Shown: positions 1 to 64,000 of the stretch, piece by piece | Numbering within the stretch: the stretch's first letter is position 1 | Layout of the letters: each line of letters opens with the position of its first letter | Assembly (NCBI GenBank): GCA_010015675.1 | Contig: ML977017.1 | Location: 138,427-202,426 of the forward strand | From: Byssothecium circinans | Lineage: Eukaryota > Ascomycota > Dothideomycetes > Pleosporales > Massarinaceae | Length of the DNA stretch: 64,000 nt | Reading direction: 5' to 3' | The notes under the pieces: model-generated | Told to the model about the DNA's origin: nothing | Seen by the model: only the letters and a program-made list of their open reading frames with translations | Databases searched by the model: none | Made by a program: the position numbers and the translations under genes

Positions 1-1297
1 TTTAAGCTTATATAAGATACTAAAGCAAAGTATAGTATATATAATAATAATATCTATAACTTTAATAAGACTAGCTTTTAGATAGGTATTATTAGTTCTA
101 TAAAAGTAGTTACTAGCTTAGACAGGTAAGTAAGGCCTACAACAGTTTAACTAGGCAATAAAGAGTAGGTAATAGAGATTAATAGTATATATTTAAATAG
201 TATATTCACCCTACTATTTATTATATATAAAGGACACGTCTATATCTCTTTGTAGTATTAGGAAGCTAATATACTATACAATTAAAAGCTCTTAGTCTTA
301 AAGAATAGATAGATAAATAATAAGCTTAGTCTTACGTAGTTAAAGCACTTTAACGCTTATATAAAGATGAGAACTATTAGTGTCTATTAGTTGCTAATTT
401 TAGATAGCTATAAAAGCTACCTAAATTAAGATTTTAAGGATTATTATTATAATAATAAGATCCTTATACTCTATATACTAGCGTGTTTATTACATATCCT
501 CTAGCTACTTAATATAGTGTGTTTCTTGCTACTAAAGCGTAAGTACTCTAAGATTATTTAAGGCTTAGCGTAAAAGTATGTTTTTTATATTAATAAGGAA
601 GCGTTCTTACTAGTCTTTAAAGACGCGTTTTTAAGCGTATTTATAGTTTAGAACTATTAAAAGGCTTTTAAGGTAATAAGGCTAGTCTCTCTAAACGCGT
701 AGGTAGTACTTAATTACTTTAATATACGTATACGTACCCTACTAGGATCTCTACTACTAGAGACGCTATAGCTATTAAGGACTCTAAGTAATATACGCAA
801 ATTTAGCTCTTAGTTAAAGTTTATATATAATTCTATTACTTAATTACTATAGACAGCGTAGGGTAGGCTTTTGTAGCTTATTAAAGATGCTAAGTTAGTA
901 CTATATAGTACTACGCTTATAAAGTCGCGTGTTAAAGACCTTAAAAAGCAACTTAAGGTAATAACTAAGCGTAAAATACGTAAGCGCAAGTATATTTAGA
1001 AGGATAGTACTATAGAGTATAGTCTTATAGTAGACTAGAATAGTTTAGAACTATAAAAGAGTAAGGGTAGAGAGTAAAGGTAAGGTATAATAACTATAAT
1101 AACTAGGTATTTAGCGCTATAGCAACTATAGTAAGACTAGGCATAACGCGAGAACTTATTAAGCTAATAAAGAGGGTTCTTCTAAGTTTAAAGCTAGTAC
1201 TTAGTATATATTTTTAGATAGCAATATAGATAATAATAATAATACAGTTAAGTAAGTTAGTATTACTAAGGAAAAGTAAGTGGCTACTTTAGTAGTA

Positions 1298-2353
1298 ACG
1301 TATTCCACCACGAAGTGCGCCAAACCACCGAGTGCGCCAAAATTGCCCAGCAAGGAAAATCAAAGAGTATTATCTTAATAACAATTTAAATAATAGAGCT
1401 ATTAAGCTAAAATTTGAAATACAGATATATATAGTATAGATAAAAAGGATTATAAAAAAATATTCTAGGATTTCTAATATCTTAGTAAGCTATATAGGTT
1501 TAGAGAATACTAGGGTTACTTTAGGTTTATAGCCTATAACACCTACTAAACTAGCTAAATAAGTTATAATAACTTTAGAGCTAGTTTATATATATATAAT
1601 ACACCTATTAGTACTAAAATTATAGCGTGCAGCCTAGACCTATTAGAGAATTAGCGTAGGGAGGATAGAGATTCGTAAAATTAGAAAACTATAATTAAAT
1701 ATGTTATCTAGCTAGATATCTTTACTTCTTTTCTTTTAATAAACTTTATACATAGATATAATAGTAATATAAATAGTTACCTACTAGAAAATAGCTTATA
1801 TAAGCTCTATTATAGAGTAGTGTTTATATTTTTATAAAAACCTATACTTCCTAAGCTAGATCTTTTAGTTTTAGAGGTAATTACTTACTTTAAACTTATA
1901 TATAGCTTTATTTAGTATATACTATCTCCCTCTTATAGAAAAAACTATAGGTTTCTAATATATAGAACTTTATTTAGAAGGTTTTTTAGTTTTTCTTACC
2001 CCCTACCTTATACCTACTATAATAGCGTTAAATCTAGGCTGCACGCTATAATAACTTAATAGCTACTAACTAATATACTAATAAGTAAGTCCTAGAAGTT
2101 ATATAGTATATTACTAACGTTTAGCTATTAATCTATAGTAAAAGGTAGGTTTTACTTAAGATTTCTTCCTTTACTAATAACTACTAGATTACGTATGCTA
2201 TAGCTATATAAATTTAATAGCTATTAGATTATATATATATCTCTCTAGGTTTAAAATCTTAAAAGAAAATATTAAGGTTTAAATTGTTATTATGATAATA
2301 CTCTTTGATTTTCCTTGCCAAGCAATTTTGGCGCACTCGGTAGTGGAATACGT
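1298..2353. mobile_element. Non-autonomous 1.06-kb element M1 with Fot1-like terminal repeats
   Basis: The element begins ACGTATTCCACCACGAAG and ends TAGTGGAATACGT. It is flanked on both sides by TA (1,296-1,297 and 2,354-2,355). The long inverted termini share the GCGCC-rich tandem pattern and the AAAATCAAAGAGTATTATC subterminal block. It sits inside the terminal repeat of the flanking Fot1-like copy: joining the two flanks restores a normal terminal repeat. No transposase can be read. A second copy in opposite orientation is at 29,686-30,740. It is most likely mobilised in trans by Fot1-like transposases. Confidence 0.8.
1621..2050. repeat. Inner 430-bp unit with perfect 18-bp terminal inverted repeats inside M1
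   Basis: The left arm TATAGCGTGCAGCCTAGA (1,621-1,638) is exactly the reverse complement of the right arm at 2,033-2,050. The same pair is found in M2 (30,004-30,435) at the equivalent place. The arms stay GC-rich in an otherwise AT-rich interior. It may be an older MITE nested in M1 or an intrinsic structural part of it. No coding capacity is seen. Confidence 0.7.
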
Positions 2354-2755
2354 TATAGCTGCTTTAGTAGTACTTTACGTTACTCTAGATTATTATTACC
2401 TATTATTTATTACCTAGCTAAACTATTATAGGCCTTACTTACTTCTCGAAGCTAGTAACTACTTTTATAGAGCTAATAATACCTATCTAAAAGCTAGTCT
2501 TATTAAAGTTATATATATTATTATTATATATACTATACTTTACTTTAGTATCATATATAAGTTTAAACTACGTGCTAACTACTTTAAGATCCTTTTATAG
2601 AGCTCTTTAATAGTCTTTTAAATAGTTCTAGGCTATTTATAATAGTCCTAAATAGTTTATAAACTATTTTACCTAGTTATTACTAACCTTTTCTTTACTT
2701 TTCTTAGCTAGTAGTTTATTTACTATATCTAACACTTTACCTAATATAGGCGTAA

Positions 2756-3215
2756 TGTTACTGAGGGGTATACTCGCTAAGCCTAATCCGTGTTAGGGGA
2801 GGTTAATTAGTATAAGGTGTATACGTTAGGTGGTGTACTTTAGTAGTTTAAGAGGTAAACGTGTGAAAGTAACTAATTCTATAACTAACTATAGAATAAC
2901 TAAGTATCAATCTAGGTGAGAGATAAACTATAGAGAGTTAACTATAAAGAATTAGAATTAGAAAGATAAAGGAAATCTATCTAGTCTTTATACTACTTAT
3001 TCTGTTCCTTTATTAAGTCCTTAATCCTACCTAGAGCCTCTGCTCCTTCTACTCCTAGGACTTCATCCTAATCCTAGGATCTATAGGATCTCTTAGTCTT
3101 AGTAGGATTATAATCACGTAACTAGCGCCTTAACCCTATCCTGCGCCCTACTATTTAATACTCTCCCTAAGCGTATTATTCTTCTATAGCTATGCTTATA
3201 CATTATCTTATAACA
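2756..3215 (-). repeat. 3' LTR of the Gypsy element
   Basis: This 460-bp direct repeat is a partner of 9,703-10,162. It differs from the partner by many transitions, as expected after RIP, but has the same length and ends. Confidence 0.88.
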
Positions 3216-6200
3216 TTATCCCCCTCTTTAAGGTTATCGTCCTAATATCTTAGGAGGTGTGTCTGCTATGCTGCTTCTTCTTATAGCTAGTATATAAGTC
3301 GTGCGTGTCCCTAGTTACTTATAGTGTTATAGCCTTCTCTAGGGTTTCACTAACCTTTCCTTAACTATACCTAAGGTTCCGTCTAAGTTATTAACCGCAC
3401 GCCGTTATAATCGCGCTAACTAAATTTATTCTTAAGGGCTAGAGATGGCACTAGGTTATAATCATTATTAGAAGCGCAAGCTTCATTATTTTGTAGATGC
3501 GGCTATAGGTTAGTGCGCCGCCTGCATTTAGGTTCATGCTAAGTGCAGTCTATTTATTCCTAAAGAGGAGTAGGAGAAAGTATAAATAGAGAAAGAGAAA
3601 AAGTAAATTATACTTCTTTACTCTAAGGTAGAGGCTACATAGCTTTAGGCTAAGTCTACCTAACTCTACGTAGAGCTAGCTAAGTTAGAAGCCTATAAGT
3701 ACTTTTTTATAAACTAGGATTACTATGTCCTAGCTATAATAGATACCACTTAAGAGGTAAAGATTTTAAAGAGTATAGAGTCTACTATTTTGTCTAAACT
3801 GCCGCTATCCAAACCACTGTCAACTAACCTAGGCTAGTTGCAGGCTAATCCTTCTTTAATTTCTTTTAATTCTTCTTTATCCTTTAACTTTTCTACTTTC
3901 CTAGTAAATATGGGGTTACTACCTCTAGATGCTACTAGTAGTAGTCCTTCACTAGTTTCCTATAGTCTATAAGATTCTATATTAGTTCCTAGGTATTCTA
4001 GCTGTCTAGCTAGTCCTTCCACTTAACTAAGTACTTCTACTAACGCTTGAATTTCCGCAGGTCCTTAATTTCTTTAACCTCGTAATCTTCATCTTTAAGT
4101 TCAATTCTCGTCTTGATTTCTGCGTCTGGTGGTGCTAGTTCAAGGAAGGATTTATAAAAGATAGAGTATACGCGCATATTTTTTAGAAGTTCTAGCTTAA
4201 ACGTTACTAGTCCTTTGGCCTCTAGGATTTAAAAGGGTCCTATTTAGAGGTTATCTAGTTTATCGCATGGCCGTTTAGTTTTCAAATTTTTTTATAATAG
4301 GAAAACTTTATCCCCCTCTTTAAGGGTTAGTCCCTTAAGCCTTTTTTTGTTCACTAATCTAGCTATTATAAGGTTCCTTTAAGCTATTTATTAGCTTAAT
4401 TCATTATGTAATTCGCGAAGTAGTCGCGCCTTATCGTTAGCTCTAGCTGAAAGACTCTTAACGTCCTTAGGATTTTGATGAGCAATCAGCTCATATCTAT
4501 AGTTCGCGTAATGCGGTGAGTATCCTGTCGTTAAGGATCTCATACTATTGTAGGCTAATTATGCCGTTAGCAGGAGTTCAACCTAGTTGTCCTATAGCTT
4601 ATTAGCGTACATCCTTAGATACTATTCTAGTGTCTAGTTTATTCGTTCTATCTAACCATCTATTTATAGGTGGAAGCTAGTTGAAAGCTTCTTATTAATT
4701 CCTAGCTTCGCAAGGAACGTGCTCTAATACTTAGAGGTGAATAGTGTTCTATGATTAGTAATGAACTATTCTAGCACACCATATTAACTAATAAGTGCCT
4801 TAGTTACTTTATAGGCTATTTCCTTAGCCGTAACCATTTCTTCTATTAGTATGAATATTGATGCTTTAGTTAATTAGTTAACAATTACTAATATTAAGTC
4901 GCATAGCTGTGCTAATCTAGGTTCTAATGATTTTAGGAGCTTTACTATAAAGTCCATTGTAACGCTAGTCCATGAGCGTGCAGGAGGTTTAAGTAATTAG
5001 AGTAATCTATAGGGCTTATGTCTCTTAGGCTTATTCTTAGAATAGGCTAAATAGTCACCTATTACGTTCTAAACTATTTTTCGTACATTAGGGATTAAGT
5101 ATTTATTTAAGATTTGTTAAACTATTTCATTAATCCTAGGGTGTCCATATTCTTTAGACTTATACAGCCTTTAGATAAGCATCTATGCTCTATCTTCTTA
5201 GACTTATTGGCGTCTATCAGGCTCCTAGGTAAGCTTATTAAGCTTCTTATCCTATAACTGTGTGACTTTAGTTACTTTAGCTAATTATTCAACTAGAGTT
5301 CCTTTAAATAGTCATGGTTAGTTATAGCCTAAACTACTATCTCTATCCCTCTATAGGACCGCATCGTGCGTAATAGGTCTATCTATTTCCTAAAGGTTAG
5401 ATCTTTAGCTAAGAGCGTCTGCCACTCTATTTAGTGATCCTAGGTAATAGTATACCTTAAAGTTATAATCTACTATTATCTTAGCCTATCTAACCTATTA
5501 TTAGTTAAGTTTCTTAGTTATCATGAAACTTATTAGGTTCTAGTAATCTAAATACACCTCTACCTAGTATTTAGCGCCTACTAGCTAGGCTTACTATTGT
5601 TTAAAGGCATCTACTATTACTAGTAGTTCTTTATCATGAACATCATAGTTAAGTTCTGCTCCTAAGAACTTTTGAGAATAGTAGAACACTAGTCTCTATT
5701 TCCTATCATCGCCTTACTATAAGAGAATTACTCCTAAGGCGTAGTCTAATGCATCTATCTCTACTCATAGTAGTTGCTCTAGGTCGTGCATCTATAGCAT
5801 AGGGGCTAATAAGAATAATTCCTTTAGCTTCTTAAAAGCCTTCTACTATTCTTGTCCCCATTAGAATCCCTTCTCTTTCTTGGTAATTTCTATAAGAGGC
5901 GCTGTGGTCTTCAAGTATCCCTAAATAAACTTCTAGTAGAAGTTAGTAAATCCTAGGAAGAATTATACGTCTTTAACTATCTTAGGTTTTAGCTATTCTC
6001 TTATAGTTTTGACCTTCTTTAGGTCCATAGTGATGCCGTCTCATAAAATAATAAATCCTAAGTAATTTATCTCCGTAACTTGGAATTCGTATTTTTCTAG
6101 CTATAGGGGTAATTAATACTCCCTAAGCTTCCTAAGCACCTTCTTAATGTATTTAATGTAATCCTTAAGCGTTCCTAAGGTATACACTAGTATATTATCT

Positions 6201-9200
6201 AGGTACGTAGTTATAAAAACGTCTAAGTATTCATAGAGTACTCTATTAATAAGTGCCTAAAACGTTGCAGGCGCGTTCATTAGTCTAAAGGGTATAACCG
6301 TATACTCATACAATCTATACTAAGTTTTAAAGATGGTTAGCTATTTAAAGCCCTTAGCTATCCGTATTTGATAGAATCTATCTTATATATTAAATTTCGT
6401 GATCTACTTAACTCCTTAGAGGTGGTCTATGAGTTCCTAGATTAGAGGAAGAGAGTAACAGTTCTTCCTTATAACGTAGTTTAGCTATCTATAATCCACA
6501 TAGAATCGTAGCTTTCTATTCTTCTTTAGGATAAAGAGAATTAGTGAAGCCATTAGGCTAGTACTTTCTTATATATATCCTTACTTTAAGTTCTTTTTAA
6601 TGTATTCCCGTAGTTCTAACTACTAGTCTAAAGTAAGTAGGTATATTAGTCCTAGGCGCAGCTTTGCGCCTTCTTCTAGGTGAATCTTGTAATCCTAATC
6701 CTAGTGATCTGGTAATGCAGTTTCTTCTATTTCCTTAAATAAGTCTTGAAACTCTTTATATTCTAGTAGTATTATTAGTTAGGGTTCATCCTTTATGGGC
6801 GTAACTCTCTATATCTAGATAACTCCTATTTATAAAGGGTCCTTCTCATAGATCTCCTTAATCTTATAAGGTGATATCTTGCTAATCCGTCTAGTCTAAC
6901 TAGGTGAGCTCTAGATTGCTAGGCTTAATCTTCTATAGTATGTTCTAGCAACCTTGCGCGCTAGTTCTTAGCTAAACATTATACCTTTCTACTAATTAAT
7001 GGCAGGATTATGCTTCATAAGCTAATTATAACTAATTAACATGTCTTCTTTACTAAGATCCATAATATTAAGGGATGTTGTATCCTTAATTCTAAGTATG
7101 TAGAATGACACTTCTTAGGTTTCTAACCTTAAGAATCTATTGCTGTAGGATATTAGTCTATCATTAGCTAATACTACTTATATTAGACGTTCCTTATCTT
7201 AATAGGGTATATTATATTTCTTAACTACTCGTGAGGAGATAATTATCTATACAGCTCTACTATCTACTAGTGCTATAAGTCTGCGTCCATATATGCGCAC
7301 CTCTACCTTTAATTAATAAACTAGTAGATCTAGGTGTTATACATTATATAGGGTTATTATAGAAATACTCTTACTAGCGTAACCTTATCCCTAGTAGCAT
7401 TTTAGTTTTTTAATCCTTAGGGTCCTTTTAAGGACCTTCCTACTACTTATTCCTTAAGTAGGTGGATTTGATAGTCATCTATGTAGCACGCTATCTAAGG
7501 CAGGTGAGCATGTTCTATTAGTCGCTCGTCTTCCTTCCTTAGGAAACCCTTCCTAAGTTTCTCTAATAGGTGTGCTTGATATATGTCGTTAAAGCACTAA
7601 TTATAGGGAGAGTTAGTATAACTTTCTTCCCTCATAATAGCTCTAGGTAGGCGTCTTATAGTCTAAGTATATAAGATATTATCTCTAGCAGCCCTATCTT
7701 CTAGATGGCCTCATAGCTAGTATTACATCTCTAGCAACGTTTACTATATTTATCATGTAAATGTCATTTTTCATCTAAAAGCGTCTTCCTTAGTTTTATT
7801 AGGAAGTATTAGGAATTCATGGCGTTTGCATACGTCCGCTAGATACTTAGAAGGAGGTAGTAGCTTATAGCTAGCTCTATGCCTAGCCTATGCTACTTCT
7901 TCCTTTAGGAGGAGATAGAATATGCATCCTAGGAGTGCCTTATACTTATTCTACTTAAGCTCCTTATGTCCCTTATCTAAAGGGTGTCCTATAGGGTAAT
8001 AGTAGAGATATGCGTTATTTTTACATACTATTACTTCTCTATCTAACCTACTAGCTAGCTAGTATCCTGCAACGTACTTACTAAGCTAGTATAGTTAGTA
8101 GTGCGTATCATAGTACCTACTCTATCTTAGGCGCTTATGCTATCTTTACTAGTACTTAAAATGGTGTACGTGGTAGTTATCTTCTAAGTAGTCCTTCTTA
8201 GGAAGGAGGGCGTAAGAGGCTCGTCTAGGCGTGTATTACACGCTTCTCCTTTCTTGCAGATAAGTGACGCAATGCTCTCTCGTGTAGTTATACTATTTAA
8301 CTTTATTATACTTATTATTAATCTTGATTTATTATACTTTTATTTATAGACCTTATTCTTTTATTACTACTACTACTGCTTTGTGGGTGTGGCTACCACG
8401 CACTAGTATATCTTAAGTATACGTTCCACCTTTATGTGTATTATCTCTACACATCTAGCATAGATCTTCTTTAAGCTATTAAAGGACCTCATAGTTATCT
8501 ATCTAGTTTAAAAGGTAAGTCATTTAGGCTAGAATAGATTCTACTTTGCTAATATTATTGTTAGAGGGTTCTATTACCTAATCTAGTTCTAGAGGTGGGT
8601 AAGGAGTAGGCTACTAATATAGCTCCCCTAGTTTACCCTCCTTAAGTCCTATTATCTTAAACTTAATTATCCTAATCTTAACTACTCTAAGCTTACTTGC
8701 TTAGCCTTAGTTCTTTAAGTAGTCTCTATAGAAGTGTCCTACTTCACCATATTAGAGACATGCTTTTTTCTTAAAGTATTCCTAGCGTTATTTATAGGTT
8801 AGGCTATCTAGCTATCTTCCTTTACTCTTATTAAACTACTTCTTTTACTAGACTTTATATATTATTACTACATTACTATCCTAGTTATATCATGGTGTCT
8901 TTAGCTTTCTATGTCTTCTAGAGTTAGGAATAATTATTATATCCTATTATTTCTTCTATATCACTCGTTTGTAGAGCCTGTTATTAATTTAGGTAGCTAG
9001 ATTAATTATGTCTTATAAGTCTTCTAGCTTATTATAATGGATTATACTATCCTTAACTATCTCCTTTAACCTGTTATAGAAGGCTATGCGCAATGGCGCA
9101 TCATCCTAATTAATCTTTAACTATAGTTATTTAAACTCTGTCACATACCTAGCGACTGACCTATCCTGCTAGATCTAAGATATCTTTTATTCTGCCTAGG

Positions 9201-9702
9201 TCTCTTTATTAAGTTCTCTAAACACCTTCTAAATCTTGTCCTTAAACGCTGTCTAGCTCTTAAAGATAGTCTTTATATTATCTTTATAATACCTTATCTT
9301 ATTTATAAGATAGTCGTCTATGAAGGGTTACATCTACGTGGCTACCTTATCCTTTAGGTATATGCTAGCCATGAGGATCTTGTCTAAGTCCTCTATTAGC
9401 GCATTGAATTAACAGTATAAATCTATATTAGTAAGGAATAGCTTTAAGCCATCTCGTCCTCCATCATACTTTTCTAGCGCCGCAATCTTTCTACGGAGTA
9501 TAGTGTCCTTGGCCTAGAGTTAAGTAATTACTTGCATCAACCTATTAATCTATTCAGCCTATTACTATAGCTAGTTAGCCTAGTTAGCCATCACTAATAC
9601 TAGGCTTAAAGCAGGTGTACTAATACTACTGCTAGTAGCACGTAGAGTAGTAGGAGCTACTATTACGTACGTTTAGGTTCTTGAACCTATAGGTAGTTAA
9701 AG

Positions 9703-10162
9703 TGTTACTAAGAGGTATACTTGCTAAGCCTAATCTGTGTTAGGAGAGGTTAATTAGTGTAAGGTGTATACGTTAGGTAGTGTGCTTTAGTAGTTTAAGA
9801 GGTAAATGTGTAAAAGTAACTAATTCTATAACTAACTATAGAATAACTAAGTATTAATCTAGGTAAGAGATAAACTATAGAGAGTTAACTACAAAGAATT
9901 AGAATTAGAAAGATAAAGGAAATCTATCTAGTCCTTATACTACTTATTCTATTCCTTTACTAAGTCCTTAATCCTGCCTAGAGCCTCTGCTCCTTCTACT
10001 CCTAGGACTTCGTCCTGATCCTAGGATCCATGGGATCTCTTAGTCTTAGCGGGATCATAATCACGTGACTAGCGCCTTGACCCTATCCTGCGCCCTACTA
10101 TTTGATACTCTCCCTAAGCGTATTATTCTTCCGTGGCTGCGCTCATACATTGTCTTGTAACA
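9703..10162 (-). repeat. 5' LTR of the Gypsy element
   Basis: The 460-bp repeat starts TGTTACTAAG and ends CTTGTAACA, followed immediately by the CGTAA target duplication. It retains slightly more C/G than the 3' LTR. Confidence 0.88.
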
Positions 10163-10502
10163 CGTAAATCCTTATAAATTAAGGTTAAGGATATATTAGA
10201 TAAGCGTATCCTCTTTAGTTAAGGATAGTTTTACATAGTTTAGTATTATTATTAGTTAAAAAGTAGTTCTATTAAGGTATATAAAGAGTCTTTAATAATA
10301 AATATTAAAAGCCTTAGTAGCACGTTAGAGGCTTTTAAATTAGCCTAAATAGTAAGCTTAAAAGGTAAGCTTAATTCTACCTTCTTTCTAAGTAAGTATT
10401 ACGTTTATTAGTTAAGGTATTTTATAATAAGTATAGTATTAGTATTACTAAGGAAAAGTAGCTACTTTAGTAAGGTAGCTACTTTAGTAGTACTTTATAT
10501 TA

Positions 10503-11054
10503 CTTAATTTTAGTATTCTTTATAAGCTTAAACTATATACTAATTACTTTAGGATCTTCTTATAGTATCTTTTAATAGTTCTTTAAATAGTTCTAGGCTA
10601 TCTTTAATAGTTTTAAATAGTTTATAAACTATACTATCTAGTTATAGCTAACCTTTTCTTTACCTTACTTACCTAGGAGTTTATTTACTATATCTAACAC
10701 TTTACCTAATATAGGCGCAAATCCTTATAAATTAAGGTTAAGGATATATTAGAGAATTATTTTCTTTTTAGTTAAGGATAGTTTTAAACTATTTAGAACT
10801 ATTTCTAGTTAAAAAGATACTCCTTTAGCCTATTTAGATAGGACGTAATATTTAATATTAAAGGCCTTAGTAGTATATTAATAGCTATTAAATTAGCCTT
10901 TATTATATATAGTAAGGGTAAGCTATAGCCTACTTTTATATTAGTCTTATTCTAATCTATATAGTTAAGGTATTTTTATATTAAAGATAGTAATACTATT
11001 ACTAAGGAATTTTAGGTAGTTTAGTAGGTTAGGTAGTTTAGTAGTAGAATATAT
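10503..11054 (-). mobile_element. Fot1/pogo-like copy 3, right-end fragment
   Basis: About 550 bp of the right end of a Fot1-like element, ending TAGTAGAATATAT at 11,054 and followed by TA. Its terminal repeat (AATTTTAGGTAGTTTAGTAGG) belongs to the subfamily of the element at 31,902-33,752, not that of copy 2. Copy 2 inserted into this copy at the TA at 10,501-10,502. No open frame remains. Confidence 0.72.
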
Positions 11055-11056
11055 TA

Positions 11057-11445
11057 CCTTTAATAGTTTAAATATTAATATATATTAGTTACTATAATTT
11101 ATGCTTGCGCTAGTACTTATCTAATTAGCGTAGAGGATAAATCTTAAAAATAAAGAGATAAATCTTATTAGTTATTTCTAAAAGACACTAAGAGAGAATA
11201 GACTATATAGCTTAAGGCTACTATTCTAAGAATATCTGTTCTTCTAACCTATTATTGCGTTTGTTGTGTTGGGGAGTGTCTGTGGCGTCCCGCCACGCAG
11301 GGTGTCCCGTTACGCAGGGACGGACGTTATAATTAGGGGGGCAAAGTTGGGACGGAATTGTGGTGGGGTGCGCATCACGCGCACGGACACGGTACGTCAC
11401 AAATTCCTTTGTTCAATATCAAGATTAAATCCGATCGTATAGATC
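11057..11445. other. Transition spacer and promoter region of the GT4 gene
   Basis: The first 200 bases are AT-rich. The base composition changes abruptly at about 11,240. Near the gene lies a 6-bp hairpin, GTGGCG-TCC-CGCCAC (11,282-11,296), and a 16-bp imperfect direct repeat TCCCGNNACGCAGGG (11,288-11,320). No gene is seen. Confidence 0.5.
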
Positions 11446-13814
11446 ATGCCAGGTATCATTCGGACTCTTGACGACACATCTCTCCCTCGACATCCAGCCA
11501 TGGTTCGCCAAAAGACCCGCGATGCCTTTATGGCAAAGACATCCGTCAAGGCCAAGCTCTCCGCACAAGACAAGTCTAGCTCGATGAGCCTCGAGGTCGG
11601 TTCCTGTTCCATTGCTCCAAACAAGTAAACTAACCTTCACAGCCCGTGTACATCGGTATCGCTGTCGCCGACGGACTTGGCAGCTCAATTGACATTGCGT
11701 TTGTTATCCACGACGGCACCTATTCAATGGACTTTGCAACTGTCTCCATAGGTGCGGAATCAAGTAGCAGCTCTGAGCCTTCAGCCGCAACTTCCGAGGC
11801 CAACTCTGGAACTACAACCCCTGCAACAGCTGAGGAGCATGCCGATTACTTTGTCGAGAAAATCATCAGCAAGATCAAGCACTACCGTGATGAGCATTTC
11901 TACAAGTTTGTTGGCGCTGGTCTAACTACAAAGGCCGCCAAGACATGTCCTCAGCTACCAACCCGCTTGTGGCTCGAGTTGGATATTGTGCCGTTGGTGC
12001 TGGAGCCTAGTTCTGGCAGGCACAATACCGGTACTCCAGATGCACCCAAATATATGATAGTAGATGAAGAAGCAGATGCAGTGGTAAGGAAAGCTCTAGG
12101 GTAAGCATTAAGATGCCGATAGCCTTGTATAGCTCTCCGCTGACACATGCAGGTACTTCGGCAAGGCCAACCAACCTCGCTTGGAGGTCGTTTACCGCAA
12201 TGAGGTTGGTGTTGACAGCGATGGCGCAACTGTGATTGCAGACGAGCCAAGCTATCGAGATAGTGTCCATCCCAACACCTACGCGGCCACCATGGTCTAC
12301 GCTGATTCGCTCAAGAAGCACGGCACGAAGATTGCCTTCTTCAACAGCACCCCTCAGGGCGGCGGTGTCGCCTTGATGAGGCATGCGCTGATCCGCTTTT
12401 TGCGACTTATTGATGTTTATTGTAAGTGGTAAGTCACTCTACACTGCACATCTGATCATCACTCACACTTCACAGGTACGTTCCAAAGCCTAAGCCTGCT
12501 GTCTTCCGTATCACCAAGAACAACCACAACATCCTCCAGGGTGTGGATGAAACCGGCGTTCGCCTCGAACAAAAGTCAATCGACATCCTCGATGAGTGGG
12601 CAAGGCAGAATGCCGAACGCTACTGGATCACCAAGGGCAGTCCCCTCGCTCCTCGAGCGGAGGGCGGTGCTGATGTCATCATCGTAGACGATCCCCAGAT
12701 GCCCTCTCTTGTCAAGATTGCCAAAGAGCTAGACCCCTCCCGTCCTGTCCTCTTCAGAAGTCACATCCAAGTACGCGCCGATCTGGCAGACCAGGAAGGT
12801 ACGCCCACCGCTGAAGTTTGGAACTGGGTATGGAACAACGTAAAGCAGTGCGATGCTTTCATCAGTCACCCCGTTCGCGAATTCGTGCCCAAAAATGTAA
12901 CGGCAGAGAAGGTCGGCTATCTTCCTGCCACGACAGACTGGCTCGATGGTCTGAACAAGCAGCTGGACAGTCGGGACGCACAATACTACATGCACGAGTT
13001 TGAGATGGCCTGCCTCGACAAGGGTGCCAATCGCCTGGCATTCCCAGCACGCCCATATATCACACAGATCGCTCGTTTCGATCCAGCCAAGGGTATCCCG
13101 GACGTTCTTGCTTCGTACGCCATCCTTCGGCGAGAATATATGAAAGACAAGCCCATGGAGGAGGTCCCACAACTTGTCATTGCCGGCCACGGCGCCATCG
13201 ACGACCCCGACGCAACCATCATCTTCGACAAGACAGAAAAGGAGCTCAATGAACTCTACGCCGACATTAAACACGATGTAATCGTCATGCGCATCGGCCC
13301 CGTAGACCAGCTCCTCAACGTGCTCATAGCCAACGCTCACGTCGCGCTCCAGCTCTCGACGCGCGAAGGCTTCGAAGTCAAAGTCTCGGAGGCCCTGCAC
13401 CACGGTGTCCCCGTCATCGCGACGCGCCGCGGCGGCATCCCACTCCAGATCGAGCACGGCAAATCAGGCTTCCTCGTAGACGTAGGCGAGCACGACGCGG
13501 TGGCCAACTACCTCGACCACCTCTTCACCGATAACGCATCGTACATCACCATGGCCAACTACGCAGCCAACCACGTCAGCGACGAGGTCAGCACCGTCGG
13601 CAACGCGCTCAGCTGGCTGTACCTGGCCGACGAGCTGGCCAACGGCGCGAAGAAGATCGAGCCGAACAGTCGCTGGATCAACGACATCGCGCGCGAGAAG
13701 GCCGGATATCCGTACCGGCCCAAGGACAAGGAGACGACGCTCAAGCGCGAGAGCGCCATGCTCGATCTGACGCATCAGCCAGGCCGCAGCAGGCAGAACA
13801 GTGCGGTGCAGTGA
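11446..13814 (+). CDS. ccg-9: GT4 trehalose phosphorylase / clock-controlled gene 9-type glycosyltransferase
   Basis: This is a family GT4 retaining glycosyltransferase of the fungal trehalose phosphorylase/synthase (ccg-9) type. The family links trehalose to glucose-1-phosphate plus glucose in the cytosol. Four exons are inferred: 11,446-11,595, 11,643-12,100, 12,153-12,428 and 12,476-13,814. Introns are 47-52 nt and phases agree throughout, giving about 740 residues, the family's usual size. Family landmarks include YIGIAVADG and HDGTYSMDF near the N-terminus, STPQGGGVALMRHAL, VDDPQMP, ARFDPAKGIPDVL, and the GT4 EX7E catalytic motif at about residues 592-600 (EGFEVKVSE). An alternative in-frame ATG at 11,500 has a better initiation context (CCATGG). 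The gene is intact although it is surrounded by RIP-mutated repeats. Donor choice at the first intron is the least certain point. Confidence 0.9.
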
Positions 13815-13944
13815 GGGCGGTTGACAGGATAATATACTAGATCTTTAGGTAGATCACGTTCCTTATATTACAATCTTCATCTGTAAGTTAGCACATTTCT
13901 AGTAAGCGTCCTAAAGTGTAGCCGTGCATTAAGAACAAACAATA

Positions 13945-14001
13945 ACGTATTTCATCACTAAGTTGCGCATACCACTGAATTGCGCAGATTTCTTAGCGTA
14001 G
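13945..14001. repeat. Orphan Fot1/M1-type terminal inverted repeat
   Basis: After a TA at 13,943-13,944 the sequence ACGTATTTCATCACTAAG continues with two GCGCA-containing tandem units. It matches the terminal pattern of M1 at 1,298. No matching right end was found nearby. It probably marks an element later disrupted by the adjoining Helitron-like block. It begins 130 bp after the GT4 stop codon. Confidence 0.55.
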
Positions 14002-14003
14002 AA

Positions 14004-14459
14004 ATACCTTTAATTTTGCGGAGCGAGGAACGAGCGTAGCAAATCTACAATCCAAATCGCGCCTGAGGGCTTCCAAAAAATCGCATTTTGACGTACTTCT
14101 ACCTATTGAATTTCATTGCTGATTTTTCTATATATGCTAAAAACTGTACCCTTGATAGTTCTACTAATAGCAGCCTATATTTAATTCGTTGTAATAGGTA
14201 TACGTGGATAAAACAGTGTTTTTTGAATAATGTTCTTCAGAATCACGACTAATACGCGTGTCGCGTGTCCTGTATTAGGCAGTGAAACAGGGGCTTAGGG
14301 TCCAAAAGCTGCTTGCGCTACTTTGTCTACCAGCCACTGCATGCGGCAACATGACTAAACCCTATATTGTGAAGAAAAAATTCGCTACACTATAGGCCTA
14401 ATACCTCACAACACTACCTAATACTACTTCCCTCTATCCACGTACCCTTACACGTTATT
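14004..14459. other. Spacer upstream of the Helitron replicase
   Basis: About 450 bases with no readable gene. It contains the left copy of the 12-bp inverted repeat and, close to the replicase start, two CCTAATAC motifs (from 14,398). It probably holds the 5' terminus and promoter of the Helitron. Confidence 0.4.
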
Positions 14460-17400
14460 ATGGATGTTCTACACTGCAATCGCTGCAACGCACCTCTTAC
14501 GCCTGGCGTTGATCAATTTCGCAATAATAAATGGAAGAAGAACTGTCAGGCCTGCCTTACAGTTACTTAGAGTTATAAACGGCGAGTGAATACGTTAGAG
14601 TATAAAGCTGCACCCCCTATAAAGTATCACGCAATGCTAACGTTAGACTCTAGTCCTTTATCTAGTATTCTCCGTACTCTAACGCTAGTCTAACCTTAAT
14701 CTATACTAACGTCTACGCCGCATGCGCTAACCGCACCAGGGACTCCACTCAAGTAGCAGCTTCTTCGTGCGGCTGGTATTAGTCTTAGTATTAGGCCACT
14801 ATCTTAGTCTTTAAATACGTCACTATTACCTTACCTATCCTAACTTCCCCTATTAGTACTGCTAAGCGCCACGACTCCCATTAAACCCCTATTATCATTA
14901 TAAATGCTTTCTAGTTAACTATTACTATAGATAGCCGTGATACATTCTACATCATAGCCATGGTATTCATAACAGCAAGGGGAGGGTATTTTATAGAATA
15001 CCCCTCCATCTTTAGTGTAATCACGCGATACTTACTCTAGTATTAGTCCTAGTATTAGTTATACAACCTACATAGCGGCTAAGTCTAAAGAACATGTAGT
15101 TGATGAGTTAGATGATAGTATAGTAGCAGCTAAGTCTTAAGAACATATGGTTAATAAGTTTAATAATAGTGTAGATAGAGAGATGCTTATAGAGGTAAAA
15201 GAGAATATATATAACTTCCCTCTAGAAGAGCCCCTATTATAAATTTAGGACAACAGTTCCCATCTTTCTAATCCTGCATTATCTGATTAAGATAAAACGT
15301 ATATCTCTACGTTTTACAACGCACTTAAGAAAGAAGAGATAGAGACGTGTACAATTTGCAACCATTATTAGTTTCGCCTAAACGTTCGCCGTGGGGAATA
15401 TGCTGCCTATTTAACTAATCGCGTTAAACATAGTGCTAAAGAGGATTAGGTGCCTATATTTAGTGCTGCAAACAATATGGATCTAGGTGTAATGCCTAAC
15501 CTCCCTTCTCTTACTAATGTTAAGGAGATACTTATTGCCTAGGTTCACTGTTTTATATAGATATGTCAGCATCATGGGCAGCAGTATAAGTACAGAGGGC
15601 ATATATGTCATTTCGCCGTCAATGTAGCTAGGGTATTTTTAAGGCTTCCTGTCCTTCTATCTAAGCTTGATATTATTATCCTTAAACTACCATATTTAGA
15701 TGAGGACGACCACGCTTTAGTTGAACGTTAATTCAAGAAGAGTTGGAAAGTAAGGCGCACTGTAGTGTTGCGTTAGCTGCAATAGTTAAAGGCACATCAC
15801 TCTAGATACAGCAATATTATTATTAATAATGAGGCTATTCAAGAACTCCCTATTAATAGGTATGTAGACGATCAATTTACTGTGCTTCAGCATGGGGATA
15901 TAGACATTAGGCTGGGGGATTATCCTAATACGCAAGAGCTAGTATCACTATCCTATACGCTAGACTATTCACCCCCACTATCTATACCTGCTATGACCGC
16001 CTATACACTAGATGGGTTACTACCTAATACTAGGCCTAATACTAGCGCGGATTCCTACTACGATGGTAGCTCAATTTTTAATAAGGACGATAATGACGAT
16101 AATAGAGCCAACACGACCGTGGTTCCTAATATTGTTCCTAATATTAGTGAATTTGAGACTTTGCGTTATTAAATCTAATTAAGACCTTCCTACCTTACTA
16201 TGGGCTTAGTGCGAAGGACACCTATTTCTGAATATAGTAATTAGGAAAAGATCCTTAGTCTTGCATTTCCCACCTTATATCCAAATGGAATTAGTAACTA
16301 TATGCAACCAAGGATGCGGGAGGTTACATATGCGGACTATGTTTAGCACATGATAAGCTATAAAGATGGACGTTTTGCTTGTTACTTACGTTTCCATTTT
16401 GCTACCTTTAATACGCTTCTCCACAGGCAAACTACTGCAAAGGCGGGTTTCTTTGTGAGGAAGACACTAGACGGCGCTTCTATGATGGCTAAGGATATTC
16501 AAGCTCAGTTTAACAGCGCTGATGGTGGGCAGAGTTTAATTAACGCTATAGTGCAGTTCTCTGCCTCTATTCAAGGTTCTTATGCGTATTGGAAAGTAGA
16601 GGGTATAAACCTAAAGGCTATGGTACGTGTGGTCTACCTAATACCTAGCTAATACCCTTATTATTAATATCTAACTTTTATTAATAGGTTTATCAGCTGC
16701 GATGTCCTTATCTATTTGTTACATACTCTGCTGCGGATTACCATTGGGCTGATCTTATGAGATTTATAGAAGAGGAGGCCTTTACTAAGTAGTAGACTAC
16801 AACTAATGCACGTTAAGTAAGGCTAGCATAGGATTTCGTACGTGATAACCTACATATTGTTGCTTACTAGTTCTACCGTCGATTTGAACTATTTAAGAAG
16901 CATGTTATGACGCCTAAGTTCAACCTTGTTAACTTCTGGCATCATTATAAGTGGCAGGGCCGTAGTAGTACTCATAACCATGGCCTATACTACTATAGGG
17001 ATGCACCTTATCCTGATTAGTATTTGGCTCAGAATACTACTGAGCTTAAGAAGCGACGATTAGCAAAGTATTAGGGCTATTACATTAGCGCTGTTCATCC
17101 TAACCTACACAAGGCTACTCTAGAGCATTCATATGGCTCCCCCTTATCTCTTACATTTGATTAGATGGTTTTCGACTTTCACAAACTTGCTACTATCTTG
17201 ACTAAGTGCTACATGCATGTATGTCATCTTAGTTACTGCCAAAGGAAAAATAAGAAGACAGGTGAGGTAGTCTATTACTTTAAGGCTCCCTAGCCACGTA
17301 CAGCTGATCCCTACTTCACTAAATTAGCTAGGAAGTCTTTTTACCATCTCCACGCTCAACAGAATCATCCACTTCTAAACGCGTACTGTCGAACTCTAGT

Positions 17401-19825
17401 ATTAGGCTAGCGGGCTAATACTAATATACAGCCCTGCACTAGTACTGTAGGTGTTGTTCAATATGTTAGTCTATATGTTAGCAAGGCAGAGTAGCAGACG
17501 ACGTCATTTAAGGATATAGCTACTAAGATACTGCCTCATATCTAGTCCAAGAATGCTATATTCAAGTTTGCGGCAAAGTTAATGAACAAATCAGCGGGCT
17601 AGAGGGACTATAGCGCTTAGGAAGTTTGCTATATCCTCTTTAATCTGCCCCTTACAGATTGTAGTCGTACTATTCTTAACGTTAACCTTCGTTGTAAGGA
17701 GGATCAGCCTAAGACATACGTCTTTCAAGCTAATCATCAAGTTAATGATGAAGTGATTGAGGAAGATACACCTCAGTTTACTAAGGGCCGTTCTGTGCTA
17801 GTAAAATATAAGGAGAGGCCTCTGTTACTTGAAGCCGTATCCTATTTAGACTACCTTCTTCATTACGACCATGCAAAGAATCAAGTTAGGCCCCAGGCTA
17901 GGCCTAGGATTTTGAAGTTTTACCCTCTATACTCTCCTAAGTTAGATAGGGAAGACTTCTCTCGCGTTAAGCTTATGCTACATCATCTATTTTAACAGGT
18001 ATTAGATGTAAGGACCTTTGCCGGCCAGGAGTACCAGTTATTCTTGCAAGCCTATTGGAACTACCTGTTGGTATGCAATCACCCTTTACCTGATAGCTTT
18101 GGAGAGGTGTTACCTAAAAACAAGGAAGAAGATCCAGATTAGGAAGACGTGGATTTAGCGGATAAGTTATCATAGAATGAGCTTGCTAGTCGTCTCCCTA
18201 GTACTAATAGTGTTATCATTAATAAGGATAACCTAGGCAGTCGGCTAGTTGATCTAGAGAAGGATTGGAACGTACCTAAGCATAAGGATAGTTACGGCCT
18301 TAATGCACGTCAATATTGGAAGGAGATGAAGATAGCTTATCTAGTTAATTACGCTACTAGACCTAATACCTCGCCTAATACCCTTTAGTCTAAATAGCGG
18401 CTACTGTTCAATCTTATTGTTAATCATTATCAAGCCTACCTAGATAGGAATAGGCTAGAGCAGCTTCTTCTTAACCTTGACGGCTAGGGTGGTACTAGAA
18501 AGACGTACGCTATTAAGGTTATAACCTCTACTATAGATAGTATTATGAGGGCTTTAGGGAAGAAATCACCTATTATACGGTGCGCACCAACTAGAGTAGC
18601 CACTTTTCTTATTTCAGGAAAGACTATCCTCTCTACCTTCCGCATACTAATTCGACCTCCTAGTGGTGTGCTTCCACCTCTTGCTCTAGCAGCGTTAGCT
18701 TAGACCTAAGCGCTATTTACTAATATTTATTACCTTATTATAGATGAGAAGTCTATGGTAGGGCTAATAACACTAGCGTAGTTAGATATGAGGTGCCGTG
18801 AGATCTTTCTAGCACAGGCTAGCTATCCTTTTAGTAGTTTAAACATTATCCTAGCTAGTGATTTTTACTAGTTACCCCCTGTTGCAAGAAGGCCTATATT
18901 CAATACTACAAAGAGCCACAGCTCTTCAGATACAGCTAGTGCGGCGCTATATAAACTATTTACTAGAACTATTATTCTAGATGTAGTTATGCGCCAGCAG
19001 GGTTCTGAATAGGCTTCCTTCCGTGATGCTCTTGCACGTATCCGTGAGGAGAAGCCTAATGTCTATGACTGGCTTCTCCTTATGAAACGCTGCAGCGTTG
19101 AGCTTAGTGAGGTAGAACGGAACTCCTTTAATTCTGCCTTGCGTATATGCGCAAAGAGGATAGAGGTAGCTGCTATTAATCATAACTGCCTCCAGGACTC
19201 TGGCCAGCCTATCCTTATTTTACAGGCCACATATGATAGTCAAGATCAAGAGAAGGTGTCTACTAAGGATGCGGGGAATCTCCATAACCAGCTCCCTATA
19301 TTTATTGGTGCCTAGGTTATGCTACTTAATAATATCTGGACAGAGCGTAGTTTAGTTAATAGGGCTATAGGGGTTATTAATAATATCCTTTAGCAGCCTA
19401 ATACCTAGGATTATCGCAAGGCTACACTAAAGGCGGTATTAGTCGCTATAGATAAGTATGATGGGCTGTATCTTTACAGCCTTCTAGATGGTACAAAGGT
19501 TATTCTAGTGTTTCCTCTTGTTCAGGAATTTACTGTTGATTAGAGTATGCATGTGCGTATTTAATTCCCTATTACACTTGCCTGGGCTATTACAGTTCAT
19601 AAATCCTAGGGTTTAAGTGTGGATAAGGCTGTGATCATAGTTAGTAGGGAGCGAGATTACTACCCTAGCTTAATGTACGTTGCGCTTTTAAGGGTTAAGA
19701 CTATTAATGGTTTAATGTTTAAGGATGTGTTTTCCTATCAGCGGTTGAAGCAAAAGAGAAGCAAGGTGTTAGAGATGCGAGAGCAGGATATAAGGCGTAG
19801 GGCGCGTCATCACGTCATAGTGTAG
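14460..19825 (+). pseudogene. Helitron replicase-helicase (Rep/Hel), inactivated by nonsense mutations
   Basis: One frame runs from the ATG at 14,460 to about 19,825, with one intron (about 16,629-16,687, ending TTAATAG). Dozens of internal TAG and TAA codons are all explainable as mutated CAG/CAA. No frameshift was found. Order of domains: a CX2C...CX2C zinc-finger-like N-terminus (14,472-14,560); a second cysteine-rich segment (15,350); a Helitron_like_N domain (about 16,300-17,000) with the HUH-type HNH motif at 16,973-16,981; a Rep tyrosine segment YVSLYVSK (about 17,460); a helicase with degenerate Walker A GGTRKT (about 18,490), Walker B LIIDEKSM (about 18,740) and HKSQGL (about 19,600). 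Such proteins nick and unwind DNA for rolling-circle transposition. About 1,770 codons. The stop at the end may itself be a mutated codon. Confidence 0.85.
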
Positions 19826-19986
19826 CAGACTATTTTCTAGGTCTAATACCTAGACTAATACCACTATTATTAAGAGGTTTTGCGAGGGTAGTTTCCTATA
19901 ATATAAGCATTCTTATAAAAGTTTCCCTAATCTATCTAGATGGATAGAGCGCCTAATACTACAGCCTAATACTCCGTGACTATATC

Positions 19987-20809
19987 CTAATCCCTAGAGC
20001 ATATGGTCTCTGTATCTGTACCATCTACTAAATATAGACTTAGATCAACGTCACCCTTATCGCCTAGCCTCTCAAGCTCTATGAATTTCGTAATGTTAGG
20101 CATCTTCACACCGTTATTGTAGCCTTGATGGGGAACCTCTAGCTTAATACCTTCTATTGCATCTTCTTCTATTTGCACACCTTCCATTGGTTCACCTTGG
20201 GAAGTATTCTCTGTAGGAAGTTCTGCAATGATATAGTCAAGTAGATCTGTAGTATATCCTGCATTCTTACCCTATACCTTAGGGAAATGTGCGCTATAGT
20301 CTTTAATAGTGCGTAGATTATACGCACTAGGAAGCTTGCATGCTTTACTATCGCGAAAGAGTTAGATAGTAGAGTCTGCATAATCCCTATCACGCTGTGC
20401 TTAGTAGATTAGAGAGAGTAGCACGCGTTATTATTAGGGGAATAGCATAGGGAATGGCGGAACAGGCATCTTTGACTTAGTGTCAACGCTGATCAGGTAT
20501 CTATAAGGCACTTCTGACTTCTGTAGTGCTGACCTTGCAGCGATAATCTATTATAGTTAGCTTATACCTAATACCCTGACTAATACCACACTTACTCGAC
20601 CCTATCGCATAGGCAGCTTTAATTTAGTCTTCTTGAACACCTTTCAAGTAGCACCAGCCTATCAATGGTTAGTTCTAGACTAATACTAGGTCTAATATCC
20701 TACTCACCCATCCTAAACGCACTAGCTTCTTTCTAGCCACTAGAAGAGCGACTTAGTCATTAAGTGTTGGGTTAAGCTACTAGATATAGCGCTGCTTGGT
20801 ATTAGCCAT
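19987..20809 (-). pseudogene. Helitron cargo gene c, unknown 241-residue protein (RIP stops)
   Basis: No family was recognised. The frame starts at the ATG at 20,809 (MANTKQRY). Two clear introns, 20,659-20,707 (GTGAGT) and 20,548-20,595 (GTAAGT), both have CTAAC branch sites and both leave phase 0. Removing them gives exactly 242 codons to the stop at 19,987. About ten internal TAG, TAA or TGA codons fit C-to-T mutation of CAG, CAA or CGA. The N-terminal half is basic. The C-terminal third is acidic and stop-free (20,187-19,987). Both introns carry GTATTAG-type motifs. The preserved gene structure argues that it once coded for protein. Confidence 0.6.
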
Positions 20810-20813
20810 GGTA

Positions 20814-21254
20814 TTAGGTTAGTTGCGTTACACTTACAATAAACATGCCTTGCGGCATGCGTAGAATAAATCCCTTCAGCCCTTAATAATAGAGAATCCT
20901 CAACTTTTCCACTATAATGTCAAGCTCTCTATTCCAGTATCTCTTCACCTATAGCTAGTAGCTAAGCTCTGTCCATTCTTCCCTCTCTTTATTGCTCAGG
21001 TTAGGCACTATTATATCAAATTTTTCTTTTTTCTCCTTAATGTCCGTCGTCTTTTTATCTGCTTTGCCTGCGTTAGATTTGCCCTTTTTACTTAACTTAC
21101 TACTCTCTGCACTCTTATTAATAGTAGATGAGGCAGCGTTAATAATATACTAAGGCGGCATAAACTCATCTTCTAGTGCCCAGACCTTTTCTTAAGGCTT
21201 AAAGACCAATCTCATAGTTTTGTAGTCAGATTCTAGCTTTCTAGTGCGTGCCAT
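20814..21254 (-). pseudogene. Helitron cargo gene b, unknown basic 146-residue protein (RIP stops)
   Basis: The frame opens at ATG 21,254 (MARTRKLE) and closes at TAA 20,814, exactly 147 codons without an intron. Internal TAA and TAG codons all sit where CAA or CAG would fit. The middle is lysine-rich (KKGKSNAGKADKKTTDIKEK), and the C-terminal part has a plausible amphipathic segment. No family was recognised. It overlaps the end of gene a by 14 bp in another frame and ends 5 bp before the start of gene c, so the three genes are packed head-to-tail on the minus strand. Confidence 0.5.
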
Positions 21255-21658
21255 GGCTAGCTGTATCTAGAGCAGATTCTGACTCTCCCTGTGTATTATT
21301 AGTTATACCTAATACCAGACTAATACTCTTCTTATACCTGGCCTTAAGTGCTGCATTGCGACTCTGAATTCGAAGCATGTCCTTAAGTTGCTTACGCTCA
21401 TTTTCATCTGTAGCGCTATCAAGCAGGTGCTGAATACGTGGCAAGAACTTCTTTATCTAGAAAGTAGAGCACGCCTTTACTAAGTCAGTATATAATTATT
21501 CAGGTATGGGGGGGTTATTATACCTTATTATCAGCGTTTTTTCCCTTTTGAATCATGAAGTCTTCGCCCTACTTGCTTGCGCGAAGTTTGTTATTTTTGA
21601 TGGTGCTTACATTTAATGAGTATGCATTAGCAGCCTTCACCTTCTTCCGGTCTACCAT
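21241..21658 (-). pseudogene. Helitron cargo gene a, unknown small basic protein (about 116 residues)
   Basis: Exon 1 runs from ATG 21,658 (MVDRKKVKAANAY) for 45 codons and holds one TAG. A putative intron, 21,457-21,523, joins in phase to a 72-codon exon that stays open to 21,241. A second short intron around 21,305-21,270 is possible because that stretch carries the GTATTAG motif and a CTAAT branch site. The product is lysine/arginine-rich and may bind nucleic acid; this is only inference from charge. No family was recognised. Confidence 0.5.
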
Positions 21659-22474
21659 TGCAGCGAGAGGGCTTAGCAGGATGTATTAGGTAGGTATTAG
21701 GCGTTATTTAGTAGTGGGGCAAAGTTGCATATAGTGCGTAGACGTTATATAAGGAGTGTATAAGAAGTAGTGTTAAGTAGCAAATTTTCAGTAATAAGTT
21801 TATTTATAGTTACACGAAATTGAAAGTAGGGCTAGGTAGTAATCACGGGAAATTATCACTAGCCTATTGTGTGCGTTAAATGCGCCCAACACTTTACGAC
21901 ATGATTCTAGCATGAGCGTGTGCAGCTTAGTTAGCTGCACAAGTACATACTAGAATCATAGTATTAGGTTAGGTATTAGTCTCTCTTTAGAAGCCGTTTC
22001 CCATCTTCATACGTGGTTTTCTCGCTGACGTAATGTTTTCTCTCTTATTTTACTTCTCTTTACGCCCTTACCTTTACTGCTCACCTTTACTACTTACCCT
22101 TACTAGCCACCTTCACGTTACCTTCTTACTTCTTGCGCTTACCTACCACCCTGCACTTTAACAACTCTCGATCTTTGCGATTTTGCTGTCTTTGTGGTCG
22201 CAAAGCTTTGCAGCTGTAGTATAGCTATAACTAAAGTATTAGGCTTGGTATTAGCCTTTCTATGTGTATACTCCCCTACAATTTCCCCTTCTATTGCCTA
22301 CTAATTTCAACTTCCTTGCGTACTATCACTATTCCTATTTCTCACTTTTACTGTTCTTATTTCTCACTTTCACTTTCACTATTAACGTTATTAGTTTTCC
22401 ATCTATTTTCTAACTAAAAAGTAGTTAGTTTACGTCTACCTTATTTTCTTTCATACACCTTATAATATACCATC
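21659..22474. other. Divergent spacer between cargo gene a and the histone-like gene
   Basis: About 800 bp between two divergently oriented genes, probably containing both promoters. It holds GTATTAG dyads near 21,960 and 22,230 and pyrimidine-rich stretches (22,030-22,180 and 22,330-22,440). The latter are typical of fungal leaders upstream of the ATG at 22,475. No further gene was recognised. Confidence 0.4.
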
Positions 22475-23221
22475 ATGGCCGCCAAGAAGAATTGAGGCAA
22501 GCTGCCTGCAAAGGCTCCTCGTGGCAGAGCTAGCAAGGGTAATAGCGCCTAAGGTAGGCTAGGTATTAGTCTTAGTATTAGCTACATGTTAACTATGTCT
22601 AGCTTTAGGTCCTCATAAGAAAGCCTAGAAGAAGCTTCCTACTAATACTAGCACGAACCTATATAAGGGTTATAAGAAGAAGGGAGGGTCGCCACCACTA
22701 ACACGGAAGCTAATAAGCTACGCCATGTAGAAGGAGCGTGCTCCTATCTACAAAGGCCCTAGCAAGGGAGGCCCTCGCATTAGGCGTCGTAAGCCTAGCA
22801 GTAAGTTTTTGACCTATATTACTGCAGCTAGACTAATACTAGTATTAGCCTTTGCTCTAGCAAAGATCCATTTCTACTAGAAGACTCTAGGTGACTTGAT
22901 TCTAGTAGCGCCATTCAGGAGATTAGTTCGCGAGGTGCTGCAGAATAATTAAGAGGGAAATAGTGACCCTGTGTCCCATTTCTAGTCTAGGGCTTTGGAC
23001 GCCTTACAGGCTGCTACTAAGGCCTTCCTAGTAGACATCTTGCAAGGTATTAGTCTAATTTATATGGTATTAGCCTCTACTAATAATAGTGCTTAGCTAC
23101 AAACCTTAGTGCTATCCATGGGAAGCACGTCACTATTCAAGCTAAGGACGTTAAGCATGTCATTAGTATTGGCAAGATTCTTGCTCCATATAGTAAGATT
23201 CTGCAGGACTTGCCCGCCTAA
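22475..23221 (+). pseudogene. Divergent histone H3-like (CENP-A-like loop 1) gene carried by the Helitron-like element
   Basis: Four exons (22,475-22,553, 22,609-22,800, 22,861-23,046, 23,097-23,221) sum to 582 nt, exactly 194 codons. Introns are 50-60 nt with consensus or near-consensus donors. Seven internal stops (TGA, TAA, TAG) all fit C-to-T change of CGA, CAA or CAG. Exons 3-4 read a complete histone H3 fold: alpha-N FYxKT, alpha-1 APFRRLVREV, alpha-2 ALDALQAATKAFLVDI, and the highly diagnostic loop-2/alpha-3 segment ATNLSAIHGKHVTIQAKDV (H3: DTNLCAIHAKRVTIMPKDI). Loop 1 is about five residues longer than in canonical H3, as in centromeric H3 variants. The first about 100 residues form a Lys/Arg/Pro-rich tail without the ARTKQTARKS sequence, and there is a C-terminal extension of about 15 residues. 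Whether it is derived from CenH3 or another H3 needs a tree. Confidence 0.82.
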
Positions 23222-23524
23222 TGCTGTATCTCACTATGCTACCTATCTCCTACATGTCAAGCTCAAGGGTATTAGGCGGTATGAGGCATGACTACTAGCG
23301 TTAAATAGATATTATCTACAAAGTATAGCTTTCTATACTACTCAATTTAAGGAGTTATAATAGACTGGAACACAGAAGGTTTCTAGCATACTAGCTAGGA
23401 TAGGTAGCTTAACTATCTGAATGAAAAAGCTTTATTGCGTAACTACTCTTCTTCTCTACCCCAAGTGATAAATCGCTCCGCAAATTCTAATTCCCATTTA
23501 CGAAAATTAGAAGGATCTTAACTA
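23222..23524. other. 3' terminal region of the Helitron-like element
   Basis: About 300 bp with no gene. It contains the right copy of the 12-bp inverted repeat and the terminal hairpin described for the element. It is followed directly by Fot1-like terminal repeats. Confidence 0.45.
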
Positions 23525-23618
23525 ATGTAAAGCACTATTAAGACGACCACACCATTGAAACGGCTACTTTTCCTTAGTAACACTAACTTACTTAACTATA
23601 TTATTATTATTATCTATA
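23525..23618 (-). mobile_element. Fot1-like left-end fragment (94 bp)
   Basis: A left terminal repeat (ATGTAAAGCACTATTAAG...) continues into the TAACTTACTTAACTATATTATT block found in other copies. It breaks off at the TA where the next element inserted. The remainder does not reappear beyond 27,401, so it was lost or lies elsewhere. Confidence 0.6.
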
Positions 23619-23627
23619 ATATAAAGC

Positions 23628-23746
23628 ACTACTAAGAGGGCTACACTACTAAGAGGGCTACACTACTAAGAGGGCTATACTACTAAGAAGGCTACACTAC
23701 TAAGAGGGCTACACTACTAAGAGGGCTACACTACTAAGAGGGCTAA
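23628..23746. repeat. Seven tandem 17-bp units in a transposon terminal repeat
   Basis: ACTACTAAGAGGGCTAC is repeated seven times (119 bp) with one or two substitutions. Normal copies of this family have two such units in each terminal repeat. This is a slippage or unequal-exchange expansion of the presumed transposase-binding unit. Confidence 0.9.
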
Positions 23747-23800
23747 AATCTCTTAGTAATACTAACTTACTTAACTATATTATTATTATTATTATCTATA

Positions 23801-25647
23801 ACGTAAAGCACTATCAAAGTAGCTATACTATTAAAGTAGCTACTTTTCCTTAGCAATACTAATACTATACTTATCACGAAATGCCTTAACTAATAAACGC
23901 GATACTTATTTAATAAGAAAGTAGGATTAAGCTTGCCCTTTAAGCTTACTATTTAGGCTAATTTATAAGCCTTTAACGCGCTGCTAAAGCTTTTAATATT
24001 TGTTATTAGAGACTTTCTATATACTTTAATAGAATTGCCTTTTAACTAATAATAGTACTAAACTGTTTAAAACTATTCTTAACTAAAGAGAATACGCTTA
24101 TCTAATATATCCTTAACTTTAATTTATAAGGATTCACGCCTACCTTAGGTAAAGTATTAGATATAGCGAATAAACTACTACGCAAGTAGAGTAGTAAGAA
24201 AGTAGGCATTAACTAAGTAAAATAGTTTATAAACTATTTAAAACTATTATAAATAGTCTAGAACTATTTAAAGGACTATTAGAGAGCTTTATAAAAGGAT
24301 CTTAAAGTAGTTAGCACGTAGTTTAAGCTTATATAAGATACTAAAGCAAAGTATAGTATATATAATAATAATATCTATAACTTTAATAAGACTAGCTTTT
24401 AGATAGGTATTATTAGCTCTATAAAAGTAGTTACTAGCTTAAAGAAGCAAGTAAGGCCTACAACAGTTTAGCTAGGTAATAAAGAGTAGGTAATAAAGAT
24501 TAATAGTATATATTTAAATAGTATATTTACCTTACTATTTATTATATATAAAGGATACGTCTATATCTCTTTATAGTACTAGGAAGCTAATATATTACGT
24601 AATTAGAAGCTTTTAGTCTTAGAGAATAGATAAACAAATAATAAGCTTAGTCTTATATAGTTAAAGCACTTTAACGCGTATATAAAGGCAAGAACTATTA
24701 GCGTCTATTAGTTGCTAATTTTAGATAGCTATAAAAGCTACCTAAATTAAGATTTTAAGGATTATTATTAAGATAATAAGATCCTTACGCTCTATATACT
24801 AGCGTGTTTATTACATATCCTCTAGCTACTTAATATAGTGTGTTTCTTGCTACTAAAGCGTAAGTACTCTAAGATTATTTAAGGCTTAGCGTAAAAGTAT
24901 GTTTTTTATATTAATAAGGAAGCGTTCTTACTAGCCTTTAAAGACGCGTTTTTAAGCGTATTTATAGTTTAGAACTGTTAAAAGGTTTTTAAGGTAATAA
25001 GGCTAGTCTCTTTAAACGTATAGGTAGTACTTAATTACCTTAATATATATATATATACTTTATTAGGACTCCTACTATTAGAGACGCTATAGCTATTAAG
25101 GACTCTAAGTAATATACGTAAATTTAGCTTATAGTTAAAGTTTATACGTAATTCTATTACTTAGTTACTACAAATAGTGTAGGATAGGCTTTTGCAGCTT
25201 ATTAAAGGTACTAAGTTAGTGCTGCATAATATAGCGCTTATAAAGGCGCGTATTAAAGAGCTTAAATAGTAACTTATAGTAGTAACTAAGCAAAAAACAC
25301 GCAAGTATAAGTATCTTTAAAAGGGTGGCACTATAGAGTATAGTCCTATAGTAGACTAGAATAGTTTTAAACTATTAAAAATAGTTTAAAACTATAAAAG
25401 GGTAAGAGTAGAGGGTAAGTATAAGATATAATAACTAGGTGTTCGCTACTACAGCAACTGTAGAAAAGCTAGGCATAACGCGAGAATATATTAAATAGAT
25501 AAAGAGGGTTCTTTTAAGTTAAAGGCTAGTACTTAGTTTATTATATTAAGTAGTAATACAGACGATAATCATAATAAAGTTAAGTAAGTTAGTATTGCTA
25601 AGGAAAAGTAGCTACTTTAATAGTATAGCTACTTTGATAGTACTTTA
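23801..25647 (+). mobile_element. Full-length Fot1/pogo-like element F3 (1,847 bp), RIP-degraded
   Basis: Intact ends ACGTAAAGCACTAT and TACTTTATGT are flanked by TA duplications (23,799-23,800 and 25,648-25,649). The transposase sense is plus. Despite many TAG/TAA codons, about 24,810-25,440 reads the C-terminal half of a DDE_1 transposase, including the LLQPLD motif and a basic tail. The length matches Fot1-class elements such as Molly/Pixie of Parastagonospora (about 1.85 kb). It inserted into F2. Confidence 0.83.
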
Positions 25648-27401
25648 TGTTATTACTATCTAAAAATATATACTAAGTACTAGCCTCTAACTTAGAAAAA
25701 CCCTCTTTATTAGCTTAATAAGTTTTTATATTATACCTAGTCTTACTATAGTTACTATAGCGCTAAATACTTAGTTATTATAGTTATTATACTTTACTTT
25801 TACTTTCTACCTTTACCCTTTTATAGTTCTAAACTATTCTAGTCTACTATAAGACTATACTCTATAGTACTACTCTTTTAAATATACTTATACTTACGTA
25901 TTTTTTACTTAGTTACTACTATAAGTTACTATTTAAGCTCTTTAATATATACCTTTATTAGCGTGCTACTATATAGTATTAACTTAGCGCCTTTAATAAA
26001 CTATAAAAGCCTACCCTATACTATCTATAATAACTAAGTAATAAAATTATATACTAGCTTTAACTATAAGCTAAATTTACGTGTATTACTTATATTCTTA
26101 ATAGTTATAGTATCTCTAATAGTAGAGGTCTTAGTAAAGTACGTATATATATATTAAAGTAATTAAGTACTATTTATATGTTTAAAGGGACTAGCTCTAA
26201 AGCCTTAAAAGCTTTTTAATAGTTTTAAACTATAAATATACTTAAAAATATATCTTTAAAGGCCAGTAAGAATGCTTTCTTATTAATATAAAAAATATAT
26301 TAGCATGCTAAGTCCTAAATAATTTTAGAGTACTTATACTTAAGTAGTAAGAATAATATTATATTAAGTAGCTAAAGGATATATAATAAGTATAGTAGTA
26401 TATAAAGTATAAAGATCTTATTATCTTAATAATAATCTTTAAAACTTTAATATAGATAGCTTTTATAGCTATCTAAAATTAGTAACTAATAGGCGCTTAC
26501 TATTTTAGCCTTTATATATGCGTTAAAGTGCTTTAACTATATAAGACTAAGCTTAGTATTTATCTATTTATTCTCTAAGACTAAGAGCTTCTAATTGCGT
26601 AGTATATTACCTTCTTAATACTATAAAGAGATATAGATACGTTCTTTATATATAATAAATAATAAGGTAAATAAACTATTTAAATATATACTTTAGATCT
26701 CTATTACCTACTCTTTATTACTTAGCTATATTATTATAGGCTTTTCTTACTTCTCTAAGCTAGTAACTACTTTTATAGAGCTAATAATACTTATCTAAAA
26801 GCTAGATTTATTAAAGTTATATATATTATTATTATATATACTATACTTAGCTTTAGTATCTTCTATAAGCTTAAACTATCTAGTAATTACCTTTAGATCT
26901 ATCTATAGTATCCTCTAATAGTCCTTTAAATAGTTCTAGGCTATTTATAATAATTCTAAATAGTTTATAAACTATTTAGCCTAGTTAAAGCTAACTAGCT
27001 TACTACCTTACTTACGTAGTAGTTTATCTACTATATCTTATACTTTATATAGCCTAATAGGCGCAAATCCTTGCGAATTAAGGTTAAAGATATATAGGAT
27101 AAGCATTTTATCTTTAGTTAAAGATAGTTATAAATAGTTTAAAACTATATTTAGTTAAAAGATAATTTATTTAAGGCAGTTAGAAAGGCTTTAATAATAA
27201 ATGTTAAAAGCTACAGTAGTACTTTAAAGGCTTTTAAATTAGCCTAAATAGTAAACTTAAAGGGTAAGCTTAATTCTACCTTCTTATTAAATAAATAATA
27301 TGTTTTTTAGTTATAGTATTTTATAATAAGTATAGAGTTAGTATTACTAAGGAAAAGTAGCTATTTTAATAGTATAGCTATCTTAATAGTACTTTATATT
27401 A

Positions 27402-27735
27402 TAAGAGAATCATTTATTAAATGTTACTAGGACTTTAGTAGTAAAATTAAGTTATAGATATAACTTATACTAGCGCTCTTTAGTTACTTAAAATATATTA
27501 TAGATATAGTTCTATAGCTACTATAGTAACCTTAATTATAATATAATATAGGTAGAAGTTATCTAGATTATTAGCCTTAGCCTTATAGAAGAGCTATTTA
27601 ATAGACTAGCACCACTAGTATTAAATTAGCTAGTAGGTATATATAGTAGAAGCTATAGGTATAATTTAAGTAGTAGTACTTAATACTAAAGAGTAAGCTC
27701 TATAGGGCCTAAAGGCCTCTAAGAAGCTTTACTCT

Positions 27736-27781
<46 letters not shown>

Positions 27782-27825
27782 GCTTATTTAAAGATAAATA
27801 ATAGATAAAAAGTAATAATTTTAAT
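27402..27825. other. AT-rich spacer with no recognised gene
   Basis: About 420 bp between two Fot1-like elements, not matching them. It is probably degraded unique or older repeat DNA. It contains a long TAA microsatellite. Confidence 0.5.
27737..27781. repeat. (TAA)n microsatellite, about 15 units
   Basis: An uninterrupted run of about 45 bases of the trinucleotide TAA/AAT. Confidence 0.92.
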
Positions 27826-27827
27826 TA

Positions 27828-29678
27828 ACGTAAAGCACTACTGAACCGTCTATACTACTAAACCGCCCACGATTCCTTAGTAATACTAACTTACTTAGCT
27901 TTATTATTGTTATCATCTGCATTACTACTTGATATAATAAACTAAGTACTAGCCTCTAACTTAGAAGAACCCTCTTTATCTACTTAACACGTTCTCGCGT
28001 TAAACCTAGCCTTACCATAGTTACCATAGTAGTGAATACCTAGTTATTACACTTTACGTTTACCTTCTACCCTTACCCTCTTATGGTTTTAAATGGTTCC
28101 TAATAGTTTAGAACTAACCTAGTCTACTATAGGACTAAACTCTATAGTACTACCCTTCTAAAGATACTTGCGTTTGCGTGTTTTACGCTTAGTTACTGCT
28201 ATAAGTTACTTTTTAAGCTCTTTAATATGCGACTTTATAAGCGCAGTATTATGTAGCACTAACTTAGTACCTTTAATGAGCTATGAAAGCCTATCCTACG
28301 CCGTTTATAGTGACTAAGTAATAGAATCACGTACAAACTTTAACTATAAGCTAAATTCACGTATATTACTTAGAGTCCTTGATAGCTATAGCGTCTCTAG
28401 TAGTAGGGGTCCTAGTAGGGTGCATATATATATATTAAGGTAATTAAGTAATACCTGCGCGTTTAGAGGGACTAGCCCTGTTGCCTTAAAAGCCTTTTAA
28501 TAGTTCTAAACTGTAAACACGCTTAAAAACGCGTCTTTAAAGGCTGGTAGGAACGCTTCCTTATTAATATAGTAGACGTATTATTGCGCTAAGCCTTAAA
28601 TAATATTAGAGTACTTGCGCTTAAGTGATGAGAAACACACTACATCAAGCGGCTAGAGGATATGTGATGAGTGCGGTAGCATATAGAGTATAAGGATCTT
28701 ATTATTATAATAATAATCCTTAAAATCTTAATTAAGGTGGCTTTCGTAGCTATCTAAAATTAGTAACTAATAGACGCTAATAGTTCTTACCTTTATATAC
28801 TTATTAAAGTGCTTTAACTATATAAGACTAAGCTTATTAGTTGTCTATCTATTCTCTAAGACTAAGAGCTTTTAATTGCGTAGTATATTAGCTTCCTAGT
28901 ACTATAAAGAAATGTAGACGCGTCCTTTATATATAATAAATAGTAGAGTGAATATACTATTTAAATATATACTCTAGATATCTATCACTTACTCCTTATT
29001 ACTTAGCTGAACTATTGTAGGCCTTTCTTACTTCTCTAAGCTAGTAACTACTTTTATAGAGCTAATAACACCTATCTAAAAGCTAGTCTTATTAAAGTTA
29101 TATATATCATTATCATGTACGTCGTACTTTACTTTAGTATTCTATACAAGCTTAAACCACGCGCTAACTACCTTAGGATCTTCCTATAGTGCCTTCTAAT
29201 GGTCCTTTAAATAGTTCTAAACTATTCATAACTATTCTAAATAGTTTATAAACTATTCTACCTAGTTAATACCTACTTTCTTACTACCCTGCTTGCGTAG
29301 TAGTTTATTTGCCATATCTAACACTTCGTCCAACGTAGGCGCGAATCCTTACAAATTAAGGTTAAGGATGTATAGGATAAGTGTTTCCTACTTAGTTAAG
29401 GATAGTTTTAAACAGTTTAGTACCATTTCTAGTTAAAATGGTATTCCTTTAGCGCGTTTAGTAAGGACGCGAGGCTTAACGTTAAAAGCCTTAGCAGTGC
29501 TTTGATAGCTTTAGAATTAGCCTCTATTATATGCGCTAAGGGCAAGCTGTAGTCTGCCTTCGTGTTAGAGTCATTCAGACCTTTATTGTTAAAGCATTTT
29601 CGTGTTAAAGATAGAGTTAGTATTGCTAAGGAATCATGGGCAGTTTAGTAGTGTAGGCGGTTTAGTGGTGCTTTACGT
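27828..29678 (-). mobile_element. Full-length Fot1/pogo-like element F4 (1,851 bp)
   Basis: The ends are ACGTAAAGCACTACTG and GGTGCTTTACGT, with TA duplications (27,826-27,827 and 29,679-29,680). It is less mutated than its neighbours: CG-containing words persist, for example CGCTTAAAAACGCG. The transposase sense is minus. Internal stops remain in all frames. Confidence 0.83.
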
Positions 29679-29685
29679 TAATATA

Positions 29686-30740
29686 ACGTATTCTACTACT
29701 AAAGCCGCTATACTACTGAAGCAGCTACTTTTTCTTAGCAAGGAAAATTAAAGAGTATTATCTTAATAACAAAGCTAAACCTTAATATTTTCTTTCAAAA
29801 TTTTAAACCTAGATAGATATATATAATCTAATAGCTATTAAATTTTATAGCCCTAGCTTACGTAATAAAATAGTTATTAACCTATAAAGTATTAGTACTT
29901 AAAATCTACCTTATACTATAGATTAATACCTAAACGTTAGTAATATACTATATAACTTCTAGGACTTACTTATTAGTATATTAGTTAGTAGCTATTAAGT
30001 TATTATAGCGTGCAGCCTAGATTTAATACTATAATAGTAGGTATAAGGAAGGGGGGAAAGAAAAAATAGAAAACCTTTTAAATAAAGTTATATATATTAG
30101 ATATCTCTACTTTCTTCTTAGGAGGGAGGTAATATATACTAAATAAAGCTATATATAAGTTTAAAGTAAGTAAATACCTCTAAAACTAAAAGATCTAGCC
30201 TAATAAGTATAGGTTTTTATAAAAATCTTAATACTGCCTTATAATAAAGCTTATACAAGCTATTTTCTTATAGCTAACTATTTATATTACTACTATATAT
30301 ATATATATAAAGTTTATTAAAAGAAAGGAAGTAAGAATATCAAGCTAAATAAAATATTTAATTATATTTTTCTAATTTTAGGAATTATTGCCCTTCCTAC
30401 GCTAATTCTCTAATAGGTCTAGGCTGCACGCTATAATTTTAGTGCTAATAAGTGTATTATATATATATAAACTAGCTCTAAAGTTATTATAACTTATTTA
30501 GCTAGTTTAGTAGGTATTTATACGCTATATACTTAAAGTAACCTAGTATTCTCTATACCTATATAGCTTACTAAGCTATTAGAAATCCTAGAATATTTTT
30601 TATAATCCTTTTAGTCTATATTATATATATCTATATTTAAAATTTTAGCTTAATAGCTCTTATATTTAAATCGTTATTAAGATAATATAGTTTGATTTTC
30701 CTTGCTAAGCAAAAGTAGCTAGCTTAATGGTGCTTCATGT
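29686..30740. mobile_element. Non-autonomous element M2, second copy of M1 in inverse orientation
   Basis: A 1,055-bp element flanked by TA (29,684-29,685 and 30,741-30,742). Its interior is the reverse complement of M1 with many transitions. It carries the same inner 18-bp inverted-repeat unit (30,004-30,435). The termini are of mixed type: the left begins ACGTATTCTACTAC, the right ends GGTGCTTCATGT. It lies 5 bp beyond F4's target duplication. Confidence 0.78.
30004..30435. repeat. Inner 432-bp unit with 18-bp inverted repeats inside M2
   Basis: TATAGCGTGCAGCCTAGA (30,004-30,021) and its exact reverse complement (30,418-30,435) are the same arms as in M1. Confidence 0.7.
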
Positions 30741-30798
30741 TATAAACAAGCCTAAGCGCTACTAGATAATAGATTTTTTGTATTACTAAAGACTACTA

Positions 30799-33700
30799 AC
30801 GTAAAGCACTACTAAAGCAGCTACCCTACTAAAGTAGCTACTTTTTCTTAGTAATACTAACTTACTTAACTTTATTATTATTATTATTATTATTAATATT
30901 ACTATCTAAAAATATATACTAAGTACTAGCCTTTAACTTAGAAGAACCCTCTTTATTAGCTTAATAAGTTTTTATATTATACCTAGCCTTCCTATAATTA
31001 CTATAGTATTAAATACTTAGTTATTATACTTTATATTTACTCTCTACCCTTACTTTCTTATAGTTTTTAATAGTTCCTAATAGTTTAAAACTAACCTAGT
31101 CTACTATAGGACTAAACTCTATAGTACTACCCTTTTAAAAATACTTATACTTACGTATTTCTTACTTAGTTATTACTATAAGTTACTATTTAAACTCTTT
31201 AATACGTGCCTTTATTAGCGCGCTATTATATAGTATTAACTTAGCGCTTTTAATAAGCTATAAAAGCCTACCCTATACTATCTATAGTAACTAAGTAATA
31301 GAATTACATGCTAGCTTTAACTATAAGCTAAATTTGCGTATATTACTTAGAGTCTTTAATAGCTATAGCATCTCTAGTAGTAGGGGTCCTAGAAGGGTGT
31401 ATATATATATATATTAAAGTAATTAAGTACTACCTATGCGTTTAGAGAGACTAGCCTTATTACCTTAAAAGCTTTTTAATAGTTTTAAACTATAAATATA
31501 CTTAAAAATATATCTTTAAAGGCTAGTAGAAACGCTTCTTTATTAATATAAAAAATATACTTTTATACTAATCCTTAAATAATCTTAGAGTACTTATACT
31601 TAAGTAGTAAAAAGTACACTATATTAAGTAGCTAGAGGATATATAATAAGTGTAGTAATATATTAAGTATAAAGATCTTATTATTAATATAATAATCCTT
31701 AAAATTTTAATTTAAGTAGCTTTTATAGCTATTTAAAATTAGTAACTAATAGGCGCCTACTATTTAGCCTTTTATATGCGCGTTAAAGTACTTTAACTAT
31801 ATAAGACTAAGTTTATTATTTGTCTATCTATTCTTTAAGATTAAGAGCTTCTAATTACGTAGTATATTAGCTTTTTAATATTATAAAGAGATATAGATAT
31901 AACGTATTCTACCACTAAACCGTCTAAACTACTAAACCGCCTAAAATTCCTTAGTAACACTAACTTACTTAACTTCATCATTATTATCGTCTGTATCGCT
32001 ATCTAAAAAAATATACTAAGTACTAGCATCTAACTTAGAAGAACCCTCTTTATCTACTTAACACGTTCTCGCGTTATACCTAGCCTTACTATAGTTGCCG
32101 TAGTAGCAAACACCTAGTTATCATACTTTATATTTACTTACTACTCTTACCCTCTTATAGTTTTAAATAGTTCCTAATAGTTTAGAACTATTCTAGTCTA
32201 CTATAGGACCATACTCTATAGTGCTACCCTTCTAAATATACTTGCGCTTGCGTGTTTTACGCTTAGTTATTACCTTAAGTTGCTTTTTAAGCTTTTTAAT
32301 GCGTAACTTTATAAGCGTAGTACTATGCAGCACTAAATTAGTACCTTTAACAAGCTACGAAAGCCTACCCTACGCTGTTTGTAGTAATTAAGTAATAGAA
32401 TTACGTATAAACTTTAACTATAAGCTAAATTTGCGTGTATTACTTAGTATTCTTAATTGCTATGGCGTCTCTAGTAGTAGGGGTCCTAGTAGAGTGCGTA
32501 TACGCACATTAAAGTAATTAAGCACTACCTATGCATTTAAAGGGACTAGCCTTAACACCTTAAAGGCCTTTTAATAGTTCTAAACTATAAATACGCTTTT
32601 AAACGCGTCTCTAAAGGCTAGTAGAAACGCTTCCTTATTAATATAAACAATACATTAGCGTGCTAAGTCCTAAATAATCTTAAAGTACCTGCGCTTAAGT
32701 AGCGAGAATAACACTACATTAAGTGGCTAGAGGATGTGTAACAAGTGCGCTAGCATATAAAGTATAAAGATCTTATTATCTTAATAATAATCCTTAAAAT
32801 CTTAATTTAGGTAGCTTTCATAGCTATTTAAAATTAGCAACTAATAGACGCCTACTACAGTATCCTTTATATACGCATCAAAGTGCTTTAACTACGTGAG
32901 GCTAAGCTTATTAGTCGTCTATCTATTCTCTAAGATAGAGAGCTTTTAATTACGTGGTATATTAGCTTCCTAATACTATAAAGAAATATAGATACGTTTT
33001 TTATAGATAATAAATAGTGGGGTACATTTACTATTTAAACGTATACTTTAGATGTCTATTACCTATTCTTTATTGCCTAGGTAAATAATAGTAGGCCTTG
33101 CTCGCCTCTCTAAGCTAGTAACCACTTTTATAGAACTAATAATGCCTATCTAAAAGCTAGTCTTATCAAAGTTATAGATATTATTATTATATACGTTATA
33201 CTTGATTTTAGTGTTCTTTATAAGCTTAAACCACGCACTAATTACCTTAGGATCTTCCTGTAGTATTCTTTAACAGTCCTTTAAATAGTTCTAGGCCGTC
33301 TTTAATAGTTCTAAATAGTTTATAAACTGTGTTAACTAGTTAATACCCACTTCATTACTACCCCACTCGCGTAGTAGTTTATTCGCTATATCCAACACTT
33401 CGCCTAACGTAGGCGCGAATCCTTGAGAATTAAGGTTAAGGATGTATTAGATGATCGTCTCCTCTTTAGTTAAGGACAGTTTTAAACTACTTAAAACTAT
33501 TTCTAGTTAAAAAGGTACTCCTCTAGCTCGTTTAGATAGGACGTGATGTTTAATATTAAAGGCCTCAGCAGCGCGTCAGTAGCTGTTAAATTAGCCTCTA
33601 TTGTATGCGGCAAGGGTAAGCTGTAGCCTGCCTTCATGTTAGTCTCATTCTGATTAGTATAGTTGAAGCATTTTCGCGTTAAAGATAGTGATGGTGTTGC

Positions 33701-34061
33701 CAAGGAAATTTAGGCGGTTTAGTGGTTTAGGCGGTTTGGTAGTGGAATACGTTATATTAGATAAGTATATCCTTTTTAGTTAAGAATAGTTTTAAATAAT
33801 TTAGTACTATTATTAGTTAAAAGGTAGTTCTATTAAGGCGTATAGAGAGTCTCTAATAATAAATATTAAAAGCCTTAGTAGCGCGTTAAAGGCTTTTAAA
33901 TTAGCCTAAATAGTAAGCCTAAAGGGTAAGCTTAATCCTGCCTTCTTGCTAAGCAAGTATCACGTTTATTAGTTGAGGCATTTCGTGATAAGTGTGGTGT
34001 TAGTGTTGCTAAGCAAAAGTGGCCACTTTGGTGGAGTGGCCGCTTTGGTGGTGCTTTACGT
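30799..34061 (-). mobile_element. Fot1/pogo-like copy D, internally deleted and split by element E
   Basis: The left part 30,799-31,901 starts ACGTAAAGCACTAC after TA. The right part 33,753-34,061 ends GGTGCTTTACGT before TA. Element E lies between. Compared with F4, about 450 bp around the insertion are missing, so D had or acquired an internal deletion. The alternative is that the two parts come from different copies of the same subfamily. Confidence 0.68.
31902..33752 (-). mobile_element. Full-length Fot1/pogo-like element E (1,851 bp), second TIR subfamily
   Basis: The long terminal inverted repeats start ACGTATTCTACCACTAAACC and end GGTAGTGGAATACGT. TA flanks both sides (31,900-31,901 and 33,753-33,754). 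They form tandem GGCGGTTTAGT units and end internally at CCTTAGTAAC. The transposase sense is minus; a 66-codon open stretch at 33,503-33,703 is the surviving N-terminal part. It represents a different terminal-repeat subfamily from F2-F4, comparable to the Molly/Pixie pair. Confidence 0.83.
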
Positions 34062-34063
34062 TA

Positions 34064-35466
34064 ACTAAAATAGTAAATCTAGGTTATCTAAATACACCCC
34101 CCTAGGAAATACGCCTAGGCCCTCTATTACGCCCAGTCCCTGAGGCGTCTCAAAACAACCAACTTGGTTAAACGCCCAGGGCGCAATACACGAGTTTTAC
34201 GGTATCGTTCAAGAATTCTAGCGACTGTTTACCTCAAACACCGACATCTCGCCAGCGCATGCACATGACTCGAAGCGCGCGTGCCGCCCGCCCGTGCATC
34301 ATGTGGATTGGTGGACCCTGCACTCCACACTTCGAATTAAGCCAAAGCTTAAGCCAACAAATATGCTGGTGGTGGAAACAGTGAAGAATCAGAGAGAAAG
34401 AGGAGCGAAATTCTCCGGCCATCCTCGTATTGGCGCAATATCATAGAGTGGATCAAGCTAGTATGAGCCGGAGAATAACGAGGTCCTCACCTAGAAGATG
34501 CACGGTGGAAGAAGTTTTGGAAAAGGGCGCGGTAGTTCCTCCATACACGGGCTTTCAATATTGAAGACCTTCAATACTGTGTGAAGTTGAATGCTCGTAG
34601 GATGAATAGTAAAAAAGTTGATTCAACATGCATCAAGTCGGCATGGTGAACAATACCATGGTAGCAACTTGGCCCGCGGCGACAAGTTTTTCTGCGCACA
34701 TTATTTCCATTCATTTGGGGGCAGTAAAAGCTTAACATAAGCCAAGCTTTCGAGTATTTCGCTCACATCATGCCATGTCTCTCGCATTAAAACAGAAATG
34801 ATATGACAGTCATCCGTTAACGGTGGCGGGCGGCCTGCACCCGAACCATCAAAGTCGAAACGCGATAACGGCTTGGCATACGTTTCGCCTCACGACATCC
34901 CATTGGAGGGGAAACAAAACTCCAAATGATGAAACGAAGTTGATGACCTAAAGACTCAAAAAGTGCTAGTCGTGTGGGTCAGCGCCATACGCGAGGCCAC
35001 TTTTGACCCATGCCACAGTGTGCCACACTAGATAGCAATTATCCAAGGACCGCCATCTCACTCTTCTAGACTAGAAGGCAAAAGCGAGAGAAATTGCTCC
35101 GTTGTGCCTCTTTGCCAAGAATATTGTTTCTGATCTGGCCAATGTTTGTGGATTTCATGCGGGCTGTTGACAGTGTGGAGAGGGATAGTGCCGGCAGGAG
35201 CTCATTCTTTGGGAATAGGAGATCAGCCCCATCTAGCTAATCGCTGGGAATCGCGGGAGGCGCCAAATGAAGCACTCCTTTGATGTATAAAGAGGACAGC
35301 GGCAGCCTCGAAGAAAAGCCACTCTTCACCGAGCATCACATTCTCTTGTCTTCACAGTCACTCACTTGCTTGACGCAATCTTTCCATTCGCTTTCAACTC
35401 TAACCTTCTTTTTCAACAAGCCAAACTTCCCGCTTTTTCAGCTACCAATCCAACCGACTTTTCAAA
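34064..35466. other. Repeat-to-gene transition and pectate lyase promoter region
   Basis: Composition returns to about 50% GC within 50 bp of the last transposon end. No gene is seen in the 1.4 kb; short frames here look random. The end of the region holds a TATA box and a CT-rich leader before the pectate lyase. Confidence 0.5.
35286..35291 (+). promoter_or_regulatory. TATA box of the pectate lyase gene
   Basis: TATAAA lies 176 bp upstream of the start codon, followed by a pyrimidine-rich leader (35,380-35,460). This spacing is normal for a fungal gene with a leader of about 130-150 nt. Confidence 0.55.
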
Positions 35467-36359
35467 ATGAAGGCCTCATTTGCTGCTTCCATCTTGGCTC
35501 TCGCCGCCTCTGTCAGCGCGACTCCCGCCCACACCTCCCAAAACCCCAGCAGCTTCAATGCGATGACCAAGCGTGCTGCCTTCCCCATCCCGGCCTCCAA
35601 GGGAACTGTCACCTTGAAGGCGCCCCAGAAGATCACTGGCACCTTCGACGGTGGCTTGAAGACCTACGGCCGTGGCGTCAGCTGCACTGGCCAGAAGGAG
35701 GGTGGTGATGGCGATGCTGTCTTCCTCCTCGCTGATGGTGCCACGCTCAAGAACGCCATCATCGGTAAGGACCAAATCGAGGGTGTCCACTGTCTCGGTG
35801 CTTGCACCATCGAGAACGTCTGGTGGTCTACCGTCTGCGAGGGTGAGTTTCCCTAATGCATAACATATGCCTTGGTCATATCTAACTTGGATACCAGACG
35901 CTCTCTCCATCAAGGGTGACGGCAACGCTTTGGTCAAGGGCGGAGGTGCCACCGGCGCTGCCGACAAGGTGATCCAGCACAACGGCGCTGGCACCGTCAC
36001 CATCGACGGCTTCACCGTCACCGACTTCGGCAAGCTCTACCGCAGCTGCGGTAACTGCAAGAAGTCCGCGAAGCGCAACGTCGTCATCAAGAACGTCAAG
36101 GCCTCCTCTGGCAAGCTCCTTGCCGGTATCAACTCCAACTTCGGGTAATCATACCTCACCGTTACGAACACTCATGATCGTCATATACTGACTTCGCTTC
36201 TCTAGTGACACTGCCACCATCAGCGGAACCTGCGCCACCAGCGTCAAGGAAGTCTGCACTGAGTTCAAGGGAACTACCCCCGGAAACGAGCCCGCCAAAA
36301 TCGGCTCCGGCCCTACCGGTGCTTGCAAGTACACCGCTTCTGAGATCAAGGCCTGCTAG
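35467..36359 (+). CDS. Secreted pectate lyase, family PL3
   Basis: The enzyme cleaves de-esterified pectin by beta-elimination outside the cell. Exons 35,467-35,842, 35,898-36,144 and 36,206-36,359 (introns 55 and 61 nt, GTGAGT and GTAATC donors) encode 258 residues, the usual PL3 size. Residues 1-18 form a signal peptide ([18 protein letters not shown]). A basic pair, KR, at about residues 36-37 may be a propeptide cleavage site. Characteristic PL3 blocks follow: [53 protein letters not shown]. The many cysteines fit the disulfide-stabilised parallel beta-helix. The gene is intact and adjacent to a transposon block, a common setting for plant-cell-wall-degrading genes in pathogens. Confidence 0.95.
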
Positions 36360-37767
36360 ATGGCCAATTAGCTCCATGGGGAGTTTGATGGGGGGATGAG
36401 AGTTGTTTCTTGGATAGTACTGCGCCTTTTTTTCTGCGGTGGCTGATCTAATGGTGGGATGGTTTTCCGGCTTCGAGAGAAGATCTTTCTGTATATATCT
36501 TCCTTTATTACTTTCTGCATAGCATGCAGAGCATGTAAAATTCATGACTACGATGCCACGTTGTGGTGTTGTTGGCTATATATCTGTACATGTGTTTTGT
36601 ATCGTGCACGTGACTCTCTTTTTACCCATATACGAACAATTTCGCTCTATCTCACTGAGTTGAGAAAACTTCACGTGTCATCGGAAGTAGCGCACTACAG
36701 GACTTGCTTGGGTATCCTTCTCACTAGGCGCTACCTTAATATGCAGTGGAACCATTTTCCAGCCTTGACGTTGGCGTAACCCAAGCTTGAAACCAAATAT
36801 TGCTACTATCCAAAGATTTCAAGCGATGCTAATGCCAACTATAGCAATATACAAATATTGGCTATGTGGTGACAGTAAGTTTGACAGAGGAACGTGTTTG
36901 ACATTAACATTGATATACGGACGTCCTTCCAGCCACGAGTTCAGTCCAACCTATTACGAGAACGAGCAGAATTCGAAAAGTATCTTTCAGCGTTAGTAGT
37001 AGCACTGTGATGTTTTGATCCCTAGAGCACGAAGAGCGGAAGGTTTAATGGAGCTCATCCATGGTACAGTCTGAAAGCCGCGCTCGAAGCCGTATTCGTA
37101 TGCAACGATATCAAACCATGCCCCCAACTTAAGTATACATGTAGAGGACAACGTAATGCCTGCCTCAACTTGAGCAGAGTTTCTTCGCCTTACTATTAAT
37201 GATCACAACCGTCCCGGTCGCCAAGAAACTTGGCTCGTCAAGCATGGGTCGTACCACGAACATATGTATGCACACTTGTAACACGCGCCAAAACACTTCA
37301 CTTAAACGACACATAAATCACACCACCAAAACCCCACGCATCCAAGATACTCTCCACGAAAAAGACATGAATTTCTTTTTACACATTACGCAACTCCTCA
37401 TGCTAATTCACCCCTTATTTTTTTTGGTCCAAGTCCATTCATAGCCCATAACTAAACACAAGAAGAATGTCACCAACACACCCCATCTCCCACCCAAAAC
37501 CACTTTTATACCCCTTACACGCCAACCACTCGTTTCTCTCCCCGCGTTACCGCTCGTGCTGACCAAGGGGGGTGGTAGAGGCGGAAGAAACCTTTACCGA
37601 GGAAACACGGGAGCTCGAGCTCAAGGTCGATTGAGAGGAGGCGGCAGTGGAGCTTTTTTTACTGGAAGTTTGTGAGAACTTGATCAATAATGATGAGGAA
37701 TTTTTGTTGTGGATGACAGGGTCCCTGATTTGGAAGGGATCACGGTCGGAGAAGAGGAAGAAGTAGA
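36360..37767. other. Convergent intergenic region
   Basis: About 1.4 kb between the 3' ends of the pectate lyase and the chitin deacetylase. Short frames are present but none shows a recognisable domain or fungal codon pattern. A serine-rich frame at 37,547-37,771 on the minus strand could be an extra 3' exon of the deacetylase, but no convincing donor was seen. Confidence 0.45.
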
Positions 37768-39389
37768 TCAAGAACGAGGTGAAGAGGCAGGAGAAGAAAC
37801 AGAAACAGAAGGGCTAGTACTAACATTTGAGCAAGTTCCAAACAACCGATTACACCCCGTACCACAATGGTCGGTGCTCCTTCCACACCAGCCGTACTGG
37901 GAGCAGCAAGTACCGTCAACGAAGCCGTTGCAAGTGTACCCCGAGGTGCCCCCACAGCTACCGTCCTCGCTAGTTTTGAGGCCAGTTGGTGCGGGCGGGG
38001 CACTGGTGGAGGTGGGGTTAGGAGAGCTGCCGCAGGTGCCGAAGAGGGGGTTACAGCCAGTTCCGCAGTGATCAGTCGTCCTGCCGCAGTATCCATATTG
38101 AGAGCAGCAAGTACCCTCGCTGAAGCCGGTGCAAGAGAGACCGACGCTGGGGCCGCAGGTTCCGTCTTGAGTAACACCGGTCGGGGTCGCCGTTGGGCCG
38201 GAGGGGTTGGTGGTGGTGGGGGGTTGGGTAGCAGAGGGCTTGGAGGAAGAGACGATAGTACCAGAGGAAGCGCGGTACCAGTTGCTCTCAGGATCGCCTA
38301 GGCACTCACCCACAGTAACACCGCGGTAGCCCTTCGCCCTGATTTGCTGAAGCATGTAGCCGGTCAAGTTGAGAGCAGTCTGCTCATGGATATCGTGGGC
38401 GATGGCGAGGAATTGGTCGCCCGAAGGGTTGCTGGGGTTCACGGCGTTGAAGAAATTGTCCTTTGCCTTTTGGATCTTATCAGGGGTGACATTGTTGTAG
38501 TCGTCCGTGTCGAGGTTGAAGTAAGTAATGACGTATCCGAGAGTCTTCAGGTCGGCCTGGCAGGCCGCGTTGCATGAAGAATAAGGCGGTCTCATGTATG
38601 TCGGGAACTTCTGGATGATATTGCGGATAGCCATCTCGTTGCGGACCATCTGATCGATACGCTGAGTCTGGGTGATGGCGCTCAAATCCTGATGAGACCA
38701 GGTGTGCGATGCAACTTGGTGGCCCTCCGCGGCCATGCGGGCGATGACGGCGGGCCAAGGAGTAGAAGCATCGTCGATAGCACCTTTTCCGATGTTGTTG
38801 CCAGTGACGAAGAAAGTCGCCTTCATCCCGTATGAGGCAAATTGGTCAAGCACTTGGTTGGTGAATCTATACGGTCCATCATCATAGGTGATGGCGATTG
38901 TTCCCGGTGTCCGGCAAGGGTAGATACCCTCGCCGCCATAGGCAACAGAACCAAGTTGAGGACGAGCAATGTTGCGAGTGGTCGCGCCATTGGGAATTTT
39001 GTTCGCATCGCAACCGGGTCCAAAGTCGATCAAACAATCTGGTGCATTGCAGTAATCCGGAGTGTTACCGCACCATCCCTGAGATTGAAATCAGTACACA
39101 TGATTAAGAAATCCGAGAACGTGCATACCTCGGATGAGCAGCAGTATCCAGCATCGCAGCTAGCACCGTTACCCTTGGGACCACATCGACCATCCAGGCC
39201 GCCTTGACGCTTGTTGAACTTGTGGACACGGACAGGACCGGAAGCAGCCCGACGAGCCGGTAGACCGAAGTCCCTAGGCCTCACACCCTCTCCCAACCCA
39301 AAGATCTTAGGCATTCCTGGGATATCATCATGGGCCGCGACCAACGGAGCTGCTACAGCGGCAGCAGCTAGAATCTCTGAGAAACGCAT
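37768..39389 (-). CDS. Secreted chitin/polysaccharide deacetylase (CE4) with three CBM18 modules
   Basis: The enzyme removes acetyl groups from chitin, giving chitosan, in the cell wall or at the host interface. Exon 1 is 39,129-39,389 and exon 2 is 37,768-39,078, with a 50-nt GTATGC intron; 523 residues. The ATG at 39,389 begins a clear signal peptide (MRFSEILAAAAVAAPLVAA); an upstream in-frame ATG lies at 39,404. Domains: CBM18 (about 68-105); NodB-type CE4 with TYDDGP (151-156), HTWSH metal-binding motif (212-216), RPPY (250) and HDIH (315-318); then a Thr/Pro linker and two more CBM18 modules (394-437 and 461-503), ending in a Ser-rich tail. All catalytic motifs are present. No GPI-type tail is seen in this model. 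Confidence 0.93.
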
Positions 39390-41448
39390 TTTGTTCCGAC
39401 CCAATCAAATTCGGCTCTTTGGCTCTTACGTCGAATTGTTTTGGGTACGAAAAAGATGCAAGGTTTCCTAGGGGGGAGCGAGCGAGCGTAGAGATAAATT
39501 AAATAATTAATAGGACGTACGTAGAGTTACAACTAAGAACTCTGTCAAAGGGAAAGCGAATGGACGAGCGGCAATGTCAACGAAAGAACAAAGTCGGACA
39601 GAAGAGTGAAGAGGAAAGAGAAACCGTTGAGCAGGGCGGTCGCTTATATGGGACGATAATGGCCCCAATGCCATGCAGAAAGGAGCACTGCACCGCTCGT
39701 GCATCTAGCGTGGCGTAGTCTAGTCAATAATACGGTAGAGTTGGCTAAATCCTTGCTGTCAGACGCTAGGCATACCCAAAGGGTCGTGGAATCGATTGAT
39801 TGCAGGGTAGTTGCGTCGGAACCTACACGAGCTGTGATGTTTTCCCCGCATGTCTCTCGTAAGCCACCAGTTCCCATACTTTACAACGAAGAATCAATCG
39901 CCCTCTTTTCTCCGTGGAAAAACAGCTACATTGATATCTGCCTGTGGTCCTTTGAACTTTGTCTTGCGCCGAGATGGTCGCGTAGAAAATTGGTGGGCAA
40001 GCAGACGTTCGGAGGTTCTAGACGGATCGGGAACGGCACCTAGTCGCGGGTGCTCGGAAATGGGAAGGCAATAAAAACTCGCCAAGAAGGGACCGGCGTA
40101 TGCAGTCGCCGCTGAGTAGTAGCCATTTTGACTGTACAGATGCGTTTGGCAAAGAAAACGGTTATGGCGCGATGGTTTCATGGCATGAGCAGCATCGAGT
40201 CAGCGAGCTTATCACCTGGGTATTTAGTTACTGTGGTGAGCCATGGAGCAGAGTGCTATGTTGCCTGAATTCGCGAAGAAATCTCAACCTCGGGAGATGT
40301 GTTTGTGATGACAAGCCAGGGGCCAGGGCGCAACAGAGTCGAAATGCCCGGTGGGGCGATCACTCTATTGTAATCGTCCTGCAAGTCCTCCGACTCCACC
40401 GGCACGGGAGCTTGTTATTTTTCGACTTTTCCCCTATTAGAAAAGATCAGTTTTTGGGACGTGCCACTCGTGCACGGGACTGTATTCGTCCGCACTGTTT
40501 CAAGAATATAATTTGACCGTGTTCAAATCTCGAACGATAATCGGTTAACGGAGCTTTGCCCCTGATCTTGATTCTGACGTGCAAAATTGGCCTTGGCTAC
40601 CTCGGATCAGGGTTCAACTGTTCCAGGCGTGCTGTCTTTCTGACTCGCATGCATGATAACATACACTGCAGCTCGTAAGTTTTAAAGTTTAACAATAGTT
40701 CTTCATGATCGGAAAGCTATGCTCTCGGCTAGTACCTTCCCACAGCTTCTACAGATCGCCCGGACATCCATTATTCTTTCTTTCGCTCTTCTCCGCCACT
40801 GACGACAGTCCGATTGCTCATCCAAACAACCGCCCAACAACTATCTTCCCCGCACTCGTGTACGGTGTACCGTCCTCAACTCCCAAGGCCCAATGAACGG
40901 TCGCGTCAATAAAGTTTTCCAGACCAGTGGCTCGTGTCTCGTATGTCGGCCACGCGATGTAACACTCTGTGTGACCTCGTGATCCGAGACTGCGTGCTTG
41001 ACAGCCTACGCGAGCAAGCGAATGTCTGCACTTGTTAAGTAGCACCTTGCTAGAGTGATAGCCGACCTCTGCAGAGGTTGCTAAACATAGATGGGTGCAA
41101 GGAAGGAACAGCGCGTAAAAGCCGCACGAATCGCAACACCATGTTATTTCGCTGGTCTAGCTGTACGTAACTAAATAAAGTCGATTTGATCGGCCCGGTT
41201 GTGATCGGCCCGGTTGTGATCGACCGGCTTGCACCACCCTGCAACACCATCTAACATCATTGACCTGGAACAGAAAAAAAGGTGGAAACTTAAGAAAATC
41301 TAGTGGGGTATCATAAAATTCGTTGCAGTAGTTGAGAAGTCGTAGAGAATCGGACGCCTCGATTGGGTCGGCCAAAATCATGATCATGACAATGGGGAAC
41401 AGAAGCCATCAAATCCGCGTCCTTCAAAGCGGAAGACCTGCTTTTGCG
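39390..41448. other. Intergenic region of about 2 kb
   Basis: It holds the deacetylase promoter (CT/AT-rich leader 39,410-39,640) and the 3' flank of the UBA protein gene. An 18-bp tandem repeat, GATCGGCCCGGTTGT plus spacer, occurs 2.5 times at about 41,190-41,225. Frames up to 138 codons exist on the plus strand but none shows domain features or conserved starts. No tRNA was recognised. Confidence 0.45.
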
Positions 41449-43701
41449 TCATTTCTTGAGCGTACGGAGTAGAGGTGCTATCCGTGCGCGTTTACTGAGT
41501 CCGACTCGATACAGATTTTTGCCTTTGGTTTGAGTCGTTGGGGTCGGGTTGGCTGAATTAGAGGGCTTCTGTGGCGTTTGAGATTTGTCTTTGTTCATGT
41601 CATCGACGGCGGGGATGGCTGTCGTTTTGGGAGGGAGGGACGCCGTATGATGCTCTGAAGGAATCGGTATAGTCTCTGGAGACGTCTGTTCGGTGACAGT
41701 CGCCGTCTCAGCAGCAGCCGGACCATTGGCTTGTATCTCTTGCAGTGCAGGCCCTTTGCCGTTCGATTCAGCATGCGTATTGTCAATCTGTTCCTCAGAG
41801 ACAGACTCAGCAGACTTCGTTTCCTTCTTGGGACGACCGCGTTTTCGTTTTTCTTTTGGTGGCTGAACTGTAACGAGCGTAACGGCGGAGGCCTCATCGA
41901 CGGAAGGTTCCGGTTGGTCCAGTGCGGTCTTTCTGCGTTTGGCTTTGCTTCTTGGGATTTCTGTCATATTGCGCTTCCTTGGCGAAGTTGTAGGTGCTTG
42001 TAGTGCGTCATTGGGGTTTGAAGTGCTCGTTTGCGCTCTTAACTTGGGAATCACAACGCTGACTTTCGGGCTCTTTGATGGAGTCGGAACCAGTGGTTCG
42101 TTCACTGAATCAGCCGCTGGAGCTGACACATTCTCAATCGCAGGGGTGATTGCTGTGCCAGCAGCCGTATTGAAGGAGACTCTGGCGTCTCGCTTTCCAG
42201 TATCGGCGAGCTCATTATGCGATACCTCGTCGACATGCGAAAGCGTCCCATACTCTTTGTTTGCCTTGTCCTTCTTCAGCTTGGATGACTTTGGAGGCGC
42301 TAATTCATCTTCGTCTGCAGCACCATTACCAATTAGCCAGTCCAAGGTAGATGTCATATCACCATTGTTCTGCCTGAGAGCTATTTTGGTAGTTGATGGT
42401 GTGAATCCCATATCACAAATCTGCTGGACCTTTTCGGGGGTTGTGGTGGCGGAGCCAGTTTCCATTGCACTCGTAGTTCTAGTGCGTCTAGGCTTGCGAG
42501 CAGCTTTTTCTGGTCTCACAGAATAGTCTACAGGCTCTCCAATGGTATGTTTGAGTGACCTTGAGCGAGATGGCCGTGGTTTGTACTGCTCTTTTGGGAT
42601 ACCATCGACGAGAAAATCGTCTTCAAGGTTCGCCAAGGAGCTCGACTTGGGCTGTGTCTTTGTAGGTGGTGATAACACGTTTATTGCTTCTTGACTTTTC
42701 CGGTTTGGACGGGGTGATCGTCGGGGTTCCTTGGGGCCTTGTGGATTGTTCATAGATATTTTCTTCGTGCGTGGAGAAGTGGCGGCTCCATCAAGACCTG
42801 TGCCACTTGATGCCTGAGTTGGTAGCGATGGAGGTTTCATTATCCCTGTGGTATCAGCGGTATCTTGAAGCATTTCGGCTTTCACACCACCACTAGAGTC
42901 TTCTTGAGGCACGGAGCCTTGCTGTTGATCAGAGGGCAGCTCAGGTTGGCTTGTAGATTTCACTGATACAGGTGGTTCCGAAGACTTCAGGTACTCAGAC
43001 CATGGGATAGAGGACTTTGCAGGTTCGTATGGTGGCGCATCCTCTAGGCCTGGGAATGCAGGGGCCGTGGCTTCTTGCAGCAGTCGTTGCTGGGTCGCTG
43101 TGGCGTTGGGAATGGTGCTGGATGGTTCCGCAAACATAGCCATGGGTTCATGGTATTGCCACTGTTCACCTACACTGTCTTGAAGCTTCCATGGCTTATC
43201 GGGGAGCGGGATGGTGGGTACCGTAATGGGTTCATTCAGTTGCTGCTCCAGAGGGGGGGTGTTGAAGGTACTCCCAGGTGACTTGCCATACGTGACATGC
43301 GCTTTCTTCCGCGCTGAACTGACCCTGGGTGACTCAGCGGTCGATGCATCTAATGACGTCTTCCTTCGCTTGTTGGCGTGTTCCGGAAGCGAACCAGATG
43401 AGTGTGGCGCGTGCTGCTCCGACGATGCGCGGGGAGGAGACTGGAAATGTTCGCGATGCGCATCCTCAATTGTACGCTTGAGAGACTCTGGCGTGAAGCC
43501 GATCAGCTCTCTGTAAGTATAGGAGATGGGCCAGCTCGTACCGGTTGAACCTGTGCCATGTCCGTGTTTCTCTTCCTCTTGTTGCAGGGAAGGCTCGTCT
43601 CGAGACGCGTCTTTCGGCGCAGCGTCCCCTGCCTCTATCTCGAGATCATCCTCATCTTCAGAGTCCTGTACAATCCTCATGTTGACGTGAGCGCATCGCA
43701 C
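41449..43701 (-). CDS. UBA-domain, AT-hook nuclear protein (function unknown)
   Basis: A single-exon frame of 750 codons. An alternative start at 43,680 (MRIVQDSEDEDD) may be the real one because the acidic SEDEDD opening is typical. Most of the protein is low-complexity and charged. A UBA-type domain lies at about residues 420-465 (TPEKVQQICDMGF ... LDWLIGNG), which in this family binds ubiquitin. An AT-hook-like motif KRKRGRPKKE lies near residue 620, with several KRRK stretches that could be nuclear localisation signals. The last 15 residues (YRVGLSKRARIAPLL) look conserved and structured. Together these suggest a chromatin- or DNA-repair-associated ubiquitin reader, but this is inference. 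It shares a short divergent promoter with the next gene. Confidence 0.8.
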   Translation of the reverse strand: MRCAHVNMRIVQDSEDEDDLEIEAGDAAPKDASRDEPSLQQEEEKHGHGTGSTGTSWPISYTYRELIGFTPESLKRTIEDAHREHFQSPPRASSEQHAPHSSGSLPEHANKRRKTSLDASTAESPRVSSARKKAHVTYGKSPGSTFNTPPLEQQLNEPITVPTIPLPDKPWKLQDSVGEQWQYHEPMAMFAEPSSTIPNATATQQRLLQEATAPAFPGLEDAPPYEPAKSSIPWSEYLKSSEPPVSVKSTSQPELPSDQQQGSVPQEDSSGGVKAEMLQDTADTTGIMKPPSLPTQASSGTGLDGAATSPRTKKISMNNPQGPKEPRRSPRPNRKSQEAINVLSPPTKTQPKSSSLANLEDDFLVDGIPKEQYKPRPSRSRSLKHTIGEPVDYSVRPEKAARKPRRTRTTSAMETGSATTTPEKVQQICDMGFTPSTTKIALRQNNGDMTSTLDWLIGNGAADEDELAPPKSSKLKKDKANKEYGTLSHVDEVSHNELADTGKRDARVSFNTAAGTAITPAIENVSAPAADSVNEPLVPTPSKSPKVSVVIPKLRAQTSTSNPNDALQAPTTSPRKRNMTEIPRSKAKRRKTALDQPEPSVDEASAVTLVTVQPPKEKRKRGRPKKETKSAESVSEEQIDNTHAESNGKGPALQEIQANGPAAAETATVTEQTSPETIPIPSEHHTASLPPKTTAIPAVDDMNKDKSQTPQKPSNSANPTPTTQTKGKNLYRVGLSKRARIAPLLRTLKK

Positions 43702-43935
43702 TCTGCTGGACTGTGTAGTGATGATACTTGCGGCTCTTGGTGGGTGCCTGGCAAATGTTTAGTTAGCGCGACGCGAAGTCACCTGGTGGAACTCACTAGC
43801 GCGTCGGGAAGGCACGGTTCACACCCAATACCTCGCTCGACTTCCAAGGTTGCGTCAACCACGACAATCGCGCATCGCCACAAGCTAGCCTAACGTCACG
43901 TATACGACGGTTAACCGAGTCTCGAATAACCTGCA
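43702..43935. promoter_or_regulatory. Short bidirectional promoter
   Basis: Only 234 bp separate the divergent start codons of the UBA protein and the FAM50 homologue. Both promoters must be within it. No TATA box is evident. Confidence 0.5.
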
Positions 43936-45131
43936 ATGGACAAGTTTGCGCCCGCAAGCAACGGCGGGCAAGGCCGTACACCCACGAATTCACGCTTCAC
44001 AGCACAATCCTCCTCTATGGAAGACGACGCAGAGGCGCAAACAGTGGGCTTAATACATGCCGATGGTTTTCAAAAGCGGCGGGCAGAGGCACCAGATCAG
44101 AAAGAGAGCGGGGGCTCCGGCGCAAGCACACCTCAAGACGGGTTCGTAAGCATTCGCCATCTAGTGAAGCAGGGCTAATTTGCCAAGTACAGAGCCTGTA
44201 CGCCCAAACCATCTTTGAAGAAGAAGCGCAAGGTGGCGGGGAAAGGGAAGCTATCGTTTGGCCTAGACGACGACCAAGATGGAGAACCTAACGATGAGAC
44301 CACACCCCATGAAAGCACAGCAGCCGACTCGTCTGCCGTGATTCCCGAGAACGATGGTGCGGCCTTCAAAAAGAAGAAGTTTGGGGCGAATAGCAAGATT
44401 GGCATGAAGCCAAGGGTCATGACCAAGTCTGCATTACAGCGCGATGCACAGCAGGCGGAGCAGGCCCGGCAAGACTTCATTGTTATGCGGGAAGCGGTAA
44501 AGAAGACGGAGGTGGTGATACCTTTTGTTTTCTATGACGGCACAAACACGCCTGGCGGCCGCTGCAGGATAAAGAAGGGAGACTACATCTGGCTCTTCCT
44601 CGACAAGGCGAGGAAAGTCGGCGCAGAGCTTGGTGTGGGCGGAGGCGACAAGAGTAGGAGGGAATGGGCACGCGTCAGCGTCGATGACTTGATGTTTGTT
44701 AGAGGCGGAGTCATTCTTCCACACGTGAGTAGGCATTAGAGGTGTGAATACGTTGATGCTAACTATTTGTGCAGCACTATGACTTGTACTACTTCCTCTT
44801 TAACAAGGTCTCTGGTTTCAATGGGCTCATCTTCGACTACTCGGCACAACCAACGAAAGCAACTCCCTCAGCCACAGACGAAGAGGAAGCAGCCGACTTC
44901 AACCCGTTAGATAGACCGGACAAAGGCAAAGAGAAGACCACGGGTCTTCCTGACGAGGAACTTGAGGGCTTCGACGACGATCCTGCTGTAACGAAGGTTG
45001 TTGATCGTCGTTGGTACGAGCAAAACAAGCACATCTTCCCCGCCAGCGTATGGGAAGAGTACAGCCCGGAGAAAAACCTGGCGAAGGCACAGCGAAAGGA
45101 CGTTAACGGGAACTCGTTCTTCTTCTCGTGA
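43936..45131 (+). CDS. FAM50/XAP5 family nuclear protein
   Basis: A homologue of human FAM50A/plant XCT/fission yeast Xap5, linked to spliceosome function and chromatin. Inferred exons: 43,936-44,141, 44,193-44,724 and 44,775-45,131, about 364 residues, the family's size. The second intron (GTGAGT...GCAG) is clear. The first intron's donor (GTTCGT at 44,142) is chosen because it keeps phase; GTAAGC at 44,146 with acceptor at 44,187 also keeps phase. The N-terminus has the family opening ([25 protein letters not shown]). The C-terminal XAP5 domain includes [41 protein letters not shown] and [11 protein letters not shown]. Lys-rich segments (KKKRKV, KKKKFG) are probable nuclear localisation signals. 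Confidence 0.92.
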
Positions 45132-46399
45132 TGGCCAGCCGAGAAGTTGTGGGGTTCAGTGGGGATGTTCGTTCGCATAACGGATTAGTTCATGTGCTTC
45201 CTGTGGGTGTGATGTTTCAGAATTGGAAGCGGTGTACAATGTCCAGCGGCTGCGTCATACAGCACAGCTCCTCACACGCGGGTAGGATTGCTCTTTGGGA
45301 GGATATGTTCCCGAAGTTTTGTACTTATGCGTCGTGTCCAATGACGGCGAGGCATGCTCTAGGCAAGAGGTCGTGTGAGCGCCTGCCGCTGCCGGGCGAA
45401 GATTGTAATCATTGGATACGCTCCACAGCTTTTGTCCACTCGTTCCACTTGCCTGCATCGTGGCGGTGTCCAGTGACTTCTAAGGTTTCCATTTCCTTCG
45501 TCTCTGCCTGAGTCGGCCGCCAGTGATCCAACAATGAACAATGAAAAGCCGTTCACGGCGGGAATGCTCGTGTCACCGCCATCTGGCGTGCCTTTTTCGT
45601 GCGCTACTGAAACCGACAACAAAGCTAGAGAGCAGCTAAGTCCAAGGGAGATAAGCTTCGCAATCCATCGTGTTCCTGCTGCAGGCCCGCAGAGACCCTG
45701 ACGCAGTGGAGATCAAGCGAGGGAAAGCGGCAAGTATTCCCAGTTGGCCCAAGCACAGTGCAAAACAAATGAATGCATCATCACTCCCTGCACTTCTTGG
45801 ACTTTCTACTCAACCTACGCATTGTTATTGCAACCCTTCCGTTCAAGTGCCTGGCACGTGGACGCCGGTGACGCCACCCCCCGCCGACGATAAGCGAAGA
45901 CTGGTGCGCCTCTAATCTGCGGTCCCGTCCCACCATCACTTCACCTCCTACTGTACACCTACTGCACCTACTTCATACTCACACCTCACGTCCATTCACC
46001 TCCCCCGGTAGCGCACAGCCGCTTTGGTGTGCTCTCTCCAGTCTGACACTTGCTGCACTCTGCAAGCGACAATTTATCTTAACCAAGATGCAGGCCCTTC
46101 CTCTTCCTACCTTTCCCACCGCCCGTCGACCCCGCCCTCCAATCAGACGGCCGAACCCACCCACATGAGTATTACTGTGTAAAGTATCGTCCACCTTCGA
46201 TAGCGGCACTGAGTGCCGTTGACTGTAAAGGCCTGGGCATGTGCATGGAGCTCGCGTCTTCATTTACTCCTTCCATAGTTGCTTTGTTCTGCATCCAGCA
46301 TCCACGTTTGCGCTTTGCTTGCTGCGCTGTAGAGTCATACAAAAGCCGCATATAAAGACCAAAGGCTGTGTACCATTCTGCCCTCTGCAGTAACACGTC
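45132..46399. other. Intergenic region and promoter of the GDE1-type gene
   Basis: About 1.27 kb with no recognised gene. Pyrimidine-rich tracts precede the start codon and a CACGTG box lies in the middle. Short frames here lack domain features. Confidence 0.5.
45855..45860. promoter_or_regulatory. CACGTG E-box upstream of the SPX-GDPD gene
   Basis: The palindrome CACGTG lies 540 bp upstream of the start. Pho4 in yeast and NUC-1 in Neurospora, the phosphate-starvation bHLH regulators, recognise CACGTG. A phosphate-metabolism gene downstream makes a functional site plausible. A 6-mer alone is weak evidence. Confidence 0.4.
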
Positions 46400-49300
46400 A
46401 TGAAGTTTGGCCATAACCTCCCCCAACACTACGTGCCCGACTGGGCGACGCAGTACATCAACTACAAGGGCTTGAAAAGGCTTATCAAGTCGGCTGCCGA
46501 AGCCGCAAAGACAGGCGAAGATCCGGATCTCGCTGGCAAGTAAAAGCCTACCATGTATTCCGATACTGGCCTGACAAAGATGCAGAATTCTCCTTCTCGC
46601 TAGACCGCAACCTTGAACAGGTCGACGGCTTCTATAACAAAAAGTACGCCGAATACGCCCGCCGACTGAAGCTCCTCCATAGCCGCTATGGCCGCGCCGC
46701 CCAGATCCCCGAGGGCATCGACAAGGACGAGGCGCAGGACCTTATGGGTGCGCTGCTAGAACTTAGAGGACAGCTACGGAAGCTGGCCTGGTATGGCGAC
46801 ATCAACCGCCTCGGTTTTACAAAGATCACCAAGAAGCTGGACAAGAAGATTCCTGGCGTGTCCATCAAGCATCGGTACCTGGCGTCCAAAGTCCAACCCA
46901 AGCCGTTTGCGCATAACATTCCCCTGAATCAGGACATCAAGCTCATGAATGAGTGGCTCTCTGGTCTGGGCGACATCAAGACCTTTGATGACACTGGTTC
47001 GGCACATTCAGCCGCGTCCCTTGGTAGGCTTCCGGGTCGCGCCCTAAACCTACCTTCTGGCATGCTCGAACTTTTGGACCAGGCCCTGCGCGACGATGAC
47101 GCTGAGGCGGTCATGGCAATCATCAAGGAAATCGCTGTCAAGAATGACAGCAATAGTGTTTCGTACCAACAATCGTTGTTGAACTTTTTGCAAAGGGCTC
47201 TATCATACCGTGCGAAGGCATGCATAGCTGCACTGTTGCCAGAAATCCCTTCGCTAGAAGACGATGACGATATCAACAAGCGCAACTGCATTCACCGTCT
47301 TGTCATCAACATTGGCCGCGTGAACAGTGGAGAAGCTCTCAAAGCTGAAGGCGGCCCCCTTCTGCAAACATCCACCGAACCCAACTTCATCACGCCGGCA
47401 GCAGCACCCAGCGGTCGGCCATGGACAAGCAAAACTACCGAAGAGGAGTCCACAAAGCTCCTCAGTAAGAACGACGAGTTAGTCCAGCTCCTAGCGTATC
47501 TCCTCGACGAATTACCCGAATCCCTTCGTGCCTCGCTTTCCTCACGAGATGCGTACGGCCGCTTGCCACTTCATTATGCGGCTCAGTACGGCTTTGTTGT
47601 GATTTGCCAGACTGTCATCTCTCACATGCAGACATGGGGTCAATTCAACGTGGAGAATGGTATTGACTCCGTTGGCTGGCACGATCTGGATGGGTGTTCG
47701 CCTCTCCACCTAGCTGTCTCCGGCGGGCACAAGTGCACCACCAAAGCATTGCTTGAGGCTGCAACATGGCGTGATGAGCAGGATGGGAAGCCACCCAAGA
47801 CGTCGACCTCAAATGGTGGGGCGGCACTGATTCTGGCAACGCAAAATGGCTCTAAAGAGATAGTGAGGTTATTGGTTGATGCTGGAGTCGATGTCAATTT
47901 TAGGAACGAGCAAGGCGAGACTGCACTACATATCGCAGCACGGCTGGATCATGTTGAGTGTGCTGCGATTCTCCTGCAGGGCTCAACTTCATACAGAATC
48001 GACGTGGATGTGCCTGAGAATACCTTCGCATGGACGCCGTTGTTCGTTGCATGTGTTGATGGACATGAGGATACAGCGCGGCTGCTCATGGAGCACAACG
48101 CAAACATAGACCGTTGCGACAACGGCGGGTACACAGCCAAAGAGCACGCCGCGCTTCGAGGGCACATGACGATTGTCAGAATGCTCAACGATATTGCCCC
48201 AAGGCCTCAGACACTTCAGGTGGAAACGCGAGCAGCCTACTCGCAGACCTCCTCGCTCGAGGGACGTAGATCCAACGGTCTGAGCCGGGAAAACTCATCG
48301 TCGCATCAGAAGCTGCCGGAGCCGGTAAAGACGTTCGGCCACCGGTACCTCACAAATGAGACCATGGTGCTCGTGAGCCTGGGATCGATGGACCCGCGTA
48401 TTCAAGAAGACACCAAGAAACCTATCCCAGCCGTCACTCTCGATGCGATCCCTTGGGAGGATGCCCATGCTACCCAACTTGATGCAGCTCTTTCGATCGT
48501 TGTCAGGGCTTCAGGTGCCACTGGCGAGCCTGAGGTCATCGACCTTCCCGTCAATGAGAACATAAGCACAGAGCCTATTACCTTCATGACAACAGATATA
48601 TCCAAGGTCAAGCTTTTCTTCGACATCGTCCCCACCTATGCAGGATCACATGTCCAACCAGTCGGTCGCGCAGTTGCATTGCTTTCTACGATCAAGACCA
48701 AAATCGGCTCGAACCGCATTCCTTTGCAAGGAGATGTCAAGGTTCCAATCGTGGCGGCTAGCACGCTTGACGTTATCGGCTCCGTCAACTTCAACTTCTT
48801 GGTCATCACACCTTTCTCACATCCGAATCTGGCCATCACCGAGCAGCACACGTACTGGAAGAAGATGACATCTTCGACCATGGTTATCGGCCACAGGGGT
48901 CTTGGAAAGAACAACACGCAGTCTCGCTCGCTACAATTGGGAGAGAACACAATCCAGTCATTCATCGCTGCTGCCAATCTCGGCGCGTCATACGTCGAGT
49001 TCGATGTTCAACTAACAAAAGACCATGTTCCAGTCATATATCACGATTTTCTAGTTAGTGAGACTGGTATCGACGCGCCTGTACACACATTGACTCTTGA
49101 TCAATTTCTACATCTCAGCGAAGGTCAGACTCCGCGGCCGTCAAGGCCTGAGTCTCCAAAAGACAACAAGGACTTCACTGAGAGTAACGGCAATGGCGCC
49201 AGGCCAATCTCAAGGCGTCTGCGTTCCTACTCGGTAGATCATGGCAACCACAAGAACATCCACGCGAACCACCACGCTGAACTCACAGAGAGAATGAAGC

Positions 49301-50131
49301 ATACCCGCGACATCAAGTTGGGCAAAGGCTACAAGGGCAACAGCAGAGGATCTTTCATCCAAGCACCTTTTGCTACTCTTGAGGAGATGTTCAAGAAGCT
49401 ACCTGAGACTACCGGGTTCAATATTGAAATGAAGTACCCCATGCTTCACGAGTCTGTCGAGCAGGACATGGACCAATACGCCGTCGAGTTAAATTCCTTT
49501 GTCGACACCGTATTAAAGACGGTCTATGACCGCATCGGCAAGCGGAATATCATATTCTCTTCGTTCAACCCGGATATCTGCCTCATGCTCTCGTTCAAGC
49601 AACCTTCCATTCCCGTACTCTTCCTGACGGATGCGGGTATTGAGGTTGTCGGAGACGTGCGTGCAGGCAGCTTGCAGGAAGCAATCCGCTTTGCTAGCCG
49701 GTGGAATCTTCTGGGCATTGTGAGTGCTGCAGAGCCGCTCGTGTCTTGCCCACGCCTGGTTAGGGTGGTTAAGGAGAGTGGCCTGGTGTGCGTCAGCTAC
49801 GGCACACTCAACAACGATCCCAAAAATGTCAAGGTATGCTGCTTCCTATCTGTATACTCATCGAACACTTGCTAATCAAGAACAGATACAGGAAAAAGAA
49901 GGCATCGATGCCGTCATTGTCGACAGCGTCCTTGCCGTGCGAAAGGGTCTCACAGCTCCTTCCGAAGACATGGCATCTGCGACTGGGTCTGTGACTAGTG
50001 GAACGGCGAATAGCTTGACGGTTTCGACGGATCCTTCGATTTCGACGAGCAGTGGCGTCAGTGAGGCATCGTTTGAGAACGGTGAAGTGGGAATGGTGGC
50101 AGTGAATGAGCACGGGGTTATTGCTGGATAG
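46400..50131 (+). CDS. gde1: SPX-ankyrin-GDPD glycerophosphocholine phosphodiesterase (GDE1 type)
   Basis: The enzyme hydrolyses glycerophosphocholine to choline and glycerol-3-phosphate in the cytosol; the SPX domain senses inositol pyrophosphates/phosphate. Exons 46,400-46,535, 46,586-49,833 and 49,886-50,131 give 1,209 residues (yeast Gde1 is of similar length). The first intron has a GC donor (GCAAGT...GCAG); only this splice keeps the SPX frame. Domains: SPX (1-165, opening MKFGHNLPQHYVPDW, with KKLDKK near 126); ankyrin repeats (about 367-590); GDPD (about 811-1,145) with catalytic HRG (about 815), ENT, EFDVQLTKD and HDF all kept. The N-terminal MKFG-NLP...VPDW pattern and active-site retention favour GDE1 over the regulatory paralogue PHO81/NUC-2, but that alternative is related. 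Confidence 0.92.
46536..46585 (+). other. GC-AG intron in the SPX coding region
   Basis: A 50-nt intron starts GCAAGT, has the branch site CTGAC and ends TGCAG. The nearby GTAAAA donor would shift the frame of the SPX helix that follows. GC-AG introns require a strong donor otherwise, as seen here. Confidence 0.7.
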
Positions 50132-50572
50132 TAGGGGGGGGGTAACAGAGTGTTTGTATGTTTTCTCTGGAGCTGATGGGAAAGCTTTTCATGAACCTGG
50201 AAGTTTTATAAGGCCATGGAATGGCATGAATCGACTCCTGCTCGGCCTTGCGCAGGCTTTTGTGCGCTCCGCTCTAAGCATTTTATGATTGCAAATGAAG
50301 CATGCCACGTGTCCCTAAAGTTTCCATAATACCGGATGCCCTATTTCTCATGTATTATGTATATTTGACAATGATGGTGCAAACAAGCTCATTCACTTTA
50401 AAGACCAAGACAGAAATGGTGCCGGCTACACTTTCCCACCTCGGCTACCCCAACGCGCTCGCGCAACAACTTCAACATCCATGCCCGCTCTCGCCCAAGC
50501 CCTATCTCCAGCACCACACGTCCAACGCACCCACCCCCATCCCCAAATACTCAAACCCACGCCCACCCAAAC
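50132..50572. other. Short tandem intergenic region
   Basis: A 440-bp spacer containing the gde1 3' end and the promoter of the NIP30-domain gene, with a C-rich leader (50,450-50,570). No gene seen. Confidence 0.5.
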
Positions 50573-51307
50573 ATGACCTCCAACTTCATCTCCGCGGGCA
50601 CCACCGACGCACCCCTCCCCCGCGACGCAGAATGGCACGCAGCACAAGCCTCCATCGCCGAAAAGCAGCGACTCCAAGCCGAACAGGGGCGCCAACAACA
50701 AGACGGTAAATCCCTCTTCGACATCCTGCAGGCGAACAAAGCGGCGAAGCAGGAGGCGTTTGAGGAGGCGGCCAAGCTGAAGAATCAGTATCGCGGCTTG
50801 GATGATGAGGAGGCGGGGTTTTTGGAGGGGGTGGAGGAGGAGAGGCGGAAGAGGGAGGATAGGGTGAGGAGGGAGGAGAGAGAGGGGGTGGAGGGGTTTA
50901 GGAGGGCGAGGGAGGAGGTGGAGAAGGGGAGGAGTGAGGGTGAGGGTGAGGATGGTGTGGGGATAAAGGAGGGAGGTGGGTGGTTTGTGGGGAGGAAGAG
51001 GAAGGGAGGGGGGGAACGGAAGGGGTTTAGGGGGGTGAAGATTAGGAGGAGGGATGATGGGGAGATTGAGAAGGGTGTGGAGACAAAGTCGGCGGACATA
51101 AAGACGGCGGGGGGTATGAAGGATGGGGAGGTCAAGAAGGATGTAGACACAAACTTGGCCGATATAAAGATGGCGGGTACAAAGACGATAGATTCTACGG
51201 GCAAAGCGGCACCTGTGAAACCCGCCTCTGCTTCATCACCACCGCCGCCGCCTGCGAATGCGCTTGCGCTGAGTCTCGGATACGCGTCTTCGGATGACGA
51301 CGATTGA
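50573..51307 (+). CDS. FAM192A/NIP30 N-terminal domain protein
   Basis: An uninterrupted 244-residue frame. Residues 1-95 carry the NIP30 (FAM192A/PSME3IP1) domain: FISAGTTDAPLP, KSLFDILQANKAAKQEAFEEAAKLKNQ (shown only by its positions, about 45-70) and YRGLDDEEAGFLEGV. In animals the family is a nuclear regulator of the PA28-gamma proteasome activator and Cajal bodies. The rest is low complexity: Arg/Glu-rich (about 95-140), Gly/Lys-rich, then Pro-rich. The acidic end LGYASSDDDD is suited to CK2 phosphorylation, a known feature of the family's tail. The coding strand is extremely purine-rich from 50,780 to 51,180. Confidence 0.88.
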   Translation: MTSNFISAGTTDAPLPRDAEWHAAQASIAEKQRLQAEQGRQQQDGKSLFDILQANKAAKQEAFEEAAKLKNQYRGLDDEEAGFLEGVEEERRKREDRVRREEREGVEGFRRAREEVEKGRSEGEGEDGVGIKEGGGWFVGRKRKGGGERKGFRGVKIRRRDDGEIEKGVETKSADIKTAGGMKDGEVKKDVDTNLADIKMAGTKTIDSTGKAAPVKPASASSPPPPPANALALSLGYASSDDDD

Positions 51308-52455
51308 TGGATTTGGCGTCATGACGAAGTTGTTGAAGCATCTCCGAACAGAATTCGGGAGAGCCTGCGAATTGGATTTTGAAGATGCCATCGAACTGAA
51401 TCTTGACCGAGCTGGACATATTGGTTTTGTGCATGACTTGGGGTTCAATACCTTGGAAAGCATGTGCAGGTTACTCCCAGCAGACGTGGTGCGAGTCCAT
51501 GTGCAGCCACAAGTGTCAGCGGTCTCGCTGCGGCTATACCGAGTTCAAAGTAAAGAAGGTATAGCCAGATTTCGGTTATGGTGTTGGGTATTCTGTCTGC
51601 TACGACCCTTAGACGTATAAGTCTGGGGCAGGCGTAACTTCACAGACTGCAATCGAGGCTTCGCGATAGGGAGGAAGAGGTAGAGCCTGACATGGTGTCA
51701 CATGCTCTCCTGGAAGACTGTAGGTCAATTGATTTTATTTATTCATCCTCACTATATTCTTTTCCTTTCTTCTTACTATTCCCATCTTGTTTGCTGAGTC
51801 AGCATTTGAGGTCTTCTACGTTATGTCTTTCGCACTGTCACTCTTGCTACTTTTTCTTTATTATTTCACTCCGCCGAACATCCACTGGATACCTGGGTAT
51901 CTTTCATGGGCATAATAACATCACAAGGCTTTTCAAAGCTGCCTGCCATGTTTCGTCTTCACTCGAAATTCAGGGTGGTGTGGCGTGGGAGTGGCGAAGC
52001 ATTTCCAGAGAAGCCTTGTTTACCACAACGTCGGATGCTCGACTACAGGATGAAAGTATATTGATTCGCTCACGATCCATCTTTTCCAATTCCTGAGGCA
52101 GCGTGGACAGCATATGTCTCGGAAAGTTTGGTTGGCACGGCTACCTACCTCACTCTCACCGCCCCACAAGCAAACGGGCGGCAGGACAGTGGTGCCTATT
52201 ATCTTATCTCTCTTCTCTCACCTTCTACCGCGCTACATCAAATTGTTTGGTGCACGGGCCTGATATATACAAAAAACACTGCAGCCCCGCTTCCTCTCTT
52301 ACCTCTTCTCTCTCTTCCCGTCCACCTTCTGCAGACTTTCCTCTTTCTTTCAACGCACTACATCCAACAGACTGTACCGATTTACACGACCTTCTGTAGC
52401 TTGCGTCTTTTGGTTCAGCCGGCTCGTCGCGTCGCTGCTGCGTTGACCAGCCGCG
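51308..52455. other. Intergenic region upstream of the DUF3638 gene
   Basis: About 1.15 kb. No recognised gene. It contains long pyrimidine-rich stretches (51,750-51,870 and 52,275-52,360) typical of fungal promoters/leaders. Confidence 0.45.
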
Positions 52456-55400
52456 ATGAGCTCCATGAGCGAGGGCGCGTTGCGCTATCTCATCCACCAT
52501 GTTGTACTTCCGCCGAAGCTACCGCAGCAAGACGATTCAAGTGCTCTCCGCGAGGGTATCTTACTCGACCATACCGTGCAGGCTCTACGAAGCTTGCAAG
52601 CCATCTTGAGAAATGACTACACCGAGGCCGCGGAGCAAGTCGGTAACGTGGTTTCCACCATCGGTGAGTCACACTCGGCGCACCGTAGCAATCGCTAACA
52701 ACAATGTAAACAGACAACCTGATCGCTAGTCGTGCTTCTCTAGGGCATGTGTCTCAATTGCGGCTAGGCGAATTGATTCGCGGCCTGGCCACCGGTAGCA
52801 TCCAGGGTGCAATTCCCTTGGAGATCAAAGCCCAGAATGCCGGTATTATCATCAGTCGGCATTGCAACGATGTCGTCTTCGAGGTCTTTGAGCTTTCCCC
52901 CGTGAATGAGTCGGTCATGTCCACCCCAGGACGTCTCGTGCGCACCTTTCCCACGTACGCCTCGAAAATTCCGATCACCAAGTTAGAAGAAGACGGCCTG
53001 ATCGATGCGCTCTCTCATACTATAGAGACGATGAGTGGACAGGAAATTCCAGAATTCCAACCGCAAGTCCACAAAGGTGGGAAGAATCACGGCGAAATTC
53101 GCGACACTACACATCCCGCTCTAGTGACGGACTATCTCATCAATGTGCTCTCCGCACTTGGAGATCCAACGGAAGTCTCGGGTATCACCAAACACACGCG
53201 CGAAGAGGTCATGTGGGCCAATGCCTTACTCCCATGGCGGAGGTCTCCGTTGTGGCTTATGCTTCGCATCGCAATGCAAATCCAGTACAGTCGCCACTCT
53301 ACTAATACGCTTGGAAGTCTGAGCTTGTATAAGACATCGATGGTCTGCGTCATGTCCTCTCTACTCGATACTGCAAGGACGCATGGCGATTGGATTGACA
53401 ATGCCTTGATGCAGGCTATCTCCGCAAAACTGTCACGTCGGCTCCGCAAGCTGAAGCTTGTACAATCCGAGAGTTTCTACCAGCTGTGTTCGCAGCCAGT
53501 CCGAACGAGTCTTCTCGATGCTTATGATTTCATGCAGAAGAGGTGGGATAATATCAGAAGCTTCGATGCTAAGTCTAGCATGATTGCGGTGAACAAGGAC
53601 AATATACGACCAAACAAGGACCTTGCGATCAAAATCCCGCTATTAGACCAGTTCATCGGAGAAATCGCCGCTCGGAGTAGAGATTTGAGCGCTCCCGCAT
53701 TCCAGCCATCCTGGGAGTTTCCAGATTTCCCAAAAGATTCACTTCCAAGCTACCTCAGGGCGTCTGGGGAGCAGAAATACTTCGAAGCGGCTGAATTCGA
53801 ACAGTGGGTCGAGCAACACCTGCTGTCTTGGCTCGAACAACACATCAACGACGAAGGATCATGTGGACGCTTGAGAGAATTGATCGAACGCTACCATGAT
53901 TTCGCCCGGCCTCTGTACTCCAATCCTGCAATGCCACCGAGCATGTCAGTCATGTATCTTACCATTGCGGAACTGTGGATCGCCTGCGACAAGAGTGCCT
54001 CCCATCGCAACCCTCTACTTCTGGACTTTGACCCGGAGGTCAATTTGGACACTTTCCAGTATCTCTGCCTTCCACTTCAGAGTCAACTCCGACGATTGAA
54101 TAAAGTAGAAGAGTACCTCAGGTTGCGAAAAAAGCGAGCTATCCCGGGAGCTCCGTCCATCTTTCATTGTTTCGGTGACAAGGCCTCCTTCGCGGTGAAA
54201 TACTTTGAGAAATCAGCTACCCATCAGTTGCTCCGCACGAGGATTGAGGAAGGTGCAGCGATTCAGCGTAAACAAAAGCGTGAAGAGCTGGCACGAGTGA
54301 AGCAGAAGTACGAAAACCTCACTGCAGAAGCTGAAAAGATGGTTTGTGACGAGACAGAAGTTATTACTGATACATTCAACAACTTCACGGAAATGCAGCA
54401 CTCACCGTTCTGTAGCAAGTGCCGCCTTAAAGCCACAGCGGCCAAACTCAGCATAGCAGTGCACGAATGGCCGCTCAGTCCGCTACCTTCTGAAGCGAAA
54501 GCTACCGTCTTCGAGCTACAGATCCCAGAAGATTTCAGTAATTGGCGCGATGCGACTATCATTCTAATGAAGAATGTTTTAGGCCACAACCAGGAGACAG
54601 AGATTGGTCCGCAAGCGGAACACACCCTGATGAACCACCATAGCCTTGGTATATTCCAATCCTTGCCGTCAAACCAACGCATAAAGATTCTTTCCAGCGC
54701 CAAACCTCTTGCTGGCTCTCACTACAAGGTCAAGCGCGGGGTGAGCATGTTGACAGAGGACAATGTTTGTGTGGCCAGCGCACTTCACTACCGATACTAC
54801 GATGGCAACGTGGGCATATTCACAAGCCGTTTGGTACCCACCGACAGGATTGGCGAGGAATGTACGTACCAACTTCCCAAGCGTTCATCGCAGCTGCAGC
54901 GTTACGTCCAGGGTTGTGGGTCTTCCGGGAAAGTGACCCCAAATTCAGTCATTGCGTCGCTGTCTGAATGCCCTCATCATATATCGCTCGATGAATACAA
55001 GGCGTTTGGCACACTTTCGATCGGATTCACCATTCGATACGCCAACATACTTGTTCAGCTCGCCATGCCAACTCTAGACTTCTCCAAAGTCGAGACACAC
55101 TGCTTGATCACACAGGCGGTTCAGCAAGCCGGGCCGCCATCGTTGCACGGCCAGATTGAGCGTATTTCTCATCGAGTACTCCTTGAAGATTCTTTCTGCG
55201 ACGCTTTCCTAGCAGAATTAGAGGGTGCTCTGCCCAAAGTCGCAGAAAACTGGGAGTCCTGGAGGGCTCTCGCAACATTCGTTCAGTTGTCCCTTCGGAT
55301 ATTCAACCTAACGAGTTCCTCCATCATCCGCTCCCGTTGTAAAGGCTGCCTTGAAAAGGCCCGTTTGATATCATTAGAGTGGCTGAAAATCCTCAAGCAC

Positions 55401-58400
55401 AGGGGTCGAATGTCCACGAACTGTTTACAGCGATCGGAGCTATATTCAAGGGCTACCGAAATTGCACTTGTCTGTATCAGCACTCTAGATGTCGATGGTT
55501 CCCATTTGGAAGATGTACTGTCATCACCAGGAGCGGTTTCCGCCTTGCTACAGAGTTCCATTATCGTACAGGAGAACGAGAATGCATCATCCTCAGAACA
55601 CGAATACCTCCATCGCGTTCTTCTGCAGTCACGTCGAACACTACTTCTTCGCTTATTTTGGATCTTACAGCGCGGCATCCTCGATGATCGGAATTTCCAG
55701 GAGCAGTTGAACGAGGCTGTGTCCTCATCGTGGTCTGCTTTCCAACCAGAAGGACGTTGGAGCAAGGTCCAGAGCCCTCATGGCCACTGGTTACACGTCA
55801 ATTGTTGTGACCGGGTGGTACATTTTAATCTTCTGACCGGAGAACTCCTCGTGAATGGGGTGCCCCTTTCCCGCCTCCCGCAAGAATACTCAAACCACTC
55901 GCTGTATGCCACACTCTTCCAGGGAACTCCAATGGAAGTAGTACCAACTAGTGAGCCTGGTATGGCGTTTTCCGCAAAAGTTGCCTACAGGGGCTACGAA
56001 CTCGACTTTGGAATGAGATCAAAGCAAATGCTCATTGTAGCATCCCAAGCTGGAACCAAGTTCGACCTCTTACCCGCACACTTCTTCAAGGGTATCTTCC
56101 CTTCATCATTCATTGAAGACTATTTCCATTGGTATGAGCATGGCAGTGGCACGATAGAACTCCGTCCACGAGTGGACCCGTGGTCGAGTGAGGGAAGCCT
56201 TTGGCGACTGAAGAAATTCGGCACGGCCTGGACTTTAGAGAAGGATGATTTATCGCTTCTCAATCCGAACAGCCTTACTGCACGAACGCTTGCGAAGATC
56301 TTCGAGCCTTTGGCATACCAGTCCCACCTTCATCTTATGTTCGAGAAGAAATCTGGCACCGTCTCGATTGAGCTTCCCAAACTACAGCTTGGCTTTTACG
56401 TCAAGCAAGATGAAGCAGTCATACATTCTCGGCAGTATCGCGGCATGATCATAGACGAAATTCAGGCTTTGGGAACGTTGACTGGATTGTCCAACAAGCT
56501 CGTTCTGAAGCACACCCTCGGTATCAATGACCGCATAATTTTGATTCCTGACGGTTCCGTCCAATACACGAAATCCGAGGATCATGTACTTGTTTCGATA
56601 AGCAGAGACGACGCGACAAAGTCGCATGCCTATCAGCTTGACTCCATCCTGGGTCGTCTGGTTGACAATGGAAGCCTCCGGAGCAAGCTCTTCTTGTGTT
56701 ATCTCCACGCGCTGACCGCTCATTGTATCGTCGATCCATTCACCGGTTATACAGGCACTGAAGCAGCATTGTCTATTCTACGCTCAGCAGCTGTCGCATC
56801 GTTTGATATTCTCAGCCACCAGGATCTCCAACTGCTGAAGCTCATTGCGAACTTAACGCCGGGTCGTACCTATTACCCACAACATGCAAAAGTTATGCAG
56901 ATGGTGAGCTGGGATACAGACCTTTCATTCACAGCACAACATCCCGGGTTCCTGTTGAGCGTCGAGAATCTTTTCAACGAAGCGAGGAAAGGGAAGGTGT
57001 TCCATGCCCACGATGGGTATGTGGAGCCGCCAAAGCTAGATTTCGCGAAACACGACTTGGTCCTTCGGGACCTGATCCGGTCATCCACCTTTCGAGTAGA
57101 TGGATTTGGCGCCGAGAGCTATACCCATGAGGATGATCGAGCATATAAGTCTAGGACTCAACTTGGTGTGGATAGAGGTCAGCGGTCTTTCTTTGCTGCT
57201 TCCTTAGTCCTCCGTGACCAACTAGCTCTTAACGCCAAAGTCCACGCCCAACATTTCCGACAGCTGCTCCGAGAAAACCTTCACAATGCAACCGTTCGTG
57301 GTAAAGACTTTGAGAACGGGAGATCATCCCTTTCATTCTCCCCAATGTGGCTGCTGAAGGCCTCTACATTCTTGCCGAAGATGTTGTGTAATCTGCATGC
57401 ATTTTTATCGGGAGAACCAGAGGAGTTTAACAAATTCTACATTGCAATGTGGCTTTCTACGGTAGCTTTCTCTAATACTGCAGATATGAACATAGTTCAA
57501 GCTTTTGTAGCATTCTATCGACTCTCGGGTATGGCAACAATCGACATCCCTGCACTACAGAAGTACGAATTGGCAGAAGGTGACAGTCCAACAATATCAG
57601 GCCTGCAGACTGCTCTAGAGACAGGGCACCGTTCATTTCAGCATAGCCCAGAATACAATCTTCCGAAGCACGTGGGAGAGACGAAAAAGCGGTGGACCTC
57701 AAGGAAACAGAGACAGTTCAGAGAGAACCAGAGCACTGCAGTTGAGGAGTATATCAAGGCAATCCAGCCTCAGTGGCCATGCAAAAAGCCGACCAAGCCA
57801 AATTTCGAAGGTATGGAGACATACATCGACAGCACGCACGCCATGCCCGCAGTCCTTGGTAAATTTCGATCTTGGTATGAAAATCGGACTTTCTATCAAT
57901 ACATCGCAGAGGTTGCTGCTACGCTAGAGAGACAACAAGTTGCAAAGGTTTTGTACACACCGAACCAGGAAATCGTGCCTTCCGGCGTCGTTAGTCTGCC
58001 GTGCTCGGGAAGCTTTACCATTGACAATCTTTTTGCTCTTACCACGACGTTCTCGTGGCCAGCAACGCCAAAGGAGCTTGATATTCCCTTGTTCGAGCAG
58101 ACGCCACCCCAACAGAACACGCAGGCCAAAGATCGCCTTACAATGCTTTGCCAAGAGCTTGAGACGCAGGCGACATCTACCTGTGAGACTGACTACGTTT
58201 CGCACCTGCGCGGAAGCTGCGACTCCCTTATTGAACAACCGGTGCGGTTCTCTATACGCTCGAACATATCGACTTGTGACCTCAGGGAATCTATTGAGAC
58301 ATACCTCGCTCATTGTCGACAACATGTCTTTCAAATCGATGAGCTGTTGAAAAACGCCGTCCTCTCGGGTGGCGACATTGCAGCATGTATCGGTCATGGC

Positions 58401-60707
58401 CCTCGTGTCTCGTCGATTTTTTGGTTAATGCAGTTGAACAAAGATCGTTTTGACCATTTGCCGAAACATTGGCAAGCTGCAGTCATCAAATTCGCTCTTG
58501 CGATCACAGAGCTTCATCGAGCCCAGAGGCTGCTTAAGCTTGCTGAGCTACTAAACGAACTTGCAGAGGAACTTCGCAACTGTGGCCATCAAAACTGGAA
58601 GCCTGAGGAATTCCCCGAGACATTACTGCTGGAGGCTGAGAGTGGTATCATCGTTCGTGAAGTCCAGAAAGATATTTCGATGGTTATGCGAAGCCCGCCT
58701 AATGCGAAGAACTCGGTGATGCAGCTCAACATGGGAGAAGGGAAGTCATCGGTGATTGTGCCGGATGTCGCAGTAACTGTGGCAGATGGTAATATATTAT
58801 CACGAGTGATCGTTGCAAAGCCGCAGTCAAAGCAGATGCTACAAATGCTAGTTGCAAAGCTTGGAGGGCTCCTCAATCGACGGATTTATCACATGCCATT
58901 CTCTCGAGCACTGAAGATATCCGCAGCTGACGCAAAGGCTATCGGAAAGATGTACGAAGAGTGCATAGCGAATCGCGGTATACTTTTGGTGCAGCCAGAA
59001 CATATACTGTCCTTCAAACTCATGGCTATCGAGTGCCTAATCATAGGGAAAAACGACGTAGGACGCTCTCTACTCAAGACTCAGCATCTATTCGACACCC
59101 AATCACGCGACATCGTCGACGAGAGCGATGAGAACTTCAACGTGAAGTTTGAGTTGGTTTATACGATGGGAACGCAGAGGCCCATTGAGCTGAGCCCGGA
59201 GAGATGGAGCATCATGCATTCCGTATTGGCGTTGGTCTCTCGCTATGCTTCTGAAGTCAAGAGCGCATTGCCCATATCGATCGAAGTCGACGATCGTTGG
59301 GAAGCAAAGGGTCGATACCCTCGTGTTCGGATTCTACGGAGCGATGCTGACGATATGCTGCTTGATCGGATCGCCAATCACATCTGTAGCAAGGGCTTCA
59401 CGCACCTAGCCGTTGCTAGACAGTCCAAATCCACAATAGACGCGGTCTACCGGTATATACGTCAGCCCGAACTCTCACAGGAAGAAATTGCAGCCGTTGA
59501 AGAGGGAGATTTCTGGACAGACTCTACCAAAGATATCCTTCTACTTGTTCGAGGAATGATTGCATGCGGAATCCTACGGTTTGCTCTCCACTCAAAGCGA
59601 TGGCGAGTCAATTATGGAAGCGACCCTACCCGTGTTCCGAAGACTAAGCTCGCTGTTCCATACCGATCCAAGGACAGTCCTTCCCAACGGTCGGAATTCA
59701 GTCATCCAGAAGTGGTTATTGCACTCACATCGCTCACCTATTACTATGGCGGCTTGAGCGACGAGGAGTTATTTGATTCCTTTACACATCTTCTCAAATC
59801 AGATCAGGCTGATGTTGAGTACGGTGATTGGATAAAGTTCTCCAAAATCCCAGAGTCCTTTCGTCGACTTAAGGGTATTAACATCAAAGACAGATACCAG
59901 TGCGTCACCCAGATTTTCCCCCTACTTTGTTATTCGAAAGGCGCAATCGACTACTACCTCTCTCACATCGTCTTTCCAAAGGAGATGAAGGAGTTTCCGA
60001 ACAAGCTTTCTGCTTCTGGCTGGGACATTGGTGCTGTGAAACCCAATCCAACCACAGGGTTTAGTGGGACGAACGATTCGCGACATGTCCTTCCGCTCAG
60101 CGTTGAACACGTTGACCTAGCGAAGCAGAAGCACACGAATGCTTTAGTCCTCGCCTACCTTCTCCAGGATGAGAGCTCTATTGAACTCCTGCCCAATCGA
60201 ACTTCCTCTGAGACCTCTGACGCGGAGCTGCTTCTGAACGTTGTCACTCGACTAAACCCAGAGGTTAGAGTCATACTCGATGTCGGCGCACAGATTCTAG
60301 AAATGAACAATTATGAGGTCGCAGAAGCATGGCTCCAAATGAGCGATGCTGATACCACGAAAGCCATAGTGTTTTTCAATGATCACGAAGATCTCGTGGT
60401 GCTCAATCACCGTGGCAACGTTGAACTCCTCCAGACTTCAGCTTTCTCGAAGCATCTTGAGGACTGTCTGGTATATCTGGACGAGGCGCATACAAGAGGA
60501 ACTGACCTGATACTTCCCAAGTACTACAGGGCAGCTGTCACGCTTGGTGCGAACCTTACGAAAGATCGGCTAGTGCAAGCCTGCATGAGGATGCGCAAGC
60601 TAGGCAAAGGGCAATCAGTCGTTTTCTGCATACCCCAGGAAATCCAGACCAAGATCCTGGAGTGCTCCTCAAAGACTGATGCATCCGAGATTCAAGTCTC
60701 TGATGTC

Positions 60708-60715
60708 CTCGTATG
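60708..60715. repeat. Left 8-bp target-site duplication of the hAT element
   Basis: CTCGTATG, identical to 63,776-63,783. One copy is enough to restore the host reading frame. Confidence 0.95.
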
Positions 60716-60734
60716 CAGACTTGCTATCAGTCAG
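60716..60734 (+). repeat. Left terminal inverted repeat of the hAT element
   Basis: A 19-bp arm; 18 of 19 bases pair with 63,757-63,775. Confidence 0.93.
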
Positions 60735-61106
60735 GTAACTCAGTTCGAACTGACTGAACTGACTGCCAAGACTCAGTTCAGTCAGTCAGTTCTTGAGGCC
60801 GCTGGACGTCAGTCCAGTCAGTTTAGAGGCCTCCAGACTGACTGAACTGACTGACGTTGGACTGACGTTGGCTGTTTTTGAAGTAGAATTTTGCAGTCGT
60901 GATAGCCACATCTGGTGCGGCTTCGAAGCCGCGCTAGTCCTGGATACATAGGCACTAATCCTATATGAGTTAAAATATATAGCATCAAGCCAATCAGAGT
61001 TTGTGGAGGTGCGCTAGCCGCACCTAGCAAGCCTTTCGCGTCGCGTCGCGTCCGCTAAACACACGACGCTACACTACTGTTACTATAATACTGTTTGGTG
61101 TACTTC

Positions 61107-63599
61107 ATGTCTACTCCCTCCAATTTAGACCTTGGCCGCCTTGTAGAATACGACAAGCGCAATCCTCCTCTACCATCGCTATCGAACGCGCCTACTGTTG
61201 GCGATACTGCGGGCGAGGCACAGGCTGATGAGTCTGTGGCAGTACAGGCGGACTTCCCCAACGACGGCGACGACGACGACAATTACGACGGGCTTAATTT
61301 TAAGCGTGTGCCGTACCTTGAGCGGCGCCAAGTTGAGCGCAATAGTCGCGGTGGGCCAAAAAGCTGGATCTACCGCCACGGCTGGGCCGTCTGGCACCGC
61401 AAGTACAAGAAGAACTACTGGCTTTGCCGGTACTGCCATCAACGACGGAAGCAGGAGGCTTGCTACGAGGCTGACAGCACTACAAACGCCGGCCGACACC
61501 TCTCAAGCAATAAGCCTGGACACTCACACGGACCTAACGGACCTATACTAATTGCTAGCCGGGAGGGCAATATTATGGGCGCGCTCGCAAAGTCCCAAGT
61601 ACATATCATAAGGTCTAAAGGGATAGAGGTATCGCAAGAGGTGGCAAACGAGATGGCAGCAAGCTTTTCAATCTCTCGATTTTAGGACGCGCTGAAGGAC
61701 TGGGTAGTCGCGGACAACTAGAGCCTTCGCGTAATAGAAACGCCGCAGTTTTAAGCCATGATTGCGGCCGTAAGCCCGCTAGCCGAAGCCCTCCTTTGGC
61801 GTAGCCACCAAACGCTCCGTGATCATATTATTGCTGAGTACAATACATATATACCAGCTGTTGCCAACTACCTTCGCGAAGCCCGGTCGCTTATACACGT
61901 GTCATTTGACAACTGGACTTCAACTGGTGGGCAGTATGCTTTTACTGGCCTCTGCGTACATTACCTTAACAGCGAGGGCAAGCTAGTTGACCACCTGCTT
62001 GGGTTGCCTGAGCTACACGGAGCGCACACTGGCAATAATATTGCCGCTGTAGCAACAACGATACTTCAGCTATTTGGCGTTGACAACACGAGCGTTGGGT
62101 ATTTTGTGCTTGACAACGCAAGTAACAATGATACTGCAGTTGAGTCCTTAGCAGAGGAGTTTGGCTTTATCGCAAGCGAGCGGCGGCTGCGGTGCTGCTG
62201 CCATATACTCAACCTAGGCGCGCAATTAGTAATTTGGGGCAAAGATCGTAGCGCGTACGAGAATGACGCCGCCCACCTTGAGGATGAGAAGAAGTACATG
62301 GATGAGTGGCGCAAATACGGTCCTATTAGTGTCCTCTTTGATGTGATTGCGTCTATCTGCACGCCTCAAACTCGACAACTACTAGAGCGACTACAGCGCG
62401 AGGAGGCAGAGTCTCTAGGTGTTACACCTCACATCCGGTAGCTTGTTAAGCCTGTCAAGACCCGCTGGAATAGCTATTTTAGCACGTTTGTGCGCGCAGC
62501 TGAGCTACACGGCCCTATCGATAGCTATATTGAGTGTAAACTTGAGGAGCATAGTGCTGCAACAGCACCCTCACGGCGCCGGAAAAACCGCGAGCAGCTG
62601 CCCGCTGCGCAGCCGCGACTATACATACGTGAAGGCGGTCTAAGCGGCAAGGACTGGGCGACAATAACAGAGTACATTTGACTCCTTGAGCCATTTGCCG
62701 AAGCTACATAGCTACTTGAAGGCCGCGGACAACACGGCCGCCATGGCGCTATTTGGGAAGTTCTAGTAACGTTTGAGTGGCTTCTTGACCAGCTTGAGGC
62801 TCTTAAAGACCGTCTTAAGGATGTAAATTACGAAGATCTGGACGCGCCTGAAGATCATCTTGTTACGAACGTCAACCTTGCGCACAGTAAGCTTGCTGAG
62901 TACTACGCAAAATTTGACGACGCGCCTGTCTACTACACTGCTACGATACTACACCCGCACTACAAGCACCACCTCTTAGCGCTCTGGAAGGTACCCGACA
63001 CCTATGTTACTGCCCGTGACGGTGTTCACCATCGCGACGGCTGGCTTGACAATAACCACCGGGCATTCCTGCGCATGTGGCAGGGGCGAAAGGACTCCGC
63101 AGCTATTCCAGCTCAGATAGTGACGCCGCCGCATAAGAAGTCCCGGCTAGGGTTGTCAACGTCGCGATCAGCTTTTCTACAGTCGTCGATCGAGCAAAGT
63201 ATACGGCAGGTAGAGGCAAGCCTTGCGGAGGATGAGTATGAGATTTGGAAGCGGCAGCCAGCGTTAGCTGAGGAGGATTGGCTGTCTCTTAATCCGCTTC
63301 TATACTGGGAGTCAGTTGCTGGGCAATTCCCCATACTCTCAAAGTTTGCTATCGACGTTCTGACAATACCAGCGGCAGCGGCAGACTGTGAGCGGACTTT
63401 CAGCGAGCTTGGCGACATGTTAGGCACGCGGAGACTCCATATGAAGCCAGAGCTTGTTTCAGCTTTGCAGAGTTTAAAGAGCTGGAAGAGGCTTGGTATA
63501 CAGCCAACGACTACGTCAGCTTTGGGGTTAGCGCGTACACTATCGGAGGAAGAAATCTCGAAAATACAGGAGCAGTTATCTCAGTTTGACGTCAGGTAA
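61107..63599 (+). pseudogene. hAT transposase with six in-frame stop codons
   Basis: A single frame of 831 codons from ATG 61,107 to TAA 63,599, interrupted at 61,683 (TAG), 61,719 (TAG), 61,752 (TAA), 62,439 (TAG), 62,679 (TGA) and 62,709 (TAG), with no frameshift. Domains: acidic N-terminus; BED-type zinc finger at about residues 85-140 (WLCRYC ... GRHLSSNKPGH); RNase-H-like catalytic core (VSFDNWTS, YFVLDNASNND, CCCHILNLGAQ); hAT C-terminal dimerisation domain (LLYWESVAGQFPILSKFA, AAADCERTFSELG). Every stop can arise from CAG, CAA or CGA by one C-to-T change. It cannot make a functional transposase as it stands unless stops are bypassed. Confidence 0.92.
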
Positions 63600-63756
63600 C
63601 TCAGTTCAGTCAGTCCAGTCAGTCCGCAGGCGGCGGCGACGTCAGTTCAGTCAGTCAGTTTTAACTCAATTGAAAAGTCTTGGCAGTCAGTCCAGTCCAG
63701 TTCAGTGACCTCACGACGTCAGTTCAGTCAGTCCGGAGCTCTCTGGACTGACTGAA

Positions 63757-63775
63757 CTGACTGATAGCAACTCTG
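63757..63775 (-). repeat. Right terminal inverted repeat of the hAT element
   Basis: CTGACTGATAGCAACTCTG, the reverse complement of the left arm except for one base. Confidence 0.93.
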
Positions 63776-63783
63776 CTCGTATG
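63776..63783. repeat. Right 8-bp target-site duplication of the hAT element
   Basis: CTCGTATG, identical to the left copy. The host codons continue directly from here. Confidence 0.95.
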
Positions 63784-64000
63784 GGCCATCACAGAGACGT
63801 GGGCTGACCTGCGTCGAAGCATGCCCTTGTGGGCCACCCAGGGCCGACGCTATGAGACACACAAGCACCTCCTCAACGGAGTGGACACTACTGCGAGCCA
63901 AGCACAGGAATTCCTTGAAGAAGAGGCTCAAACCCTCGACTATCGCTACCGACCACGCCGCCCAACAGCATCCTTGGAAGCACCCGTCGATTGGGATGTG

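Follow-up and report, generated by a model that had tools for sequence, protein, structure and literature searches.

In the genome of Byssothecium circinans, a histone gene of the H3 type is a constant part of a transposon that is almost certainly of the Helitron2 rolling-circle type. One copy of this element is found on the forward strand at positions 14015-23519 of the window, i.e., the whole stretch of 64,000 nucleotides that was analysed. Its fixed gene set appears to consist of a Rep-helicase gene, an uncharacterised gene on the opposite strand and the strongly diverged histone gene. The reading favoured here combines this fixed structure with a histone that would have been made before RIP and would have given the element poorly silenced chromatin; a probability of about 0.4 is assigned to this statement as a whole.

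Structure and Insertion of the Element

The element in the window is complete and 9,505 bp long, with fixed ends shared by many copies, the left one being set from empty sites. An asymmetric 12-bp inverted repeat can be read directly in the window, with its left arm (TTTGCGGAGCGA) at 14015-14026 on the forward strand and its right arm at 23473-23484 on the reverse strand, 35 bp inside the right end. A 3' terminal hairpin with an 8-bp stem follows (23485-23512, forward strand), as seen in the window letters and in the fold of the end of C62, the least damaged of the 12 copies compared; the element then ends with GGATCTT. The Rep-helicase gene (15450-19837, forward strand) is broken in the window copy, in which Helitron_like_N was located at 16338-16990. 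The rest was transferred from ORF pieces of C62, which place DUF6570 near 15450-15782, a PIF1-like domain near 18320-18700 and a C-terminal helicase piece near 19544-19837, all on the forward strand. Rep (Helitron_like_N) and the PIF1-type helicase are thus both present, in separate ORF pieces of broken copies. On the reverse strand, ORF pieces of C62 delineate a probable third gene with several exons (19990-21658), for which no Pfam or NCBIfam match was obtained with the three ORF pieces tested. This gene is lysine-rich in part, and the Pyrenophora hAT element with H3L likewise has an ORF of unknown function.

The genome surveyed comprises 48.4 Mb in 109 contigs. When the window is compared with 20 further genome stretches (12 joined regions), one unit with constant ends and varying flanks emerges, the flanks being unlike one another at 11 left and 11 right ends. 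Empty sites were searched with the joined flanks of three insertions together, yielding 85 candidates, 40 of which were scored. The junction of the first insertion is spanned by 17 of the 40 scored rows and that of another insertion by 21, two rows being one-sided; the junction of the third is spanned by none of the 40 scored rows (of 85 candidates). Two bases stand at the junction in all 12 empty sites read (of the 17), all for one insertion; the left end is therefore TTTGCGG, and insertion takes place between TNAT and A, without duplication. This TNAT/A site fits all nine copies with both ends. Assignment to Helitron2 was made by the domains, the asymmetric inverted repeat, the hairpin and the TNAT/A insertion. 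A hAT identity was considered and rejected, since scanning of 10 ORF pieces gave no match to hAT, the right arm of the inverted repeat lies inside the element end, and the insertion whose empty sites were read shows no duplication.

Regarding the surroundings of the element, a trehalose-synthase-type glycosyltransferase frame (12456-13814; TreT_GT1, Glycos_transf_1) ends about 200 bp before its left end, and short tandem repeats of the ctactaagagggctaca type lie just beyond its right end (23625-23700). A 2711-codon open frame with DUF3638, DUF6606, and DUF3645 covers 52710-60845. Long open frames at 61089-63599, with Dimer_Tnp_hAT in 62712-63599, correspond to a hAT transposase, near which the six-frame genome search with PF00125 gave no histone match.

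Constancy of the Histone Cargo

Match counts for repeats in this genome are lower bounds. At least 27 matches to the histone gene were obtained (24 over all 747 bases and three over 722, 740, and 490), together with at least 30 to the right end (26 over all 93 bases and four partial). The histone gene is located 205-212 bp upstream at each of the 26 full-length right-end matches found, and is absent within reach of the four partial ones. For 20 of these 26 right ends, a left end can be found upstream on the same strand; the resulting units measure 9,435-9,556 bp in 16 cases and are longer in four, two of which are visibly interrupted. Seen from the replicase, 13 of 16 Helitron_like_N loci (merged by hand from 20 profile-match rows) are followed on their own strand by the histone gene, in one case 18.6 kb away across an insert. 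The other three loci (C23, C14, and C30) have neither a histone-gene nor a right-end match in the genome match lists. A 1,006-bp unit related to the element (G000:C33:228560-229565) carries diverged copies of both ends and no histone match, and is likely a non-autonomous derivative.

Because the linkage is constant, the flanks differ (11 left and 11 right ends) and empty sites exist, the gene is to be regarded as mobile cargo in this genome and not as a gene at a fixed syntenic position of the host. The original prediction had described it as H3 cargo of a Helitron-like element, lying 3 kb from the replicase and in a common block with it, and the genome-wide linkage bears out the cargo reading. 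From the end of the last helicase piece, near 19837, to the histone ATG the distance is about 2.6 kb, and both genes are enclosed within one 9.5-kb element with fixed ends.

Histone Gene and Its Decay by RIP

The histone gene of the window copy (22475-23221, forward strand) has four exons, placed from the window letters and the copy alignment, with the PF00125 match and the fold model used beside the alignment for exon 3. Exons 1 (22475-22553) and 2 (22603-22800) encode the tail, exon 3 (22849-23046) alpha-N to alpha-2, and exon 4 (23097-23221) the end of alpha-2, alpha-3, a C-terminal extension and the stop. With a total of 600 bases, the exon number, coordinates and multiple-of-three length proposed initially all hold. 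The three introns, of 48-50 nt, are of the GT..AG type, and a fungal-type branch-site motif can be seen by eye near their 3' ends.

Seven in-frame stops can be counted in the window copy, all of them opposite Q (six) or R (one) of C62. C62 itself has a single in-frame stop, near the gene start, as compared with a mean of 8.3 internal stops expected when this sequence is simulated with a first-order Markov model; one stop or none was observed in 8 of 5000 such simulations. Relative to C62, the 11 other histone copies display 697 C>T or G>A differences, of which 517 are in a CpA/TpG context, and 30 differences of other types. The base changes are, from these alignments, the pattern of RIP, in agreement with the earlier attribution of the stops to mutation of the C-to-T type. 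The C62 histone is the NCBI-annotated B. circinans protein P0001 (171 aa), the model of which uses a different short first exon. A second annotated protein of this species, P0132, starts with exon 1 as read here and seems to be a fragmented gene model for a further copy of the histone gene.

A histone that serves the element is spoken against by RIP damage that hits histone codons freely, and by the fact that none of the copies read is intact today, C62 having its one stop in the histone gene. Transversions are present in only 5 of about 900 columns of the 12-copy alignment, for which reason all copies of the element may come from one recent source. Such a source would suit an H3-family gene captured once by a Helitron and inherited by all copies without being of any use to the element. 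Gene capture is known for Helitrons (PMC5148889; Pleurotus Helitron paper). In Dhillon et al. (2019; PMC6710886), the H3 of hAT elements is described as a retrocopy whose amplified copies were all killed by RIP, and canonical H3 fragments are also carried by transposons without known use. Such a passenger nevertheless fits poorly with a divergence far beyond that of a recent capture in a gene with a nearly open frame, a conserved fold and its own set of three introns. It is regarded as a serious competitor, nearly as likely as the reading favoured here, though falling short of even odds.

The Encoded Protein and Its Relation to H3 and CenH3

The encoded histone has about 199 residues. The core histone profile PF00125 matches the window copy at E 9.2e-6 in the six-frame genome search and the spliced C62 frame, with X at its one stop, at 88 bits and E 7.4e-25 (cut-off 26.4). 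The solved chains nearest to the C62 frame are those of histone H3, from E 8.4e-23. An AlphaFold model of modest confidence (mean pLDDT 69.7, pTM 0.47) displays alpha-N, alpha-1, alpha-2, and a long alpha-3, and its best structure matches are histone chains in nucleosome entries, CENP-A entries included. The segment TNLSAIHGKHVTI, named in the original prediction as part of a whole H3 fold, is present in the window copy. The profile match being significant and the nearest chains being H3, the fold is recovered as proposed and, from its sequence, the element protein is an H3-family histone.

Departures from canonical H3 are found on both sides of the fold and within it, much as had been anticipated. 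Loop 1, said to be about five residues longer than in H3, exceeds that of the four H3s aligned by exactly 5 residues, and that of 23 CenH3-type proteins (a label assigned from names and similarity) by 1-4. The N-terminal tail is unrelated to the H3 tail, without the ARTKQT and ARKS motifs, alpha-3 is longer than that of H3, and a C-terminal extension is placed in exon 4. An identity as canonical H3 was rejected on account of a tail that is not of the ARTKQTARKS type and a loop 1 five residues over the 13-residue type.

Over the fold, the protein shares 49 of 96 positions (51%) with host H3 and 52 of 99 (52.5%) with host CenH3, which is itself 100% identical to P0007; the two host proteins are identical to each other at 69 of 96. 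Intron positions, compared by eye, are unlike those of the host H3 and CenH3 genes, so the element gene was not copied recently from one or the other. A first tree, with 30 rows, sets the element histone beside CenH3, without support. In a tree of 37 rows it falls outside the CenH3 clade (97/96) and adjoins P0129 and P0131 (95/80). AU tests gave p values of 0.105-0.375 for four H3 and CenH3 placements and reject neither.

It can be asked from these data whether a centromeric H3 was taken by the element, biasing segregation or insertion near centromeres. The long loop 1, the AFLV and APF segments in common with CenH3 of related fungi, the slightly higher identity to host CenH3 and the position in the smaller tree are all consistent with such an origin. 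Nevertheless, at the start of alpha-2 the element histone has Phe, as in H3, where all 23 CenH3-type proteins compared have Trp, and the larger tree leaves it outside their clade, so that a CenH3 derivation appears improbable. A longer loop 1 by itself makes no CenH3, and the centromeric role contemplated in the original prediction is not supported by these sequence comparisons. With regard to CenH3 in related fungi, two CenH3-type proteins per species can be found in Periconia digitata (P0020 and P0084) and Dothidotthia symphoricarpi (P0046 and P0117), a hint that CenH3 has undergone duplication within Pleosporales.

Proposed Role of the Histone

A long-term job as a coding gene is suggested since frame and fold have been kept despite a divergence beyond that of host CenH3 and intron positions of its own; the histone probably serves the element. 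Before RIP, the protein would have been produced, formed pairs with host H4 and become part of nucleosomes. Its foreign tail, devoid of the ARTKQT and ARKS motifs that hold the sites of the H3K4, K9, and K27 marks, would leave chromatin poorly marked by the silencing enzymes of the host, and for an element exposed to RIP and silencing such open chromatin could in turn favour expression and movement. Anti-silencing as the actual job of the histone is put forward tentatively, by analogy, as a possibility with somewhat less than even chances. A different service to the element would be the packing or protection of its replication intermediate, either a single strand or a circle. The fixed place of the histone gene within the element, the basic tail and the circular Helitron2 forms reported in Fusarium (PMC5148889) are compatible with it; against this, the H3 fold is expected to require H4, and this role is considered very improbable.

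Beyond the anti-silencing reading for this one element, divergent H3s with altered tails might constitute recurrent transposon-encoded chromatin proteins in Dothideomycetes, on hAT and Helitron2 elements and in the manner of TET/JBP, building chromatin on the element that escapes silencing; this generalisation is speculative and rather unlikely. In this view, the third gene of the present element may belong to one kit of partners, and so may the uncharacterised central ORF of the Pyrenophora hAT. The repeated pairing of transposons and H3 raises a testable question, namely whether transposons escape heterochromatin by producing nucleosomes of their own. Being farther from H3 than host CenH3 while keeping the fold, the element histone also lends itself to asking what portions of H3 are dispensable.

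Comparison with Known Systems

Among Helitrons, FoHeli1 and FoHeli2 of Fusarium oxysporum (Chellapan et al., 2016; PMC5148889) share with the present element an asymmetric inverted repeat of 12 bp close to the 3' end, the hairpin, Rep and Hel, and TNAT/A insertion without target duplication, but are about 5-6 kb long and have their own end sequences. The word "histone" is absent from that paper and from the Pleurotus Helitron paper. In Culex quinquefasciatus, the rolling-circle element Helentron-Cq-32A (8 copies) also contains histone-derived sequence (Thomas et al., 2014; PMC4067079). However, it consists of broken fragments of H4 and a linker-type histone, 83-84% identical to host genes, with no complete histone.

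Closer likenesses regarding the cargo can be found in hAT elements. In Pyrenophora tritici-repentis, a divergent H3-like gene (H3L), neither H3 nor CenH3 and with an altered tail, is a constant, amplified part of a DNA transposon and has a functionally uncharacterised ORF as its neighbour (Manning et al., 2013; PMC3538342). Unlike the element described here, this hAT moves by cut-and-paste, has terminal repeats and is intact in most copies; H3L is likened by description and not by sequence. Transcripts were reported for H3L in hAT elements, and the authors asked whether it alters chromatin (Manning et al., 2013). H3-carrying hATs were also described in Pseudocercospora, Cercospora, and Sphaerulina, with hundreds of H3-like copies killed by RIP within a roughly 9.5-kb element of a dothideomycete, but these hATs generate 8-bp duplications and harbor an intronless H3 retrocopy (Dhillon et al., 2019; PMC6710886); Helitrons are not mentioned in that paper.

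Chromatin-related cargo on unrelated transposon lineages, hAT and Helitron2 included, is also exemplified by the fungal TET/JBP transposons, where it is interpreted by the author as anti-silencing, although the enzyme concerned is a dioxygenase acting on methylated DNA and no histone is involved (PMC12730594). No Helitron that carries an H3-type gene both complete and with introns was found in the literature searched. H3 genes in hATs of Dothideomycetes and histone fragments in a Culex Helentron being already known, what is new is an H3-type gene on a rolling-circle element, which adds a mechanistically unrelated type of transposon to the fungal cases of hAT elements with an H3-type gene.
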